The position numbers and the translations under genes are program-made. Positions 1 to 64,000 of a stretch of DNA of 64,000 nucleotides are shown piece by piece. Location of the stretch: positions 770,546 through 834,545 of the forward strand of contig QCWE01000001.1 in assembly GCA_003149555.1 (NCBI GenBank), read 5' to 3'. How positions within the stretch are numbered: the first letter of the stretch is position 1; each line of letters opens with the position of its first letter. The notes beneath the pieces were generated by a model. The model did no database searches and was not told the DNA's origin. It saw nothing but the letters and a program-made list of their open reading frames with translations. The stretch is from Candidatus Aquiluna sp. XM-24bin5 (GTDB taxonomy: Bacteria > Actinomycetota > Actinomycetia > Actinomycetales > Microbacteriaceae).

Positions 1-1603
1 CGTCTAGCAGCAGCAGCTGGGGTTTGTGAGAAAGCTGCATGGCAACACTCAAAGCCAGCTGGGTTCCAACCGAGAGATCCAGTGGGTGCGCGTTCAGATT
101 CGGCAGCTTTCCAAGAATGCTCTCAAGGCTTATTGCAGTCAGCCCAGGTTTAGCACCCGCAATCTTGTCTGCTCTCGCAAGCTCGCTGCCGAGCGAATCG
201 CAAACAAAAAACTGGGAGGGGCGATCTGGCACCAGCGCGACTTTTCTGGGATCGGAACCAACCAGCTCCACACCGTAAATAGCCAGCCCTCCCCCGGCAG
301 GCTGTGCAAGTTGCCTAAGCAGGGTTGACTTGCCTGTTCCGTTTGCTCCGGTGATTGCCAGGCACTCAGCCTGACGCAAGCCGAGATCTACATCTCGGAT
401 GAGCACTCCCTGACCCACCCTCGTCATCTTTATCCGAGCTACCAGCTCACTCCCAACAACAACCTTGCGAAGGGCGGGGGGCTCAACTTCTCTGGAGTGA
501 GGTTTGGTGAACTTGCCCTCGAATATCTCAAGAGCTTTGGCATTAGGAAGCTCAATTAGCTCAGGTCTGTGATCTGCAATGAGCACAGTTGTCCCCTCGC
601 TCGAGAGTTTGCTAACAAGCCGTGCGAGCTCACCTAAACCAGCTGAATCCAATGCTGCGGTCGGTTCATCAACCAGAAGCACCGCCGGCTTCCTGAGCAC
701 TGCCCGGGCAACTGCAACTCGATAGGCCTCTCCATGTGAGAGCAGGTGTGTGGCTTGGCAGGCAAGCTTTGCAACGCCCATCAGGTCATCAGCTATTGCC
801 TGAGCACCCAGCTCCTCTTCCACGGTGCCGGCTATAAAACTCTGCTGGGGAAGCTGGGGAACCAAAGCCACAAACTTTGATGCTGCAAGCGAATCCAGCG
901 GCTCTTCACCCAGAAGGATGCTCCCCTCGAATGACCTGCCCTGGTGTTCAGCAAGCTCACCTGCAATTGCCTGCAAAAACGTGGACTTTCCCGATCCCGT
1001 TGGGCCGCCCAAAAGGAGCACATCCCCAGGAGCAAACTCCGCCGAAATCGGACCTAGCCCAGCGGCTTTGAAGCCGCTAACCACCAAAGTTTTGCTCTCT
1101 GCTTCTACCGGCACAGATTTAGCAAGCTCAAGTCCCAGCGCAGTTGCACGCTGAACCATGCGCTCCAAGATCGGCACCAAAACCGAAAGCCGTGTTTCTC
1201 CCCTGAGCCTTCGTGCCCAGTTGGCTTCTTTTGCTGCTGAAATGACTCCAGGAATCGCAGCGAGGGCAATAGCCAAAGCAGTTAGCAGGTTGCGAAGCGG
1301 CCTGAATCTCCTCGCTGCAAGCCTCACCCGCTCAGGGGTAACAACGGTAGCCAGTAACCCAAACGCAACAATCGACAGGGCGAATGGGAGTGCGAGCTCG
1401 ATATTTCTAAGGATTCCCTCTGCGCTGACATCGCCGAAAAGAGTTATGTGCCTGAAGGGACCAGCAAGCTGAAGCTCTGGGAGGGAGAGCAGCACTTGAT
1501 CACCGGAGAGTCCGGAAAAGACAAAGGCATAGACGAGCCGAAGGGCCACAAAGCCAGCAGCCAGAAGTGCCGCAAGCTTTACTCGACCCTTATACGAAGT
1601 CAC
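1..1603 (-). CDS. Fused ECF transporter: EcfT-like membrane part plus two EcfA-type ATPases (3' end outside window)
   Basis: Energizing module of an energy-coupling-factor (vitamin/micronutrient) importer, read continuously in one frame from GTG at 1603 to the window edge (about 534 codons). Residues 1-125 hold hydrophobic segments. Residues about 125-165 carry an Arg-rich EcfT-like coupling region (WARRLRG, then a long helix). ATPase 1 has Walker A GPTGSGKST at 200-208, a variant signature LSHGE and Walker B VLLVDEPTAALD. ATPase 2 has Walker A GANGTGKST near 418 and signature LSVGT, and its Walker B LLLLD is cut by the edge. The start overlaps the stop of the upstream lipoprotein gene by one base (TAGTG), so the two are probably translationally coupled. 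EcfT and the ATPases are usually separate proteins; T-A-A fusion is the oddity. No S component is visible, so the substrate is unknown. Confidence 0.82.
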   Translation of the reverse strand, partial: MTSYKGRVKLAALLAAGFVALRLVYAFVFSGLSGDQVLLSLPELQLAGPFRHITLFGDVSAEGILRNIELALPFALSIVAFGLLATVVTPERVRLAARRFRPLRNLLTALAIALAAIPGVISAAKEANWARRLRGETRLSVLVPILERMVQRATALGLELAKSVPVEAESKTLVVSGFKAAGLGPISAEFAPGDVLLLGGPTGSGKSTFLQAIAGELAEHQGRSFEGSILLGEEPLDSLAASKFVALVPQLPQQSFIAGTVEEELGAQAIADDLMGVAKLACQATHLLSHGEAYRVAVARAVLRKPAVLLVDEPTAALDSAGLGELARLVSKLSSEGTTVLIADHRPELIELPNAKALEIFEGKFTKPHSREVEPPALRKVVVGSELVARIKMTRVGQGVLIRDVDLGLRQAECLAITGANGTGKSTLLRQLAQPAGGGLAIYGVELVGSDPRKVALVPDRPSQFFVCDSLGSELARADKIAGAKPGLTAISLESILGKLPNLNAHPLDLSVGTQLALSVAMQLSHKPQLLLLD

Positions 1604-2082
1604 TAGGGTGTTGGCGCCTCACCGCCGAGGGAAAACGCCAGCCCCACTGACTGCCCCTTTGTGAGCTGCAGGGAGGATACGCCCTCCATTGCATAGCCCC
1701 ACTCAGCCTGAGCAGACTCTTTGACCCAGAGGCCCCAGTAGGCAAATGCGGCTGGCATGTCCTCGCAGGTCTCGAGATAAGGCTCTTCGCCTTCAACCAA
1801 GAGCTCTTCGTCGGACGATGGCACATTGTTCACCCTGCACACAACCGCATCGCCAAAGGCTTTGGTGCCCTCCACGCTCACGCCAGCAGCGGCAAGGACG
1901 TTCTTTGCAGTCTCGCTGTTGCCACCAATGACGACGCATCGCTCGATGTTCTCAGCCTGTCCGGAGAAATTAACCACGACTGCAACCCCGTCGCAGCTTC
2001 CATCGCCAGCAAAGTCAGTGGTGCTGGAACAACTGGTTAGGGCAACTAGTCCCGCTACGAGCAGGGCAAAACGAGTTTTCAA
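1603..2082 (-). CDS. DUF4430-like lipoprotein upstream of the ECF transporter
   Basis: Predicted secreted lipoprotein of 159 aa. I chose the TTG at 2082 because AGGAG lies just upstream and the next residues form a signal peptide ending in the lipobox LTSC (Cys18); longer in-frame starts add only non-hydrophobic sequence. The mature part has four further Cys and a C-terminal AYWGLWV ... GYAMEG ... LTKGQSVGLAFSLG pattern, which resembles the DUF4430/transcobalamin-C-like family (family call from memory of the motif). It overlaps the ECF gene by one base, so it may be a surface substrate-capture or accessory protein for that importer; this is inference. It could also be an unrelated envelope protein. 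Confidence 0.68.
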   Translation of the reverse strand: MKTRFALLVAGLVALTSCSSTTDFAGDGSCDGVAVVVNFSGQAENIERCVVIGGNSETAKNVLAAAGVSVEGTKAFGDAVVCRVNNVPSSDEELLVEGEEPYLETCEDMPAAFAYWGLWVKESAQAEWGYAMEGVSSLQLTKGQSVGLAFSLGGEAPTP

Positions 2083-2152
2083 AAGATCTCCTGGGGCTAA
2101 GCCGATATTGTAATCGCGAAATAACCAAGGTGCTGCGCGGGTTGTTAGCGCA

Positions 2153-2830
2153 ATGGATCTAACAGGTAAGAAGTTTTTGGTCGTTGGCGCATCTGGAGTC
2201 CTTGGTGCTGAGATAACCCGGCAGCTGCAGGACAAAGGTGCCACGGTTCTCGGCACAGCCAGAGTCAATGAGACGGCTGGAAACATTCCGGGCAAGGTGG
2301 AAATCAGGCTGCTACTCGACTACGAAAGCCCCGATAGCGTCAAGACCCTCACGGATTACCTAGTCGCATCTGCGGAGCTCGATGGGGTCATCAACGCCTC
2401 AGGACTTGTTGCCTTCGGTGAAGCTGCCTCGCTGGAGAGTGAGACTATTTCGCGCCTCATGGCAGTAAATGCCGCGGGACCAATGCAACTTCTCTCGGCC
2501 CTGCAGCCTGTCCTGGCGAAGAAGGAGGAGAGCGTGGTCGTAAACCTCACGGGAGTGGTTGCAGAGACCCCGCTTCCTGGAATCGCCGCCTACTCCGCTA
2601 GTAAGTGCGCCATTGACGGCTTCCTAACCGGCGTTGCAAGAGAGTGGCGCCGATCCGGCACCAGAGTCATCTCAGCTCGCCCTGGACACACAGAGACAGG
2701 GCTCGCTGGCAGAGCAATTGCAGGTGAATCTCCGAAGTTTCCAGAGGGTATGACCGCGCAGCACGTTGCAGCACGTATCATCACGGCAATTGAGACGGAC
2801 GAGAAAGAGCTTCCAGCTAGCGAGTTCTAA
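2153..2830 (+). CDS. Short-chain dehydrogenase/reductase (SDR)
   Basis: NAD(P)-dependent oxidoreductase of the classical SDR family, 225 aa, cytosolic. The N-terminal Rossmann motif GASGVLG is at 12-18, the NASG motif near 81-84, and the catalytic YSASK at 147-151. The position normally occupied by the catalytic Ser (about 13 residues before Tyr) reads NLTGV, so Thr133 may stand in. The ATG at 2153 begins directly with the first beta strand. Its 3' end overlaps the convergent galM by 14 bases. The substrate cannot be told from sequence. It is divergent from the lipoprotein/ECF operon across about 70 bases. Confidence 0.85.
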   Translation: MDLTGKKFLVVGASGVLGAEITRQLQDKGATVLGTARVNETAGNIPGKVEIRLLLDYESPDSVKTLTDYLVASAELDGVINASGLVAFGEAASLESETISRLMAVNAAGPMQLLSALQPVLAKKEESVVVNLTGVVAETPLPGIAAYSASKCAIDGFLTGVAREWRRSGTRVISARPGHTETGLAGRAIAGESPKFPEGMTAQHVAARIITAIETDEKELPASEF

Positions 2831-3668
2831 TTCTGAAGCTGTAGGTTCGCGCCTCTAACGGCTCTAGAAGATGCTTTTGGATTTCTGAGGCAAAGGCATT
2901 GGCCGGCGCGCTCATTGGCTCGATAGCCAACATCGAATCCCCCTGATCCTTGCCTGGGCGGTAGAACATCATGTGGTCGAGGTTTTCCTCTAGTTCAACG
3001 ACCAACTCGTGAGTGCTGGTCTTCAAAGTTGCCTCTTTAGAACCCAGGTAGCAGGCATCTATCTCACCGCCAGTAAAGCTGAGCCCATGAATCGATCTGG
3101 ACGCTTTTGGCAACATCCGAGAGTCCGTATCTATGACGGTTGTGAAATCTCCCGAGAGCTCAAAGGGCTCGGCTGCCAAGAAGTAGGGGTGGAAACCGAT
3201 AGCAAAAGGTGCTGGAGATTCACCCTTGTTGGTCGCCTCCGCTGACACGCGCAGAAAAGTGTCTCCAAGTTCGAAGCGAATTTCTAGTCTGACGCTGAAT
3301 GGATACCCAGCATCGCTGCCGAACTGGTAGCCGAGAGTGATTTCCGTCTCCCCGGCAGTGATGAGCTCAAAATCTCTATCAAAAACGAGTCCGTGGTTGG
3401 CATTGGAATCTGCATCGAGCTTTCCGGCCACTAATTCTCGGCCTCCAAGCTCGTAAGTCCCGCCAGCGAGGCGATTTGGCCAGGGCGCAAGGACAGAGCC
3501 AAAGAAGATTTCACCCGGATTGTTAGCCGCATTGTGGTCAATTAGTTGCTTGCCACCAAGAGTTAGAGCTTCAAGTGCTGCGCCAGTTTTGGAAATAAGT
3601 GCCATACTGGTACCACTCTCGGTAGCCCGAGACATACTCAGTTGCTTTTCAGGGTCGCTTTGGCGCAC
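2817..3668 (-). CDS. galM: Aldose 1-epimerase (galactose mutarotase)
   Basis: Interconverts alpha and beta anomers of galactose or related aldoses, feeding galactokinase. The protein (up to 283 aa) shows the family core: GAALEALTLGG, then the substrate-site APWPNRLAGG, NANHGLVF, the catalytic-His region FAIGFHPYF and a C-terminal LAIEPMSAPANAF with the catalytic Glu. The start is uncertain: GTG 3668, ATG 3635 or ATG 3605, none with a strong ribosome-binding site; the first two retain the first beta strand. It is divergent from galT-galK, separated by about 40 bases, so the two units probably share a control region. Leloir-pathway role is inferred from this context. Confidence 0.85.
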   Translation of the reverse strand: MRQSDPEKQLSMSRATESGTSMALISKTGAALEALTLGGKQLIDHNAANNPGEIFFGSVLAPWPNRLAGGTYELGGRELVAGKLDADSNANHGLVFDRDFELITAGETEITLGYQFGSDAGYPFSVRLEIRFELGDTFLRVSAEATNKGESPAPFAIGFHPYFLAAEPFELSGDFTTVIDTDSRMLPKASRSIHGLSFTGGEIDACYLGSKEATLKTSTHELVVELEENLDHMMFYRPGKDQGDSMLAIEPMSAPANAFASEIQKHLLEPLEARTYSFRIRTR

Positions 3669-3707
3669 CCAACAATGTTAGTGAGAACGAGTAGTTAGGC
3701 ACCTGAG

Positions 3708-4781
3708 TTGAAGCCAAGAATCGATGCCAAGCTCTTTGATGAGCGCGACATCTTCTTTTTCGATGATGCTGGCTCCAGCCTGCCGCCAACGCGCTCCGCA
3801 GATCAGCGCGAAAAGGCTGAGCGTCCCCAAACCGCCCAGCTTCGCTTTGATCCGCTTAGTAGCGAGTGGATTACTGTCGCTTCTCACAGGCAATCCAGGG
3901 CCTTCCTACCTCCGGCCCACGTCTGTCCGCTCTGCCCAACCACCAAAGACAACCTGAGTGAGCTGCCCGACATGTTTGATGTCGCTGTATTCGAAAACAA
4001 GGGGCCTGCCTTTGGTCCTGGTGTTGGTCAGATCGATCAGCCCAATGGACAAAGATTTGGCTTTGCAACGAATTCTTTTGGCCGCTGCGAGGTGGTTGTG
4101 TTCTCACCCGAGCACGAGGGCAGCCTCGGTGCAATGCCAACAGAGCGCATCAGGACAGTAATCGGCGCATGGATGAACCGAACTGCAGAGCTCCAAGAGC
4201 TGGATGGTGTGGTTCAAGTCTTCCCGTTTGAAAATCGCGGCCAGGAAATTGGTGTGACTCTGCACCACCCTCACGGCCAAATCTATGCTTATCCATTTGT
4301 GACCCCGGTTACGAAGAAGCTCCTCAACGCGGTTTCTAGCTACTCGGGTGACTTTTTTGCAGATTTACTTGAATTCGAAACCGGTGGTGAGCGGGTGGTG
4401 CTGGAGAGCGAGAGTTTCACAGCGTATGTGCCATATGCTGCAAAGTGGCCTATCGAGCTTCACCTAATGCCAAAACAAGGCATCCCGGATCTCTCTCAAC
4501 TAAGTGGAGATGAGGCCGACGAGCTGGCCGATGTCTACAAGAGAATTCTTTTTGGTCTCGACAAGCTCTACTCGGGGCCCACTCCCTACATCTCCGCCTG
4601 GCACCAGGCGCCGATGATTGAAAACCGCGAGCGCATCAGGCTGATGCTGCAGATTACCTCTCCGAGAAGGGCAGAGGATAAGCTGAAGTACCTGGCAGGT
4701 TCCGAAAGCGCTATGGGTGCTTTCGTTGGAGACCTGGCACCAGAGGACACAGCAAACAGGTTGCGCGAGGTTATTTCTTGA
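3708..4781 (+). CDS. galT: Galactose-1-phosphate uridylyltransferase
   Basis: Transfers UMP between UDP-glucose and galactose-1-phosphate in the Leloir pathway. The protein is 357 aa, typical for GalT. It has CPLC (Cys73/Cys76, metal site of the family), FENRG near 175-179, and the active-site HHPHGQIYAYPF with the HPH triad at 187-189. The start is TTG at 3708; upstream ribosome-binding sequence is weak, but the N-terminal FFFDD ... RFDPLSSEWI segment matches the family. The stop overlaps the galK start by four bases (TTGA), indicating coupled translation. No galE is present in the window. Confidence 0.95.
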   Translation: MKPRIDAKLFDERDIFFFDDAGSSLPPTRSADQREKAERPQTAQLRFDPLSSEWITVASHRQSRAFLPPAHVCPLCPTTKDNLSELPDMFDVAVFENKGPAFGPGVGQIDQPNGQRFGFATNSFGRCEVVVFSPEHEGSLGAMPTERIRTVIGAWMNRTAELQELDGVVQVFPFENRGQEIGVTLHHPHGQIYAYPFVTPVTKKLLNAVSSYSGDFFADLLEFETGGERVVLESESFTAYVPYAAKWPIELHLMPKQGIPDLSQLSGDEADELADVYKRILFGLDKLYSGPTPYISAWHQAPMIENRERIRLMLQITSPRRAEDKLKYLAGSESAMGAFVGDLAPEDTANRLREVIS

Positions 4782-5914
4782 GTCTTGAGAAAGCAAAGAG
4801 CGGTTTTCTAGAAGCTTTCGGGTATCAGCCAGAGGGCGTCTGGTCCGCCCCCGGTAGGGCAAACCTCATTGGCGAACACACCGACTACAACAACGGCTTT
4901 GTCTTCCCATTTGGCATCGACCGCAGGACCTATGTGGCATTATCTCCTCGCAAGGACATGCTCTGCAGGGTTAGCTCAGAGCTTGATTCCAAGACCTACG
5001 AATACGTAATCTCCAAAAAGATGCCTAAGAACCTAGATTGGGCACTTTATCCTCTAGGCGTCGCCTGGGTTATGAGCGAGGGTGCCAAGAGTGGCTTCGA
5101 TGCCTTCATTGTCTCGGATGTTCCGGTGGGAGCGGGGTTATCTTCATCTGCGGCCATCGAGTGCTCGGTGGGAACTGCACTAAATGAGATTTGGAATGCC
5201 GGTAAGACTAGGCAAGAGTTAGCTCTAATTGGCCAACGTGCTGAGAACGAGGTTGTGGGAGCCCCAACGGGAATCATGGACCAGACCGCCTCGATGCTGG
5301 CGCAGAAGGATGCGGCGGTCATGATTGACTGCCAGAGCCTGGAGACGGAGCTGGTGAACCTCGGGCTTTCCAGCCAGGGACTAACCGTTGCGGTTATCGA
5401 CACCAGAGTTGCTCACCGTCACTCAGATGGCGGCTACCGCTCAAGGCGTGATGCCTGTGAGAAAGGCGCCAAGAGGATGGGCGTTTCCTCGCTGAGAGAG
5501 CTCACCGAGCAGGACCTTCCAGCGATGGAAGAGAAGCTTGACGATGTCACCTATAGACGCTGCAAGCACGTCGTAACCGAAAACCGTAGGGTTCTCGATG
5601 CAGTTGAGGCGCTAAAAAAGGGTGATCTGGCAAGGCTTGGAGAACTGCTGCTGCAGTCTCACGCCTCAATGCGGGACGACTTTGAAATCTCAGTTGTAGA
5701 GCTCGACACCGCAGTGGAGCTAGCAATGGAAGTTGGCGCAGTTGGCTCAAGAATGACCGGTGGTGGATTCGGTGGTGCTGCAATCGCGATCATCGACGAG
5801 AGCAAGATGGAGCTACTCAGGGAGCACTGCAAGGCAATCTTTGCAAAGAAGGGTTTTGCCGAGCCAAATGTGTTTTCAGTAGCGCCGAGTGATGGGGCAA
5901 GAAGAGACGCCTAG
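4778..5914 (+). CDS. galK: Galactokinase
   Basis: Phosphorylates galactose at C1 using ATP; GHMP-kinase family, 378 aa. All three family motifs are present: galactose-binding GRANLIGEHTDYNNG at 26-40, the ATP loop VGAGLSSSAAIE near 113-125 and the C-terminal GSRMTGGGFGGAAIA. The TTG start at 4778 overlaps the galT stop. The 3' end meets the convergent pncA gene in a shared CTAG (5911-5914) containing both stop codons. With galT and galM it forms a galactose-use cluster. Confidence 0.96.
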   Translation: MSLEKAKSGFLEAFGYQPEGVWSAPGRANLIGEHTDYNNGFVFPFGIDRRTYVALSPRKDMLCRVSSELDSKTYEYVISKKMPKNLDWALYPLGVAWVMSEGAKSGFDAFIVSDVPVGAGLSSSAAIECSVGTALNEIWNAGKTRQELALIGQRAENEVVGAPTGIMDQTASMLAQKDAAVMIDCQSLETELVNLGLSSQGLTVAVIDTRVAHRHSDGGYRSRRDACEKGAKRMGVSSLRELTEQDLPAMEEKLDDVTYRRCKHVVTENRRVLDAVEALKKGDLARLGELLLQSHASMRDDFEISVVELDTAVELAMEVGAVGSRMTGGGFGGAAIAIIDESKMELLREHCKAIFAKKGFAEPNVFSVAPSDGARRDA

Positions 5915-6495
5915 GGCGTAGCCAAAATCTCGACCCCGGCATCAGCCATGTCGTCGATTGCGGCTTCGGTGCTGTCAGGTGCAACCCCTGCGGTGAGCGA
6001 GGTGATCACCTTCACTGCAAGCCCCTCTGAAACCGCATCCAGCGAGGAAGCCCTAACGCAGTAGTCGGTTGCTATTCCCACGACATCCACCTCGTCAATC
6101 TCTAACCTCTTCAAGAGGTCGGTGAGAGCCTCGCCCTGGTCGGTTATCCCCTCAAAGATTGAGTAGCCGTGAGCCCCCTGCCCCTTCTTGATGTGGACAT
6201 CGATGATTGAACTGTCGAGGTTCGGGTGGTAATCCGCCCCCTCGTCTCCTGCTAGGCAGTGCAGTGGCCAGGTGTTCACGAAGTCTGGCTCCTGACCCTC
6301 TGGGGGAAAGTGACCACCGTTTTCCTCGCCGGGGGTGTGCCAGTCCCTCGAGGCAATGACAAAGTCGTAGCGATTTGGATTTTCGTTTACGTAGCTCGTG
6401 ATCTTGCTAGCAACCGCAGCTCCACCTGAACATGCGAGAGCCCCGCCCTCGCAGAAATCGTTCTGGACGTCAATGATGAATAGTGCGTTTGCCAT
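5911..6495 (-). CDS. pncA: Nicotinamidase / isochorismatase-family hydrolase
   Basis: Cysteine hydrolase that probably deamidates nicotinamide to nicotinate in NAD salvage; 194 aa, cytosolic. Catalytic residues are visible: Asp9 in FIIDVQNDF, a Lys at 103/104 in IKKGQGAH and Cys146 in ATDYCVRAS. SRDWH (Asp51, His53) and GHFP (His62) match the metal site of PncA-type enzymes, which favours nicotinamidase over other isochorismatase relatives. It starts two bases after the dacB stop, so they form an operon, though no functional link is obvious. Confidence 0.87.
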   Translation of the reverse strand: MANALFIIDVQNDFCEGGALACSGGAAVASKITSYVNENPNRYDFVIASRDWHTPGEENGGHFPPEGQEPDFVNTWPLHCLAGDEGADYHPNLDSSIIDVHIKKGQGAHGYSIFEGITDQGEALTDLLKRLEIDEVDVVGIATDYCVRASSLDAVSEGLAVKVITSLTAGVAPDSTEAAIDDMADAGVEILATP

Positions 6496-6497
6496 AG

Positions 6498-7877
6498 CTA
6501 CCTGTTTACCAGATTCACTCCGCAGTCATAGAAACCCATAACCAGCGCATCCATGGCCTCGCGGTGTTTGATTTGGACATCACCAAGGTTGTAGACCGTA
6601 AAGATGAGTTTGTCCTGGTCGTCGGGCTCCAGGTAACCTGCGAGCGAGTAGCCGGTCCGAATCCAGCCGGTCTTTGCAACTATGTTTCCAACCGCATCCT
6701 CAAACCTGTAGCTAAGAGATCCCGGCGTTCCCGCGACCGGCATGCCAGCTCGAATTACCTCGAAGTCTCCGTAGCCCGCATCAATCAGTTGCAGCAGTTG
6801 ATTCACAGTTGCTGGCGCAATTTGGTTGTAGCGCGACAGCCCCGATCCGTCTTCTACGACGAGCCCACTCAGATCTAATCCGGTGTCCCTGAGTGCGCGC
6901 TGGTATGCCTGTGTTAGTGAGCTGAATGAGCCGTTCAAACCCACGTCCAACGAGACAAGTCTCGAGATGGCCTCGGCTAGAGAGTTGTCGCTCACAACCA
7001 ACATGTAATCAATCCAGGTGGACATCCTGGCCGAGCGAACGCTGGCAATCTCGACTGCATCCGGCGGCGTTACGCCTTTTTCAATTACAGAGTCAGTCGC
7101 GCTTTCACCAAGGGCCTCCTTAAACCATTCACCCGCTCGTGTCACCGGATCGGTTGAGCGTGGAGAGTCCTTTGCCTGAGGATTATCGCGATCGCCATCC
7201 ACCTGAAGCGCGGAAACTGGAGACATGTAGCCGTTGGTGAGCCCGCGCTGATCCCAAACGCTTTGATACTCGCCATCGGCTGAGCCGTAAATCGTGCTGT
7301 CTAGGACAATCTGACTAAAAGTCTGGGAACTGTCCCAACTAGAAATCTGATTTGCAAGGTCTGCAAGGTCTGGGGCGTTGTCATAAACGGAGTCGATACC
7401 AATCCCGGTTCTCGAGAGCGTTATGTCTCCCGCACCCACCAGATAGATGATGCTTGGGTCGAGCGCATCAACGTAGACCCTTGTTGTCACCCGATAGTTA
7501 GGACCGAGGGTTTCCAGGGCAGCCGCTGCTGTGAAGAGCTTCATGATGGATGCAGAACGTGCAGGGGTTGCGCTGCCCCTGTCGAAGAGCACCTCACCCG
7601 TCGCGGCGTTGATCACCTGCGCTTGAAGATCCAAAATGTCCTCGGCATCCTCCAGCTCACTCACCGAGCACTCAATGACCTCGGGCTCGGGCTCAACCGT
7701 CTCTGACTCTGTGGGCTCGGGCTGGGCCTCAAGGGTCGCCTCGGGCTGCGCGGTCTGGGTCTGCGTGGCTACAGGTGATGGACTCGCATCAAGCGACCAG
7801 GGTCCGTTGAACAGTGCTAGCAGGATTACCAGGCCTGCAGCAAGGCCACTGCTGACGCCAATAAAGATGTGTTTCAT
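6498..7877 (-). CDS. dacB: D-alanyl-D-alanine carboxypeptidase/endopeptidase (PBP4, peptidase S13)
   Basis: Trims or cuts peptidoglycan peptide cross-links outside the membrane. The 459-aa protein has a signal/anchor helix at 5-23, a Pro/Glu/Thr-rich low-complexity linker at about 30-69, then the S13 domain with catalytic SIMK at 110-113, SDN near residue 300 and KTG at 402-404. The linker suggests the enzyme is held away from the membrane. It lies just upstream of pncA on the same strand and is divergent from copC with a gap of 23 bases. The tilS-hpt-ftsH genes that often follow dacB in actinobacteria are not here. Confidence 0.92.
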   Translation of the reverse strand: MKHIFIGVSSGLAAGLVILLALFNGPWSLDASPSPVATQTQTAQPEATLEAQPEPTESETVEPEPEVIECSVSELEDAEDILDLQAQVINAATGEVLFDRGSATPARSASIMKLFTAAAALETLGPNYRVTTRVYVDALDPSIIYLVGAGDITLSRTGIGIDSVYDNAPDLADLANQISSWDSSQTFSQIVLDSTIYGSADGEYQSVWDQRGLTNGYMSPVSALQVDGDRDNPQAKDSPRSTDPVTRAGEWFKEALGESATDSVIEKGVTPPDAVEIASVRSARMSTWIDYMLVVSDNSLAEAISRLVSLDVGLNGSFSSLTQAYQRALRDTGLDLSGLVVEDGSGLSRYNQIAPATVNQLLQLIDAGYGDFEVIRAGMPVAGTPGSLSYRFEDAVGNIVAKTGWIRTGYSLAGYLEPDDQDKLIFTVYNLGDVQIKHREAMDALVMGFYDCGVNLVNR

Positions 7878-7900
7878 CTCACCTGCCTAGACTTTCAACA

Positions 7901-8422
7901 ATGAAGCATAAACTCTGGGCTTTGCTGATGGCCCTGCTCGTGGCCTTTCCGCTACCAGCGAAGGCACACGACCAACTCGTCGATCAATCGCCTGCTGAGG
8001 GTGAGAGCGTTGCCGCAGGTGTTGTGAATCTCAGGCTCACCTTCAATAACGAGCTGCTTGAAATCGAAACGGGTAACGAGATTGTTGTGACCTCGCCATC
8101 GGGAGCTGTGGTCTATGCCGGTTGCCTTCCAACTCAGGGGCGAGATGGTGTGCTGCCACTAGATCTCGACGAGGCGGGAGACTACGAAGTTTCCTGGCGA
8201 GTGGTCTCCCAAGATGGTCATCCCATCTCGGACAGCTTTGAGTTTTCTCTCGTGAATGTCAGTGGCTATGTCTCAAACAAGGACTTTGCCTACCCGGATT
8301 GTGCTGGGGAAGTGGCCGTTGACGAGGAGCAGCCCGAAATCGGCTACTGGGTGCTTTGGTTATCGCTTGGAGTTGTTGCCGCCGGAGTTTTTTTCTTCCT
8401 TAGGCCTAAGAACAGACCATAG
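7901..8422 (+). CDS. CopC-domain copper-binding exported protein
   Basis: Exported copper-binding protein of the CopC/YobA family, 173 aa. A signal peptide ends at AKA before His, which would leave His as the mature N-terminus, the Cu(II) ligand typical of CopC. The Ig-like domain runs to about residue 125 (SPAEGESV, LRLTFNNELLE, SWRVVSQDGHPISDSFEFSL). A C-terminal transmembrane helix at about 146-166 anchors it. The CopD membrane partner is absent nearby. The last 63 bases overlap antisense with the 3' end of the next gene. Confidence 0.85.
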   Translation: MKHKLWALLMALLVAFPLPAKAHDQLVDQSPAEGESVAAGVVNLRLTFNNELLEIETGNEIVVTSPSGAVVYAGCLPTQGRDGVLPLDLDEAGDYEVSWRVVSQDGHPISDSFEFSLVNVSGYVSNKDFAYPDCAGEVAVDEEQPEIGYWVLWLSLGVVAAGVFFFLRPKNRP

Positions 8423-8740
8423 GTAGCCAAGCGCGGTCAGAACCAGACCTCCAACAACGCTCTCAACGCCGAGCGCAAACCTGCCACCTGCGGGCGCTGC
8501 GAGCAGGCTGTAGAAGACGTTCAATGCCGTTGCGTTCATCAGTCCCGCCACCACCGAGAGCATCGCGAGCCGCCCGATCCACCACTTTTCATTGATCACC
8601 TTTGAAGAGGACCAGATAATGAGAACCGTAAGTCCCATGCCCACAACACCCTGAGCGATCATCAGCTCCAGCTGAGGGTGGTACAGGTAGCTCAGGGTGG
8701 CGATGATGCCAAAGGCAAGTGGCCAAAATGGTGATTTCAT
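8360..8740 (-). CDS. Small integral membrane protein, unknown function
   Basis: The 126-aa protein has about four hydrophobic segments (starting near residues 4, 31, 56 and 88) and a charged C-terminal tail KEEKNSGGNNSKR encoded opposite the copC membrane anchor. I do not recognise a family. Its start overlaps the stop of the upstream DUF1801 gene in ATGA, so the two are probably cotranslated. The ORF is backed by the overlap and the membrane-protein pattern; the 63-base tail overlap with copC is unusually long for this window. Confidence 0.65.
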   Translation of the reverse strand: MKSPFWPLAFGIIATLSYLYHPQLELMIAQGVVGMGLTVLIIWSSSKVINEKWWIGRLAMLSVVAGLMNATALNVFYSLLAAPAGGRFALGVESVVGGLVLTALGYLWSVLRPKEEKNSGGNNSKR

Positions 8741-9201
8741 TTCCTCATCTTCCTCGCGCTGCCTCGGACTTCGAGATAACGCGAAACATACTCTTCAACC
8801 GTAACCTGCCCGAGGGCTCTCTGGATGACATCAAGCGGAGCAGAGTCAAGGTCTTTGAATCTGATACACGCCTTGCCAACATTCAGCTTTTTACCGCTTG
8901 CTTTCCAGTCGGCTTCAAACTTTTCCCTTGCCTCGTCAAAGGCGTAGATCGACATTAGGTAAAGCGAGATGTATTGCTTCTGCGAGGCAATGGCCGCATA
9001 AAGAAGCGGCTGGTTGTTGTAGGTGTTCTCCACTGTGGAGAAAGGTACCTGGTAAGAGATCATGCCCCAGTTCATGGCCTCCTCCAGCCCTTGCGGCAAG
9101 TGCTTCAGACAAAGCTCTCGCAGCGTCGCTACGTCTTTCGAGCGCTCAGGTTCTAGCTCAGCGAGATAGCTCTCTACGCTGCTAGCGCTCGATGAGACCA
9201 C
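8737..9201 (-). CDS. DUF1801 (YdhG-like) protein
   Basis: A 154-aa cytosolic protein of the DUF1801/YdhG alpha-beta family, one of three in the window. Recognisable features are the EEAMNWGMISYQVPFS strand-turn, a LYAAIASQKQYISLYLM segment and a C-terminal KACIRFKDLDSAPLDVI helix. The biochemical role is not established; the fold is related to a proposed iron-chaperone/frataxin-like group. The GTG start at 9201 overlaps the upstream ktrA stop by one base, placing it in the ktrB-ktrA operon. Confidence 0.82.
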   Translation of the reverse strand: MVSSSASSVESYLAELEPERSKDVATLRELCLKHLPQGLEEAMNWGMISYQVPFSTVENTYNNQPLLYAAIASQKQYISLYLMSIYAFDEAREKFEADWKASGKKLNVGKACIRFKDLDSAPLDVIQRALGQVTVEEYVSRYLEVRGSARKMRK

Positions 9202-9881
9202 TAGGCCAGCTTGCAGAATTCGTTCAGTGGGTCTACCTGGCCGGCAACAACGATCTGGTTCCCCTCGTTCAAAACTGTCTCAGGGAATGCAGGGGTGTAA
9301 TTGCCATCGCCTGTGGTGACAGCAACAACCGTCACGCCGTAGGTGGAACGAATCTTTAGATCGGCGAGAGTCTGGCCATCGAAGCTTGCAGGAACCTCGC
9401 TCTTAACCATGACGAAGTCGTTGTCGATTGGCACGTAGTCCAAGGTCTCACCAGAGACCATGTGAGCCACCCTCTTACCCATTTCATACTCGGGGAAGAT
9501 GACGTGGTGGCAGCCGAGCTGGTCAAGAATCAAACCGTGGGAGGTGGAGTTGGCCTTGGCCCAGACATTTGGAACCCCCAGCTGCAGCAGCAGCGCGGTT
9601 GTCAGGATGCTGGCTTCGAGGTCAGCACCAATTGCTACCACCGCAGAGTCGAACTCGGTAATGCCAAGCTCCTTCAAAGTGGTCTCGTCGGTGGTGTCGG
9701 CCTTTACGGTCTGCGTTAGCTCCTGAGACATGTTCTGCACGATGCGCTCATCGGTGTCAACGCCAAGAACCTCGTGGCCCGTCTTCATAAGCTCTCTGGC
9801 GAGCGATGAGCCGAACCGACCAAGACCAATCACGATGACGTTGGAGTGAATGATCCGCTTCTTTGTCTTTTCCTTAGCCAA
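9201..9881 (-). CDS. ktrA: Potassium uptake regulatory subunit (RCK domains)
   Basis: Cytosolic NAD(H)/ATP-binding gating subunit of a Ktr/Trk potassium transporter, 226 aa. The RCK N-terminal Rossmann domain shows VIVIGLGRFGSSLA followed by the acidic GVDTD end of strand 2 and a second strand with VKADTTDE. The RCK C-terminal domain covers about 145-224. The TTG start at 9881 overlaps the 3' end of ktrB by eight bases. Pairing with a TrkH-type channel just upstream makes the assignment firm; KtrA versus TrkA naming is a convention based on its single RCK pair. Confidence 0.93.
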   Translation of the reverse strand: MAKEKTKKRIIHSNVIVIGLGRFGSSLARELMKTGHEVLGVDTDERIVQNMSQELTQTVKADTTDETTLKELGITEFDSAVVAIGADLEASILTTALLLQLGVPNVWAKANSTSHGLILDQLGCHHVIFPEYEMGKRVAHMVSGETLDYVPIDNDFVMVKSEVPASFDGQTLADLKIRSTYGVTVVAVTTGDGNYTPAFPETVLNEGNQIVVAGQVDPLNEFCKLA

Positions 9882-11241
9882 TTAGGGGCCTTTCCTTTGG
9901 TAATTCATAGTGCCTTCTTGTGACCCTGAGGGCAAGCGCGGACGCGATCACCACAGGGCCCAAGCGGCCGACGAACATCAGTATCGATAGCCAGAGCTTC
10001 GCAAAGTCTGGAAGATCAGGGGTTATCCCAGTTGAAAGTCCAACAGTTGCAGCCGCCGAGATCACATCGAACAGCAACTCGTCGAGGCTGAAGTCAGTTG
10101 TGGCTGCAAGGAACATGGTGCTGAAGATGATCAGCATGGCGTAGAGGGAAACCAGAGTCAGCGCCTGGCGCTGAATTGACCTCGGTAGCCTGCGGTTACC
10201 GACATTCACCGCGGTTTCTCCGCGAACCTCGGTGTAGATGATGAAGAACAGGATGGCGATGGTCGTCACCTTGATTCCTCCTGCTGTCGAGGCACTTCCT
10301 CCACCGATAAACATCATGAAATCAAGTCCCAGCCAGGTGGCGGGGTCCATATCCCCAACTTCAACGCTGCTAAATCCTCCAGAGCGAGGCATCGCAGACA
10401 TAAAGGCCGCGTTCCACAGCTTCTCCAAAATGTTCATGCCGCCCAGAGTCTTTGGGTTGTTCCACTCCATCACACCGATGAACATCGAACCAAGGGTCAA
10501 GAGCACAACCGTGGCGGCAAGGGTCACCCTGGTGTGAAGGGAGAAGCGCTTCGGCTTCCCATTCTGCTGTTTGTTCAGCCCCCAGATGCGCTCGTGCAGT
10601 TCAATCAAGACCGGAAAGCCGAGGCCACCGACAACCACCGCAACCGCAACTGGGGCAACTACAAAGAGATCCTGGGAGAAAGAGGCCATGCTGTCCGAAT
10701 ACAGCGAGAACCCGCCGTTATTGAAAGCGGATACTGCGTGGAAGAAGCCGTTCCAAATGGCATCTCCCATGGACTCCTCATAGGTGATTCGCAGCCTGGC
10801 AATCAAGTAGATCGCTAGCGCAACCTCGAAACCAAAGTAAACAAGCAGGATGGTACGAAGTAGGGCTGGAACATTATCAATGCCGACGATCTTTGCCTCA
10901 GACAGAGTGTTCAGGCGATCGCGCAGCGAGATGCGACCAGAGATCAAAAGCCCCACGAGCGTCGCAAACGAAACGATTCCTAGGCCACCGAGCTGAATCA
11001 AAAACAGGATCACGACCTGGCCAAAACCAGACCAGTGAGTGCCGGTGTCAACAACGGTTAGCCCCGTGATGCAGACCGCGGACACGGCGGTAAAAAGCGC
11101 TGTTACGAAGTCGGTGGAGTTTCCAGGGGCGGTCGAGAAAGGAAACAGCAGGAAGATGGTGCCAGCCACTACCGCTGCACCGAATGCCATGACCACTATC
11201 TGGGTCGGGTGCAGGGTCTTCTTGCGACCGTCTTGGCTCAC
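9874..11241 (-). CDS. ktrB: Potassium uptake transmembrane subunit (TrkH/KtrB family)
   Basis: Ion-conducting subunit of a Na+- or H+-linked potassium transporter, 455 aa, with eight or more membrane helices. Selectivity-filter-like turns are visible in the four repeated M1-P-M2 units: SAVCITGLTVVD, HAVSAFNNGGFS, FMSAMPRSGGFSS and SAAATVGLSTG. The GTG start at 11241 gives a short polar N-terminus before the first helix. It is first in an operon with ktrA and a DUF1801 gene. It is divergent from the DCC protein gene. Confidence 0.93.
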   Translation of the reverse strand: MSQDGRKKTLHPTQIVVMAFGAAVVAGTIFLLFPFSTAPGNSTDFVTALFTAVSAVCITGLTVVDTGTHWSGFGQVVILFLIQLGGLGIVSFATLVGLLISGRISLRDRLNTLSEAKIVGIDNVPALLRTILLVYFGFEVALAIYLIARLRITYEESMGDAIWNGFFHAVSAFNNGGFSLYSDSMASFSQDLFVVAPVAVAVVVGGLGFPVLIELHERIWGLNKQQNGKPKRFSLHTRVTLAATVVLLTLGSMFIGVMEWNNPKTLGGMNILEKLWNAAFMSAMPRSGGFSSVEVGDMDPATWLGLDFMMFIGGGSASTAGGIKVTTIAILFFIIYTEVRGETAVNVGNRRLPRSIQRQALTLVSLYAMLIIFSTMFLAATTDFSLDELLFDVISAAATVGLSTGITPDLPDFAKLWLSILMFVGRLGPVVIASALALRVTRRHYELPKERPLIG

Positions 11242-11316
11242 TATTTCAGACTACGCCTCCACTGCCCTGAAATTGGGCAACCTCCCCACGATACACCCGA
11301 GTTAGGCTTGTAAACA

Positions 11317-11676
11317 ATGGATACACGGCTCTTTATCTTCGACGGCGACTGCGCGTTCTGCTCTTCAGCAGCTCGCACCTTCCGGAAGATGATCAAGGAG
11401 AGGGTTCCCATTCGTCCCTACCAAAAGCTGGATCTTCCCTCCCTGGGACTTAGCGAAGAGCTCACCTCGAGGGCCGTTTACTACGTGCGTGACGGTAAGT
11501 ATTTCGTGGCTGCAGAGGCCATTGCCCAGCTCTTCATTGACTCCAAGACCGTATGGGCTATCGCCGGAGTGCTCCTAAGAATCCCCGGGATTAACTTCCT
11601 GGCAGAGCGTGTGTACTACTGGATTGCGAAGAATCGCCACCGCCTTCCAGGTGGCACTCCCGAGTGCTCAATGTAA
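11317..11676 (+). CDS. DCC-family thiol-disulfide oxidoreductase-like protein (DUF393)
   Basis: Small thioredoxin-like protein, 119 aa, with the N-terminal signature FDGDCAFCSS that defines the DCC family. The C-terminal half contains a hydrophobic helix (VWAIAGVLLRIPGINFLAERVYYWIA) usual for this group. The function is not established beyond probable redox chemistry. It is transcribed alone; sucrose phosphorylase follows after 80 bases that carry an operator. Confidence 0.85.
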   Translation: MDTRLFIFDGDCAFCSSAARTFRKMIKERVPIRPYQKLDLPSLGLSEELTSRAVYYVRDGKYFVAAEAIAQLFIDSKTVWAIAGVLLRIPGINFLAERVYYWIAKNRHRLPGGTPECSM

Positions 11677-11730
11677 TTCGTGCTCACGCGCCTACCTGGA
11701 GGGCAAAATCACTAGAGTTATGCCTAGTTT

Positions 11731-11744
11731 TGTAAACGATTACA
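11731..11744. promoter_or_regulatory. LacI-family operator upstream of sucrose phosphorylase
   Basis: TGTAAACGATTACA is a near-perfect CG-centred dyad (TGTAA...TTACA arms), the form bound by LacI/GalR-family repressors. It ends 12 bases before the GTG start of the sucrose phosphorylase gene, so a bound repressor would block transcription or the leader. No LacI-type gene lies in the window. Confidence 0.65.
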
Positions 11745-11756
11745 TACAGGCAGGTA

Positions 11757-13229
11757 GTGAATTTGGCTGGCGCAAGCATCCTCGTCTATGCGGAGAGGCT
11801 CGGTGGCTCGCTTGAGCACATCGAGAAGCTACTTTCCAGCCAACTCGCAGACTTTTCGGGCGTCCACGTGCTGCCGTTTTTCCACCCCTACGATGGCGAC
11901 GATGCGGGCTTTGATCCAATTGATCACACCATCGTGGACCCCAGGCTCGGCACCTGGGAAGACTTCCAAAGAATTGCCGCCACCCACGAGCTAACCGCCG
12001 ACCTGATTATTAATCACGCCTCAAACCTCAGCCCAGAGTTTTTGGACTGGCAGGAAAAGGGTGAGAAGAGTGAATACGCCGGAATGTTCCTCACCTTCGA
12101 CACCGTATTCCCCGAAGGCGGCACCGAGGAAACAATCACAAGTTTTTATAGGCCCAGACCTGGACTGCCATTCACCGCATACAACGTTGCCGGCAAGAGA
12201 AGGCTCGTCTGGACAAGCTTCATGCCGTCACAGGTGGACATCGATGTCCGCCACCCAGCCGGCGAGGCATACATCGACAGGGTCTTGGATGCGTTGCAGT
12301 CCGGTGGCGTAAAAGTAGTTCGGTTGGATGCCGTCGGTTATGCAATCAAGACCCCTGGCACAGATTCATTTATGACTTCCGAGACCCTCGAGTACGTAGC
12401 AGAGCTAACTGAGAAAATTCGAGCTCGAGGCATGCGGGTTCTGGTTGAGGTGCACGCTCACTACACCCAGCAGCTGGAGATTGCACCGCTTGTGGATCTC
12501 ATTTACGACTTCCAGACAGCACCGCTCCTGCTCCACTCACTATTCACCTCAAACGTCGATGCTCTTGCCAGGTGGTTTGAGCTCAGACCAGCAAACTGCC
12601 TAAACGTGCTCGACACCCACGATGGCTATGGCGTCATCGACGCAGGCCCCATTGGTGGCAGAGACGGGCTAATCAGCCAAGCTGACATGGCCCATATCTT
12701 TGAGGTAGCGGCAAAGAACACCGGTGGCCACTCCGCGAAAGCTTCGGTGGTTCCTCAGTGGTTCGACCTTCCGCACCAGATCAACGCAACCCTGCCAGCA
12801 ATCATTGCCGACGACAGCGCCTACGTCCTAGCCCGCGCTGTGCAGTTCCTGCTCCCTGGTGAGCCTCAGGTCTACTACGTAGGGCTGTTGAACGGCATGG
12901 ACGACAAGGCTCTCTTCGCAGAAACTGGCAACGGCCGGGATGTAAACCGCCACAACTACACCCCTGAAGAAATTCAGAATTCGCTTAGCTCAGATGTCAC
13001 GAAAGCCATCCTTGGCTTGGCCCGCTTGAGAAAACATGAGGTCTTTGGTGGCAGTTTTGAATTCAAGCAGCTCAGCTCCAACTCAATGAGCCTCAACTGG
13101 ACAAACGAGAACTATGCGCTCACTCTCGAGTTCAGCTTCACGGGTGGAAAGAGTTCGTTCGAGCTGAGACTCGTTGAAGGTAGTCAAGAGCGAGTTTTCA
13201 ACTCGATAGCTGATCTAGCAAACCTTTAG
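11757..13229 (+). CDS. Sucrose phosphorylase-like glycoside hydrolase (GH13_18)
   Basis: Probably splits sucrose with phosphate into glucose-1-phosphate and fructose, saving one ATP. The 490-aa protein is close to family length. Seen: the early LPFFHPYDGDDAGFDPIDH segment, catalytic nucleophile Asp in VVRLDAVGYAIK, acid/base Glu in VLVEVHAH, third carboxylate in NVLDTHDGYG, and the VYYVGLLNGMDD segment characteristic of sucrose phosphorylases. The start is GTG at 11757. The LacI-type operator just upstream suggests sugar induction. A closely related specificity (sucrose-6-phosphate or glucosylglycerate phosphorylase) cannot be excluded. Its stop overlaps the next convergent gene's stop (TTAG). 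Confidence 0.87.
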   Translation: MNLAGASILVYAERLGGSLEHIEKLLSSQLADFSGVHVLPFFHPYDGDDAGFDPIDHTIVDPRLGTWEDFQRIAATHELTADLIINHASNLSPEFLDWQEKGEKSEYAGMFLTFDTVFPEGGTEETITSFYRPRPGLPFTAYNVAGKRRLVWTSFMPSQVDIDVRHPAGEAYIDRVLDALQSGGVKVVRLDAVGYAIKTPGTDSFMTSETLEYVAELTEKIRARGMRVLVEVHAHYTQQLEIAPLVDLIYDFQTAPLLLHSLFTSNVDALARWFELRPANCLNVLDTHDGYGVIDAGPIGGRDGLISQADMAHIFEVAAKNTGGHSAKASVVPQWFDLPHQINATLPAIIADDSAYVLARAVQFLLPGEPQVYYVGLLNGMDDKALFAETGNGRDVNRHNYTPEEIQNSLSSDVTKAILGLARLRKHEVFGGSFEFKQLSSNSMSLNWTNENYALTLEFSFTGGKSSFELRLVEGSQERVFNSIADLANL

Positions 13230-13738
13230 CTGCAGTAGCGGGGGTAGAGCTTGGTTAGCTCGAGCAGGTAAGCCTCGCCACTGAGGGCATCAGATTCAAT
13301 CTTTGGCTCTTCTCCAAGGGCAATAGCGGTTGCCGTCTCCCCCATTCTTTGCAGCCAGTTGTGCTCGAGGCCTGAGGCAGACCAAGAATGCTTGCCCGGG
13401 GTATAGCGCTCACTCATCGCGGTCCACTTCTCGCCAACTGCCTCGAGCTCCGAGATGCCTCGCTCCTTGTCAGAAGAGAGCGACTGCAGCGCATACCTGG
13501 TTTCCTTCACGAGCACCTGTGCGCTCTGACAGTCGGTCTGGGTCATCCCCACCGCTATGTCGCCGGAAGTAACCACCCTGACTAAGACCACCAGCGCCAC
13601 GAAAGAAACTGACAAGGTGTTCGTTAGAAACCAAAGCTTGGATCTTCTCGCCTCTTCCTTGGCGCTCTTGGTGTCACAAAGAGGGCATGCGGAAAGCTCG
13701 GGATGATAGACAATCCCGCACCGCGCGCATTTGGACAT
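13226..13738 (-). CDS. Zinc-ribbon membrane protein, unknown function
   Basis: A protein of about 170 aa starting at ATG 13738 with a two-knuckle zinc ribbon (CARC at 4-7, CPLC at 18-21), one transmembrane helix at about 33-53 and an external domain of about 110 aa rich in Leu/Glu helices with a Cys near each end. I do not recognise the external domain. A longer reading from TTG 13780 is possible, but the zinc ribbon starts naturally at the ATG. It is convergent with sucrose phosphorylase and divergent from the 42-aa ORF at 13793. Confidence 0.7.
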   Translation of the reverse strand: MSKCARCGIVYHPELSACPLCDTKSAKEEARRSKLWFLTNTLSVSFVALVVLVRVVTSGDIAVGMTQTDCQSAQVLVKETRYALQSLSSDKERGISELEAVGEKWTAMSERYTPGKHSWSASGLEHNWLQRMGETATAIALGEEPKIESDALSGEAYLLELTKLYPRYCS

Positions 13739-13792
13739 GCTGGGTATAACCGCGAATTGGTGGCGGCTTATTTCTTCCAATAGTGTTTACAG

Positions 13793-13921
13793 ATGCCCGA
13801 TAAGCCAAAGCCAGACCTAGAGAAACTATGGAAGCGAGTTGGTCTGGCGCTATTCGTTTTGGCGATCATTGTCGTGGCCGGGCCGCAAATCATTGATCTT
13901 TTCTTCCCCGACTTCAGGTAG
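13793..13921 (+). CDS. 42-aa single-pass membrane protein
   Basis: A short ORF (ATG 13793, TAG 13919-13921) with a charged N-terminus, one hydrophobic helix (LALFVLAIIVVAG) and a short tail ending in FFPDFR. It lies three bases before dgcN and is in the same orientation, so it is probably in the same transcript. Support is the clean charged-helix-tail pattern and tight packing; no family is recognised. Confidence 0.6.
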   Translation: MPDKPKPDLEKLWKRVGLALFVLAIIVVAGPQIIDLFFPDFR

Positions 13922-13924
13922 CGC

Positions 13925-14938
13925 ATGAACAAGATAGAAATCGCCGCGCCATACCTTGTCTTTCTTGGCTCGGAAACTAACCCGTCTTATGCCAAGACAG
14001 GCTTTGGCATTGCTGACTGGCAGCGCGAAAAATGCATTGGGCAGTTCCACCTGGCAGGTGGAACTGTGGATCTTGGTCTCGAAGAGTTGTCGCTCCAAGA
14101 AGCATCTGACATTGGCGCAAAGACCCTGGTTATCGGCACCGCGACCGTTGGTGGCGGTATCCCCGATGACTGGCAGGATGCACTGGTTGCGGCAATAGAG
14201 GCGGGGCTAGACATCGCAGCCGGAGTCCACACGAGGCTTTCCGACCAGCCGAGACTTGTTGAGGCGGCTAAGCAGCATGGGCGGAGGCTAATCGACGTGC
14301 GTGTGCCTCCAAAAGGAATCCCCGTAGGGACTGGCAAGAAGCGCTCCGGTAAAAGGGTGCTCACCATCGGCACTGACTGCGCCCTCGGCAAGAAATACAC
14401 AGCGCTGCAGCTAACAAAAGAACTCAAAGCCGCAGGCGTGGATGCAACCTTCAGGGCCACAGGCCAAACCGGCATCATGATCGCCGGAGAGGGCATGCCA
14501 ATTGATGCCGTGGTGGTCGACTTTGTCTCGGGTGCTGCGGAGATTCTCTCCCCTGACAACAGCGACAGCCACTGGGATGTCATCGAGGGTCAAGGAAGCC
14601 TGCACCACCCCGGCTATGCGGCTGTAAGCGTGGGACTACTGCTCGGCAGCCAGCCCGATGCCTTTATCGTCTGCACGGAGGCCGGCAGGACCCACGTTGT
14701 GGGTTGGCCAGATTTTGAATTGCCAACTATCGGCGAAGTAATCGATAGGGCTATCGAGATCGGCAAGCGGACTAACCCGAGTATTCATTGCATCGGCATC
14801 AGCGCTAACACCTCAAAACTCTCAGAGCCTGAGGCAAAGCAATACCTCGAGAATCTAGAGAAGGAGTTTGGTGTTCCCGCCGTCGACCCCATGCGATTTG
14901 GGATGGCGGGTATTACAAACTCGATCAAGGGCAGCTAA
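13925..14938 (+). CDS. dgcN: DUF1611 P-loop protein, DgcN-like (D-glutamate N-acetyltransferase candidate)
   Basis: A 337-aa DUF1611 protein. It has a central P-loop-like GTDCALGKKYTALQL near residues 143-157, RATGQTGIMIAG and a VVVDFVSGAAE segment, followed by GQGSLHHPGY, all typical of the family. Family members paired with an enolase-superfamily racemase have been described as DgcN, acetylating D-glutamate before DgcA racemizes the N-acetyl product. The neighbour here is exactly such a gene, starting directly after the stop. The assignment rests on this pairing; the substrate could be another D-amino acid or dipeptide. Confidence 0.8.
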   Translation: MNKIEIAAPYLVFLGSETNPSYAKTGFGIADWQREKCIGQFHLAGGTVDLGLEELSLQEASDIGAKTLVIGTATVGGGIPDDWQDALVAAIEAGLDIAAGVHTRLSDQPRLVEAAKQHGRRLIDVRVPPKGIPVGTGKKRSGKRVLTIGTDCALGKKYTALQLTKELKAAGVDATFRATGQTGIMIAGEGMPIDAVVVDFVSGAAEILSPDNSDSHWDVIEGQGSLHHPGYAAVSVGLLLGSQPDAFIVCTEAGRTHVVGWPDFELPTIGEVIDRAIEIGKRTNPSIHCIGISANTSKLSEPEAKQYLENLEKEFGVPAVDPMRFGMAGITNSIKGS

Positions 14939-15916
14939 ATGAAGTTGAACTTTGAGCCGGTCACCCGTCCACTAGAGCATCCCTTTTCAATTACCGGCTA
15001 CACCTTCCTAAACCTTGAGGCCGTTTGGGTAACCCTGGCGCAGGATGGCCTCGAGGGCCGCGGCGAGGGAGTCGGCGTCTACTACCTAGGTGACAATCAA
15101 AAGGCCATGCTCTCCGAGCTTGAAAGTGTAAAGACGCGGGTTGAGGCAGGCGAGGATCCCCTTGACGTTGCGAAGACACTCAAATCAAAGGGTGCTGCCA
15201 ACGCACTCGATTGCGCCTGGTGGGATCTGAAGTGCAAGCTGGAGAACAAAAGCATCTGGCAGCTGCTAGAGCTCACCCCAAAGAACCTTCACACGGTCGC
15301 AACTATCGGCATTGGCTCCGATGAGTTCATGGCTCAGCGGGCTCACGACTTCGCGGACTGCCAAAACTTGAAGATCAAGCTAGATGCCGAGAGGCCCGTT
15401 GAGCGAGTTAGGGCTGTCAGAGAAGCACGACCCGATGCCGACCTGGTGATTGATGCCAACCAGGCCTGGACCAAAGAGATGCTGGATGATCTGCTTCCCT
15501 CGCTTGCAGAGCTCGGAGTAAAGATGGTGGAGCAGCCTTTGGGGCGCGGCAGTGATGCAGACCTTGCTGGACTCGAATCTCCCATACCCATTGGCGTTGA
15601 CGAGGGCTGCATGAATCTTGCCGAGTACCAAGAGGTGGCACAGTACTACGACGTTGTGAACATCAAGCTCGATAAGTGTGGCGGTCTCACCCCTGCACTT
15701 GAGATTGCAAAGGCAGCAACTCGGGATGGCAAGCGCCTAATGGTTGGAAACATGACCGGCACATCTTTGTCAATGGCTCCGGCGTTTGTGATCGGCCAGT
15801 ATTGCGAATTTGTAGACATCGATGGTCCGCTGCTTCTAGAGAGCGATATCGACAATGGCCTTGAGTTCTTAGCAGGTGGCGAGGTAACACCACCGAGTAG
15901 CTTGCTTTGGGGCTAG
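14939..15916 (+). CDS. dgcA: Enolase-superfamily racemase/epimerase, DgcA-like
   Basis: Muconate-lactonizing-enzyme-like member of the enolase superfamily, 325 aa. Catalytic Lys pair in LKIKLD, metal ligands in VIDANQAW (Asp), VEQPL (Glu) and GVDEG (Asp), and the C-terminal base Lys in NIKLDKCGGL are all visible. Family alternatives are L-Ala-D/L-Glu epimerase (dipeptide) or N-acetyl-D-glutamate racemase (DgcA); adjacency to the DUF1611 gene favours the latter. It would return peptidoglycan-type D-glutamate to central metabolism. The 3' stop is shared with the convergent DUF1801 gene in CTAG (15913-15916). Confidence 0.82.
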   Translation: MKLNFEPVTRPLEHPFSITGYTFLNLEAVWVTLAQDGLEGRGEGVGVYYLGDNQKAMLSELESVKTRVEAGEDPLDVAKTLKSKGAANALDCAWWDLKCKLENKSIWQLLELTPKNLHTVATIGIGSDEFMAQRAHDFADCQNLKIKLDAERPVERVRAVREARPDADLVIDANQAWTKEMLDDLLPSLAELGVKMVEQPLGRGSDADLAGLESPIPIGVDEGCMNLAEYQEVAQYYDVVNIKLDKCGGLTPALEIAKAATRDGKRLMVGNMTGTSLSMAPAFVIGQYCEFVDIDGPLLLESDIDNGLEFLAGGEVTPPSSLLWG

Positions 15917-16347
15917 GAAACAGCCTTTTTTACAAGTCGAACGATCTCTTTTTCAACAGCTGGAGTGAGCTTCATGAGGGCAAATGCCGTCGGGAAGAAA
16001 TCGCCGTCGTCTACATTGGCGTGCTCGCTAAAGCCGAAGGTGCAGAAGCGAACCTTGAACTTGCTTGCTGACTGAAAGAAGCAGATGAGTTTGCCGTCTT
16101 TACCTGGCTTGGCGTAGGCAGGCATCCCATACCAAGTCTTAGGTTGCAGTTCCGGTACGGCTCCAAGAACAATCTCGTGGACCCTTAGAGCCATCGACTT
16201 ATCCGGCTCGGGCATCTCGTTGATCTTTGACATCAGGTCGCCAACGGGATCCTGCTTTGCCTTGCTGCGAGCTGCGCGGTATTCGCGGGCCCGCTCCTTC
16301 ATCGCGGCTCTTTCTTCCTCCGAAAAACCGTCTTGGGACTTTGCCAT
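15913..16347 (-). CDS. DUF1801-family protein (second copy)
   Basis: A 144-aa protein from ATG 16347, chosen because GGAGTG lies just upstream and the preceding in-frame codons lack family features. It has a charged helical N-terminus (KERAREYRAARSKAK), then the DUF1801 core: PKTWYGMPAYAKPGKDGKLI and KFKVRFCTFGF. It is distinct from the other two DUF1801 proteins in the window. The physiological role is unknown; it is convergent with dgcA. Confidence 0.8.
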   Translation of the reverse strand: MAKSQDGFSEEERAAMKERAREYRAARSKAKQDPVGDLMSKINEMPEPDKSMALRVHEIVLGAVPELQPKTWYGMPAYAKPGKDGKLICFFQSASKFKVRFCTFGFSEHANVDDGDFFPTAFALMKLTPAVEKEIVRLVKKAVS

Positions 16348-16426
16348 CTTGCACTCCTTTGGAGCTAAGGCTAGTGATTTCAAAAGTTGCTGGAAGGCAT
16401 TTGCTACAAGGCGGGTTTTGGTTCTT

Positions 16427-16594
16427 ATGAAGAACCGGCTGATTCTCTTTGCTTATCTGGCGATGTTCTTTGGGCTCGTTAGTTCCTATGACCTCTACAG
16501 CGAGAACGTCTACCTGGTTGCGTTAGCTGGTGCGCTGATACTTGTTGGCGGTCTGATTGCCTGGCTGGTTTCGATTAGAGGTTCGGCGAAGTAA
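16427..16594 (+). CDS. 55-aa two-helix membrane protein
   Basis: A short ORF from ATG 16427 with two hydrophobic helices (LILFAYLAMFFGLVSS and YLVALAGALILVGGLIAWLV) and a short basic tail. A longer reading upstream would overlap the DUF1801 gene antisense and is not supported. The function is unknown. It sits alone between the divergent DUF1801 gene and the aldehyde dehydrogenase. Confidence 0.6.
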   Translation: MKNRLILFAYLAMFFGLVSSYDLYSENVYLVALAGALILVGGLIAWLVSIRGSAK

Positions 16595-16675
16595 CAAGCT
16601 GATACATCTCCACGGCTTCTTATCTACACTTTCCTCTGAGCCTTTCTTTTTGTCAGGCAAAGGAGCCCGATAACA

Positions 16676-18052
16676 ATGTCGATGAAAGTGACAAATCCAG
16701 CTACAGGGGAAGTAGTTGCTGAATATCCTTTTGACACCCCCGAGCAGGTTGAGGGCAAGTTAGCCCTAGCTCAGGGTGCTCACGAAAAGCTGAAAAGCAT
16801 GAGCTTCGCAGAGCGCGGCGGGCTAATGCATGCTGCAGCAGACCTTCTCGAGGCTGAAGTTGAGGAGACAGCTGCAATGGTCACCCGAGAGATGGGTAAA
16901 CCAATTGCGCAAAGCCGTGCCGAGGTTTTGAAGTGCGCAAAGAATCTCCGCTACTACGCAGATCACGCAGAGGCGATGCTTGCTGGTTCAAGCCTTGAAG
17001 ACCCTGCAAAGGTTGGGGCAAGCGAGGCGGGTAGCATTTGGCAGCCCCTGGGCGTGGTTCTGGCTGTCATGCCCTGGAACTACCCGCTTTGGCAGGTGAT
17101 GCGCTTTGCTGCTCCCGCCCTGATGGCAGGTAATACAGGGGTTCTCAAGCATGCTTCGAACGTGCCCGAGTCTGCGCTCTATCTCCACGAGCTTTTCACC
17201 AGAGCAGGGTTTCCTGAGGGTGCCTTTGGCACTTTGATGATTGGTGCATCTGATGTTGCAAAGGTCATCGACGACTGGAGGATCCGAGCAACCACGCTGA
17301 CAGGGTCAGAACCAGCCGGTCGGGCCGTCGCAGAGCGAAGCGGCAAAATGCTCAAGCCCTCCGTTCAGGAGCTCGGTGGCAGCGACCCGTTCATAGTCAC
17401 CCCAAGCGCAGATCTTGAAAAAGCGGTGGAAGTAGCGGTCACCGCGCGCATTAACAACAACGGGCAGTCATGTATCGCCGGCAAGAGATTCCTTGTCTTT
17501 GATGAGGTCTACGAAGAGTTTCTTGAGCAGTTCGTGACCAAAATGGGTGACCTGGTCATGGGAGATCCTATGGAGGAGGGAACCCAGTTAGGCCCTTTGG
17601 CGACGGCCAACGGACTGAGAGACATCAGCGAGCTGGTTGAGGATGCCAAAGCAAAGGGTGCGCGGGTTCTGCTAGGCGGCGAGGCTCCTACAGGGCAGGG
17701 CTACTTCTACCCCGCAACCGTAATCGACAACATCACGCCTGAGATGCGCCTAACCATGGAAGAGACTTTTGGCCCGGTCGCCAGCGTCTACAGGGTCTCC
17801 TCGCGCGAGCAGGCCGTCGAAATTGCAAACCAGACCACATTTGGACTGTCGAGTGTGGTTTGGACTCAAGACAAAGCGGATGAGGCCTTCTATGTCAAGG
17901 AGTTAGAGGCGGGAGCAGTGTTTATCAACGGCATGACAATCAGTTACCCGGAGCTCCCTTTCGGAGGCATCAAAGACTCAGGGTTTGGTCGCGAGCTGTC
18001 TGATGCAGGCATCAAGGAGTTCTGTAACCTCAAGACCGTTTGGAAGGCCTAG
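16676..18052 (+). CDS. NAD(P)-dependent succinate-semialdehyde dehydrogenase-like aldehyde dehydrogenase
   Basis: Oxidizes an aldehyde, most likely succinate semialdehyde, to the acid; 458 aa, the short form common to bacterial GabD1-type enzymes. Visible are the oxyanion/NAD motif PWNYPLWQ, the catalytic Glu in QELGGSDPF, catalytic Cys in NNNGQSCIAGKRF and the C-terminal PFGGIKDSGFGRE. Start is ATG 16676 behind AAAGGAG. No GABA transaminase is adjacent, so whether it serves GABA, another route or general aldehyde detoxification is open. Confidence 0.88.
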   Translation: MSMKVTNPATGEVVAEYPFDTPEQVEGKLALAQGAHEKLKSMSFAERGGLMHAAADLLEAEVEETAAMVTREMGKPIAQSRAEVLKCAKNLRYYADHAEAMLAGSSLEDPAKVGASEAGSIWQPLGVVLAVMPWNYPLWQVMRFAAPALMAGNTGVLKHASNVPESALYLHELFTRAGFPEGAFGTLMIGASDVAKVIDDWRIRATTLTGSEPAGRAVAERSGKMLKPSVQELGGSDPFIVTPSADLEKAVEVAVTARINNNGQSCIAGKRFLVFDEVYEEFLEQFVTKMGDLVMGDPMEEGTQLGPLATANGLRDISELVEDAKAKGARVLLGGEAPTGQGYFYPATVIDNITPEMRLTMEETFGPVASVYRVSSREQAVEIANQTTFGLSSVVWTQDKADEAFYVKELEAGAVFINGMTISYPELPFGGIKDSGFGRELSDAGIKEFCNLKTVWKA

Positions 18053-18070
18053 AGGAAGCTGGGCAGTGTT

Positions 18071-18217
18071 CTATATGTCCCGCTGAGGGTTGTCGGTGTC
18101 CATGACAGTTTGAATGCGTGACTCAGCCTGGCCTCTATCTCCGCGAATGAAGAAGGTCAGAAGAGTTGCGCCCGTTGCACCCAGCAACAGAAGTGCTAGT
18201 AATACCTCAAGAAGCAT
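18071..18217 (-). CDS. 48-aa membrane protein
   Basis: A short ORF starting at ATG 18217 with a strong AAAAGGAG site upstream. It has an N-terminal hydrophobic helix (VLLALLLLGATGATLLTFF) and a charged cytosolic tail ending in NPQRDI. It is the third gene of a minus-strand group of small envelope proteins (18913 to 18071). No known family recognised. Confidence 0.65.
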   Translation of the reverse strand: MLLEVLLALLLLGATGATLLTFFIRGDRGQAESRIQTVMDTDNPQRDI

Positions 18218-18275
18218 TTGGATCTCCTTTTCCTTTGCGGGCTAGAACAACCCTTATCGTGGAAAAAGTCCCCCG

Positions 18276-18509
18276 TTATTTCTTCCTGGCGCGGATCCTC
18301 AGCACTGCGCCCCACATCGCAAAGAAGATTGCGGCAAACATGAAGAGCCAAGCCGAACCCAAAGCCCAGAACTCTTCGACTAGAACACCGTCTTCATTGA
18401 TGGACTGTCCAGAGGCTACGTAGTACACGCCTAGGCCAAAAGTTGCCAGGAGAGACAGGGTCCCAAGGGTGTCAACGAGTTTATGCAGCTTGGATTTCAC
18501 AGCCCACAA
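18276..18509 (-). CDS. Small two-helix membrane protein, unknown function
   Basis: Up to 77 aa; TTG at 18509, or the GTG three codons further in. It has two predicted membrane helices (LGTLSLLATFGLGVYYVA and LFMFAAIFFAMWGAVL) flanked by Lys/Arg, with an acidic loop between. It starts two bases after the upstream secreted-protein gene stops, so they are probably cotranscribed. No function assigned. Confidence 0.65.
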   Translation of the reverse strand: MWAVKSKLHKLVDTLGTLSLLATFGLGVYYVASGQSINEDGVLVEEFWALGSAWLFMFAAIFFAMWGAVLRIRARKK

Positions 18510-18511
18510 AG

Positions 18512-18913
18512 CTACTTGCTAACCACGATTACACGGCTATTGAAGCTTTGGTGTTTGGTCACCTTTGTCTGATACCAATAGCTGAGGTCAGGCCTCAGCG
18601 ACTTCGCGTATTCACAAACCAACTTTGCTCGCATTCGAACCGCCAGATTCATGCGGTAGGGGTTGTCTGCGACCCGAGCGCCAGTGCAGATGAACTTGGT
18701 GTTCCCATCAAGTCTTTCGAGGACTGCCCTGATTTCGGCTTTCTGAGTCTCGGTAACTTCCCGAACCCTACCTGGGTAGTCAGTTAGCGACTTCACTATC
18801 ACCGGAGCGGTTCTAACCTGGGTAGTTTCTGGCCTCTCCGTCTCTGTAGATGCAGCACTTAGCGGGACAGCTACCAGCGCTGCAGCCAAAGCGATTGATA
18901 GAAGCGACTTCAT
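18512..18913 (-). CDS. Secreted protein with OmpA-like C-terminal domain
   Basis: A 133-aa exported protein from ATG 18913, which follows AAAGGATC and opens with a signal peptide (SLLSIALAAALVAVPLSAAS). Longer readings run back into the tRNA remnant and are rejected. The mature part looks like an OmpA-type peptidoglycan-binding fold: helix TETQKAEIRAVLERL, then CTGARVADNPYRMNLAVRMRAKLVCEYAKSL with a Cys pair, and a final RVIVVS strand. Similar small secreted proteins occur in actinobacteria. Peptidoglycan binding is inferred. Confidence 0.72.
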   Translation of the reverse strand: MKSLLSIALAAALVAVPLSAASTETERPETTQVRTAPVIVKSLTDYPGRVREVTETQKAEIRAVLERLDGNTKFICTGARVADNPYRMNLAVRMRAKLVCEYAKSLRPDLSYWYQTKVTKHQSFNSRVIVVSK

Positions 18914-18970
18914 GGGATCCTTTCGAGCTTGCCTAGTCCAACAAACTCTGACCCGCGAAATCTTCCTGAA

Positions 18971-19017
18971 GAGCCACCTGCCAGAATCGAACTGGCGACC
19001 TGCTCTTTGCGAGGGAG
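18971..19017 (-). pseudogene. Duplicated 3' half of tRNA-Thr (attachment-site-like remnant)
   Basis: These 47 bases repeat 19446-19492 in the same orientation with a single mismatch (19009 versus 19484, changing the anticodon-loop CGT to CGC). They cover the anticodon loop to the 3' end of tRNA-Thr. The sequence 5' of it on the minus strand does not form a matching acceptor stem or normal D-arm, so it is not a functional tRNA. This is the footprint expected at the distal end of an element integrated into the tRNA 3' half. Confidence 0.82.
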
Positions 19018-19150
19018 TCCTACACCCCTGAGAGCAACGTGTTTTCGCCACCAGTAAAAATAGTCCTTTTGTCCTGATGTCTCAGCGTGTGTCAGGTCCT
19101 ATCACCAAAATTGCTTGAGTTTTTGCTTCACTATCAAACGAGATTCTGAG

Positions 19151-19399
19151 TTAGTTTCCGCGCTTTCGAATGTCCCTAACCAGCCACCAAATGACGGATG
19201 CGAGTCCTAACACAAATGCCGCAGGAAGACTAAAAAAGAGCAGCCAGAGCCAAGCCCCTCCTCCTGTCCCCTCATTCCACATGTCTCCCTCTGTGAACAA
19301 CGAGGTTACGAATGCGAGGACGAAAGGAAGAAGTACAAGTGACAGAGCGAAAAACGCCAGGTGCCTTGGCCGAAAACGTTTCACGACTCCATTGTCCAA
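19151..19399 (-). CDS. Small membrane protein between the two tRNA-Thr repeats
   Basis: Up to 82 aa (TTG 19399; GTG five codons in is possible), with two hydrophobic helices (LAFFALSLVLLPFVLAFVTSL and AWLWLLFFSLPAAFVLGLASVIWWLV) and a basic tail. It is the only plausible gene in the 475-base segment bounded by the duplicated tRNA end, so it may be the last relic of an integrated element or a host gene trapped by a duplication. No family recognised. Confidence 0.55.
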   Translation of the reverse strand: MDNGVVKRFRPRHLAFFALSLVLLPFVLAFVTSLFTEGDMWNEGTGGGAWLWLLFFSLPAAFVLGLASVIWWLVRDIRKRGN

Positions 19400-19446
19400 G
19401 AAAACAGCTCTTCAGGACTGCCTTATTTCAAAACCTCACCTACGAG

Positions 19447-19519
19447 AGCCACCTGCCAGAATCGAACTGGCGACCTGCTCTTTACGAGGGAGCTGCTCTA
19501 CCGACTGAGCTAAGGTGGC
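19447..19519 (-). tRNA. tRNA-Thr (anticodon CGT)
   Basis: A complete cloverleaf on the minus strand. The acceptor GCCACC at the 5' end pairs with GGTGGC at the 3' end. TAGCTCAGTCGGTAGAGCA forms the D-arm, the anticodon loop is CTCGTAA, and GTTCGATTC lies in the T-arm. CCA is not encoded. One C-A mismatch appears at the loop-side end of the anticodon stem. Its 3' half is duplicated 475 bases downstream. Confidence 0.95.
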
Positions 19520-19546
19520 GAAACATCCAAAATCCTAGCCCAAAGC

Positions 19547-19580
19547 AAAAAGGGCACCTATTGCCGAGGTGCCCTTTTTA
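19547..19580. terminator. Rho-independent terminator (works in either direction)
   Basis: AAAGGGCACCT and AGGTGCCCTTT form an 11-bp stem around a 7-base loop, flanked by A-rich and T-rich tracts on the two sides, so both strands give hairpin plus U-tract. It lies 60 bases past the stop of the minus-strand oxygenase gene and just before the tRNA-Thr. Confidence 0.88.
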
Positions 19581-19639
19581 TTTAGGAGGGCCAAGTGAAA
19601 ACTTGGGGACCCATGGTCCGAGTAAGAAAACTGTTCGCT

Positions 19640-20542
19640 CTACGAAATCATTCCCAGTCTGGTTAAACGTGCGATTGCTGCATCCTCAATTGGCGAATCT
19701 GGCCCAATAGACACTCTTCCAAGGCGCAAAAGGGTGGTCGTAATCGGCCTGAGAACCCAAAGCGGAAAGCCCCGGATGCCAATCATCTTCCGCAGGTCTT
19801 CAGGGAGTGTGGCCAGAGCAGAGTGAAATAAGAGTTTGTAGATCGGCTTGGCGGCAGTTGGAAGCGGCGCTTTTCTGATCCAGCTGATTACAGCTTTTGC
19901 GTCATCGTCCGCTCGAAGCTGCGGGCGATAGCTATCTAGGACCTGCTCGAGCTCTGCCTCTGTCATTGGGCAGTCATCGAGCCCCAGTGGACCTACAGAC
20001 CTTGACCATTGGGAGACATAAGCATCGGCTCCTCCTGGTATTGGTGCCTTTGAGTAGTTCTGGTGGGTTCTAAGAAATGAGTCCATAAAAGCGATGTGAA
20101 CCCAAAGCAGCAGATCCTTATCGGCTGCCTTGTAGGCAGTCTTCTCCCCGGAATTCTTCTTGTATTCACCGGCCACGCGGTCGTGCATTCTGTTGACCCT
20201 GGCTGCCTCATTCTTGATTGCGGTCATGGAACCGAAGGTGGTCACGGTTAGCCAGCGAATGGTGCCCGAAAGCCTGCCCAAGGGATCTTCCTCATACCTC
20301 GAGTGCTGCGCCACTCCCCCAAGTGCTCCTGGATGCAATGCCTGCAAAAGAAGTGCCCTAACCCCACCAACCAGGGTGGCAAAGTCTCTGTGAACAACCC
20401 AGGGAGCATCGCCCGGCAGAAAGAAGCCCCCCTCATCACCATCGGCAACAGCTGATAGCCAAGGTGGTTTTCCATCGGTAGATCCGGATAGCAGCTTCAC
20501 GAACCTACGCGCTAAGCGCTGTTGAAGTGCGTTGGAAGCCAA
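19640..20542 (-). CDS. MpaB/latex-clearing-like oxygenase (DUF2236)
   Basis: A 300-aa protein of the DUF2236 family, which includes heme-dependent rubber oxygenases and the Aspergillus MpaB. Typical features are WVVHRDFATLVGGVRALLLQALHPGALGGVAQHS (His candidates for heme), a second helix with FGSMTAIKNEAARVNRMHDRV and the LLLWVHIAFMDSFL segment. Substrate unknown; most actinobacterial members are uncharacterised. Followed by a strong terminator; divergent from the small membrane protein at 20584. Confidence 0.82.
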   Translation of the reverse strand: MASNALQQRLARRFVKLLSGSTDGKPPWLSAVADGDEGGFFLPGDAPWVVHRDFATLVGGVRALLLQALHPGALGGVAQHSRYEEDPLGRLSGTIRWLTVTTFGSMTAIKNEAARVNRMHDRVAGEYKKNSGEKTAYKAADKDLLLWVHIAFMDSFLRTHQNYSKAPIPGGADAYVSQWSRSVGPLGLDDCPMTEAELEQVLDSYRPQLRADDDAKAVISWIRKAPLPTAAKPIYKLLFHSALATLPEDLRKMIGIRGFPLWVLRPITTTLLRLGRVSIGPDSPIEDAAIARLTRLGMIS

Positions 20543-20583
20543 TGTTGCCTAACCTAGTAATCAAGGACCAAGAAGGAGCAACC

Positions 20584-20952
20584 ATGACTGAGGCAGAACT
20601 AATCCGAGAGTTCCAAACAAACAGGCTTCATGTGGTCTTGGCGCAGGTTGCTCCAACTGGCCTGTTGGCCTTTGCCGCAATCGCGACGCCAGCAATTGCA
20701 GAAAACGGCGGCTCGACCGTCCACGCATTCGCCCTGATTCTCTTGGCCTCTGGAATCCTTGGCGCACTGGCCGAGTACTCGGCAGCCAGTCAGGCTCAGG
20801 CTGTTATTGACGACCTCAAGGGATTACCTGGAGAGTCTGCGCTAAGGAGACGGGTAATTAGCTTCAGGCCATGGTTCGAGGTTGTGAAGTATGTAACGCC
20901 TGCGATTTTTGTTGCAATCTTCGCGGCAATACTCGCCGCCCTGTATCTCTAG
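20584..20952 (+). CDS. Small membrane protein, unknown function
   Basis: 122 aa from ATG 20584, preceded by AAGGAGCAACC; an in-frame codon upstream lacks such a site. It has three hydrophobic segments (near 20-38, 47-64 and the C-terminal 20 residues) with a soluble loop in between. No family recognised. The stop is nested with that of the convergent hydrolase gene in CTAG at 20949-20952. Confidence 0.65.
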   Translation: MTEAELIREFQTNRLHVVLAQVAPTGLLAFAAIATPAIAENGGSTVHAFALILLASGILGALAEYSAASQAQAVIDDLKGLPGESALRRRVISFRPWFEVVKYVTPAIFVAIFAAILAALYL

Positions 20953-22412
20953 AAACAGGTGAGGTTTCCATCTCCAAGGTCTTGACCCTCGAGGTAGGCA
21001 TCGACCAGTGAGTTGATGCAAGTGTTGTCTCCGTAGGCCGTGTGGCCTTCACCCTCAAGGGTAAGGAGCTTGGCTCCATCCAAGATCTCTGCAAGTGATA
21101 CAGCCTGGTGATATGGAGTTGCAGGGTCTCCGGTGGTGCCAATCACAATGGGCCCATTCGCTAGTGGAACTGAAAAGTCCAGCTCTTCCATGCCAATGCC
21201 CTCTGGCCAACCAAGGCAGGAAATGTCAGGCCCTGAGAAGTAGCGACCAAAAACCACACTGGCACTGCGTATCTCCTCGTCAAGGTCTGGGCCTTCCTCT
21301 GTCACCGCGTCGTCGGCACAGTTGATGGCGTAGTTGGCCTCGTTGATATTTGAGATGTAGCCGCCGTCCGGATCACGGTCGTTATAGAAGTCAGCCAAGT
21401 AGACAAAGAAGGTGCCATCGCCGTTGAAGGCCTCATCAAAGGCTTGGGATAGGTATATCCAAGAGTCTTGCGAATAGAGGGTGACGATCATGCCCGAGAG
21501 TGCGGCAGAAATACCCAGCTCTCTATCGATCGTCGTTTCAAGTGGTCTAACCTCCCTTGCTTGCAAGAATCCTGCGATTCTGGACATTGCCGAATCAACA
21601 TCTCCCTCAAATGGGCAATACAGAGGGGTATCCAGACAAGCTGTCAGATATGCACGAAGCGCGGCATCAAAACCTTGAATCTGCCCAAGAAGTTTTGTTG
21701 ATGAATCCATGGTTGGGTCGACTGCACCATCTAGAACAAACTTCCCCACCCTGTCTGGAAACAATGCCGCATAGGTTGCCCCAAGCTCGGTGCCATAGCT
21801 GAAGCCCAGGTAGTTGAGCTCCTCCATTCCCAACAGTTCACGAATTAGCTCCATGTCACGAGCAGTCTGCTGGGTGTTGAAGTAGGAGGTTGAGGGCCCT
21901 GTTTCTTGGCAGCTCTGGGCAAATGCGAGCATCAAGTTCTCTGAAAAGGCAATGTCCTCATCAGACCCGTATTCAAATCCGCTATTTGAATAAAGCAGCT
22001 GGTCCTTCAGATCTTCGTCTGAACACCTAATGGGAGTCGACCTCCCAACACCCCTGGGGTCAAAGGCAATTACCTGAAAGTTTTCCCTGAACCAACTGGA
22101 GCCGATGTTCTCGTAGCCGTCGCGCATCCAGTTACTCGCCGATGATCCTGGCCCTCCGGGGTTTATCAGAATCGGCTCTCTGTCACCTGTCCCCTGATAG
22201 CGCATCAGACTTAGCGAGATGGTCTCGTCGTTTTCTGAGGTCCAATCAAGTGGTGCGGCGATGTATGCACACTCAAAGACCTCGTTGCACTCTTCCCAAC
22301 TGAGCGCTTGTTCCTGAGGCTCCTGACCAGGCTCCAACTCGGCAACCGGCTCGGGGGCCGTGCAGGCTGTTAGAAAAAGAAGTGGAAGAAGTAGGAGAGC
22401 TCTAAGCCGCAA
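20949..22412 (-). CDS. Exported alpha/beta-hydrolase lipoprotein (tripeptidyl aminopeptidase-like)
   Basis: A 487-aa secreted hydrolase/peptidase of the actinobacterial SCO/TAP family. The signal peptide ends in the lipobox LTAC (Cys17), so it is probably lipid-anchored. The oxyanion region NPGGPGSSAS and nucleophile elbow GFSYGTELGATYAALFP (Ser) are clear; Asp lies in GTTGDPATPY and His in EGEGHTAYGD. The C-terminal region (FGRYFSGPDISCLGWP) matches TAP-type C-terminal domains. The TTG start overlaps the holB 3' end by 11 bases. Probably liberates tripeptides from peptides outside the cell. Confidence 0.87.
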   Translation of the reverse strand: MRLRALLLLPLLFLTACTAPEPVAELEPGQEPQEQALSWEECNEVFECAYIAAPLDWTSENDETISLSLMRYQGTGDREPILINPGGPGSSASNWMRDGYENIGSSWFRENFQVIAFDPRGVGRSTPIRCSDEDLKDQLLYSNSGFEYGSDEDIAFSENLMLAFAQSCQETGPSTSYFNTQQTARDMELIRELLGMEELNYLGFSYGTELGATYAALFPDRVGKFVLDGAVDPTMDSSTKLLGQIQGFDAALRAYLTACLDTPLYCPFEGDVDSAMSRIAGFLQAREVRPLETTIDRELGISAALSGMIVTLYSQDSWIYLSQAFDEAFNGDGTFFVYLADFYNDRDPDGGYISNINEANYAINCADDAVTEEGPDLDEEIRSASVVFGRYFSGPDISCLGWPEGIGMEELDFSVPLANGPIVIGTTGDPATPYHQAVSLAEILDGAKLLTLEGEGHTAYGDNTCINSLVDAYLEGQDLGDGNLTCF

Positions 22413-23556
22413 CTTGTCTCCTCAAGATGAGAGTTGTGCAGAGGGCCTCTAGAACTAGCAGGTCCCTGACGTTTGACTCGAGCCGAACTCTTGCCTGTTT
22501 GATTGCATCGAGAATCTCGACACTCTGGTTGGCGCTGGTCAGCAGTGCTCGCTGGTTCAATACCTCAAGCAGATCCTGGTTTATCAGATCCGAATAGGTG
22601 CCCAGTTGAATGCTTAGGACGTCTCTAATGAAAGACTCCGCGTCAGTGAAGACTCGATCTATGCCATCTCGCAGGGCCCGGGTGTTCCTGCGCTTTTGAT
22701 TGTCTTCCAGCTCTTTTATTTGGCTCCTGATAGCAGGCGGCACCTTGTCCTCCGGTGATAATCCAAAGGCTGAAAGAAGCTTTTCTTTCTCCTGTCCATC
22801 TCGCTCGAGTGAGACGGCCTCAGCGTCTCGCTTGGCAACATTTAGCAGATGTTCTGCAGCCGCCATTGCTCCACTGAGGTTGGTGATTGAGGCAAGTTCC
22901 CGCATGGTCTCCTGGCGCCTTGCCCTTGCATCCTGGCTAAGTGCGAGCCTGCGTGCCATGCCAACATGCTGCTGAGCCTGTCGAGCACTCTTGATTGCCA
23001 AATCTTCACTGACACCATCGCGCTGCATAAGAAGCTGAGCAACCTCTTGGTTGCTTGGGAGCCTGAGGCTCACGTTTCTAGTTCGCGACCTTATGGTTGG
23101 CAAGAGGTCAGCTGCCGACGGAGCACAGAGCATCCAGATGGTCTTCTCCTGGGGCTCCTCTAAGGCCTTTAGCAAAACGTTTGAGGTTCTCTCGCTCATG
23201 CGATCCGCATCCTCAATCACGACAATTCGATACTCGCCCACCGTCGACGCCATAGCCGCAAACTGAACCAGTTCTCGGACCTCGTCAATTGAAATGATGA
23301 CCTTGTCAGTTGCCAAAATCCTGACGTCTGGATGCGCTCCCGCGAGCACCAGAGAGCATTGCTGGCAGCTCCCACAACCGTCTTTTTCGCACTGCAGGCT
23401 CGCAGAAAAAGCCTTTGCAATTGTCGACCTGCCGCTCCCGGCGGGTCCGGTAAACAGCCAGCTGTGCTGGAAGCCTTCATCTTTGCCTGCTACAACCCGA
23501 CTCAGCTGCTCGATGGCCTCCGGTTGGCCAAGCAGCTCATCCCAGACCCCAGCCAT
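22402..23556 (-). CDS. holB: DNA polymerase III delta-prime subunit
   Basis: Clamp-loader subunit, AAA+ family, 384 aa. Visible are Walker A GPAGSGRST, the zinc module CEKDGCGSCQQC, Walker B-like VVIEDADRM and the SRC-type sensor SRTRNVSL. GSGRST in place of GKT is usual for delta-prime, which need not hydrolyse ATP. It begins immediately after the tmk stop (holB ATG at 23556, tmk stop at 23557), the normal actinobacterial order topA-tmk-holB. The C-terminus overlaps the next gene's start. Confidence 0.94.
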   Translation of the reverse strand: MAGVWDELLGQPEAIEQLSRVVAGKDEGFQHSWLFTGPAGSGRSTIAKAFSASLQCEKDGCGSCQQCSLVLAGAHPDVRILATDKVIISIDEVRELVQFAAMASTVGEYRIVVIEDADRMSERTSNVLLKALEEPQEKTIWMLCAPSAADLLPTIRSRTRNVSLRLPSNQEVAQLLMQRDGVSEDLAIKSARQAQQHVGMARRLALSQDARARRQETMRELASITNLSGAMAAAEHLLNVAKRDAEAVSLERDGQEKEKLLSAFGLSPEDKVPPAIRSQIKELEDNQKRRNTRALRDGIDRVFTDAESFIRDVLSIQLGTYSDLINQDLLEVLNQRALLTSANQSVEILDAIKQARVRLESNVRDLLVLEALCTTLILRRQVAA

Positions 23557-24159
23557 CTAACTGAGCTTCGCTACTCGCTGGAGAATCTGAGCGTGTATTT
23601 CCTCAGGCGAAAGGGTTGCATCAATAACCAGGAACCTTGGCTCTTCTGCCATTCTCAGGTATTCCTCTCTCGCCCGCTCAAAAAACTCAACCTGCTCTCT
23701 TTCGAGCCTGTCGGGCTCGGTGCCCTTGTTGCCGCGGCGCTCAATTGCCGCTGAGGCATCTAGATCAAGCAGGACTGTGAGGTCGGGCAAGAGCCGATCA
23801 ATAGCCCATAGGGAAATCTCCCTGACCTCATTCACGTCCAACTCCCTTGCTGCGCCTTGATAGGCGACCGAGGAATCAAAGTAGCGGTCGGATAGGACAA
23901 CTTTGCCGCTTGCGAGCGCCGGCTTGATCTTGGTCTCCACATGATGAGCGCGATCCGCGGCATACAACAGCGCCTCTGATCTTGGAGCAACGTCTCCTTT
24001 GCGGTGAAGCAGAAGGTGCCTTATTTCTTGACCCAGCTCGGTGCCACCTGGCTCCAAGGTCCTAACGACCTCTCTGCCGCTTTCGACGAGGTGCTTCTCG
24101 AGCATGTCGAGCTGAGTTGACTTGCCTACCCCGTCTATGCCCTCGAAGGTGATGAACAT
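23557..24159 (-). CDS. tmk: Thymidylate kinase
   Basis: Phosphorylates dTMP to dTDP. I chose ATG 24159, which opens MFITFEGIDGVGKST with the P-loop at residues 6-15 and follows the topA stop by one base (TGAGATG); the longer in-frame start lies inside topA. The resulting 200 aa is family length. DRYFDSSVAYQG (substrate-binding Arg, LID entry) and the RRGNKGTEPDRLE LID region are present. Cotranscribed with topA and holB. Confidence 0.95.
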   Translation of the reverse strand: MFITFEGIDGVGKSTQLDMLEKHLVESGREVVRTLEPGGTELGQEIRHLLLHRKGDVAPRSEALLYAADRAHHVETKIKPALASGKVVLSDRYFDSSVAYQGAARELDVNEVREISLWAIDRLLPDLTVLLDLDASAAIERRGNKGTEPDRLEREQVEFFERAREEYLRMAEEPRFLVIDATLSPEEIHAQILQRVAKLS

Positions 24160-24160
24160 C

Positions 24161-26731
24161 TCAGCGCTTTTTCCTCTTGCTGGTCTTGGGAGCCTCTCCC
24201 GGCTCAACCCCTAGCTTCTCACGACGAATTGCCAAAAGCTCAAAGGCACGGTCAGGAGCAAGCTCGTCCAAAGGCTCATCCTTAGGGATGGTCGCGTTGA
24301 TAACGCCGTCAGTCACGTAGTCTCCAAACTGACCGGTCTTTGCAACAACATTGAGCTTCGAGGCTGGATCCTCCCCGAACTCCTTGAGCGGAGTTGCCGC
24401 TGTCCTGCGGCCGCCATACTTCGGCTGCTTATAGATCTCGATTGCCTCCTCTAGCGTCAGGGAGAAGATCTGCTCCTCGCTGGCAAGTGATCTGGAGTCC
24501 GAGCCCTTCTTTAGGTACGGGCCATACTTTCCGTTCTGAGCAGTGATCATGTTTCCACTCTCGGGGTCCAGGCCGATCTCTCTTGGGAGTGAGAGCAACT
24601 GAACTGCCTCTTCGTAGCTCACCTCAGCTGGAGACATTGACTTGAAAAGCGAAGCTGTCTTTGGCTTTGGATTTCCCTCATCAACCAGAGTCACATAGGG
24701 GCCGTAACGGCCGTCCTTCACGATGATGTCCAGGCCACTCTCTGGATCTTTACCCAATACCCGGTTCTCGACAGGGGGTGCGGATGCAAGCTCGACCGCC
24801 TTTTCATGGGTTAGCTGGTCGGGGGTCAGGCCCTCGGGGATGTTGACGATTCTTCGCTCGTCGTCTTCCATGAGTTCTAGGTAGGGGCCGTATTTTCCGG
24901 TGCGTAGTGTTATGCCACCACCGATGTCGAAGCTGTTGATGCTTCTTGGGTCGCTATCACCGAGGCTCTCGACCGTGGCTTTCAGGCCATCGTCGCCGAA
25001 ATAGAAACTCTTTAGCCAACTCGAGCGTTCGAGCTCCCCAAGGGCAATCTTGTCGAGGTCTCCCTCCATCTTTGCGGTGAACTCGTAGTCCACCAGGTGG
25101 TCAAAGTTCTGCTCAAGGAACCTCGTGACCGTAAAGGCAATCCACTCTGGCACCAGCGCAGAGCCCTGCTTGACTACATAACCCTTGGCAATGATTGTGG
25201 AGATGATTGCGGCATAAGTGGAAGGCCTGCCGATTCCCTTCTCCTCAAGCGCCTTTACTAGCGAGGCCTCGGTGTAACGAGCCGGCGGCTGAGTCTGGTG
25301 TGACTTGGCAACGACCTCCTGAGTCGGAACATCCTGACCCTCAGTAAGGGTTGGGAGTTTCGCTTGCTCTTCGTCGCCGTCCTCCTTAGCCACCTCATAA
25401 ACGGCCATGAAGCCCTTGAAGCTAACAACAGTTCCGCTTGCGCTGAACTCAAGCTGCTTGCCGTCCGCGGAGCAAGAGAACTTTGCGGTGGTGGTCGATA
25501 GCTTGGCATCCGCCATCTGAGAGGCAAGCGTTCGTCTCCAGATCAGCTCATAGAGGGCAAGGGCCTTTGCGCCAAGCGAGCCAGAGAGCTCTTTAGGTTC
25601 TTTGAACGAGTCTCCCGAGGGCCGAATGGCTTCGTGAGCCTCTTGAGCATTCTTACTCTTTGCCCCATACACCCGCGGAGAATCTGCGACCATCTCTTGG
25701 CCGTATAGCTGGGCAGCCTGAGATCTTGCGGCTGTGATTGCCTGCTGAGAAAGCGACGGAGAGTCGGTCCTCATATAAGTAATGTGACCCTCTTGATAGA
25801 GCTGCTGGGCCAGGTCCATCGTCTGCTTCGCGCTCAGGGAGAGCTTTTTTGATGCCTCCTGCTGCAAAGTTGAGGTAGTGAAAGGTGCGTAAGGCTTGCG
25901 AGTCGAGGGTTTGGCCTCAATGCTCGTGACCTTGAGCTGTGATCCCTGCAGGCTTGCTGCCAGCGCCTCTGCGGCCTCTGGATCCAGCACCAAAACATCT
26001 GCTGTGAGAACACCCTCCTCGCTGAAGCTCTTTGAGCCGGCAAGCCGCTTGCCATCAATGCTGAGGAGCTTTGCCTCGAAACTGATTGAGGACTCTTCCA
26101 AGGTTGCGGTAACGGAGCTATAGCCAGCAGAAACGAAAGCCATGCGTTCCCGCTCGCGCTCCACAATCATGCGCATCGCTGGGGATTGGACGCGGCCAGC
26201 TGAAAGTCCCCGATTTATCTTCCGCCAAAGAACTGGGGAAATCTCATAGCCAACAAGTCGATCGACCACGCGCCTTGTTTCCTGTGCCTCCACCAGATTG
26301 TCATTTATCTCTCTGGTGTTCTTGCTTGCCTCTTGGATGGCATCCTTGGTGATCTCGTTAAAGACCATCCTGCGAACCGGGACCTTTGGCTTTAGCACCT
26401 CGAGCAGGTGCCAGGCAATTGCCTCACCCTCGCGGTCCTCATCGGTTGCGAGGTAGAGCTCATCGCAACTCTTGAGAGCGCTCTTGAGCTCCGACACCGT
26501 CTTGGACTTACCAGGAGAGATTGAGTAGTAGGGCTCAAAGTCGTTGTCGACGTCGATTGAGAACTTGGCGAGCGATGGACGCTCTTTCTTTTTCTCAGCC
26601 GCAATCTCTTTCGGCTCCGCTAGGTCTCTGATGTGGCCAACTGAGGCGAGAACCTCATAGTCATCCCCGAGATATTTGGAGATTGTCTTCGCCTTAGCGG
26701 GTGACTCAACGATCACCAGTTTCTTTGCCAA
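24161..26731 (-). CDS. topA: DNA topoisomerase I
   Basis: Type IA topoisomerase relaxing negative supercoils, 856 aa. The N-terminal Toprim domain (KLVIVESPAKAKTI, LATDEDREGEAIAWH), the RRVVDRLVGYEISP hinge, and the active-site Tyr in ITYMRTDSPSLS are all seen. The C-terminal third carries repeated topo-I domains (KYGPYL / GRYGPYV / GKYGPYL type) and a final Lys/Arg-rich tail SKRKKR, as in actinobacterial enzymes that lack zinc fingers. TTG start at 26731 follows AGGAGAG. Nine bases separate it from the tad-locus gene upstream. Confidence 0.96.
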   Translation of the reverse strand: MAKKLVIVESPAKAKTISKYLGDDYEVLASVGHIRDLAEPKEIAAEKKKERPSLAKFSIDVDNDFEPYYSISPGKSKTVSELKSALKSCDELYLATDEDREGEAIAWHLLEVLKPKVPVRRMVFNEITKDAIQEASKNTREINDNLVEAQETRRVVDRLVGYEISPVLWRKINRGLSAGRVQSPAMRMIVERERERMAFVSAGYSSVTATLEESSISFEAKLLSIDGKRLAGSKSFSEEGVLTADVLVLDPEAAEALAASLQGSQLKVTSIEAKPSTRKPYAPFTTSTLQQEASKKLSLSAKQTMDLAQQLYQEGHITYMRTDSPSLSQQAITAARSQAAQLYGQEMVADSPRVYGAKSKNAQEAHEAIRPSGDSFKEPKELSGSLGAKALALYELIWRRTLASQMADAKLSTTTAKFSCSADGKQLEFSASGTVVSFKGFMAVYEVAKEDGDEEQAKLPTLTEGQDVPTQEVVAKSHQTQPPARYTEASLVKALEEKGIGRPSTYAAIISTIIAKGYVVKQGSALVPEWIAFTVTRFLEQNFDHLVDYEFTAKMEGDLDKIALGELERSSWLKSFYFGDDGLKATVESLGDSDPRSINSFDIGGGITLRTGKYGPYLELMEDDERRIVNIPEGLTPDQLTHEKAVELASAPPVENRVLGKDPESGLDIIVKDGRYGPYVTLVDEGNPKPKTASLFKSMSPAEVSYEEAVQLLSLPREIGLDPESGNMITAQNGKYGPYLKKGSDSRSLASEEQIFSLTLEEAIEIYKQPKYGGRRTAATPLKEFGEDPASKLNVVAKTGQFGDYVTDGVINATIPKDEPLDELAPDRAFELLAIRREKLGVEPGEAPKTSKRKKR

Positions 26732-26739
26732 GCTCTCTC

Positions 26740-27096
26740 CTACATAGAACCCATTGCCCTCGCATCCGCGCTGGCAACTACCTCAAACACGAGGTGCTCT
26801 TTGCCAACCCTAACGCTGACAACTTGACTGACAATACGACAAGATTCCAAACTTGCGCCATTACCAAGAGCAATTTCTCTTGCGTTTTCACATGGAACCC
26901 CAGCGATGATGCCAGTCATGGCGTCGGCTGCTGCCAAGGCGGCAAGGTCAGCAACCAACTGTGTCCTGACCTCTAGGTGTAACCAGGAATGGGCCAATGA
27001 GATGCCCGAAACAAAAAGCGAAACAGCTGCGATGATCCCGGCGAGAACCAGCCCAACGGAGCCTGAATCTAGGTGCCGATTGGAAAAAGACACCAC
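26740..27096 (-). CDS. TadE/TadG-like membrane protein (Rv3654c family)
   Basis: A 118-aa single-pass protein with a conserved short N-terminal cytosolic part, one hydrophobic helix at about 12-35 (SVGLVLAGIIAAVSLFVSG), then an external domain with a Cys pair (VPCENAREIALGNGASLESC). This is the pattern of the actinobacterial Rv3654c TadE-like group, which sits last in tad loci as it does here. Probably a minor pseudopilin. Its start overlaps tadE by 28 bases. Confidence 0.82.
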   Translation of the reverse strand: MVSFSNRHLDSGSVGLVLAGIIAAVSLFVSGISLAHSWLHLEVRTQLVADLAALAAADAMTGIIAGVPCENAREIALGNGASLESCRIVSQVVSVRVGKEHLVFEVVASADARAMGSM

Positions 27097-27368
27097 TCGC
27101 TCCTAAATTGCAGCGGCAGCCCGGAGGCCACCTCGACGCAGCTGAGGTCTCCTTGGCTACTCTCTTCGAACTCGAAGCCAGTGGGCTCAAGTCCATAGAA
27201 ATAGCTACGCGCAAACTGAAAGGCTTCAAATTCAAATTTGACTCGCTCAAGGGCGAGGTTGAAAAAGCCCAGAAGGAGCGTCACCGCCAGAATCGCAGCT
27301 GGCATTAGCAGCATGAACTCGGCGGTGACTGCACCTTTCTCGTTATCCAACGCCCAGTGCCCTCGCAA
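27069..27368 (-). CDS. TadE-family minor pilin
   Basis: A 99-aa TadE-like protein. GAVTAEFMLLMPAAILAV is the pseudopilin helix with the conserved Glu after the Thr/Ala, then an external domain with two Cys. It overlaps both neighbours, the DUF4244 pilin upstream (26 bases) and the Rv3654c-like gene downstream (28 bases). The role in pilus assembly is inferred from the family and locus. Confidence 0.85.
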   Translation of the reverse strand: MRGHWALDNEKGAVTAEFMLLMPAAILAVTLLLGFFNLALERVKFEFEAFQFARSYFYGLEPTGFEFEESSQGDLSCVEVASGLPLQFRSEWCLFPIGT

Positions 27369-27504
27369 CGAGTCCGAATAGCAGCGAGCGAACTTCCTCG
27401 CTGCGCATCACAAGCAGCATCAGTCCGGCAAATGCCACCCCTGCCAAAGTTGCGATTGCGTACTCAGCTGTGATTGCTCCGCGATCTGAATGAATCAGTG
27501 TCAT
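27343..27504 (-). CDS. DUF4244-type small pilin (Flp-like)
   Basis: A 53-aa ORF from ATG 27504. It begins with a short basic leader, then GAITAEYAIATLAGVAFAG, the conserved G/E-containing cleavage and helix region of actinobacterial Flp/DUF4244 pilins, and a basic C-terminus. It is the likely major pilin of this locus. It sits 13 bases after the TadB/C-like gene and overlaps tadE by 26 bases. Confidence 0.85.
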   Translation of the reverse strand: MTLIHSDRGAITAEYAIATLAGVAFAGLMLLVMRSEEVRSLLFGLVARALGVG

Positions 27505-27517
27505 TTTTTCTCTCCTT

Positions 27518-28237
27518 TTATTTGTTGGTTATGCCGATGAATATCGGCGGGATTGTGAAAAGTAGAAATGCAGGCAAGGTTGTTAGCCCAAGAGGAATCA
27601 GCAGTCTGACCGAGAGCTCCCTGAGCTCGGTAACCAAAGCCGCGCTGGATTTTTGAATCTCCTGCTGGATTGAAGACTGAACCAGGTTCATAAGTGAGCA
27701 GCCAGTCTTCTTTGAAATCATTACCAGTTCATTGACCTTGGGCTCTGAGCTGAGGTGCGGGTAGCGCCTGAGAATCTGGCTGAGGCCAAGACCCGAGGCA
27801 ATTGCGACACCAAAAAGCTGCAATGCGCCGATTACGCCAGAGTCGATCTTTGGCTCAATGAGCATTGAGTTTGTAAGCCTCCGGCCAATGAGGATCAAGA
27901 CGGTGCCGAGCGCGATCGAGACAAGTGAGATCGGATTGAGTAGCGCCGAGAGGGAGCTCAGTCCAATAAGCTGCGAAAAAACCAGTGCGAAGGCCGGTAA
28001 CCACATCAGGAGCGCCCTGGTTGCCTTCGGCACCGCAAGCGCCTGACTCAGCTCTCCCTCTGCTCTGCCGAGTTCAATTTCTATTTCACCGAGCTGTTTT
28101 AGAACCCGATTCAGTGGTGCACCTAGCCTGATCGCCTCGATAGCCAGAGGGCTGAGAGCTGAAGTTTCTGAGTGCTCAAGGGCGAGCTTTAAAGGAACTC
28201 CGCTCACAAGCAGGCTCTCAAGACGCTGGGCACTCAT
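27518..28237 (-). CDS. Tad secretion system inner-membrane platform protein (TadB/TadC-like)
   Basis: A T2SS-F-domain platform protein, 239 aa. It has hydrophobic segments in the middle (ALLMWLPAFALVFSQLIGL, LVSIALGTVLILIG) and at the C-terminus, with a soluble T2SS-F helical region including VMISKKTGCSLMNLVQSS. Only one such protein is present, where loci usually encode separate TadB and TadC. Its start overlaps the tadA stop by four bases. Confidence 0.8.
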   Translation of the reverse strand: MSAQRLESLLVSGVPLKLALEHSETSALSPLAIEAIRLGAPLNRVLKQLGEIEIELGRAEGELSQALAVPKATRALLMWLPAFALVFSQLIGLSSLSALLNPISLVSIALGTVLILIGRRLTNSMLIEPKIDSGVIGALQLFGVAIASGLGLSQILRRYPHLSSEPKVNELVMISKKTGCSLMNLVQSSIQQEIQKSSAALVTELRELSVRLLIPLGLTTLPAFLLFTIPPIFIGITNK

Positions 28238-29136
28238 GGCAGCCTCGCTATTTCTAGGCCGGAACTGGCAAGCCTTGGAACACCAATTTGAAACTCAATG
28301 CTCCCCCTCGAAAGCTGCACGATGTAATCAATTGAATTTGTAACGAGCATGGATGTCAGCTCTGCGCTAAGTCCTGAAAGCTGTCCAAGAATCAAAAGCC
28401 TGTCTGCGACGCGAGACAAAGAGGTGGCATGGAGGGTTGTCATGGAACCCGGGTGGCCATTTGAAATGGCCTGCAGTAGCGCTCCAAACTCTGTGGATCT
28501 GACCTCACCAATTACCAGGCGGTCTGGGCGCATCCGAAGGCTATGAGTTACAAGCTCGCTCAGAGAAACTGAACCAACGCCCTCCTGATTTGCCTCTCGA
28601 GAAAAAAGCTGAACTGCAGGTGGTGGCAACCTAAGCTCTGCAGTTTGCTCTATTGAGATAATCCGGTCTGTTGATTCCAAGAGCAGCGCCCGCAGAAGGG
28701 TTGTCTTTCCAGATCCGGTAGCACCGGAGAAAACTATGGTTTTCCTCTCCTCGAGCGCGGCACGGAGCCAGTCAACGGAGCGCTCGCTCAGACCCGACTC
28801 TTGAAGGTCACCTAGTCTGAGAGGCTTATCCGGATGCACCCTCAGGCTGAGGTGAGGCGTGGTCGAGATTCCATAGGGCAGCACAGCATGAATGCGATAG
28901 CGACCCAAGGCAATGTCCGCGGCGGGATTAGCAATGTCACACCTAACCCCTGTCTCAAAAGCCAACTGCCTTAGCTCGCCCTCAAGCTCCTCTGGAGTAA
29001 AAGGGTTTTCAATCTCGAAGATGCCAAACCCTCGGTCAACCCCGCAGTGTTCGCCGGAAATAACTACATCGCGAACGCCCGGTTCCTCAACCAGTTCTTT
29101 GAGCTTGCCCGGCAATTTCATGGCCAAATCCTGCAT
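28234..29136 (-). CDS. tadA: Tad pilus assembly ATPase (TadA/CpaF)
   Basis: Secretion ATPase that powers pilus assembly, 300 aa. Walker A GATGSGKTTLLRALLLE near residues 139-155, Asp-box ISIEQTAELRLP, Walker B-type PDRLVIGEVRSTEFGALLQAI and His-box GHPGSMTTLHATS are intact. It is shorter than many CpaF proteins because the N-terminal region is trimmed. ATG 29136 was taken; ATG 29121 is an alternative. It heads the operon tadA-tadB/C-DUF4244-tadE-Rv3654c. It is divergent from acs. Confidence 0.88.
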   Translation of the reverse strand: MQDLAMKLPGKLKELVEEPGVRDVVISGEHCGVDRGFGIFEIENPFTPEELEGELRQLAFETGVRCDIANPAADIALGRYRIHAVLPYGISTTPHLSLRVHPDKPLRLGDLQESGLSERSVDWLRAALEERKTIVFSGATGSGKTTLLRALLLESTDRIISIEQTAELRLPPPAVQLFSREANQEGVGSVSLSELVTHSLRMRPDRLVIGEVRSTEFGALLQAISNGHPGSMTTLHATSLSRVADRLLILGQLSGLSAELTSMLVTNSIDYIVQLSRGSIEFQIGVPRLASSGLEIARLP

Positions 29137-29186
29137 CCGTCAGGAAGGGGATTGTTGGCCGGAGAAAAAGCTGTGGAAAAGAAAGG

Positions 29187-29216
29187 GGCGGCAGCTTTGG
29201 GGGAAAAGCTGCCGCC
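29187..29216 (-). other. Perfect 12-bp hairpin in the tadA-acs divergent region
   Basis: GGCGGCAGCTTT and AAAGCTGCCGCC form a perfect 12-bp stem around a 6-base loop, 51 bases upstream of tadA. On the minus strand it is followed by a C/T-rich stretch (CCCCTTTCTTTTCC), resembling an intrinsic terminator or attenuator in the tadA leader. The remaining bases of the 263-base gap show no further gene. Confidence 0.65.
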
Positions 29217-29399
29217 AGGTGCCGAGAGCTATGGGGGGATGCCCCCGACACAAACTGACCGAGGTCAGTACACAAGAGTCTAAGAGGAAGAGAGGGATTT
29301 TTGTTCCCCATCTGGGGGACTTTTTGAAAGCTTTCTCACAGCCCGCGACGCCCCCTGAAGTTCTCTGGCATGATGAAATAGCAACTCTGGAGGACAAAG

Positions 29400-31370
29400 A
29401 TGTCAGTTGAAAACGAAATTGCGAACCTGCTCAGCGAAAGCCGAAGGTTTCCACCAAGCGATGAATTCGCCAGCCAAGCAATTGCAGGCAAGGAGCTCTA
29501 CGAAGCAGCTCAAAGCGACCGCCTCGGATTCTGGGCCAAGCAGGCACAGAACCTGCACTGGCACAAGCCTTTTACTAAGACACTCGACTGGTCTCAGTCG
29601 CCCTTTGCCAAGTGGTTTGAGGATGGTGAGCTGAATGTCAGCTACAACTGCCTAGATAGACACGTCCTCGCCGGTAACGGAGACCGGGTCGCCATCCACT
29701 TCGAAGGCGAGCCTGGAGACACTTCTACTTTCACCTACTCAGAGCTACTCTCCGAAGTGAAGAGAGCAGCAAATGTCCTAACTGATTTGGGCATCAAGTC
29801 AGGCGACAGGGTGGCAATTTACATGCCACTGATTCCTGAAGCTTTAGTTGCGATGCAGGCCGTGGTTCGTATCGGTGCAGTTCACTCAGTTGTTTTTGGC
29901 GGTTTCTCTGCAGACTCCCTGGCAGCAAGAATTCAAGATGCCGGAGCGAAGCTCGTAATCACCGCAGACGGTGGTTATCGCAAGGGGAAAGCCAGCGCAC
30001 TAAAGCCAGCGGTGGACGAGGCGCTGAGTGGGGAGAAGTGCCCAAGCGTCGAAAACGTCTTGGTGGTAAAGCGGTGTGGCAATGATGTCAGCTGGGATGA
30101 CAACTGCGATCTCTGGTGGCACGAGCAGCTTGCAGCCGCGGATTCGGAGCATGAGGCTCAAGGGTTCAACGCAGAGCACCCACTCTTCATCCTCTACACC
30201 TCAGGAACCACGGGGAAACCCAAGGGCATTCTGCACACCACCGGTGGCTACCTGACTCAGGCCTCCTATACGCACAAGAACGTTTTTGATATTCACGAAG
30301 ACAAAGACGTCTATTGGTGCACGGCAGACATCGGCTGGATCACTGGCCATTCCTACGTTGCCTACGGACCTATGGCAAATGGTTCTACTCAGGTGATTTA
30401 CGAGGGCACACCTGACACCCCCGACTGGGGAAGATGGTGGCAGATTATTGAGAAGTACAAGGTCAACATCTTCTACACCGCTCCCACGGCCATTCGTTCC
30501 TTTATGAAGCTCGGCTCGGAGCTGGTCAAGAAGCACGACCTAAGCTCACTGAGATTGCTCGGCAGCGTCGGTGAACCAATCAACCCCGAGGCCTGGATGT
30601 GGTACCGAGAGGTCGTTGGCTCAGGCAAGACTCCGATTGTGGACACCTGGTGGCAGACAGAAACGGGCGCAATCATGATCTCTCCCCTTCCGGGAGTTAC
30701 CGAAGCCAAGCCGGGAAGTGCGATGTTGCCCCTCCCCGGTATCGCTATGGAGGTAGTCGATGACGAGGGCGTCGCTGTCGGCAATGGCCACGGCGGCCTA
30801 CTGACAATTACGGAGCCATGGCCATCCATGCTCCGTGGCATCTGGGGAGATCCAGAGAGATTCAAGGAGACGTACTGGTCTCGATTTGAAGGCCGCTACT
30901 TTGCCGGAGATGGTGCAAAGCTCGACGACGATGGAGACCTCTGGCTACTGGGCCGAGTGGACGATGTCATGAACGTCTCCGGACACCGACTCTCCACCAC
31001 TGAGATCGAGTCAGCTCTCGTGTCTCACCCCTATGTTGCCGAAGCAGCAGTGGTTGGAGCTAAGGATGAGACCACCGGTCAAGCGGTAGTAGCGTTTGTC
31101 ATCCTCAGAAGCGGAGAAGCGCCTAAGGACGATGAGACAAGCATTTCGAAGACTCTGCGTGATCACGTTGCTAAAGAAATTGGGCCGATCGCCAAGCCAA
31201 GAACGATCTTTGTCGTGGCGGAGCTCCCCAAGACTCGCTCGGGCAAGATCATGCGGCGGCTCCTCAGGGACGTTGCAGAGGACAGGCCCGTAGGGGATGT
31301 AACGACACTTGCCGACACCACCGTCATGGACACCATTTCCTCGCGAATAAGTTCGGGGGCTAGCGACTAA
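29400..31370 (+). CDS. acs: Acetate-CoA ligase (acetyl-CoA synthetase)
   Basis: Activates acetate to acetyl-CoA via acetyl-AMP, 656 aa, cytosolic. The P-loop-like LFILYTSGTTGKPKGI, YWCTADIGWITGHSYV, acetate-pocket Trp in VDTWWQTETGA, DVMNVSGHRLST (hinge) and the acetylatable Lys in KTRSGKIMRR identify Acs rather than a general acyl-CoA ligase. ATG 29400 follows GGAGGAC. The stop overlaps the next gene start (TAATG); the GNAT product could in principle be an acetyltransferase acting on Acs, but that is only suggestion from position. Confidence 0.96.
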   Translation: MSVENEIANLLSESRRFPPSDEFASQAIAGKELYEAAQSDRLGFWAKQAQNLHWHKPFTKTLDWSQSPFAKWFEDGELNVSYNCLDRHVLAGNGDRVAIHFEGEPGDTSTFTYSELLSEVKRAANVLTDLGIKSGDRVAIYMPLIPEALVAMQAVVRIGAVHSVVFGGFSADSLAARIQDAGAKLVITADGGYRKGKASALKPAVDEALSGEKCPSVENVLVVKRCGNDVSWDDNCDLWWHEQLAAADSEHEAQGFNAEHPLFILYTSGTTGKPKGILHTTGGYLTQASYTHKNVFDIHEDKDVYWCTADIGWITGHSYVAYGPMANGSTQVIYEGTPDTPDWGRWWQIIEKYKVNIFYTAPTAIRSFMKLGSELVKKHDLSSLRLLGSVGEPINPEAWMWYREVVGSGKTPIVDTWWQTETGAIMISPLPGVTEAKPGSAMLPLPGIAMEVVDDEGVAVGNGHGGLLTITEPWPSMLRGIWGDPERFKETYWSRFEGRYFAGDGAKLDDDGDLWLLGRVDDVMNVSGHRLSTTEIESALVSHPYVAEAAVVGAKDETTGQAVVAFVILRSGEAPKDDETSISKTLRDHVAKEIGPIAKPRTIFVVAELPKTRSGKIMRRLLRDVAEDRPVGDVTTLADTTVMDTISSRISSGASD

Positions 31371-31813
31371 TGGCCTCGGTGCGCAGAGCAATAGCTACCG
31401 ACCAGGAAGCGGTGCTTGAGCTCATGCGCGGATACTGCCAAGAGGTTCAAACCCCGCTCAGCGACGAACATCTGCTGGAGGCCTTGGTGCCACTGATTGA
31501 CAATGAGCAGCTTGGAGACCTGCTGGTTGCAGAGCAGGGTGAAGAGCTGGCCGGCTACCTCGTGATTACCTGGGGTTGGGGCATCGAGTCTGGTGGCGCC
31601 GAGGCACTGATAGACGAGATGTATGTGTCCCCTGCCTATAGGAACCAGGGTGTTGGGACTCTGCTGATGACGGAGGCTCAGTCGAGAGCTAGCTCCAAAG
31701 ATGTAAAGGTAATTTTCCTCGAGACCGAGCAAAATAACCCAGAGTCAAGGGAGCTTTACGACCGCCTAGGTTTTGAGATCGAGAGCTCGATCTGGATGTC
31801 GAAGCGGATCTAG
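31370..31813 (+). CDS. GNAT-family N-acetyltransferase
   Basis: A 147-aa GNAT protein. The N-terminal ATDQEAVLELMRGY and acetyl-CoA motif A (VSPAYRNQGVGTLLMTEAQSRA, containing RNQGVG) are clear, followed by the NNPESRELYDRLGFEI motif B. Translationally coupled to acs by the TAATG overlap. The substrate is unknown. It is convergent with ridA, with no spacer (stops adjacent at 31813/31814). Confidence 0.85.
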   Translation: MASVRRAIATDQEAVLELMRGYCQEVQTPLSDEHLLEALVPLIDNEQLGDLLVAEQGEELAGYLVITWGWGIESGGAEALIDEMYVSPAYRNQGVGTLLMTEAQSRASSKDVKVIFLETEQNNPESRELYDRLGFEIESSIWMSKRI

Positions 31814-32272
31814 TTACTCGAACTCAACGATTAGCTCTACCTCAACGGGGCTGTTGAGCGGAAGCACTGCAACTCCAACGGCACTGCGGGCGTGAATGCC
31901 CCTGTCTCCGAAGGCCGCCTGCAAAAGCTCACTAGCGCCATTTACAACACCGGGCTGAGCTGTGAAGTCGGGAGTAGAGGCAACAAAGCCAACCACCTTG
32001 ACCACCTTCTTGACTCGCTCCAGATCCCCGAGCACGCTCTTTACGGCAGCGATTGCGTTTAGAGCACAGCGCTGGGCAATCTCCTTGCCCGCCTCTGCGC
32101 TGATCTCAGCACCAAGTCGACCCTCCGCCATGAGCTTGCCGTCGACCAGTGGGATCTGGCCGGCGGTAAAAACGAGATTGCCACTAATGACCGCAGGCAC
32201 GTATGCACCAGCTGGCGTTGCAACCTCGGGAAGCACTAAACCAAGCTCTGCTAGGCGGTCTTCGACGCTCAC
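31814..32272 (-). CDS. RidA-family protein
   Basis: Reactive-intermediate deaminase family, 152 aa, cytosolic; the founding member hydrolyses 2-aminoacrylate formed by PLP enzymes. The fold pattern NLVFTAGQIPL, the long segment AIAAVKSVLGDLERVKKVVKVVGFVAS and a C-terminal RSAVGVAVLPLNSPVEVELIVEF are visible. The family's Arg, normally in the HHAPSRSCV-type segment, is present in GIHARSAVGV. The GTG start overlaps the DUF4177 stop by four bases. Confidence 0.9.
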   Translation of the reverse strand: MSVEDRLAELGLVLPEVATPAGAYVPAVISGNLVFTAGQIPLVDGKLMAEGRLGAEISAEAGKEIAQRCALNAIAAVKSVLGDLERVKKVVKVVGFVASTPDFTAQPGVVNGASELLQAAFGDRGIHARSAVGVAVLPLNSPVEVELIVEFE

Positions 32273-32421
32273 TCTGCGGCTCGCTTAAAGAATGCGATTA
32301 GGCCTCCCTGAGGCCCGGTGATCACCTGCACAAGCTCCCAGCCCTTGCTGCCCCAGGTGTTGAGAATCTCAGTCTCTTTGTGCAGCAAAAGAGGGGTTGT
32401 TACATACTCCCACTTGGTCAT
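32269..32421 (-). CDS. DUF4177 protein, 50 aa
   Basis: A short ORF from ATG 32421. The sequence MTKWEYVTTPLLLHK ... WGSKGWELVQVI is the DUF4177 signature (WEY ... GWELV). Its stop overlaps the ridA GTG (GTGA). A DUF4177 gene before ridA and divergent from ponA is a recurrent actinobacterial order. No function is established. Confidence 0.85.
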   Translation of the reverse strand: MTKWEYVTTPLLLHKETEILNTWGSKGWELVQVITGPQGGLIAFFKRAAE

Positions 32422-32463
32422 TTCACAGCTCCGTTTCAGGTATCGAGAGGTAACCTAGAGTCT

Positions 32464-35022
32464 ATGTCGGGTAAGTCAGTTCTCTCGGCGCTAGGAAACC
32501 TATTCAAATTTGGTGTGCTTAGCGCGGTTGCGGGCCTTTTGGCCGTGGCTCTTTTGGCTCCCGCAGTTGCCGTAGCTGGAGTCGCAGCCTCAACCGGAGT
32601 CGCCATGTTCGAGGGGCTACCGGTTTATGTAAGGCCGATTAATGCCTCTCAGGCCTCAAATGTCTATGCACTTCGCGATGACAAGCCAGAACTAATTGCC
32701 ACCTTCTATCACGAGAACCGAGTTGAGGTTCCGTTCGAAGAAATGTCGCCAAATCTCATTCATGCCGTTGTAGCGGTTGAGGACCCCAGATTCTATGAGC
32801 ACGGCGGCATGGACATCATCTCGCTTATAAGGGCAACCCTGACAAACCTCGCCACCTTTGGAGAGGGCCCGGGTGCTTCCACGATCACCATGCAGTATGT
32901 GCGCCAGTCTTTGGTGGAGGCGGCAAATCTCTCCGGTGATGAGGATGCGATCCGCGATGCCACTGAGGTGACAGTCGATAGAAAGCTCCGAGAGATCAGG
33001 CTGGCAATTGCGCTCGAAAAAGAGGTCTCGAAAAAGGACATCCTCGCCGGGTATCTAAACCTCGTGTTCCTAGGCAACCAAATCAACGGAGTTGAGACTG
33101 CGAGCCAGTACTACTTCGGAATCCCGGCCAGCAGGCTCAACATCCCACAGGCTGCCTACCTTGCCGGCATGCTCAAGAGCCCCAACGACTACAAGCCAGA
33201 CGAGGCAGACAACCTAGACCGTGGTCTTGGAAGGCGTAACTACGTGCTGCAGCGGATGGCGGACGAGGGTTACCTGACTCAGGAGCAAGCTGACACCTAT
33301 AAAGCCTCTCCAATCCAGACTCGCATTACCCCTGTGCAGTCCGGCTGTGAGGTAAACCAGACCACCGCGTTCTTCTGCGACTTCACCGTTTGGACCATCA
33401 GAAACTCACCAGAATTTGGTGTCACCTCAGAAGAGCGAGAGATGCTCCTGAGGCGAGGCGGCATGGAGATCTACACCACCTTGGACCTCGACATCCAAGA
33501 GGTTGCATGGGATGCCGTGATGACCAACCTTCCTCCAGACAACGAGTGGGGCTTTGGAACCGCATCGGTTTCAATTGAGACGGGCACGGGACGCATTGTC
33601 GCAATGGCTCAAAATCGAACTTTTGACCAGAGCGAGAACCCTCCGCCCGGGTCAACCTCTGTGAACTACAACACCGACCGCGACTACGGAGGCTCCTCGG
33701 GCTTCCAGCCTGGATCTACGTACAAGGTATTCACCCTCGCCGAGTGGTTGGAGAAGGGCTACAGCCTCGGTGACCACGTTGACGGTCGCGTTTACACGGG
33801 CGAGGACATTGACCTAGACGGTGAGCCTGACGAGGTAAAGATTTGGAACGTTGCCGAGGACTTCCAGGCAACCTGCGGTGGTGTGGTTGGCCTCTGGGAG
33901 GTTAAGAACTCTGGTACCGACCAGGAAAACACCATCGACGATATCAGTGTGCAACAGGCGGTAATCACCTCCCAGAACACCGCTTTCGCAGCCATGGCGT
34001 CTCAGCTCGACCTGTGCGGCATCAGGGATGTTGCTGAGGACTTCGGTGTCCACCGTGCAGACGGTGAAGAGCTACTGTTCGTGCCTTCCTCGATTCTTGG
34101 AACGAACGAGATTGCTCCGCTCACCATGGCAGCTGCCTATGCGGGTATTGCGAACGGCGGTGTCTACTGCTCGCCGGTAGCTATCGACAGGGTAGTAATC
34201 CGCAAGACTGCCGAGGAGCTGACGGTGCCCGAGAGCCTCTGCTCCCAGGCCGTGGCACCGGAGATTGCCAACGCCATGGTTCACGCCATGAAGGGCGTGG
34301 TCGCCTATGGAACCGGTGCTGCCGCGAATCCAAATGACGGAACTCCGTTGGCTGGCAAGACCGGAACAACTGACCAGCAGCTCCACACCTGGATGACCGG
34401 ATTCTCTTCGGAGGTGGCAACCGCAACCTGGGTTGGCAACGTAGTTGGCCTCACACCGCAAAAGGGCAAGAGCGTCAATGGTCGCGCAGTTTCAACCATT
34501 CGCCACGCCGTCTGGCGTCAGGTCATGACCGAGGTCAACAAGCACTACGAGGGTCAGGACTTTGCCAAGGCAGAGCCTAGATACGTTGAGCCAAACATGG
34601 TCCTGGTTCCCAACGTCCAAGGCTTCGACCCAGAGACGGCCAAGGTCCAAATGATCTCCTCTGATTTGAACATTCAAATAGTTGAGGAAGAGGTAGCTTC
34701 GCCGCTGCCGGTTGGCATGATTGCCTACTCTGAACCCGAATTTGGTAACTCGGTCCCGCGAGGGTCTCTAATCAAGGTCTACATCTCAGGCGGTGGTCAG
34801 CTGGTGGTCCCAGATGTAACCGGATTCACCTTGGCCGAGGCCTTTGCCGCTTTGGAGGGCGCGGGCTTGTTCCCAAGCTTCCCCCAGCCCTCACAGGGCT
34901 TCTTGCTTGACGAGTGTGAACCCACCTTGGAAAACGAGCTCGTCCACTCAACCATCCCGGCAGCGGGAGAGGCAGTAATTGAAGCCTCCGCCGTGATTGT
35001 GCTGCCCAACAGATGTCGCTAG
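32464..35022 (+). CDS. ponA: Bifunctional class A penicillin-binding protein with PASTA repeats
   Basis: Polymerizes and cross-links peptidoglycan, 852 aa from ATG 32464 (longer readings have no signal or family sequence). There is an N-terminal membrane helix, then the GT51 glycosyltransferase domain (AVEDPRFYEHGGMD, then STITMQYVRQ). The transpeptidase has STYK in FQPGSTYKVFTLAE, SQN in ITSQNTAFAAM and KTG in LAGKTGTTDQQ. Two C-terminal PASTA-like repeats (starting VPNVQGFDPETA and VPDVTGFTLAEA) follow. The 3' end overlaps the phosphoesterase gene by 10 bases. Confidence 0.94.
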   Translation: MSGKSVLSALGNLFKFGVLSAVAGLLAVALLAPAVAVAGVAASTGVAMFEGLPVYVRPINASQASNVYALRDDKPELIATFYHENRVEVPFEEMSPNLIHAVVAVEDPRFYEHGGMDIISLIRATLTNLATFGEGPGASTITMQYVRQSLVEAANLSGDEDAIRDATEVTVDRKLREIRLAIALEKEVSKKDILAGYLNLVFLGNQINGVETASQYYFGIPASRLNIPQAAYLAGMLKSPNDYKPDEADNLDRGLGRRNYVLQRMADEGYLTQEQADTYKASPIQTRITPVQSGCEVNQTTAFFCDFTVWTIRNSPEFGVTSEEREMLLRRGGMEIYTTLDLDIQEVAWDAVMTNLPPDNEWGFGTASVSIETGTGRIVAMAQNRTFDQSENPPPGSTSVNYNTDRDYGGSSGFQPGSTYKVFTLAEWLEKGYSLGDHVDGRVYTGEDIDLDGEPDEVKIWNVAEDFQATCGGVVGLWEVKNSGTDQENTIDDISVQQAVITSQNTAFAAMASQLDLCGIRDVAEDFGVHRADGEELLFVPSSILGTNEIAPLTMAAAYAGIANGGVYCSPVAIDRVVIRKTAEELTVPESLCSQAVAPEIANAMVHAMKGVVAYGTGAAANPNDGTPLAGKTGTTDQQLHTWMTGFSSEVATATWVGNVVGLTPQKGKSVNGRAVSTIRHAVWRQVMTEVNKHYEGQDFAKAEPRYVEPNMVLVPNVQGFDPETAKVQMISSDLNIQIVEEEVASPLPVGMIAYSEPEFGNSVPRGSLIKVYISGGGQLVVPDVTGFTLAEAFAALEGAGLFPSFPQPSQGFLLDECEPTLENELVHSTIPAAGEAVIEASAVIVLPNRCR

Positions 35023-35825
35023 CGACAAACGCGGGACCCTTCAAGCTATTTGAGCTTGAGATCACGGGGCTTGGGGTGAAGCCAACACGGTTTCTGCACA
35101 TCTCCGACATCCACTTTGCTCCCGGGCAGAACAAGAAAGCCGGCTTCCTCAAGGAGCTTGCAGAGCTGAAACCAGATGTTGTTGTGAATACCGGTGACAA
35201 CCTTGGTCACAAGGACTCTGTAAGCCCGCTGCTGATTGCAATTGAGCCCCTTCTTGAGTTTCCCGGCGTATTCGTAAATGGCAGCAACGACTACCGATCA
35301 CCAAGACCAAAGAATCCCCTTAGCTACCTAACAGGTCCCTCAAAGGTCACTACCGACCGCAATGATCTTGACACGTCAAGGATGGTGAGCGAATTCGAGG
35401 GTGCTGGTTGGCTAAACCTCAACAATGCATCAGGCTCACTAAATGTCGCAGGTAACAAGTTCGATTTTGTAGGAGTGGATGACCCTCACGAAAACCTTGA
35501 CGACTTATCAGCACTGGAAAAGGCCGCTGGCTTTGCAATTGGAGTTGCTCACGCTCCATACCGCAGGGTGATCGACGGTTTCCTTGGGATAGGGACTGGG
35601 CTTATGTTTGCGGGCCACACCCATGGCGGGCAGGTCTGCCTTCCGGGATCTCAGGCGATCATCACCAACTGTGATCTACCAAGAGCGTTTGCCCAGGGAA
35701 TCTCAGCTTGGTCGCTGGGTTCCCAAAACGCCTACCTCCACGTCTCAGGTGGGATTGGGGCAAGCATCTACTCGCCGATTAGGGTCTTCTGCCCCCCGAG
35801 TGCAACGCTTTTGACTGTTAGCTAG
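35013..35825 (+). CDS. Calcineurin-type metallophosphoesterase
   Basis: A 270-aa metallophosphoesterase of the actinobacterial Rv3683-like group found next to ponA. Metal motifs: [20 protein letters not shown] and GHTHGGQ. The usual GNHD reads GSND (NGSNDY), a variant typical of this group rather than a broken site. No signal peptide; probably cytosolic or membrane-peripheral. Overlaps ponA by 10 bases and shares a CTAG stop with the convergent asd. Confidence 0.86.
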
Positions 35826-36889
35826 GCAAGCTCCTGAGCAACCAGCTCAGCGATCTCATAGGTATTGAGGGCAGCACCCTTGCGCAGGTTGTCCCCCACC
35901 ACAAATAGCTCGAGAGTATTTGGGAAGTCCATTGACTGACGCAGACGGCCAACAAAGGTTGGGTCCTGACCTGCAACAAACGAAGGAGTGGGGAAAACAT
36001 TGTTTTCAGGGTCATCCATGACTACCACTGTCGGCTGCTGCTCGAGCTCTGCTCTCGCATCTGCGACACTAATGTCGCTGGCGAACTTGGCGTGAACGGC
36101 AAGTGAGTGACTCACCTGAACCGGCACCCTCACACAGGTTGCGGAAACCTTGAGGTCCTTGATACCAAGAATCTTTCTGGACTCATTGCGGACCTTCAGC
36201 TCCTCCGAGGAGTGGCCGCCGTCCTTCACCGAACCAGCAAGCGGAATCACGTTCAGCGCGATTGGGACTGGCCAGATCGATGACGACTGAGCGAGCCCCT
36301 CGCCCTCAAGGGTCTTTGAGACACTGTCGGAACTCAAGCCCGCCTCGGGATTCTTCGCCACGGCTGCGGTCTCGGCTGTCAGCTGGTCGATTCCAGCTGC
36401 GCCAGCTCCAGATACTGCCTGATAGCTAGCCAAAACTAGCTCGGTTAGCTGCCACTTGCGATGGAGGGCGCCAAGAGCGGCCATCATGGTCAGCGTCGTG
36501 CAGTTGGGGTTCGCAATAATGCCCAGGGGCCGGCTCTTTGCCATCTCTGGGTTCACCTCAGGCACCACAAGTGGCACCTCAGGGTTCATGCGAAATGCAG
36601 CCGAGTTATCAACGACAACAACACCCTGAGCGGCCGCGATTGGGCCCCACTCAGCGGAGACCTCGTCCGGAACGTCAAAAAGCGCGATGTCGATGCCCTT
36701 GAATGCCTCTTCTGAGAGCTCGACAACGGTGACCATCTCACCGTGAATCTCAATCTGCTTCCCAGCAGAGCGGGCAGAGGCAATAAGTCTTATTTCGCCC
36801 CAAATGTTTTCGCGGCTGTTGATGATGTCCACCATGACTGTGCCGACGGCACCGGTTGCGCCAACAAGAGCAAGATTCGGTCCAGCCAT
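35822..36889 (-). CDS. asd: Aspartate-semialdehyde dehydrogenase
   Basis: NADP-dependent reduction of aspartyl phosphate, branch point to lysine/DAP, threonine and methionine. The 355-aa protein has NADP-binding [14 protein letters not shown], the active Cys in [12 protein letters not shown], the general base His in [11 protein letters not shown] and [11 protein letters not shown] 36889 starts five bases after the lysC stop, so lysC-asd is cotranscribed, as usual in actinobacteria. It supplies DAP for peptidoglycan. Confidence 0.95.
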
Positions 36890-36894
36890 TTTCC

Positions 36895-38163
36895 CTACCT
36901 ACCCGAACCTGCATAGATGACTGCAGTCTCTGCAGCATCTAGCTCAAAGGCGGTGTGGACAATGCGAGTTGCCTCCTTGAGCTGATCCGCTCTGGTTACA
37001 ACCGAAATCCTGATCTCGGAGGTCGAGATCATCTCAATGTTGATGCCAGCCTTGGCCAAGGATCCGAAGAGCTTCGCCGAAACACCAGAGGAGGTCTTCA
37101 TACCCGCACCGACAATTGACAGCTTTCCAATCTCATCGTCGTAGCTGATTGACTCAAAACCAACCTCGGCCTGCTTGGCCTTCAAGGCCTCGACAACCTT
37201 GTGACGATCGCTGTGGGGAAGGGTGAAGGAGATGTCGCTCAGGTGATTCTCGGTGGTGGACACGTTCTGAACGATCATGTCGATGTTGGCGCCTGCCTCG
37301 GCAACTACCTGGAAGACCTCAGCCGCCTTACCTGGCCTGTCAGGCAGACCGATGACGGTGATCTTTGACTGGGTGTTGTCGGTTGCAACGCCGGAGACTA
37401 CTGGCTCTTCCATTTCTTCTCCATCCTTACTGCTGTATACGAGGGTGCCGGGGTCGGCACTAAAAGTTGATCTGACCCGCAGCGGAACTCGGTGCCTACG
37501 AGCAAACTCCACGGCTCTGATGTACAAAATCTTTGCCCCAGAGGAGGACAGCTCGAGCATTGAGTCGAGGTCGATCTGGGCTAGCTTGTGGGCCCTAGGA
37601 ACGATTCTCGGATCTGCGGTGTAGACCCCGTCGACGTCGGAGTAGATTTCGCAGACATCCGCCTTTAGGGCGGCAGCGAGCGCGACAGCTGTGGTGTCGC
37701 TTCCTCCCCTACCTAGGGTGGTGGTGTCACCATTTTCAAAGCTAAAGCCCTGAAATCCGGCCACCACGACAATGTGGCCCTCATCAAGTGCCTCACGGAT
37801 TCTGGTTGGGTCAATCTTCCAAATTCTTGCGCTGCCATGCTCGGAGTCGGTTGAAATCCCGGCCTGGTAGCCGGTAAAGCTCATGGCCTTGCCGCCCTGC
37901 TCCTTGATTGCCATGGCGAGAAGAGACATTGAAATGCGCTCTCCTGCGGTGAGCAGGATGTCGAGCTCCCTGTTGCCAGCAGTCTCCGTCGTCACGCTGC
38001 TGGCAAGGTCTAGCAGCTCATCGGTTGTGTCGCCCATGGCCGAAACCACGACCAAGACCTCGTTACCAGCGGCTTGAGACTCAAGGGCGCGCGCAGCCAC
38101 ATGCTTGATCTTGTCGGCATCTGAAACCGAAGATCCGCCATACTTCTGGACGATAAGCGGCAA
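36895..38163 (-). CDS. lysC: Aspartate kinase with two ACT domains
   Basis: First step of the aspartate pathway, 422 aa. The kinase domain starts [11 protein letters not shown], with [21 protein letters not shown] as the aspartate/ATP site; the ACT pair in the C-terminal third ([18 protein letters not shown] and [17 protein letters not shown]) suggests allosteric feedback by lysine and/or threonine. The start is TTG at 38163. In many actinobacteria an internal start inside lysC makes a separate beta subunit; a candidate could exist here but I did not single one out. Confidence 0.95.
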
Positions 38164-38206
38164 CTAGCTCTCCTTGTTGGGGAATGGGCGACAGCGCTAG
38201 AGCAGT

Positions 38207-38803
38207 CTAGTTCACTCGCCTACGGCCCTCAAAGGCCCTGCCCAGCGTCATATCGTCGGCATATTCAAGATCCCCGCCAACCGGAAGGCCACTTGCAAGC
38301 TTGCTCACCGTTATCTCTAGCGAACTCAGTAGGCGGATTAGGTAGGTGGCGGTGGCCTCCCCCTCGAGGTTTGGATTGGTTGCGATGATTACCTCCTTAA
38401 CCTCAGGGTTAGCAAGTCGCTTCATCAAATCTTGGATTCTGAGCTGATCTGGACCAATGCCTGCAATTGGAGAAATGGCCCCGCCAAGCACGTGGTAGAG
38501 ACCGCGGAATTCTCTCGTACGCTCAATAGCCCCAATGTCCTTTGAGTCTTCAACCACGCAGATAAGACCCTGGTCCCGCTTAGCATCTGCACAGATCGCA
38601 CACTGCTCGCTTTCACAAACATTGCCGCAGGTTATGCAGAACCGCACCTTCTCCTTTACCTCTTTCAGGACATCTGCAAGCTTGTGAGCCACCTCAGGAT
38701 CAGCATCGATGAGGTGAAAGGCGATTCGCTGGGCACTTTTGGGGCCTACCCCTGGAAGCCTGCCAAGCTCGTCAATTAGCTCCTGAACGACTCCGTCGTA
38801 CAT
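38207..38803 (-). CDS. recR: Recombination mediator protein RecR
   Basis: A 198-aa RecR that works with RecFO in loading RecA at gaps. It has the helix-hairpin-helix [19 protein letters not shown], the four-Cys zinc finger [16 protein letters not shown] and the Toprim [17 protein letters not shown] with a second [15 protein letters not shown] 38803 directly follows the dnaX stop. The dnaX-recR pair is conserved in bacteria. Confidence 0.96.
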
Positions 38804-40531
38804 TTACTTTTCACCCTTGAGCTTTTGAGCCCCGAGTACCTCACGAAGCATGAACTCACCGGTTGGTGCAGGGTCCGACTCCGTGCTGTCAGTCTGGGGC
38901 AGCTGCACCGTCTGAGGATCTTCCTCGTGTTCTTCAGGGTCTGTGAATTCGTCAGGATCGTTTGGCTCAATCTTGGGTGCAGTCGGTGGAGCTTTCTCGC
39001 TCTCGGCAATCTTGGCGCGGTACTTAACGGTGACTTGGGTTAGATCCCTGATTACCTGGCGCAGAACCTCGGCAGCTCCGCCCGAGTTCTTGAATGCATC
39101 AACGTCATTCTGGGAGGGGAAGAGCAGGGTGAGAACCTCATTGTCGTAGTCAACAACCTTGGAAGTGAAGGCAACGGCCCATGCAGAGCGTGACTGGGTG
39201 GCGAGCTTGTCCAGAATCAATTGCCAGTTACTTCTAAAAAACGCCGTTGAAACCTCTGCTGGTGCGGCAACAGGCTCGCTGGCCTTCTTTGTCTCCTGCT
39301 GCGGTTTAGGAGCAGCTTTAGTGGGCTCAGCAGGCTTATCAGCCCTGGGCACTTCGGGTGCAGGCTTCGCAGCGGCAGGCTTCGCTTCGGCAACTGGCTC
39401 CTTAGCCTCAGCAGGCTGAGGCTTAGCAGTGGTGGCAGGGGCCAGAATGCGAGCACACAGAAGCTCAAGTTGCAGCCTCGGGTTAGATGCTGCGGAAGTA
39501 TCGCTGAGAGCCTTGGCTGTTGCCTCGGCACTTGCAGTTAGCTGTCCGAGTCCAAACCTTGCAGCTTGTATTTCAAGCTGATCAAACTGCTCGGGCCCAA
39601 TGCCCCTGAGAATGGCCTGGGCATCCTTGCCTAGTGAGCTCACGAGCATGAGGTCCCTGATGCGCTCAAGGAGATCCTCTAAGAACCTCCTGGCATCCTG
39701 ACCTGACTGAACCACTTTGTCTACCGATGCGAACGCCTTCGCGGCATCCAACTCGGCGAATGCGTCGATAACCTCTGCCATGAGATTGTCGTGGGTGAAG
39801 CCAAGGAGATTAATCGACCGCTCATACTCGATCTTCTTGCCATCGCTTCCAGCGATGAGCTGATCCAGAAGTGAAAGTGCGTCTCTCACTGAGCCTCCGG
39901 ATGCCCTAACAACAAGCGGCATAACACCCTCTGCAGCTTCGAAGCCCTCGGATGAGAGCACCTGGGCAAGGTATTCCAAAAGCTCCGCAGGTGGCACGAG
40001 CCTAAATGGATAGTGGTGGGTCCTGGAACGAATCGTTCCAATCACCTTGTCAGGCTCAGTGGTGGCGAAGATGAACTTGATGTGCTCTGGCGGTTCCTCA
40101 ACGATCTTTAGAAGCGCATTGAACCCCTGAGGGGTAACCATGTGGGCCTCATCAAGGATGAAGATCTTGTAGCGATCGCGAGACGGGGCAAAGATGGCCC
40201 TCTCCCTCAGATCTCTTGCATCGTCAACACCGTTGTGGCTGGCCGCATCGATCTCTACGACATCCAGTGAACCAGGTCCCCCGGTTGCCAGCTCAACACA
40301 GCTTTCACACTTGCCACAGGGATTATCGGTTGGGCCCTTCTCGCAATTTAGGCAGCGAGCGAGAATCCTTGCGCTGGTTGTCTTGCCGCAACCTCTCGGA
40401 CCAGAAAACAAATATGCGTGGTGAACACGGTCAGAATTGAGGGCTGCCTTTAGCGGCTCTGTGACCTGAGACTGCCCAATCAGATCAGCGAAGCTGTCCG
40501 GTCGATATCTGCGGTAGAGGGCGTAGGTCAC
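38804..40531 (-). CDS. dnaX: DNA polymerase III gamma/tau subunit
   Basis: Clamp-loader ATPase, 575 aa. Walker A GPRGCGKTTSARILA, the zinc module CLNCEKGPTDNPCGKCESC, Walker B FILDEAHM and the sensor FATTEPDKVIGTIRSRTHH are clear. An Ala/Pro/Lys-rich linker at about 365-425 separates the AAA+ part from a C-terminal tau-like domain, then an acidic tail (DPDEFTDPEEHEEDP). Start is GTG 40531, preceded by CAAGG. No slippery heptamer was sought. Confidence 0.95.
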   Translation of the reverse strand: MTYALYRRYRPDSFADLIGQSQVTEPLKAALNSDRVHHAYLFSGPRGCGKTTSARILARCLNCEKGPTDNPCGKCESCVELATGGPGSLDVVEIDAASHNGVDDARDLRERAIFAPSRDRYKIFILDEAHMVTPQGFNALLKIVEEPPEHIKFIFATTEPDKVIGTIRSRTHHYPFRLVPPAELLEYLAQVLSSEGFEAAEGVMPLVVRASGGSVRDALSLLDQLIAGSDGKKIEYERSINLLGFTHDNLMAEVIDAFAELDAAKAFASVDKVVQSGQDARRFLEDLLERIRDLMLVSSLGKDAQAILRGIGPEQFDQLEIQAARFGLGQLTASAEATAKALSDTSAASNPRLQLELLCARILAPATTAKPQPAEAKEPVAEAKPAAAKPAPEVPRADKPAEPTKAAPKPQQETKKASEPVAAPAEVSTAFFRSNWQLILDKLATQSRSAWAVAFTSKVVDYDNEVLTLLFPSQNDVDAFKNSGGAAEVLRQVIRDLTQVTVKYRAKIAESEKAPPTAPKIEPNDPDEFTDPEEHEEDPQTVQLPQTDSTESDPAPTGEFMLREVLGAQKLKGEK

Positions 40532-40599
40532 CTTGCAAGCCTAATCCTGGGTGAGATTTTTTTTGAGCGACTTTCCAGCGAGGCTGTATACGGCCTGGC

Positions 40600-41115
40600 T
40601 TAGTCGTCCTCGTAGCGGTCTTCGCCGTCTTCGTAGTTGTTGTCATAGTCATCTTCATAAACGAAGATCTCTGACTTTCCACCCCAAGTCGCCTCAGCTC
40701 CCGAGTGGCCAACGACGAATGTCATCGCGCTCGCTCCAATTGCCGCTGAGACCATGAAGAAGCCAAGTGCTTGGGACAACAGCTTGGGCCAGTTGTATTT
40801 GACAGAGAGCCAAACAGCGACCGCGATAGCCAGGGTTCCGAGTGCTATGGGCATCATCATCTCGCCATACTCGGAGTGAGGTTCTGGCTCGTAGTAGACC
40901 TCTTCCAACGCCTCGCCAGACTGCTGAGCAATAAACACAAATGGGATAGTCAAAGCAAGCGCAATCACGCTTGCGCCCAAGTACCTTGATCGAAGCTTTG
41001 CAAAAGCAGTTACGACAGCCACCAATATCGCCGTTATGGGGAACAGAGTCACCGCAAAGTGGACGGCGAGAGGGTGGAGCGGGAGACCCGCGACCATCAA
41101 GAAAAGCTCTTCCAA
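40600..41115 (-). CDS. DUF2231 membrane protein with acidic tail
   Basis: A 171-aa protein with four hydrophobic segments and the family-type opening GLPLHPLAVHFAVTLFPIT. The last 30 residues are strongly acidic and Tyr/Asp-rich (YEDDYDNNYEDGEDRYEDD), a candidate metal- or cation-binding tail. The TTG start at 41115 abuts the upstream DUF2892 stop; an internal ATG seven codons in is possible. Function unknown. Confidence 0.78.
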   Translation of the reverse strand: MEELFLMVAGLPLHPLAVHFAVTLFPITAILVAVVTAFAKLRSRYLGASVIALALTIPFVFIAQQSGEALEEVYYEPEPHSEYGEMMMPIALGTLAIAVAVWLSVKYNWPKLLSQALGFFMVSAAIGASAMTFVVGHSGAEATWGGKSEIFVYEDDYDNNYEDGEDRYEDD

Positions 41116-41373
41116 CTACTTATCCATCTTGTAGCTCGGAAACTTCTCGGTGATCTTTTCTTCCTTGTACTCAGGAAAAAGCATTCCCGTGGGGCAGTAA
41201 CCCATCGCGGCAGTGAAGATCATGAAAACTCCAAACGGGGCAAGCAGCCAGTACCACTCGCCCATCGTGACAGCGCTGACAATCAGCGCGACGCCTAGCA
41301 GGCCACGAACGACCCTTCCAAGGTTTGATGACATGAACTCGATGAACTCTCTGGATTGTGGCGTTAGCTTCAT
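41116..41373 (-). CDS. DUF2892 small membrane protein (YgaP-like)
   Basis: 85 aa from ATG 41373, which follows GGAGGAGGCACAA; upstream codons are not needed. It has two membrane helices (RVVRGLLGVALIVSAVTMG, WLLAPFGVFMIFTAAMGYCP) with a Cys in the second loop, then a basic cytosolic tail. DUF2892 domains accompany rhodanese-type sulfur carriers in other bacteria, but no rhodanese is nearby. Confidence 0.78.
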   Translation of the reverse strand: MKLTPQSREFIEFMSSNLGRVVRGLLGVALIVSAVTMGEWYWLLAPFGVFMIFTAAMGYCPTGMLFPEYKEEKITEKFPSYKMDK

Positions 41374-41449
41374 TTGTGCCTCCTCCTTCAAGCTAGCAGC
41401 TAGATACTGCACACTGTCTCAAAAAAGACTTACGGTTGGCTGAAAATTA

Positions 41450-41540
41450 GGGACCCCTCGCGCACCCGTCAGAGCTTCGCTACCCTTGCTATCTTTCGAT
41501 CCTGGGGGATTCACCAAGGTGACGCCACGCGAGGAGTCAC
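41450..41540 (-). ncRNA. ffs: Signal recognition particle RNA (small bacterial type, 4.5S-like)
   Basis: On the minus strand the segment gives CCCCAGGATCGAAAGATAGC then AAGGGTAGCG and CGGGTGCGCGAGGGG, the conserved domain IV core (CAGG, GNRA-type loop, AGCA) with flanking stems. The ends pair as GACTCCTCGCG with CGCGAGGGGTC. The loop is GAAA where GGAA is usual. A likely -10 box TAGAAT lies at 41546-41551, overlapping the gap after mmsA. Boundaries are approximate to a few bases. Position ahead of the dnaX block is normal for actinobacteria. Confidence 0.85.
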
Positions 41541-41558
41541 CAACGATTCTATTGCCGA

Positions 41559-43046
41559 CTAGTTCTGTGGGAAACCCAGATTCAATCCGCCATGGGACGG
41601 ATCTAGCCAGCGAGAGGTAACAACCTTGGTTTGGGTGAAGAACCTAAAGCCTTCTTCGCCGTGCGCCCGGCTATCACCAAACAGCGAGTGCTTCCAACCT
41701 CCAAAGGAGAAGTAGGCCACCGGCACGGGGATTGGGACATTGATCCCAATCATCCCGACCTCGACCTCGTGCTGGAACCGTCTTGCGGCTCCGCCGTCAT
41801 TTGTAAAAATGGCAGTTCCGTTGCCAAAGGCTCCTGAGTTGATTAGCTGCAGACCCTCTTCGTAGCTTGCGACCCTGACGACAGAGAGCACCGGCCCAAA
41901 AATCTCCTCCCTGTAGACCTTGGAAGTAGTCGGCACTTTATCTAGGAGCGTTGGTCCAAGCCAATAGCCACCAGCATCCCCGTCTGGATTTACCTCACGG
42001 CCATCAACTACAACGGCTGCGCCATCGGAAGCGGCTATGTCGATATAGCTCTCAACCTTGTCGCGATGCTGCTTTGTGACAAGTGGTCCCATATCGCAAG
42101 ACCTGCGGCCATCACCAACCTTGATCTGCTTCATGCGCTGAGAAATCCTTGGTATCAAATCATCGGCCACAGGCTCTACCGCAACGACAACCGAGATTGC
42201 CATGCAGCGCTCGCCGGCCGAGCCAAACCCCGCATTGACTGCGGAGTCAGCAACCAAGTCCAGATCTGCATCCGGAAGCACGAGCATGTGATTCTTGGCT
42301 CCGCCAAGAGCTTGGACTCGCTTGCCGTGCTTTGCCGATGTCTCATAGACGTACTGTGCGATTGGCGTTGAGCCAACAAAAGATATTGACCTCACCTCAG
42401 GATGCTCAAGCAGTCCATCAACGGCGACCTTGTCGCCGTGTAGAACATTGAATACTCCGTCGGGCAGTCCCGCCTCAGTAAGTAACTTCGCAATCCACAT
42501 CGCACTCGATGGATCCTTTTCGCTGGGCTTTAGAACCACAGTGTTTCCCGCTGCAATCGCCACCGGAAAGAACCACATCGGAACCATCGCCGGAAAGTTA
42601 AACGGGCTAATGATGCCGACAACCCCGAGCGGCTGCTTCATTGAATAGACATCTATAGAGGTTGAGGCATTCTCTGAGTACTCACCTTTTAGAAGGTGTG
42701 GCAGGCCACAGGCAAAGTCAACAACTTCCAGACCTCTATTGATCTCACCCAGGGCATCAGACACGACCTTGCCGTGCTCCTCAGTAATGATCTCGGCAAG
42801 CTCAGACTTCTTGCTCTCCAGCAACTCTCGAAAGCGGAACATTATGGCGCTGCGCTTTGCAAGCGAGGTGTCTCGCCATTCCGGGAAGGCGCTGCTCGCA
42901 GCTGCTACGGCAGCCTCAATGTCGCCCTTGTCGGCAAAAGCGACCTCTTTGGTCTGTATCCCTTTGGCTGGATCAAATACCTGACCCCTGCCAGAGCCAT
43001 TGCCTTGAAATTCTTTACCGGCAACCCAGTGAGTAACCAACTTCAT
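41559..43046 (-). CDS. mmsA: CoA-acylating methylmalonate-semialdehyde dehydrogenase
   Basis: Converts (methyl)malonate semialdehyde plus CoA and NAD to acyl-CoA and CO2 in valine, thymine or inositol breakdown; 495 aa. Distinctive MmsA features are PFNFPAMVPMWFFPVAIA, GAKNHMLVLPDADL and the Cys in SAGERCMAISVVV, and IPVPVAYFSFGGWKHSLFGD near the end. No other valine or inositol gene is in the window, so it stands alone. It ends just ahead of the SRP RNA. Confidence 0.92.
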   Translation of the reverse strand: MKLVTHWVAGKEFQGNGSGRGQVFDPAKGIQTKEVAFADKGDIEAAVAAASSAFPEWRDTSLAKRSAIMFRFRELLESKKSELAEIITEEHGKVVSDALGEINRGLEVVDFACGLPHLLKGEYSENASTSIDVYSMKQPLGVVGIISPFNFPAMVPMWFFPVAIAAGNTVVLKPSEKDPSSAMWIAKLLTEAGLPDGVFNVLHGDKVAVDGLLEHPEVRSISFVGSTPIAQYVYETSAKHGKRVQALGGAKNHMLVLPDADLDLVADSAVNAGFGSAGERCMAISVVVAVEPVADDLIPRISQRMKQIKVGDGRRSCDMGPLVTKQHRDKVESYIDIAASDGAAVVVDGREVNPDGDAGGYWLGPTLLDKVPTTSKVYREEIFGPVLSVVRVASYEEGLQLINSGAFGNGTAIFTNDGGAARRFQHEVEVGMIGINVPIPVPVAYFSFGGWKHSLFGDSRAHGEEGFRFFTQTKVVTSRWLDPSHGGLNLGFPQN

Positions 43047-43107
43047 CGTCTACCTCGCTTCACCAAAGAAGACTACCTTTATCAAAGGTGCCCCAGCAGG
43101 AGAGAAA

Positions 43108-43650
43108 GTGGCTGATATAAACAAAGAAATAGAGGAGCTAATCGCCTCCCTTCCGCCCAGTCAGGCAAGGGTGTTATTTGCTCTTCGCGAGCTGATCAAA
43201 GAGCTTGCTCCCGGTGCCACTGAGCGCATCTCATACGCAATGCCCACCTTTGAAATCTCAGGGCAGATTCTCATTCACTACCAAGGCTTCAAGGATCACA
43301 ACAGCCTCTTTCTGGGCGCGGAGGTGCCAATCAGATTGGCGGATGAACTTGGGGACATGGTCACCTCTAAAGGGACCATTCAGTTAGATAAAGAAAAGGT
43401 CCCTAAAAAGAGTCTCGTGAAAAAGCTGCTCACGACGAGGATAAACATCATCAACGAGAGTTTCCCCAAGAAAAACGGCGAATACCTCTCTTTCTATGAC
43501 AACGGCTACCTCAAGTCGAAAGGCAGATATAAGGAGGGCCAAATGCACGGCTACTGGCACTTCTACCGCAAGGACGGATCGCTAATGCGCGAGGGCAAGC
43601 TAAACATGGGTGAACCACGGGGCGAATGGATCACCCACGTTCGAGACTGA
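43108..43650 (+). CDS. DUF1801 domain fused to MORN-like repeats
   Basis: A 180-aa protein with GTG start at 43108 and GGAGAG upstream. Residues 1-115 are a DUF1801/YdhG domain (RVLFALRELIKE, TERISYAMPTFEI, GQILIHYQGFKDHNSLFLG). Residues about 120-178 hold MORN/YwqK-like repeats: GEYLSFYDNGYLKSKGRYK, GYWHFYRKDGSLMREGKL and GEWITH. I have not met this fusion before; the role is unknown. Confidence 0.78.
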   Translation: MADINKEIEELIASLPPSQARVLFALRELIKELAPGATERISYAMPTFEISGQILIHYQGFKDHNSLFLGAEVPIRLADELGDMVTSKGTIQLDKEKVPKKSLVKKLLTTRINIINESFPKKNGEYLSFYDNGYLKSKGRYKEGQMHGYWHFYRKDGSLMREGKLNMGEPRGEWITHVRD

Positions 43651-43696
43651 GGTTGGTCGTTGGCAAGAGATGCAACTAAACTCTTGCGGGTACCAA

Positions 43697-43784
43697 GGAG
43701 AATTCGCCTAGTGGCCTATGGCGCACGCTTGGAAAGCGTGTTGGGTGCAAGCCCTCGGGGGTTCGAATCCCCCATTCTCCGCCA
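43697..43784 (+). tRNA. tRNA-Ser (anticodon GGA), CCA encoded
   Basis: Acceptor GGAGAAT pairs with ATTCTCC, followed by discriminator G and an encoded CCA. The anticodon loop is TTGGAAA (GGA) between CACGC and GCGTG, and the variable arm TTGGGTGCAAGCCCTC is long, as expected for serine. GGTTCGAATCC lies in the T-arm. Confidence 0.96.
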
Positions 43785-43837
43785 AGTCTTCCCGACTGAT
43801 TTGTGGATTAATTCGACAGCGTCAAAAGCTGCAGCTG

Positions 43838-44905
43838 CTAACTCACCGCAGCTCTCAGCGCAGCCAGGAGCCCCTCGACATCATCTTCTGTGGTGTCCCA
43901 GGAGCACATCCACCTAACCTGACCGGTTGCCTGGTCCCAGATATAAAAGCGGAACTCATCCTGCAGCTTTGCAGTCACCTCTGCAGGCAGGATTGGGAAG
44001 ACAGCGTTGGCATCCGCAGGATTTGGGACAGTGACCCCTGGGGATTCACTCGAGATTTCTAACACGCCCGAGTAGAGCTTGGCCGCCATTGAGTTTGCAA
44101 TGCGTGCGTTTTCAAGTGCCACCTTTGCACCATCAGCAAAGAGAGCGTTAAGTTGCGCCGAAACAAAGCGCATCTTTGATGGCAGCTGCATTGAGGTTTT
44201 TCTCAAATACGGCATTGCCTCAGCCAACCTTGCACCATGCTCCGACTGAGTGTTAGTCACCACCACAGCCTCGGCTGCGAGGGCGCCAATCTTGGTGCCA
44301 CCCAGGGATACCAGATCAACACCCACATCCGTCGTGAACTCCTTGAAGCTCTTGCCAAGAGCCGCTGCGGCATTGGAGAGTCTGGCGCCATCTAAGTGCA
44401 ACAGGAGGCCGTGCTCGTGAGCAACATCTGCGAGCGCCGAAATCTCCTCGGGCTGGTAGACGGTGCCCATCTCGGTGGTCTGAGTGATGCTTACAACACC
44501 TGGTTGCGCACGATGAACAAAACCAAAGTCGAATAACTGGGAGTTGAGCCCCTCAACCGAGAGCTTCCCATCAGATGATGGCACCGTCCAGAGCTTTAGG
44601 CCCCCCATCTTTTCTGGAGCGCCGCCCTCGTCCATATGTATGTGCGCTGACTCGACACAGACAACAGCTTCCCAGCGCTTCACAGCAGACTGCAGGGCAA
44701 TGACATTTGCTCCGGTGCCATTGAAGACTGGAAAACCCTCGGCAGTAGCGCCAAAGAGTTCCCTAACTACCTCTTGGAATCTAGCTGTCTCGCTGTCGTC
44801 TCCATAGGCAACCTGGTGACCGTGGTTGACCTCCGCCATGCGAGCCATTACCGCCGGGTGCACGCCAGCGTAGTTATCGCTTGCGAATCCGCGCTGGTTA
44901 GCCAT
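43838..44905 (-). CDS. ltaE: Low-specificity threonine aldolase
   Basis: PLP enzyme cleaving L-threonine (and allo-threonine) to glycine and acetaldehyde, 355 aa. The family pattern is seen: GDDSETARFQEVVRELFG, GTGANVIAL, the HIHMDEGGA cofactor-stacking region, LLLHLDGARLSNAA, and the PLP Lys in SLGGTKIGALAAEAVV. Close beta-eliminating lyases exist, but these motifs fit threonine aldolase. Starts ATG 44905; follows the pnt operon on the same strand after 42 bases. Confidence 0.9.
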   Translation of the reverse strand: MANQRGFASDNYAGVHPAVMARMAEVNHGHQVAYGDDSETARFQEVVRELFGATAEGFPVFNGTGANVIALQSAVKRWEAVVCVESAHIHMDEGGAPEKMGGLKLWTVPSSDGKLSVEGLNSQLFDFGFVHRAQPGVVSITQTTEMGTVYQPEEISALADVAHEHGLLLHLDGARLSNAAAALGKSFKEFTTDVGVDLVSLGGTKIGALAAEAVVVTNTQSEHGARLAEAMPYLRKTSMQLPSKMRFVSAQLNALFADGAKVALENARIANSMAAKLYSGVLEISSESPGVTVPNPADANAVFPILPAEVTAKLQDEFRFYIWDQATGQVRWMCSWDTTEDDVEGLLAALRAAVS

Positions 44906-44947
44906 GAGACTCCTAAGTTAGGCGCCCTAGAAGATTACCGCTAGAAA

Positions 44948-46345
44948 CTACAGCGACTTCAGGATGTCTCCGACCTTCTCCTTGGCATCACCGAAGAGCA
45001 TCTTGGTGTTTGCCTTGTAGAAGAGCGGGTTTGCAACACCTGCATAACCGGACGCCATCGAGCGCTTGAAGACGATCACATTCTCAGCCTCCCAGACCTT
45101 GAGAACGGGCATGCCGGCAATCGGGCTTCCGGGGTTCTCAGCAGCTGCAGGATTCACTGTGTCATTGGCTCCGATAACCAGTACCACCTGGGTCTCTGGG
45201 AAGTCATCGTTGATCTCGTCCATCTCCAAGACAATGTCGTAAGGGACCTTGGCCTCGGCCAGCAGCACGTTCATGTGACCGGGGAGCCTTCCGGCAACCG
45301 GGTGAATGCCAAAGCGAACCTCGACACCCTTTTCCTTAAGTCTCTTAGCCAGCTCTGCAACCGGGTACTGTGCCTGGGCAACGGCCATGCCGTATCCGGG
45401 AGTAATGACAACGCTCTTAGCGCTAGAGAGCAGCTCGGCAACCTGAGCGGCATCGATCTCAGTGTGCTCTCCGGTCTCCTCTTCGCCCTCAGTTGGAGCT
45501 TCGATGCCGTAGCCTCCGAAAATCACCGAGATAAACGAGCGGTTCATCGCGCGGCACATGATGTAAGACAGGTAAGCACCCGAGGAACCAACCAGGGCGC
45601 CGGTAACAATGAGCAGATCGTTACTCAGCAGGAAGCCTGTGGCCGCAGCTGCCCAACCCGAGTAGCTGTTTAGCATTGACACCACTACCGGCATATCTCC
45701 ACCACCGATGGAGGCAACCAGGTGCCAACCAAGTGCCAACGCCAAGATGGTGACCGAAATCAACAGCCCCATGGCAGGGGTGATTACATACGCAACAGTG
45801 AGGCCGATAAAGCCAACCAAAGCTGAGAGATTCAGCATGTTTCTTCCGGGAAGAATCAGCGGCTTCGACGATATCTTGGCCGAGAGCTTTAGGTAGGCGA
45901 CGATCGAGCCGGTGAAGGTCACAGCACCAATAAAGATGCCTATGAATACCTCAGCTCTGTGAACTCCTACAAGCTCCGGAGCAAGGTCTCCGGAGTGGAG
46001 AGCCCCATTCCAGCCCACCAGAACCGCAGTGAGACCAACGAAGCTGTGGAAAAGTGCGATTAGTTCTGGCATGCCCGTCATGGCAACGACCTTGGCCCGC
46101 CAGAGTCCGATTACAGCTCCTGCACCAAGCGCCACTAGCAAAAGCACGAAGCCGGTAGAGGTAGCTTCGTTCCACTCTCCCGCGAAGGTAAGCCAGATGG
46201 TCGCCGACATCGCAATCGTCATTCCCGCGATGCCGTAGCGAATACCGGTCCTACCGGTCTCATGCTTGCTGAGGCCGGCAAGGCTCATGATGAACAGCAG
46301 GGCTGCCGCAACGTAAGCGGCGTTAGCAACGGCTAGAGCAGTCAT
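44948..46345 (-). CDS. pntB: NAD(P) transhydrogenase subunit beta
   Basis: Proton-translocating transhydrogenase, 465 aa. The N-terminal two thirds is membrane-embedded; the C-terminal NADP(H)-binding domain III starts near [21 protein letters not shown] and has [23 protein letters not shown], then [17 protein letters not shown] at 46345 overlaps the pntA stop (TAATG). With PntA it exchanges reducing equivalents between NADH and NADPH at the expense of the proton gradient. Confidence 0.96.
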
Positions 46346-47880
46346 TACTGGTCTCCCTTCGTGAACATCTTGAGCATTCGACGGGTGACGGCAAAGCCAC
46401 CAAAGACGTTGATGCTCGCGATCATCACCCCGATGAAGGCAAGAATTTGAACCAGCAGTATCGAGTCGGTGAGCTGCAGAATCGCAGCAACCACCACGAT
46501 GCCTGAAATCGCATTAGTAACACTCATCAAAGGGGTGTGGAGAGCGTGATGGACCTTACCGATCACGTAGAACCCAACCACCACCGAGAGCGTGAGCACC
46601 AGGAAGTGCTGCGGCAATGGCGGTGGAGCGAGCGCCACCACACCAAACAGCGCAGCCAGTCCTGCGGCGATTAGCCCGCCCTTAGTGCGCGCTGACATCT
46701 TCTTTTTCTCCGGCATTTCCTGAGGCTCGGCAGGTGCCTGAACCGGAGCTGCTGAGACTTGCACCGGAGGTGGAGGCCAGGTGATCTCGCCGCTCTTCAC
46801 AACAGTCACTGCCCGCTGCACGACATCCTCAAAGTCCAGCTCGAGCTTGCCCTTCTTCTTTGGAGTTAGAAGCTTGAGAAGGTTCACAAGGTTCGTGCCA
46901 TAGAGCTGGGATGACTGAGCTGGCAGGCGAGATGGCAGGTCGGTGTAGCCGAGAATGATGACGCCGTTCTTAGTAACAATGCGCTTTCCCGCTACCGAAC
47001 CTGCGACATTTCCGCCCTGCGCCGCAGCCATGTCAACAATCACGCTGCCCGGCTTCATCAGCGAGACATCCTTGGCAGTAATCAACTTTGGAGCCGGCTT
47101 GCCCGGAATCAAGGCGGTCGTAATGATGATGTCGACGTCCTTAGCCTGCTCCGTGTAGATCTCAGCAGCGCGCTTGTCGTAAGCCTTGCTGGTCTGCTTG
47201 GCATAGCCGTCGGAGGACTCCATCTGCTCTTCAATTTCAACCGGCAGATACTCGCCACCAATGGACTTGACCTGATCCGCGACCTCTGGACGTGGGTCTG
47301 TGGCCCTAACAATTGCTCCGAGACTCGATGCCGCACCAATGGCTGCCAGTCCGGCAACTCCGGCCCCGGCGACCAGAACCTTGGCTGGGGCAACCTTGCC
47401 CGCCGCCGTTACCTGGCCAGTGAAGAATCGTCCAAACTCATGAGCTGACTCAACAACTGCTCGGTAACCGGCAATGTTTGCCATTGAGCTCAGCACGTCC
47501 ATGGACTGGGCTCTGGAGATTCTTGGAACCGCGTCCATAGCTAGCGCGGTGACTCCCTGCTTGGCAAGGTTCTTCAGAAGATTGGGGTTGAGGGCCGGGC
47601 TGAGTATGCCAACCAGAATTGCGCCCTTCTTGAGGCGCTTTATCTCAGTGGGGGTCGGCGCATTGACCTTGAGGACAATGTCTGCCTTCCAGGTTGCGGC
47701 CATGGTGCCGACCTTGGCACCGGCTGCGACGTAGGCGCTGTCTGGGAAAGAGGCCTTCGCACCCGCACCCTTCTCAACTAAAACTTGGTAGCCAAGCGCT
47801 CTAATGGCTTTCACGGTCTCAGGGGTGGCACTAACCCTGGACTCCGCCTGCGGCTCTAAAACAACACCGATGGTAGACAC
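46345..47880 (-). CDS. pntA: NAD(P) transhydrogenase subunit alpha (full-length)
   Basis: 511 aa, combining the NAD-binding domain I ([17 protein letters not shown], the [22 protein letters not shown]ossmann loop, and [13 protein letters not shown]) and a C-terminal membrane part with about three helices, split from it by a Pro/Ala-rich linker ([20 protein letters not shown]). In some actinobacteria alpha is split into PntAA and PntAB; here it is one protein. GTG start at 47880. The longer intergenic stretch upstream (73 bases) is the likely promoter. Confidence 0.95.
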
Positions 47881-47953
47881 GTATTCTCCTTAGGCAATCT
47901 CAGTTATCAACTAGATTTGCCGGCTTTCGCTTCCGAGTAACGCTATCGCTTAT

Positions 47954-48232
47954 CTACTGCTGGTTCTGATCTCCGGACTTCCGCTTGGCAAAAAAGGCCT
48001 TCACCTTCGCCACAATACGCTCCAGGCCTTGCATGCCCTGCTGGTTTAGCTCCCTCGCCCACTTGATCTCAAGGGCGAGGATTGAGGTGCCAAAGAACAA
48101 AAACAGCAGCCCTGGCCCTGGCGTCACGAGCATCACTAGGCCCAATCCCACGAGGAAAAAGCCAACGACCATGACCAATACCCAGCGAACCGGGTGCGGG
48201 AGGTTGTTTAGAAATGTCTTTAGCTTTTCCAT
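47954..48232 (-). CDS. PGPGW-family small membrane protein
   Basis: A 92-aa protein with two hydrophobic segments around a TPGPGLLFLFFG core, the signature region of putative PGPGW membrane proteins. An amphipathic basic helix follows and the tail is KRKSGDQNQQ. Function unknown. It lies between heliorhodopsin and pntA on the same strand with gaps of about 95 and 73 bases. Confidence 0.8.
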   Translation of the reverse strand: MEKLKTFLNNLPHPVRWVLVMVVGFFLVGLGLVMLVTPGPGLLFLFFGTSILALEIKWARELNQQGMQGLERIVAKVKAFFAKRKSGDQNQQ

Positions 48233-48327
48233 ACTGCTCTTAGTCTGACTAGGCCTTGATTATGGCAGTGCCAGCTGAAACTCTGCTGACAACTTCACAA
48301 TTGTTCAGCTCGATTTCAACCAACTAC

Positions 48328-49134
48328 CTATGTGCTCGCAATCGCCGGGATGATCGCGCCCGAGAACACCTGCCACGCCAGCACCGACTTAGCAACCAGA
48401 CTCAAGGTGATATAGGTTGCCTCGCCGTAGAGGTAGTTCTTCCAAGGTCCAATCTTCTTGTATTGGAAGGCCTGGTTGAAGGCAAAGGTATTGAAGAACA
48501 AAAACAGCGCAACGATGATGCCGTAAACGAATCCTGGAATCTCGGCAGCACTCTCGCTGCCGGGCTGGATTGTGTAGACGATCAATATGAGCCACGGCAC
48601 GATGCCCGTGATTGAGCCCATGATGAAAGGCAGCCCTTGGCCATTTCCCGGCTCTTCATACTTCTCCTGCAGCGCACCAAAGAAAATCATCGAGGCGTTC
48701 ACTGCGAAGATCGCGGTCAAAGCGGCAAATCCCGAGACACCGGTTAGCTGCGCAATAAGCCAAATCATCACCGAGGACGAGAGCGAGTACTCAACCCAGC
48801 GGAAATAGTTGCGGTTGAGCTTCAGCCCGCCTTTGTACCTGGAGAAGAACCACGGCGATGAAATCAAGAAGTGGAAGAAGGCGGATAGCAGCAAGAAGCC
48901 AATTACGCCGGCACCAATGTTGATGTCAAAGAGCTCAACGCGCTCGGGCGGCAGCGGCACCCCGGGAGGGCCGGTCGGGTAATCAATGGTCACCGGGAAG
49001 AGAATCTGGCTATCCAGCAGCGTGAGCACAAAGCTTAGACCGGCAGCTTGGGCGAGGTGAAGGAATCCCGCTACAACGTTGTAGCCGCGAAGCCGTGCAA
49101 TGTATTCATCTTGGGTTCTTTGTTTCTTAGCCAA
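48328..49134 (-). CDS. Heliorhodopsin
   Basis: A 268-aa seven-helix retinal protein of the heliorhodopsin family. The Schiff-base Lys is Lys249 in LSLVAKSVLAW, and the presumed counterion is Glu115 in RWVEYSLSSSVMIWL; the first-helix His26 and second-helix His88 (FFHFL) match the conserved His pair of known heliorhodopsins. Other family stretches are NASMIFFGALQEKYE and PGFVYGII. The motifs rule out ordinary proton-pumping rhodopsin (no DTD/NDQ triad). The N-terminus is expected inside the cell. TTG start 49134 follows AAGGGGG. It is 68 bases downstream of glpX on the same strand. Its function in the cell is unresolved for the family; reports link some members to enzyme regulation. Confidence 0.96.
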   Translation of the reverse strand: MAKKQRTQDEYIARLRGYNVVAGFLHLAQAAGLSFVLTLLDSQILFPVTIDYPTGPPGVPLPPERVELFDINIGAGVIGFLLLSAFFHFLISSPWFFSRYKGGLKLNRNYFRWVEYSLSSSVMIWLIAQLTGVSGFAALTAIFAVNASMIFFGALQEKYEEPGNGQGLPFIMGSITGIVPWLILIVYTIQPGSESAAEIPGFVYGIIVALFLFFNTFAFNQAFQYKKIGPWKNYLYGEATYITLSLVAKSVLAWQVFSGAIIPAIAST

Positions 49135-49202
49135 CTTGGCCCCCTTAATTCTTTCTCAGGCTACGCCCTAATTCAAATAAGGGAAACAATCAATCAGCTG
49201 GG

Positions 49203-50171
49203 CTATAGCCACCTCGACGCTTGGTACTCGGCAAATACCTTGCGCACTGTTCCTGACTTACCTCGCACGACAATTGATTCGGCGAAGATTGTGGCGCCTC
49301 TCTTACGAACACCTGAGACAAGCGGCCCGTCGGTGACACCAGTCGCAACAAAGAATGTGTTGTCAGAGGCGACCATGTCTCGCATTTGATAAACATGGTC
49401 AAACTTGAGACCCGCTGCAGTTCCCCTCTCGCGCTCGGCCGCATCTGAAGGATGAAGAATCCCCTGCATCTGACCACCTAGCGCGCTTACCCCTGCTGCG
49501 GTAATCACGCCCTCAGGAGAGCCCCCGACACCCATCGCCATATCGATGCGCGACTCAGACCTGGCGGCCTGGATACCCGCGGCAACGTCCCCATCGCGCA
49601 ATAGCCTCGTTGCAGCTCCAGCACTTCGTACCTGCTCGATAACGTCCATGTTGTATTCGCGATCCAAAACCGCCACCAGCACTTCATCAGCCGACTTACC
49701 TGCACTCTTCGCATACTCGACGATGTTCTCTTTGATGCTCATCGAAATATCACAGACTCCAACTCCAGCGCTGCCCACCACAAGTTTGTTCATCTTGAAT
49801 ACTGACGAGGCGTCGAGCATGGTGCCTCTGTCCGAAACTGCAATAACAGAAATCGCGTTCATCCGACCGGCTGCAGTGAGTGAAGTACCATCGATTGGGT
49901 CGACTGCGATGTCAACCTTGGGACCATTACCAGTGCCAAGGATCTCGCCGTTGAACAGCATTGGGGCATTATCTTTTTCCCCTTCGCCAATGACTACCTT
50001 GCCCTCAAAGTGAACCGTCCCAAGAAATGCCCTCATGGCATCGACTGCCGCCCCATCGGCGCCATTTTTGTCACCGCGCCCAATAAAGGGAAATGACCTT
50101 ATTGCTGCGGCCTCTGTGGCCCTGACGAGCTCCATGGCAAGGTTTCTGTCTGGCTGGAAATCAAGGCTCAT
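49203..50171 (-). CDS. glpX: Class II fructose-1,6-bisphosphatase
   Basis: Gluconeogenic phosphatase, 322 aa. The GlpX family motifs VIGEGEKDNAPM, VDIAVDPIDGTSLTAAGRMNAISVI (metal and substrate Asp), VLDREYNMDVIEQVR and GVGGSPEGVITAAGV are present. ATG 50171. It is the only FBPase seen here and fits growth on acetate and amino acids. Its downstream neighbour on the strand is heliorhodopsin; it is divergent from aspA. Confidence 0.95.
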   Translation of the reverse strand: MSLDFQPDRNLAMELVRATEAAAIRSFPFIGRGDKNGADGAAVDAMRAFLGTVHFEGKVVIGEGEKDNAPMLFNGEILGTGNGPKVDIAVDPIDGTSLTAAGRMNAISVIAVSDRGTMLDASSVFKMNKLVVGSAGVGVCDISMSIKENIVEYAKSAGKSADEVLVAVLDREYNMDVIEQVRSAGAATRLLRDGDVAAGIQAARSESRIDMAMGVGGSPEGVITAAGVSALGGQMQGILHPSDAAERERGTAAGLKFDHVYQMRDMVASDNTFFVATGVTDGPLVSGVRKRGATIFAESIVVRGKSGTVRKVFAEYQASRWL

Positions 50172-50244
50172 GGGCCAAGACTACCGTTTGCACTGAGCCC
50201 TGCCTTTGGGCGTAATCTTGAGGCAACAGACTCGAAGGTGAGTT

Positions 50245-51636
50245 ATGCGCATAGAGCACGACCTAATAGGTGATTACGAGCTCCCCGAATCTTCCCTCTG
50301 GGGCGTCCACACAGCACGTGCTGTTGACAACTTCCCAATCTCCGGTGTCCCCATCGGCCACTACCGCAACCTCATCAGGGCTCTGGGCCTTACAAAGGCA
50401 GCTGCTGCCAGAGTGAATGCGGCAATTGGTGGACTCGAAAAAGAAAAGGCACACTTCATCGAGCTTGCCTGCATGGAGGTGGCGGAGGGCAAGCTAGACA
50501 AATACTTTGTGGTCGATGCCATCCAGGGCGGTGCCGGGACCAGCACCAACATGAACGCGAATGAGGTAATCGCCAACAGGGCACTTGAGCTCATGGGTAA
50601 AGCCCCGGGCGACTATCAGCACATTCACCCACTCAACGACGTCAATCGATCTCAGTCAACTAATGACGTCTATCCGACGGCCTTAAGGCTTGCGCTGATA
50701 TTCGAGATAGAGCTCCTTGATCAATCGCTAACCGAGCTCAAAGAGTCTTACGAGCGCAAGGCAAAGGAGTTCTCGGACATCCTGAAGATGGCAAGGACTC
50801 AGCTCCAGGATGCTGTCCCCATCACACTCGGCCAGGAGTTTCAAGCATTTGCAGTTTCAACCTCTAAAGATATTGAGCGGCTCCATGAGCTACTGCCACT
50901 GCTTGCGGAGGTGAACCTAGGTGGTACTGCCGTCGGCACCGAGCTGAACACTCCCCGCGGCTACACCAAGAAAGTTGTCGCGGAGCTCAGCAAGCTGTCT
51001 GGGGTCAAGCTGACGTCCGCAAAGGATCTCGTAGAAGCCACGCAGTCTTCCGGTGTGCTGGTCACATTTAGCTCAGTCCTCAAGCGCATTGCTGTGAAGC
51101 AGTCAAAGATTGCTAGCGACCTCAGACTCCTCAGCTCCGGGCCAAGGGCAGGGCTAAACGAGATAAACCTCCCGGAAAAACAAGCTGGCTCTTCGATCAT
51201 GCCGGGGAAGGTTAATCCAGTTGTCCCCGAGGTCATAAACCAGATTGCCTTCACGGTGATTGGCAATGACCTTACTGTGACCATGGCTGCCGAGTCAGGC
51301 CAGCTCCAGCTCAACGCATTTGAGCCGATTATGGCCAGGTCAATCCTCATGAGCATCACCTACCTGCGAAACGGCTTTGCGACCTTCACCAAGAACTGCG
51401 TGGATGGCATCGAGCCGAATGTGGACCTACTCAAGTCGGCTGTAGAGAACTCAATTGGCCTTGTTACGGTCCTCAGCCCAAAGTTGGGTTATGAGAATGC
51501 CACCAAGGTTGCCCGCTATGCCAAGAAGAATGACTGCTCAGTTAGGCAGGCTGTCACGGAACTGACTCTCATGACAGAAGCCGAATTCGATGCCGCTCTC
51601 GGCGACCTCGTCTCGATCGCGAAGCGAGCTCAGTAA
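50245..51636 (+). CDS. aspA: Aspartate ammonia-lyase
   Basis: Fumarase/aspartase superfamily, 463 aa, cytosolic; deaminates L-aspartate to fumarate. Seen: GAGTSTNMNANEVIANRA, the NRSQSTNDVYPTA motif, TQLQDAVPITLGQEF and the flexible signature loop GSSIMPGKVNPVVPE. This combination matches aspartase or class II fumarase; the FVVDAIQGGAGTSTNMN stretch and N-terminal IEHDLIGDYELP fit aspartase best. ATG 50245. It meets the convergent aminotransferase with no spacer. Confidence 0.92.
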   Translation: MRIEHDLIGDYELPESSLWGVHTARAVDNFPISGVPIGHYRNLIRALGLTKAAAARVNAAIGGLEKEKAHFIELACMEVAEGKLDKYFVVDAIQGGAGTSTNMNANEVIANRALELMGKAPGDYQHIHPLNDVNRSQSTNDVYPTALRLALIFEIELLDQSLTELKESYERKAKEFSDILKMARTQLQDAVPITLGQEFQAFAVSTSKDIERLHELLPLLAEVNLGGTAVGTELNTPRGYTKKVVAELSKLSGVKLTSAKDLVEATQSSGVLVTFSSVLKRIAVKQSKIASDLRLLSSGPRAGLNEINLPEKQAGSSIMPGKVNPVVPEVINQIAFTVIGNDLTVTMAAESGQLQLNAFEPIMARSILMSITYLRNGFATFTKNCVDGIEPNVDLLKSAVENSIGLVTVLSPKLGYENATKVARYAKKNDCSVRQAVTELTLMTEAEFDAALGDLVSIAKRAQ

Positions 51637-53043
51637 TTAGTTGCGCAGCGCCTTCGCCAGCTCCCTAAAGGAATCAACCAGCTTGTCCATGTCGGCTTGC
51701 TTGTGGGCAAGAGAGACAAGCCACTGCTCATCAAGTCCTGGAGGGGTTAGCACGCCTCTGTTGACACCCCAGAGCCATGAAAGCTCCGCAACCTCGAAGT
51801 CTGTTGCCTTGAAATCACGGTAGTTGCGAACTGGAGTCTCGGACCAGATGACAGCTCCCTTCACACCGAAACCAATGGTGTGGGCTGGTAGCTCGTACTC
51901 GGCAATCACCGCGTCAAGCTTCTTGAGGGTAGAAATGTTTATTGCCTCTGCCTTGCCTACCGCTGCCTCGGTTGCAACCTCATCGACCGCAATCGCAGCT
52001 GCCATGACAAGTGGATTGCCGTTATAGGTCCCAAAGTGAGCCATGCGGCCGTCAACAACCGCGTCCATGTACTTCTGCTTACCGCCAAAGGCAGCGAGGG
52101 GGAAGCCGCCACCAATGCTCTTGGCAAGGCAGATGATGTCTGGCTCAACACCAAGCTTCTTGGCAGCTCCTGCAACACCAGCGGTCAATCCGGTCTTCAC
52201 CTCATCAAAGATCAAGGCAATGCCGTACTTATCGCAAAGCTCTCTCACACCCTTTAGATAGCCGGCGTCAGGCATGATGATGGAAAGGTTCTCAACCACT
52301 GGCTCGACAACGAAGCATGCGATGCGATCGCCGTGTTCGATGAAGATTTCCTGAAGCCTCTCGAGGTTGTTGAAGGGAACCGTGAAGACCTCTCCGGGCT
52401 CAACGTCGAATGGGACCTGCGGGGTTGGCGCATGAGCGTCGCCGATGTCCTCGAGGGCAGGCTTGACCGAGACTTGCAGCGGGTCATAACCACCGTGATA
52501 ACCACCCTCGACCTTAACAATGGCCTTCTTGCCGGTGACAGCTCTTGCGGTCCTGATTGCATACATCGTTGACTCGGTGCCGGAGTTGGTGAACCTGATC
52601 ATGTCAAGGCCAAAACGCCTCTTAAAACGCTCGGCTGCCTCCGTAGCGATTGGGGCAGGGGTAACGAAAAGAGTGCCCACACTTCGCATTGCCTTCTTGG
52701 CAGCTGCAATGACCTTAGGGTGCAGGTGACCCACCAGCATTGCCCCGAATCCCATCGAAAGATCTAGGAGCTTCCTACCGTCAATGTCCTTTACGTATGC
52801 ACCCTTGGCGGAGACGATTGAAATTGGGTAGGGGTCCCAGTGCTGAAAACTTGAAGTGACGCCAAGTGGCAGGGTCTTCTTCGCTTGAGCGTTGTGGCTC
52901 CCTGAACCGGAGGTGGTCTTTTCGAATCTTTCCCACTCGCTAGCAAGTAGCTTTTCAACCTTGGCTCTATCGATTGGCTTTGAGGATGCTGGGACGTTTC
53001 TCCAGCCCGCAGGATCATGTTGCAGATTAATCTCTGTTTTCAC
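51637..53043 (-). CDS. Class III PLP aminotransferase (glutamate-1-semialdehyde aminomutase-like)
   Basis: A 468-aa PLP enzyme. The fold-type I hallmarks NSGTESTMYAIRTAR, GGYHGGYDP, IFDEVKTGLTAGV (the PLP Asp) and the Lys in ICLAKSIGGGFPLAAFGG are clear. It resembles glutamate-1-semialdehyde aminomutase and related beta-/omega-aminotransferases; no heme genes are nearby, so its substrate is open. GTG 53043 follows AAAGGAGTAC. A -10 like TATAAAG lies about 50 bases upstream. Confidence 0.85.
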   Translation of the reverse strand: MKTEINLQHDPAGWRNVPASSKPIDRAKVEKLLASEWERFEKTTSGSGSHNAQAKKTLPLGVTSSFQHWDPYPISIVSAKGAYVKDIDGRKLLDLSMGFGAMLVGHLHPKVIAAAKKAMRSVGTLFVTPAPIATEAAERFKRRFGLDMIRFTNSGTESTMYAIRTARAVTGKKAIVKVEGGYHGGYDPLQVSVKPALEDIGDAHAPTPQVPFDVEPGEVFTVPFNNLERLQEIFIEHGDRIACFVVEPVVENLSIIMPDAGYLKGVRELCDKYGIALIFDEVKTGLTAGVAGAAKKLGVEPDIICLAKSIGGGFPLAAFGGKQKYMDAVVDGRMAHFGTYNGNPLVMAAAIAVDEVATEAAVGKAEAINISTLKKLDAVIAEYELPAHTIGFGVKGAVIWSETPVRNYRDFKATDFEVAELSWLWGVNRGVLTPPGLDEQWLVSLAHKQADMDKLVDSFRELAKALRN

Positions 53044-53158
53044 TTTGTACTCCTTTGTCCTGCCATTGTCACCTAAGCGGAACTTTATAGCGAACTTAGA
53101 AGCCTATTTAGACTGAATCAGTTGAGGATTACTCGCTTTTTTGCGAAATCAGCAGTTT

Positions 53159-53629
53159 TTAGTCAAACCATTCAGTTGGCGGTCCGAGGAACAAAAGAAA
53201 GGCAAAGATTGCTGGCAGCACCAAAACAATGAGCAGAATCAACAGCACAGGCCTTGCGATAAACCACCTAAACAGCCTGTCTATAAAGCCCTTGTCCCTG
53301 GGGTCATCACTGGGCACTGTGCGCCAGGTGCCCTCGAGGGCATTTTGTCTTAGGAGCCGCCTGTCGAAAGGAACCGTTGCAAAGGGAACTATGGCGAGTG
53401 CCACAGCACCCGCGATCCTTCCAAAAGCCCAACGTTGATTTATGCCCACCAAAACTGCAACCACGCAGTAGCTGAGAAACATAGCTCCGTGGATGCTTCC
53501 GGCAATCGTCACGGCATGCGGAATCAAATCACCCAGTGCTCTGGAAACGAGTGCTGAAATTAGCAGCCCCCAGGTGATGGCCTCCCCAGTTGCAAAAAAC
53601 TTGTAGATCGATTTTGGGCTGGTTCTCAA
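53159..53629 (-). CDS. DUF3817 integral membrane protein
   Basis: A 156-aa membrane protein with four hydrophobic segments and the family region SIHGAMFLSYCVVAVLVGINQRWAFGRIAGA, then PFATVPFDRRLL. TTG 53629 follows AGGAGAG. DUF3817 proteins are common in actinobacteria without known function. Its 5' region overlaps by position with upstream codons of the divergent transporter reading, which is why the transporter start was set later. Confidence 0.82.
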   Translation of the reverse strand: MRTSPKSIYKFFATGEAITWGLLISALVSRALGDLIPHAVTIAGSIHGAMFLSYCVVAVLVGINQRWAFGRIAGAVALAIVPFATVPFDRRLLRQNALEGTWRTVPSDDPRDKGFIDRLFRWFIARPVLLILLIVLVLPAIFAFLLFLGPPTEWFD

Positions 53630-53679
53630 GGTCTCTCCTAACAGCTAAAAGCCTAAGTCACTCCCCTAGGCTCGTAGCT

Positions 53680-54600
53680 GTGAAGCCAGCTCCGACCCGC
53701 CAATTAGCAATCCTTGCTGTGGTGGTGGCAGGTGGCTTCATGGCGGTCCAAGCAAGGGTCAACTCTGGTTTGGCAGCTGAGGTTGAAAGCGGCTTTCTGG
53801 CTGCGCTAATTTCTTTCTCGATTGGGCTCGTTCTCATCTCTGCAGTCTCCCTACCTCGTAAGGACTTCCGGACTGCTCTTAGAGACTCTCTCGGCGCAAT
53901 TCGCGCGGGCAAACTTAAAGTCTGGATGCTGTTCGCAGGAGCTTTGGGCGGCTTCTTTGTTCTGACCCAGGGATTAGTTGCGGGCATCACCGGTATTGCG
54001 CTTTTTTCCTTGGGGGTTGTTACGGGCCAAACACTCTCAGCCTTATTGATTGATGGCAAAGGGCTCTTGGGTCTTGCAAGACGCAAACTCACCGGCAATC
54101 GCCTGTTCGGCTCGGCAGTCGCGATTGCTGGTCTAGTTCTTGCCTCCAGTCCAACTGTTGCGGGCTTTGACATCGCCATTTTGGTTCCCGTGGTGGCCGG
54201 GATAGGAATCGGGCTTCAGGATGCCATCAACTCTCAGGTTGGCCGCGAAAGCGGTTCTGCCTCGGTAGCCACGTTTTTCAATTTCCTTGCAGGAACGCTG
54301 TTTCTGCTCTTGATGTTTCTATTGAGCCCAGTACAAGCCGGATCAGTCGACCTGGCCACCATTAACCCGGTTCTCTTCTTGGGAGGACTAGTTGGCGTCG
54401 GCTTTATCCTCATCCGGGTTGTGGTGCTGCCAGTGATTGGTTCGCTTGCAACTGGGCTATCGCTACTTGCGGGTCAGCTACTGGTTTCCCTGGTGCTTGA
54501 TTTCTTAGCTCCGGTTGCAATCAGGGATATCACAGTCTGGACGCTCGCGGGGCTGCTGCTTGTGTTCGCAGGCGCCTCTTTTGCGATGCTCCGCCGCTAG
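53680..54600 (+). CDS. YdcZ/DUF606-family DMT transporter
   Basis: A 306-aa membrane protein with ten helices in two repeated halves (KPAPTRQLAILAVVVAGGFMAVQARVNSGL then DIAILVPVVAGIGIGLQDAINSQVGRESGS, the repeat with N/Q-R-x-N/G motif). GTG 53680 was taken because earlier in-frame codons overlap the divergent DUF3817 gene and lack signal. Substrate unknown. Stop is shared with the convergent winged-helix gene in CTAG at 54597-54600. Confidence 0.82.
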   Translation: MKPAPTRQLAILAVVVAGGFMAVQARVNSGLAAEVESGFLAALISFSIGLVLISAVSLPRKDFRTALRDSLGAIRAGKLKVWMLFAGALGGFFVLTQGLVAGITGIALFSLGVVTGQTLSALLIDGKGLLGLARRKLTGNRLFGSAVAIAGLVLASSPTVAGFDIAILVPVVAGIGIGLQDAINSQVGRESGSASVATFFNFLAGTLFLLLMFLLSPVQAGSVDLATINPVLFLGGLVGVGFILIRVVVLPVIGSLATGLSLLAGQLLVSLVLDFLAPVAIRDITVWTLAGLLLVFAGASFAMLRR

Positions 54601-55190
54601 AGCTTCTCGATCAGAACATCGGGGTGGTTGTCGAATCGATAACCCTTGCCGCGTGCTGTTCTAACAATGTCCTCATAGAGCCCGAGCTTCGAGCGGAGTC
54701 TCCGAACGTGTACGTCAATGGTCCTAAAGTTCGGTGTGGCCTCGCCGCAGCGCTCAGAGATTGACGCGATCGTCTCGCGGGTCACAGTCTCGCCTTCGTT
54801 TTCGATAAGAAGTGCGAGCAGCTCATACTCCTTGCAGGTCAGCGGGGCGTGAGTGCCATCGACAAAGACCTTCTTGCGGCTGAGGTCAACAACAACGCCC
54901 CTGGCTGCCTCGACCTCTTCGGGCTCTGGCTTCGCAGCTCGCACTGCCCTTGGTTCTCCTAGGGCAAGCCTGGTTATGTCGATTGCCCTTCCGCTTGCGT
55001 CCTCAGGCGCAATCGCTAGAGCTGCGTAGGTGTCATTTGCTGCTGCCGGGACTAGCTCTGCGAGTTTCCCCTTGAGGGCAGATGCGATATCCGCGAGGGT
55101 AAGGCCCGCTTGCTGGGCCTGCTGCTCAGTTATGCCTACATAGAGTGCGAAGCCCTTGGCCTCGGTCTGCTTTTTGGTTGCTGTTGTCAT
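54597..55190 (-). CDS. Orphan winged-helix (OmpR-type) DNA-binding regulator
   Basis: A 197-aa protein with no receiver domain. The C-terminal winged helix is OmpR/PhoB type: APLTCKEYELLALLIENEGETVTRE, then TIDVHVRRLRSKLG, and the wing TARGKGYRFD. The N-terminal 95 residues are a separate small domain (YVGITEQQAQQAGLTLADIASALKGKLAELV) of unknown ligand. The start ATG 55190 follows AAAGGACTC. A Met/Cys-rich mini-ORF with its own promoter sits 100 bases upstream on the same strand, suggesting control of this gene. No kinase partner is nearby. Confidence 0.87.
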   Translation of the reverse strand: MTTATKKQTEAKGFALYVGITEQQAQQAGLTLADIASALKGKLAELVPAAANDTYAALAIAPEDASGRAIDITRLALGEPRAVRAAKPEPEEVEAARGVVVDLSRKKVFVDGTHAPLTCKEYELLALLIENEGETVTRETIASISERCGEATPNFRTIDVHVRRLRSKLGLYEDIVRTARGKGYRFDNHPDVLIEKL

Positions 55191-55289
55191 TTTTATGAGT
55201 CCTTTGTGAGTGCATGGAAATTGGGTGCACGAATCACGTGCGTTTGTTGGGGTGCTGGTGCCTATTTGCTAATCAGTAAGCAAGGTTGA

Positions 55290-55379
55290 TTAGCGGCACA
55301 TGCGCATGCACATGCACATTGCCATCGAGCAGGAGAACGCGGCGCCCGTGGCGCTCATCTCGACTGATCGACTACTCAT
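55290..55379 (-). CDS. Leaderless Met/Cys-rich 29-aa mini-ORF (candidate leader peptide)
   Basis: ATG 55379 to TAA 55290-55292. The C-terminal 11 residues read MAMCMCMRMCR, alternating Met with Cys or Arg; an alternative in-frame ATG at 55358 would give 22 aa. A consensus promoter ends about 9 bases upstream of the ATG, so the mRNA would begin at or next to the start codon (leaderless). It precedes the winged-helix gene by 100 bases. Composition like a cysteine/methionine-sensing leader, but protein existence is unproven. Confidence 0.6.
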   Translation of the reverse strand: MSSRSVEMSATGAAFSCSMAMCMCMRMCR

Positions 55380-55387
55380 TGCTGTAA

Positions 55388-55417
55388 ATAATGGGCCAAC
55401 AGCCCTGCGTGTGTCAA
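55388..55417 (-). promoter_or_regulatory. Promoter of the Met/Cys mini-ORF and winged-helix gene
   Basis: TTGACA (perfect -35) at 55412-55417 and CATTAT (-10) at 55388-55393 are separated by 18 bases on the minus strand. The predicted transcription start falls about 55379-55382, at the mini-ORF ATG (55379). Confidence 0.7.
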
Positions 55418-55442
55418 ATTCTTACGCTTTGTTACGGATCTC

Positions 55443-56255
55443 TTAGACCCTGGCTAGAAGCCACTCGAAGAGGTCCTCTTCAACCTCGCTCTTGCAAAGA
55501 TCATTGAGTAGCTCGTGGTGTCCGCCGGGGTAGATCTTGAGCTCCTTGTCCGGACTCGCAATTGCCTGGTGAAGGCCCATGGAGTTTAGGTGCGAGGTTG
55601 AGGTGTCTTTGTTTCCGTGGATGATCAGCGTAGGCGCCTTCCAGTTATCGGTTGCGGCCCAAACCTGATCCGAGACCTCAAGCACCGTCTTTGCAACTAG
55701 GTTCTTTGCCTTGCCCTCGTAGAACAGCTCGTCTTTTTGAACCTCTGCCAAAAAGGCCTTGTCTCTTGAAAGAGCCTCGATGCCTGGCCTCGGAAGGGGC
55801 ATTGGAGCACCGGGTGCAACTCTGGTCGAGACTGATGCCAGGATTCGCTCCCAGCGCTTCGAAGGAGTCTGCATGGCAGCGGAGCTGATCACGGCAGCTG
55901 AGATGTTGCCGCGTTCGCGAACTATGCTGGCGGCAGTAATAAGCCCGCCAAGGGAGTGTCCATAGAGAACGGTTGGAAGTCCGACAGGTAGACGGGAGCG
56001 AGCCTGCAGGTGGAGAGCAACGCCCTGATTGACATCAACCAGTCCACGCTCACCGGCAGTCCGACCGTGTCCGGGAAGATCAAAGGCATAGACATCGATA
56101 CCCTGCTGGTTGAGCTTTGGGATTAGTTCGCTGTAGAAAGAGAGATATCGCTCTGAATACTCCCCAAGACCGTGCATCAATAAAAGCTGCGCCCTTGGGC
56201 TTGCCGACTTCCAAGTGAAAGCCGCTACCGGAGCGCCGATGTCCCATGTAGCCAT
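55443..56255 (-). CDS. Monoacylglycerol lipase/lysophospholipase-like alpha/beta-hydrolase
   Basis: A 270-aa serine hydrolase. It shows HGLGEYSERYLSF, FDLPGHGRTAGERG, the nucleophile elbow YGHSLGGLI, Asp in IHGNKDTSTS and His in PGGHHELLND. No signal peptide, so probably cytosolic or membrane-peripheral. Substrate is inferred from family. ATG 56255; divergent from gnd. Confidence 0.87.
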   Translation of the reverse strand: MATWDIGAPVAAFTWKSASPRAQLLLMHGLGEYSERYLSFYSELIPKLNQQGIDVYAFDLPGHGRTAGERGLVDVNQGVALHLQARSRLPVGLPTVLYGHSLGGLITAASIVRERGNISAAVISSAAMQTPSKRWERILASVSTRVAPGAPMPLPRPGIEALSRDKAFLAEVQKDELFYEGKAKNLVAKTVLEVSDQVWAATDNWKAPTLIIHGNKDTSTSHLNSMGLHQAIASPDKELKIYPGGHHELLNDLCKSEVEEDLFEWLLARV

Positions 56256-56418
56256 GAGTAAAGGCTAGAACAACCTCATGCCAAACTCGCAGCTGGCTCT
56301 CCGAAATGGTGCAGCAGATAGCTAGTAAATAATTCTGAGGCTGTCTGGTGGGCTAACCTATAGGTACCTATGCGCCCAGCGTCGCGCGAGCTACTTCTTT
56401 AGCTAAGGACTAGAACCA

Positions 56419-57855
56419 ATGAGTGAAAAAGCAAACATCGGTGTCGTTGGGCTGGCCGTGATGGGATCAAACCTTGCGCGCAACCTCGCCTCTAGAGAGG
56501 GCAACAGGGTTGCCATCTACAACCGCAGTGTTGAAAAGACCAACCAGCTAACAAGTGAGCACCCAGAGGCGAACTTTGTTGCTAGTGAGACCATCGATGA
56601 CTTTGTGGCATCGCTCGCAAAGCCAAGGACCGCAATCATCATGGTCCAGGCAGGGGCTGGCACCGACGCCGTAATCAGCCAGCTCACGGAAAGATTTGAG
56701 AAGGGCGACATCATTGTCGATGGCGGGAATGCCCTTTACACAGACACCATGAGACGCGAGAAAGAGGTCTCGGCCAAAGGAATTCACTTTGTTGGTGCAG
56801 GTATCTCAGGTGGCGAAGAAGGTGCCCTAAGAGGACCATCGATTATGCCCGGAGGAACCAAGGAGGCCTACGCAACCCTGGGCCCAATTCTTGAGTCCAT
56901 TGCCGCGGTCGCAGAGGGAGAGCCATGTGTTACGCACGTTGGTACCGATGGCGCAGGGCACTTTGTGAAGATGATCCACAACGGCATCGAATACGCCGAC
57001 ATGCAGCTGATCGCAGAGGCCTACGACATGCTCCGCCAAGCAGGAGGTTTCTCGCCGGAAGAAATTGCAGACATTTTCTCTGAGTGGAACAAGGGTGAGC
57101 TCGAGAGCTACCTAATTGAAATCACAGCTGAGGTTCTCAAGCAGAAGGACGAAAAGACCGGCAAGCCACTTGTTGATGTCATCCTGGATGCCGCAGGCAG
57201 CAAGGGCACGGGTGTCTGGACAGTGCAGACAGCTCTAGATCTTGGAACCCCGGTCTCGGGAATTGCAGAGGCCGTTTTTGCTCGCTCGCTTTCCGCGCAG
57301 TCAGCTCAGCGGGCGGGAAAGCCAGAGTTACCCGCCGCCAACCAGGTATGGGCGGTCGAAGACAAGCCAGCTTTTGTTGAGGCAGTTCGCAGGGCTCTCT
57401 ACGCTTCCAAGATCGTCGCCTACGCCCAAGGCTTTGACGCAATCAGGGCAGGTGCCAAGGAATTCGACTGGGAGATCAATCTCGGAGAGGTTGCAAGAAT
57501 CTGGCGCGGAGGCTGCATCATCAGGGCGCAGTTTTTGAACCGCATAACTGAGGCTTACCGCAAGGACGAGAATCTCTTGTCGCTGCTCTTTGATGAGTAC
57601 TTCGTTGCGGCTATTGCAGGAACCGTTGCGTCTTGGCGAGAGATTGTTGCCATGGCAGCACTGACTGGTGTGCCATCGCCTGCGTTTGCATCATCGCTGA
57701 GCTACTACGACGGACTAAGGGCAGAGAGGCTCCCTGCCGCGCTGGTGCAGGGACAGCGAGATTTCTTCGGAGCTCACACCTACAAGCGAGTCGACGCCGA
57801 GGGCAGCTACCACACAATGTGGTCTGGCGATCGCTCAGAAATAAAGACCGACTAA
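56419..57855 (+). CDS. gndA: 6-phosphogluconate dehydrogenase, decarboxylating
   Basis: Oxidative pentose-phosphate enzyme producing NADPH and ribulose-5-phosphate, 478 aa. GLAVMGSNLARNLA is the NADP loop, followed by NRSVEKT, HFVGAGISGGEEGALRGPSIMPGG and the Lys/His region HFVKMIHNGIEYADMQ; DAAGSKGTGVWT and the C-terminal RDFFGAHTYKRVD are conserved. ATG 56419. A TATAGG-containing palindrome (ATAGGTACCTAT at 56360-56371) lies about 50 bases upstream and may mark the promoter. Confidence 0.95.
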   Translation: MSEKANIGVVGLAVMGSNLARNLASREGNRVAIYNRSVEKTNQLTSEHPEANFVASETIDDFVASLAKPRTAIIMVQAGAGTDAVISQLTERFEKGDIIVDGGNALYTDTMRREKEVSAKGIHFVGAGISGGEEGALRGPSIMPGGTKEAYATLGPILESIAAVAEGEPCVTHVGTDGAGHFVKMIHNGIEYADMQLIAEAYDMLRQAGGFSPEEIADIFSEWNKGELESYLIEITAEVLKQKDEKTGKPLVDVILDAAGSKGTGVWTVQTALDLGTPVSGIAEAVFARSLSAQSAQRAGKPELPAANQVWAVEDKPAFVEAVRRALYASKIVAYAQGFDAIRAGAKEFDWEINLGEVARIWRGGCIIRAQFLNRITEAYRKDENLLSLLFDEYFVAAIAGTVASWREIVAMAALTGVPSPAFASSLSYYDGLRAERLPAALVQGQRDFFGAHTYKRVDAEGSYHTMWSGDRSEIKTD

Positions 57856-58755
57856 TTGCTCAGCCACTGGGTATTCAAGTTCATCCCAATGGCCCTGATT
57901 TGGGGCTCTAGCTTTCTATTTATCGAGCTGTCGCTCGAGCTCACCACCGCGCTCGGTGTCGCATTCTGGCGAACCGCGCTCGGTGCTGCGGCGATGCTGA
58001 CAATTGGCTTTTTGCTCAAGATTCAGCTGCCAAAAAGGCTGAAGCAATGGGGGCATTTGTGGGTGGCTGGTTTTTTGATGTCGGCATTTCCATTCACGAT
58101 GTATGCATTCGCCCAGCAGTACACAACGAGCATCTTGGCCGCGATCCTGAATGCCACCACGCCGATCTTCACACTCCTTGCAATCCTCGCGATCTTTCGC
58201 GGCCAGAAGCAGTCATCAACCGCAATCATTGGACTATTGATCGGAATTGTTGGAGTGGGCATCACCCTCGGGGTCTGGCAAGGATTCGGAGACAATGACC
58301 AACTTGCGATTCTGGCGCTTGTTCTCGCAAGCATCTCCTACGGAATCGGGACGCCCTATATTCGCCGCCACATCACGCCCATGGCCCTCCCACCCACCTC
58401 CACTGCTGCGGTGCAGGTGCTAACAAGTTCACTAACGTTGCTCCCCTTCTATGTCCTCACCGGCCCACTGTTTGTGGCCGAACCAAGGCTTGAGACCGTT
58501 GGTGCGCTGCTGCTGCTTGGGGTTCTGGGCAGCGGAGTTGCCTACTGGCTCTTCCACCAGATTGTTGCCCAGGCAGGCAGTGCGGTCGCGGCAACTGTGA
58601 CCTATACCAACCCGGTGATCGCAACCTTCTGGGGAGTATTGCTCCTTGGTGAGACCCTGCACTGGTACGAACCGGTTGGTGCGATCCTAGTTATCACCGG
58701 CGCCTACCTCACCCAGGGAAGAGGGCTAAAGCTGTTCGGAGTCAGAAAAAGCTAG
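57856..58755 (+). CDS. EamA-family (DMT) transporter
   Basis: A 299-aa ten-helix transporter with two EamA repeats (FIPMALIWGSSFLFIELSLELTT ... ATTPIFTLLAILAIF, second half LALVLASISYGIGTPYIRRH ... TYTNPVIATFWGVLLLGE). Substrate unknown; likely metabolite or amino-acid efflux. TTG 57856 lies directly after the gnd stop, so it is cotranscribed. The 3' end overlaps antisense with the GNAT gene by 30 bases. Confidence 0.88.
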   Translation: MLSHWVFKFIPMALIWGSSFLFIELSLELTTALGVAFWRTALGAAAMLTIGFLLKIQLPKRLKQWGHLWVAGFLMSAFPFTMYAFAQQYTTSILAAILNATTPIFTLLAILAIFRGQKQSSTAIIGLLIGIVGVGITLGVWQGFGDNDQLAILALVLASISYGIGTPYIRRHITPMALPPTSTAAVQVLTSSLTLLPFYVLTGPLFVAEPRLETVGALLLLGVLGSGVAYWLFHQIVAQAGSAVAATVTYTNPVIATFWGVLLLGETLHWYEPVGAILVITGAYLTQGRGLKLFGVRKS

Positions 58756-59625
58756 CCAGATGTTCATCGGCCTAAAGCCGGCCTTTTCATAGAGCGCAAC
58801 GGCACCAGTGGCATTTCCGGTGTCGACACCGAGTGCAACATCTTTGAAACCTCTCGCCACCGAGTAGGCGCAGCCCCAACGTAATAGGAGCTCTCCGTAG
58901 CCTTTGCCGCGGTGAGACTTGAGGACACCGATCTTGTCAATAAAACCACCCTGGTTCTCTTGGCGATGGTTGGTGCAGACCAAAAGCCCCACCGGCTCAC
59001 CCTCCTCCTCTAGAAAGAACACCCCGTCTGGATCCTGCAGCACCTGTTCACGCTGCTTCTTCTCCCACTCGGCAAAGTCCTTCTGTTTGAACCCGTAATG
59101 CTCAGCGAAGGAGTCCATCAACAGCCGGTGCCAGGTAGCGCGCTCAGTATCAAACCCTGCTTGTCGAATCACGACTCCCTTGGGGAGTTTTGGGAAAGAC
59201 TTGTCTGGCTGGTGGTTTCGCATGGTCCAGTACTTGCGGACCAAGTAGAAACCCAATGCCTCGATTGCCGCTTTGAGCTCCAAGTCCTTCGAGTTACACA
59301 TTGCCCTCAGCTCAAACTCCGGGAAGTTCTCCTTTGACCACTCAAGCGCTCGGGCAAATGACCGTGCGTAGTCGTGTTTAGCCGGCAACCCAAAGACATC
59401 AATCTCAACGCGCTTTCGCTTTTTATCAACCTGCGCTGTGACGAGGTCTGTAATTACGCCATCGTCCTCGAAGACCTCGGCCTTCACCTCGTCATAGAAA
59501 CCAGTTAGCTCTTCTCTGATCTCCTCAACGCTCGAGTCTTCAAACTCGGGATCGATAGCGCTGTCATGGGCATTGCAAAGAGCCACCAATTGGCCCAGGT
59601 CTTCCTCGCACCAGGGTCTAAACAT
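58726..59625 (-). CDS. Tandem GNAT acetyltransferase
   Basis: A 299-aa protein with two GNAT folds. The second is the active-looking one, with acetyl-CoA motif KIGVLKSHRGKGYGELLLRWG and GNATGAVALYEKAGFRP; the first is weaker. It has the overall layout of mycothiol synthase (MshD), but the match is not specific. ATG 59625 overlaps the 3' end of the MFS gene by 8 bases, so it is the last gene of the PCuAC operon. Confidence 0.82.
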   Translation of the reverse strand: MFRPWCEEDLGQLVALCNAHDSAIDPEFEDSSVEEIREELTGFYDEVKAEVFEDDGVITDLVTAQVDKKRKRVEIDVFGLPAKHDYARSFARALEWSKENFPEFELRAMCNSKDLELKAAIEALGFYLVRKYWTMRNHQPDKSFPKLPKGVVIRQAGFDTERATWHRLLMDSFAEHYGFKQKDFAEWEKKQREQVLQDPDGVFFLEEEGEPVGLLVCTNHRQENQGGFIDKIGVLKSHRGKGYGELLLRWGCAYSVARGFKDVALGVDTGNATGAVALYEKAGFRPMNIWLAFSDSEQL

Positions 59626-60877
59626 CTGCCTTCCTCAGGTCCGGCAGCTCCCAGGGTCTTGAGATAAATATCAAGGTCACAAACGACCCACCAAAGAGCA
59701 GGCCGATGAGCACTCCAAGGTCCGCCGTGACGGTGCTATCGAGCATGAAGTAGATGCCTGAGATGAGGCTAGCGAGAGTGAAATTGAAAACTCCCAAGAG
59801 CGATGATGCCGTCCCGGCCTCGGAACCGTGGTTGTAGAGAGCAATGGTTGGAATCACCGTCAACCCGGCTCCAAAGATAAACAGCTCGATAAAGAAGAAG
59901 GTCTCCGCCCAGAAGAAGGATGTCCCAGAAGTCAGCACCAGCCCAACACCTACCCCAACACCAATGATGCTGTAGGCGGCGAGCAGCCAGTGGCCCTGGA
60001 TGAACTTTGCAAGGTATGCACCAACCTGTACGCCAACATAAGAGGCTGCGCCATTGATGGCCATCCAGACCCCGAAGTCCGTGGGGCTAACACCAAAGCC
60101 GTCCTGGAAGATAAACGGCACGAAGTTGAGATAGCTGAAGAGCGCACTCAATTGGAATGCGGCGTAGAACATAAGTCCAATAAAGACCCTGTCTTTCAGC
60201 ACATTCACATAGCCCCTCGCAAGACCCAGAGGTGAACTGCTGCGCCTTGCAGCAACAGGTAGCGTCTCGATCAAGAAGACATTCGCAAAGAGCAGCAGCA
60301 CCAAGGTCACAAGCGCAAAAAACAAAAAGACGCCCTGCCACGCCACCAGCTCAGTCAGCTGGGAACCCAGGATCGGGCCCAGAATCGGGGCCAGCGATTG
60401 AACCAGAAACACCCTGGCCAGCATTTGCCGCATTGGCTGACCCCGGAACAGATCCCGAATCACGGCCCTGGCAACTACATCGCCACCCGCTGCAAAAAAG
60501 CCCATGAAGAATCTCAGGGCTATGAAGGTCTCAATGTTTGGGGCGAAGAAGGCGAGCGCCGTGGAGATTAAGTAGCCGCTCATTGTTAGAAGCAGCAGCG
60601 GCCTCCGCCCAAATGCGTCTGACAGCGGGCCAATTAACAGCTGCCCCAAGGCAATACCAACGGTGACCCCAGTGAAGGACGCCTGCACCACTCCGTTGGC
60701 AACCCCAAAGAACTGACCTATCGCAGGAAAGGCGGGTAGGTAGGGGTCAATCGTGAATGGAATAAGGCTCATCGACAGAGCCAGAATGAAGATGTAGACC
60801 ACTAGCAGCTTTTTGCTTAGCTGGTCGCCGGAATCTATGACCCTGCCCTTTGCGCTGGGAATCTTGGGTAAGGGCAC
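59618..60877 (-). CDS. Bcr/CflA-type MFS drug efflux transporter
   Basis: A 419-aa proton-linked exporter with twelve helices. The start GTG 60877 is one base after the DyP stop. Motif A of MFS is present as GPLSDAFGRRPLLLL; the Bcr/CflA region SMSLIPFTIDPYLPAFPAIGQFFG and ARVFLVQSLAPILGPILGSQL match. Substrate unknown. Earlier in-frame codons overlap DyP and were rejected. Confidence 0.87.
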   Translation of the reverse strand: MPLPKIPSAKGRVIDSGDQLSKKLLVVYIFILALSMSLIPFTIDPYLPAFPAIGQFFGVANGVVQASFTGVTVGIALGQLLIGPLSDAFGRRPLLLLTMSGYLISTALAFFAPNIETFIALRFFMGFFAAGGDVVARAVIRDLFRGQPMRQMLARVFLVQSLAPILGPILGSQLTELVAWQGVFLFFALVTLVLLLFANVFLIETLPVAARRSSSPLGLARGYVNVLKDRVFIGLMFYAAFQLSALFSYLNFVPFIFQDGFGVSPTDFGVWMAINGAASYVGVQVGAYLAKFIQGHWLLAAYSIIGVGVGVGLVLTSGTSFFWAETFFFIELFIFGAGLTVIPTIALYNHGSEAGTASSLLGVFNFTLASLISGIYFMLDSTVTADLGVLIGLLFGGSFVTLIFISRPWELPDLRKADV

Positions 60878-60878
60878 G

Positions 60879-62075
60879 CTAAGAGAATAGTGCTTCGGCG
60901 AGCAGCTCAGACTCCCCAGCTCCGCGCGCAATTGCGTAGACACCAGACCCAATTGGCACGGTCCACTTATTCAGAAGATCCAGCTGGTCGAGCCGGCGCT
61001 GAATCGGCAAGTACTGCTTTGAGATATCCCTTTGGTAGGCGGTCCAAAGTAGCCCCACATCCATGGAGCCCTGCTCGTTCATTCCGTTGTCATAGCTAAA
61101 CGGCCTGCGGAAGATTCGCTCGCCCTCGGCCCCTGGTGCAGCTCGCCTAATGTGAGCAAATTCTGGAATCACCAGCAGCCCGTTTGGGTGCCTTGCACCT
61201 AAGTCCGGAATGTCAGTCTCGTTTTCTCCCGTGAGGGGTGCTCCGTTTGAAAGCTTTCGGCCTATGACCTCTTCTTTGCTCGGCGTGCCAAGCTGGTCCC
61301 AGGTATCAAGCTGCATTGCAATACGCCTGAAAACTAGAAGCGTTCCGCCCCTAATCCACTCAGGACCTTCATCAATCCAAACCACAGAGTCAAAGTCGCT
61401 TGAACCAAGCTCGGGGTTGGCGGTGCCATCAACCTGGCCCATGAGATTTCTATGGGTCAAGCCGGCAGGAATCATCCCTGGTGAGTGTGCGAAGCCTGGC
61501 TGCACCCATCGAACACTTGCAAACGGCATCGAGTCACGAACGAGCCCTCGGGTTCCATGAGCCAGGACGATGGGATCATCAGCGGCGATGTGAATCAGCA
61601 CATCGCCACCTGAGTAGCGCTCTTCCAACCTGTCGACATCGAAGGCAGGCAGTTCCTCAAATCCAGTTGGAAGCTCTGACTCGAGCCCGAGCTTTGCAAA
61701 CAAACTGGGTCCGAACCCCACATAAGCGGTAAACCGCGCTGGCCCAACTGCCAGCTCGGGAGCTGGATCCGCGAGCACCGGCTCTCCTCGCATCAGCCTA
61801 GAAATGTCATCGGTGAGAAGCCTCATCCAGCGCAGCATGTCGGCCTTGGTAACGCTGTCTTTGATATCCAGCGCGACCATGTTGGTGACGGCCTGGATCT
61901 CGAGCTCAATGCCGGGTTGGTTCTTGCCGTAGAAATCTGCGCTGCGCCCGGCGGCAAAGGTGTCGAGGTTCTGCTCCGCAGCGATAGAGGCTCCCGCGGC
62001 ACCGACCGCAATACCCGCGGCACCAGATGCCGCGGCGGCAGCACTACCTGCTAGAAAGCCCCTGCGCGAAACCAA
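60879..62075 (-). CDS. efeB: Tat-exported DyP-type heme peroxidase (EfeB-like)
   Basis: A 398-aa secreted heme protein. The Tat signal is at 1-30 (SRRGFLAGSAAAAASG, twin Arg). The DyP signature GQVDGTANPE (GxxDG) supplies the distal Asp, and FRRPFSYDNGMNEQGSMDVGLLWTAYQRDI is the conserved heme-face region; the proximal His should be in EFAHIRRAAPG. EfeB proteins normally accompany an EfeU iron permease and EfeO; here only the copper lipoprotein, an MFS pump and a GNAT gene are adjacent. TTG 62075 directly follows the upstream stop. Confidence 0.9.
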   Translation of the reverse strand: MVSRRGFLAGSAAAAASGAAGIAVGAAGASIAAEQNLDTFAAGRSADFYGKNQPGIELEIQAVTNMVALDIKDSVTKADMLRWMRLLTDDISRLMRGEPVLADPAPELAVGPARFTAYVGFGPSLFAKLGLESELPTGFEELPAFDVDRLEERYSGGDVLIHIAADDPIVLAHGTRGLVRDSMPFASVRWVQPGFAHSPGMIPAGLTHRNLMGQVDGTANPELGSSDFDSVVWIDEGPEWIRGGTLLVFRRIAMQLDTWDQLGTPSKEEVIGRKLSNGAPLTGENETDIPDLGARHPNGLLVIPEFAHIRRAAPGAEGERIFRRPFSYDNGMNEQGSMDVGLLWTAYQRDISKQYLPIQRRLDQLDLLNKWTVPIGSGVYAIARGAGESELLAEALFS

Positions 62076-62558
62076 TTAGTTGTCCATCTCCGTATCGCTG
62101 TGGTACTCCTCGTCGCCGCCCTCTGCGGGCTTTGCGACGATGCCATCAATTGTCAGATCCTCGGCACCATCAAAGTCAAAGGTAACTGAGATTTCTTCCC
62201 CTGCCTCCAGGTCGTCAGTAAGCATCATCAGCATTAGGTGGTTTCCGCCCGGCTCGAGGACTATCGACTTCCCGGCAGGGATTACTAGGCCACCGTCTAT
62301 CTCCTGCATCATCATCTCGCCACCGATCATGCTCATCTCGTGGACCTCGACAACTCCAGCAATCTCAGTGGCACCGCCTACCAGCACCACATCTTGTGAT
62401 GAGTTGTTAGTGAGCGTTCCATAGACCGCGGTCATGCCTCCGCGGGTGCTCATCTCGGAAGATTTCACCCAGAGATCTTTAGCCACGACATCGCCCGAGG
62501 AAGCACAACCTGCAAGAAATATTGGAATTGAGAGAAAAAGTAAGAGGGTCTTCCGCAT
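62076..62558 (-). CDS. PCu(A)C copper-chaperone lipoprotein
   Basis: A 160-aa extracytoplasmic copper chaperone that delivers Cu(I) to cytochrome oxidase assembly. Signal peptide ends in lipobox LAGC (Cys18). The metal motif H-(M)-x10-M-x21-H-x-M is seen as HEMSMIGGEMMMQEIDGG ... GGNHLMLM. C-terminus is acidic. The downstream DyP gene starts right after its stop (TAA then TTG). Confidence 0.92.
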   Translation of the reverse strand: MRKTLLLFLSIPIFLAGCASSGDVVAKDLWVKSSEMSTRGGMTAVYGTLTNNSSQDVVLVGGATEIAGVVEVHEMSMIGGEMMMQEIDGGLVIPAGKSIVLEPGGNHLMLMMLTDDLEAGEEISVTFDFDGAEDLTIDGIVAKPAEGGDEEYHSDTEMDN

Positions 62559-62613
62559 TTCTTTCCTTAGATGTCGGTACTCAGGCGCATAATTTGTGAG
62601 CCTCAGATGCTAA

Positions 62614-62630
62614 TTCTACACCTTGTAGAA
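62614..62630. promoter_or_regulatory. Dyad 1 (CTAC-N5-GTAG) near the PCuAC gene
   Basis: TTCTACACCTTGTAGAA has perfect 7-base arms around CCT. It lies 55-70 bases upstream of the PCuAC start. The same half-sites (CTAC, GTAG) and spacing recur at 62751-62767, suggesting binding by one dimeric regulator. Confidence 0.55.
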
Positions 62631-62750
62631 ACAGAGTTTTAGGAATTTAGGTAAACATGTCCCGACACGCGGGAGTTGTTACCGCCTTAAAGTTCAAGTT
62701 GTGGGTTAATGTTGGGGAAAATAACTAAATAAGTGAATTTTTTCGCATTT

Positions 62751-62767
62751 CACTACTAGATGTAGTG
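62751..62767. promoter_or_regulatory. Dyad 2 (CTAC-N5-GTAG) near nrdH
   Basis: CACTACTAGATGTAGTG has 6-base arms around TAGAT, about 100 bases before the nrdH start. It shares CTAC-N5-GTAG with dyad 1. The CTAC/GTAG half-sites recall BlaI/CopY-type operators, but the spacing does not match what I know of those sites, and NrdR boxes also do not fit. Confidence 0.5.
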
Positions 62768-62864
62768 GTTTGGTGCTAATGTTTGAAGTCTGAAATTTGC
62801 GAGAAATTTCACAAGAATTTGCCGAAAATGAGGCCAAAAGGCCAAAGAAATGGGGAGGGAACCA

Positions 62865-63089
62865 ATGGCGGTGACCGTTTACACATTGCCAGCTTGCGTT
62901 CAGTGCGACAGCACTAAGCGCATGCTGCAGCGCAACCAGGTCGAATACAACGAGGTAGACATGAGTCAGGACCCAGTTGCGCTTGAGATGGTAAAGACCA
63001 TGGGGTACACAGCAGCACCAGTAGTCGTCGCAGACGAAGAGCACTGGTCAGGCTTCCGCATGGACAAGATCCAGGCTCTTTCGGCTTAG
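62865..63089 (+). CDS. nrdH: Glutaredoxin-like NrdH redoxin
   Basis: A 74-aa electron donor for class Ib ribonucleotide reductase. CVQC at the active site and WSGFRMDKI near the C-terminus are the NrdH hallmarks, and TAAPVVV is the cis-Pro loop. ATG 62865 sits behind GGGGAGGGA. It heads nrdHIE; nrdF must lie beyond the window. Confidence 0.95.
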   Translation: MAVTVYTLPACVQCDSTKRMLQRNQVEYNEVDMSQDPVALEMVKTMGYTAAPVVVADEEHWSGFRMDKIQALSA

Positions 63090-63101
63090 CTGAGGTATGA
63101 G

Positions 63102-63509
63102 ATGTTCGATGTTGTTTACTTCTCGAGCGTCTCGGAAAACACTAAGCGCTTCGTTGACAAGCTAGAGGCCAAAGCCGTTCGGATTCCGATCCGGACCGAG
63201 GAAGCCGCAGAGTTTGTTCACGACAGGGACAGCGTTTTGGTTCTCCCCACCTACGGTGGCGGGAACGACAACTCGACTGTCCCAAAGCAGGTAATCAAAT
63301 TTTTGAATAACCCTGACAACCGGAAACACATCAAGGCAGTAATTGCCGGAGGAAACACCAATTTTGGTTCTCACTTCGGCAAGGCCGGCGACATCGTCGC
63401 CGACAAGCTGGGAGTGCCAGTGCTTTATCGCTTTGAAATCACTGGCACACCAGAGGACGTAGTAGAGGTCAAGGAAAGGCTGGCACAGTTTTGGCAAATT
63501 CAGTCGTAG
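63102..63509 (+). CDS. nrdI: Flavodoxin-like NrdI protein
   Basis: A 135-aa FMN protein that activates the dimanganese NrdF of class Ib reductase. The FMN loops are [30 protein letters not shown] and [21 protein letters not shown] 63102 lies 12 bases after nrdH. Its 3' end overlaps the nrdE start by 19 bases. Confidence 0.95.
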
Positions 63510-64000
63510 AGATTGCAGACGACAACGGCAACGTTGTGGGCACACAGGGAGTAGACAGCGCACTTAGCTATCAGGACCTCAATGCCATGATCAACCTGTG
63601 GGGTCAGGATCAGAAGCTGCAGCTAGAAAAGGACAAGCTGGCCGTCAGGAAGTACTTCCTCGAGCACGTCAACCAGAACACCGTCTTCTTCCACAGCCTG
63701 AAGGAGCGCCTGGACTACCTGGTTGAGAACGAGTACTACGAGAAGGAGATCCTTGACCAGTACTCCTTCGAGTTCATCACCAAGCTCAACGACCTCGCCT
63801 ACTCCAAGAAGTTCCGCTTCGAGGCATTTATGGGTGCCTTCAAGTTCTACACCGGCTACGCACTAAAGACCTTTGACGGACAGCGCTACCTCGAGCGCTT
63901 CGAGGACCGCGTGGTCATGGTTGCCCTCACTCTCGCAGAGGGCAAGGAGGAGACCGCCATTCACCTGGTCGAGGAGATCATCTCCGGCCGCTTCCAGCCA
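63491..64000 (+). CDS. nrdE: Ribonucleoside-diphosphate reductase class Ib alpha subunit (5' part, runs off right edge)
   Basis: 170 codons of the N-terminal cone region. The TTG at 63491 ([10 protein letters not shown]) was chosen because no ATG or GTG precedes the conserved [15 protein letters not shown] in frame without stop. [25 protein letters not shown] and [21 protein letters not shown] match NrdE. The catalytic Cys residues lie outside the window. Confidence 0.93.

Follow-up and report, generated by a model that had tools for sequence, protein, structure and literature searches.

What heliorhodopsins do is still an open question, and their gene neighbours are the usual source of guesses. 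Here we ask what one such neighbourhood can tell us, starting from a 268-aa heliorhodopsin gene (HeR; 48328..49134, minus strand) in a 64,000-nucleotide stretch of DNA, called the window below. HeR is preceded, 68 bp upstream, by glpX, which encodes a class II fructose-1,6-bisphosphatase (49203..50171, minus strand; PF03320, TIGR00330), and is followed, 95 bp downstream, by the gene of a 92-aa putative transmembrane protein of the PGPGW family (47954..48232, minus strand; PF09656). After a further 73 bp come the NAD(P) transhydrogenase genes pntA (46345-47880, minus strand) and pntB (44948-46345, minus strand), matched by NCBIfam NF006942 and NF006974. Beyond glpX, an aspA-like gene of the aspartate ammonia-lyase family (50245..51636, plus strand; NF008909) is divergent from HeR. 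A previous sequence-only reading had described glpX upstream and PGPGW and pntAB downstream, correctly for the window according to the ORFs, Pfam and NCBIfam, and had proposed that HeR could be coupled to glpX and pntAB and thereby to redox and carbon balance. It had also placed HeR outside any photolyase or retinal gene context, and indeed a visual check of 68 non-overlapping ORFs, chosen by length across the window and read over their N-terminal 90 residues, revealed no photolyase, carotenoid, Blh or type-1 rhodopsin gene (9/68 were also run against Pfam and NCBIfam). The window further contains a small SRP RNA gene (41446-41541, minus strand) and two tRNA genes (19447-19519, minus strand; 43697-43781, plus strand).

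The ORF at 48328-49134 is a genuine, ordinary heliorhodopsin of an Aquiluna-like actinobacterium. It starts with TTG after a Shine-Dalgarno-like AAGGGGG (49140..49146, minus strand), both read directly from the sequence, and its product matches Pfam PF18761 over profile positions 1-241 of 242 (305.7 bits, cut-off 26.7; E 2.6e-91) and the HeR equivalog NCBIfam NF038020 (329 bits, cut-off 100). The best solved-structure match, by phmmer, is 48C12 (6su3; E 3.2e-79). A protein search with the window HeR scored 7999 candidates and found 6585 relatives, the best among the 120 listed being 97% identical. At the locus level, we fetched the best 80 of 358 loci found; in the nearest of these, L001 (Microbacteriaceae) and L002, L003 and L067 (Aquiluna), the HeR protein is 97-98% identical to that of the window. 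The window protein thus belongs to a known kind of light-absorbing membrane protein and has close relatives that are already public, Aquiluna heliorhodopsins have been published before (PMC12422013), and the Luna-group origin proposed previously agrees with the nearest named relatives being Aquiluna. A scan of IMG/VR with the window HeR, covering close relatives only, found no viral copies.

The assignment to the 48C12 type, also made previously, is supported by the predicted fold. The AlphaFold2 model, built on a 48-sequence alignment (mean pLDDT 88.6, pTM 0.86), has helices A (8-39), B (73-92), C (110-130), D (136-159), E (168-189), F (201-226) and G (234-266), with a beta hairpin (45-52/64-72) joining A and B, and Foldseek placed it on 48C12 (6su4) with TM 0.88/0.93, an rmsd of 1.8 and 54% identity. 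Seven helices, the first two of them linked by a long loop of beta-strands, are what a heliorhodopsin should show. In the phmmer alignment, H26, H88, E115 and K249 of the window HeR align to H23, H80, E107 and K241 of 48C12, both histidines being important in the family. The two proteins share these key residues (PDB 6su3, 6su4, 6uh3), the window HeR having five extra residues between H26 in helix A and H88 in helix B. In the model E115 falls in helix C and K249 in helix G, where the counterion glutamate and the Schiff-base lysine of the family belong. Across the window and the 80 fetched loci, H26, H88 and E115 are identical in 81/81 sequences and K249 in 80/81; the remaining sequence, L073, stops at residue 211. 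The four residues thus stand where the previous reading had put them. We infer that the window HeR would bind retinal, by analogy with its family, and that it would have the inverted topology with a cytoplasmic N-terminus; the basic character of its N-terminus and F-G loop fits that topology and says nothing beyond it. Note that in 48C12, too, helix A is followed by a long loop of two beta-strands (PMC6951262), and that Glu107 of 48C12 is named in PMC9726877.

Some viral heliorhodopsins transport protons (PMC9448325), so a light-driven proton transporter has to be considered. In V2HeR3, the viral proton transporter, the hallmark is E191, together with W195, in helix F (PMC9448325). When these positions were mapped by hand via the retinal-flanking Phe of helix F, the window HeR was found to carry L210 and F214 instead, and residue 210 is L in 40/41 alignment rows of the window type and I in the remaining row. 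Since these residues occupy the hallmark sites, and since 48C12, 54% identical to the window HeR, is described as having no pumping or channel activity (PMC6951262), ion transport by the window HeR is unlikely, and we regard a proton transporter of the V2HeR3 kind as extremely improbable.

We then compared the neighbourhood with that of the relatives. Of the 80 fetched loci, L002 alone repeats the order glpX-HeR-PGPGW-pntAB, with an extra small gene after HeR, and the aspA-glpX-HeR arrangement is likewise confined to the window and L002. In L001, L003 and L067, HeR is directly divergent from aspA, at 86-109 bp and without glpX; in L005, aspA and HeR are 533 bp apart, also without glpX. Among the 57 loci with a HeR below 74% identity, glpX, pntA, PGPGW and aspA (at least 45% identity) were absent from the flanks covered, which extend 2, 5 and 9 kb on both sides in 46, 34 and 30 of them. 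As a separate observation, L002:10811-11176 and L067:10811-11176 encode a 121-aa hydrophobic protein starting 3 bp after HeR; the L067 copy has no Pfam match, and in the window, L001 and L003, no such gene separates HeR from PGPGW.

The same picture was obtained with 22 genomes of the genus of G002, here called Aquiluna because loci in several of them bear that name; their completeness is unstated, so absences of pntA, glpX or Blh are not proof. Window-type HeR is present in 20/22. Although 13 of these 20 have a clear glpX match, glpX adjoins HeR on the same strand in just one (G002, which contains L002). It lies 1.4 kb away on the opposite strand in G008 and G018, and in the other ten its distance from HeR exceeds 100 kb or the two genes are on separate contigs, with the limits that the G023 contig begins at HeR and that two G020 contigs could be neighbours. 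The glpX tree groups the window with L002 (100/99), and G001, whose HeR is 97% identical to that of the window, nevertheless has its glpX on another contig and only 78% identical. A role for glpX as a conserved HeR partner was rejected on these grounds. A pntA orthologue (79% or more) was found in 12/22 genomes, every one HeR-bearing, and not found (no match, or at most 38%) in 8/20 HeR-bearing and both HeR-free genomes, giving 12 genomes with both genes, 8 with HeR only, none with pntA only and 2 with neither. Eight of the 12 genomes having both HeR and pntA carry them on one strand and no more than 10 kb apart; in the remaining four the distance is 11.3 kb (G016) or about 47 kb (G021), or the genes are on different contigs (G010, G019). 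This proximity looks like shared local synteny, and the co-occurrence, counted in 22 related genomes of unstated completeness, leans towards an association without being convincing. In G009:C2, pntA and glpX are each split into two frames, as from an assembly error or real frameshifts.

The TAGNNT hexamer is a -10-like element of actinobacteria. In the window, TAGCCT lies 29 nt before the HeR start (49158..49163, minus strand), and a second promoter-like hexamer, CATAAT, precedes PGPGW (48259..48264, minus strand). TAGNNT occurs at -50..-15 of the HeR start in 23/24 sequences at least 74% identical, window included (3.1 expected from first-order Markov resampling; 79/81 sequences were countable), and in 3 and 0 of the same 24 in two stretches further upstream. 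In more distant sequences it occurs in 16/55 (2.2 expected), against 9 and 2 further upstream. The same test gave 11/15 for PGPGW, 1/12 for pntA, 1/16 for glpX, 0/5 for pntB, 3/6 for aspA, 1/8 for hemL and 4/6 for thrAld. The looser TANNNT was found before pntA at -85..-50 in 11/12 (4.0 expected for such a stretch) and before glpX at -50..-15 in 8/16 (4.8 expected). General scans of the region returned 2 consensus promoter sites, none before HeR, versus 1.6 in shuffles, and 2 terminators versus 2.4, and so carry no information on the promoters. From the sequence, HeR would be transcribed from its own promoter whatever gene lies upstream, an idea that the short motif fits and does not prove, and a single operon is not what the intergenic gaps and the hexamers upstream of HeR and PGPGW suggest.

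While its neighbours change, HeR itself barely does so among close relatives. Against L001, L002, L003 and L067, its 97-98% protein identity goes with only 83-84% DNA identity, and its pN/pS is 0.026-0.043, compared with 0.23-0.32 for PGPGW, 0.09-0.16 for aspA, 0.065-0.13 for pntA and 0.041-0.187 for hemL at the same four loci; because synonymous change is near saturation, these values serve for ranking only. For glpX, pN/pS is 0.098 against L002. Note that hemL matches HeR in constraint when compared with L002, L003 and L067 (0.041-0.044), and that the extreme constraint on HeR is limited to close relatives, since its pN/pS rises to 0.09-0.21 against the more distant L004, L005, L007, L009 and L012. 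L067 is a mosaic over 9901-13185: it is 95-99% identical to L003 across the aspA-HeR junction and HeR, and 94-100% identical to L002 over the pntA stretch, and its identity to the other locus of the pair falls towards each outer side. Recombination therefore reaches the HeR region within the genus, which would explain glpX coming and going beside an almost unchanged HeR. Since neighbours turn over within one genus while close HeRs barely change, one neighbourhood taken by itself says little about a partner.

These results bear directly on the idea that glpX, HeR, PGPGW and pntAB share a transcript and that HeR tunes fructose bisphosphatase or transhydrogenase in response to light. The genes do share a strand in the window and L002, HeR and pntA are close in most genomes having both, and pntA was found in neither of the HeR-free genomes. 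In addition, another heliorhodopsin binds and regulates a partner from its own operon (PMC9529153), and the surroundings of heliorhodopsin genes are enriched in redox proteins (PMC8612252). Against this stand the lack of glpX between aspA and HeR in L001, L003, L067 and L005, the eight HeR-bearing genomes in which pntA was not found, the 0/57 distant loci with glpX or pntA in the flanks covered (30/57 with 9 kb on both sides), the promoter-like hexamers before HeR, PGPGW and pntA, and the recombinant L067. No conserved same-strand partner in one unit, of the AbHeR kind, was seen, as the neighbours change within the genus. We consider this coupling very unlikely, and the locus as one operon was rejected on neighbour turnover and the promoter-like hexamers. 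With same-strand glpX adjacency in 1/20 genomes and no pntA orthologue in 8/20, the redox/carbon proposal is unsupported; the earlier reading had itself named a non-conserved neighbourhood as weakening it. Because the neighbours vary among relatives, glpX and pntAB give little reason to think that HeR controls them. In the literature searched, two papers contain both heliorhodopsin and transhydrogenase, but the main text of PMC7771536 lacks the latter word and PMC10092888 names heliorhodopsin only in its references; among the 15 papers listed of 651 matching glpX and bisphosphatase, none names heliorhodopsin.

The PGPGW gene is the most recurrent of the window's HeR neighbours, and HeR might instead work with this small membrane protein. 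It lies within 0.5 kb of HeR on the same strand in 10/80 fetched loci and the window, and in both orders: downstream of HeR in L001, L002, L003, L067, L006 and the window, upstream in L009, L010, L011, L013 and L073. By genome, it adjoins HeR in 9/20 HeR-bearing genomes, whose sequences are partly the same as the loci counted. L006 has one copy 0.2 kb downstream of HeR and a second 1.5 kb upstream. On the other hand, PGPGW is present in 22/22 genomes, including the two without HeR, is found in the flanks covered of 0/57 more distant loci, changes fast, as its pN/pS indicates, and has its own promoter-like hexamer in 11/15 loci. Moreover, because it lies about 8-12 kb from HeR in L012, G007, G010 and G016, the adjacency may be shared local synteny. 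A partnership with the recurring PGPGW protein is therefore unlikely in our view, and slightly more doubtful still is the specific proposal that, in Aquiluna, HeR works with this uncharacterised protein adjoining it in both orders. If true, it would give heliorhodopsins a membrane partner that is new relative to the literature searched, where no paper naming both heliorhodopsin and PGPGW was found.

Where would the retinal come from? Type-1 rhodopsin is present in 19/22 genomes of the genus. The BCD/Blh family PF15461 is over cut-off in 6/22 genomes, of which 4 belong to the 20 HeR-bearing ones and none to G001-G006, the nearest relatives of the window; three more genomes have matches below the cut-off. 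Since no Blh over cut-off was found in G001-G006, the organism's retinal is probably external, and uptake would follow. The same observation could suggest that HeR is made without retinal in nature, having a light-independent role or decaying. The checked pocket residues are kept, non-synonymous change among close relatives is low, and type-1 rhodopsins of some organisms without blh can load exogenous retinal (PMC12422013); we hold a retinal-free HeR to be highly improbable. That study, which covers Aquiluna and Rhodoluna (Luna-1 subcluster) heliorhodopsins of the same lineage as the window HeR, reports that HeR occurs in 96% of saltwater Aquiluna genomes and that, in Aquiluna as a whole, 22% of the genomes have blh and 12 genomes a second HeR copy (PMC12422013). 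Its main text mentions glpX and transhydrogenase 0 times, and the window neighbourhood is absent from the discussion there.

Other heliorhodopsin contexts were also observed. A second heliorhodopsin, 38-40% identical, occurs in 9/22 genomes (L081-L089, from G002, G003, G009, G011, G022, G010, G023, G019 and G021). Within about 5 kb of it lie genes of the PdtaS-like histidine kinase (5/9), WhiB (4/9) and haem peroxidase (3/9) sequence clusters, and AhpC/TSA-cluster genes also recur nearby, one member of each cluster having been tested with Pfam; these neighbours agree with contexts described in PMC8612252. A membrane protein of about 270-300 aa is convergent with the second heliorhodopsin (L083:6004-6807, L084:3996-4892, L085:5858-6727, L087:4201-5070). 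A TspO-like identity for it was rejected, as the four copies match no Pfam family over cut-off, and no paper naming both heliorhodopsin and TspO was found in the literature searched. Among the fetched loci, L030, L033, L042, L048 and L053 have a gene of one sequence cluster directly upstream of HeR, in the same orientation and with 11 bp between the two; the copy tested, from L030, is of the alpha-amylase family, so that the arrangement is operon-like with a sugar enzyme. Finally, a small membrane protein is encoded 6-9 bp downstream of HeR in L017 (L017:3704-4117), L034 and L040; the L017 protein has a DoxX match below the Pfam cut-off and is possibly, with the other two, the COG4270 neighbour of PMC8612252.

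Taken together, we consider it likely that the window HeR is a standard retinal photosensor or regulator with its own promoter, changing neighbours, a partner encoded elsewhere and external retinal. By analogy with the family, it is most likely a light sensor or light-dependent regulator and not a pump. All-trans retinal would be bound through K249, with E115 as counterion; light would isomerise it, and a slow conformational change would be passed to the cytoplasmic side. The lit state might then be read by a partner encoded elsewhere, as in the heliorhodopsins that bind glutamine synthetase or an ABC transporter. That partner is not given away by the adjoining genes.

A sensory or regulatory role is discussed for heliorhodopsins in PMC9529153, PMC11109279 and PMC8612252, and in Aurantimicrobium photophilum, a relative for which genome editing is reported (PMC11577799), the heR transcripts rise in the dark (PMC8591293). 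AbHeR, which binds glutamine synthetase (PMC9529153), and OcHeR, which binds an ABC transporter (PMC11109279), are actinobacterial like the window HeR, and basic residues facing the cytoplasm are important for their binding; in AbHeR, K216, K217 and K220 are needed (PMC9529153). The window HeR has K226, K227 and K232 between helices F and G, in putative correspondence to these lysines, and in the 41 alignment rows of the window type, position 226 is K, R or H in 41/41, while 227 is K or R in 19 and 232 in 26. The ten neighbour groups listed in PMC11109279 include neither glpX nor PGPGW nor pnt. AbHeR is encoded in one operon with its partner (PMC9529153), unlike the window HeR with its changing neighbours, and the present locus points attention to partners encoded elsewhere, or at most to PGPGW.
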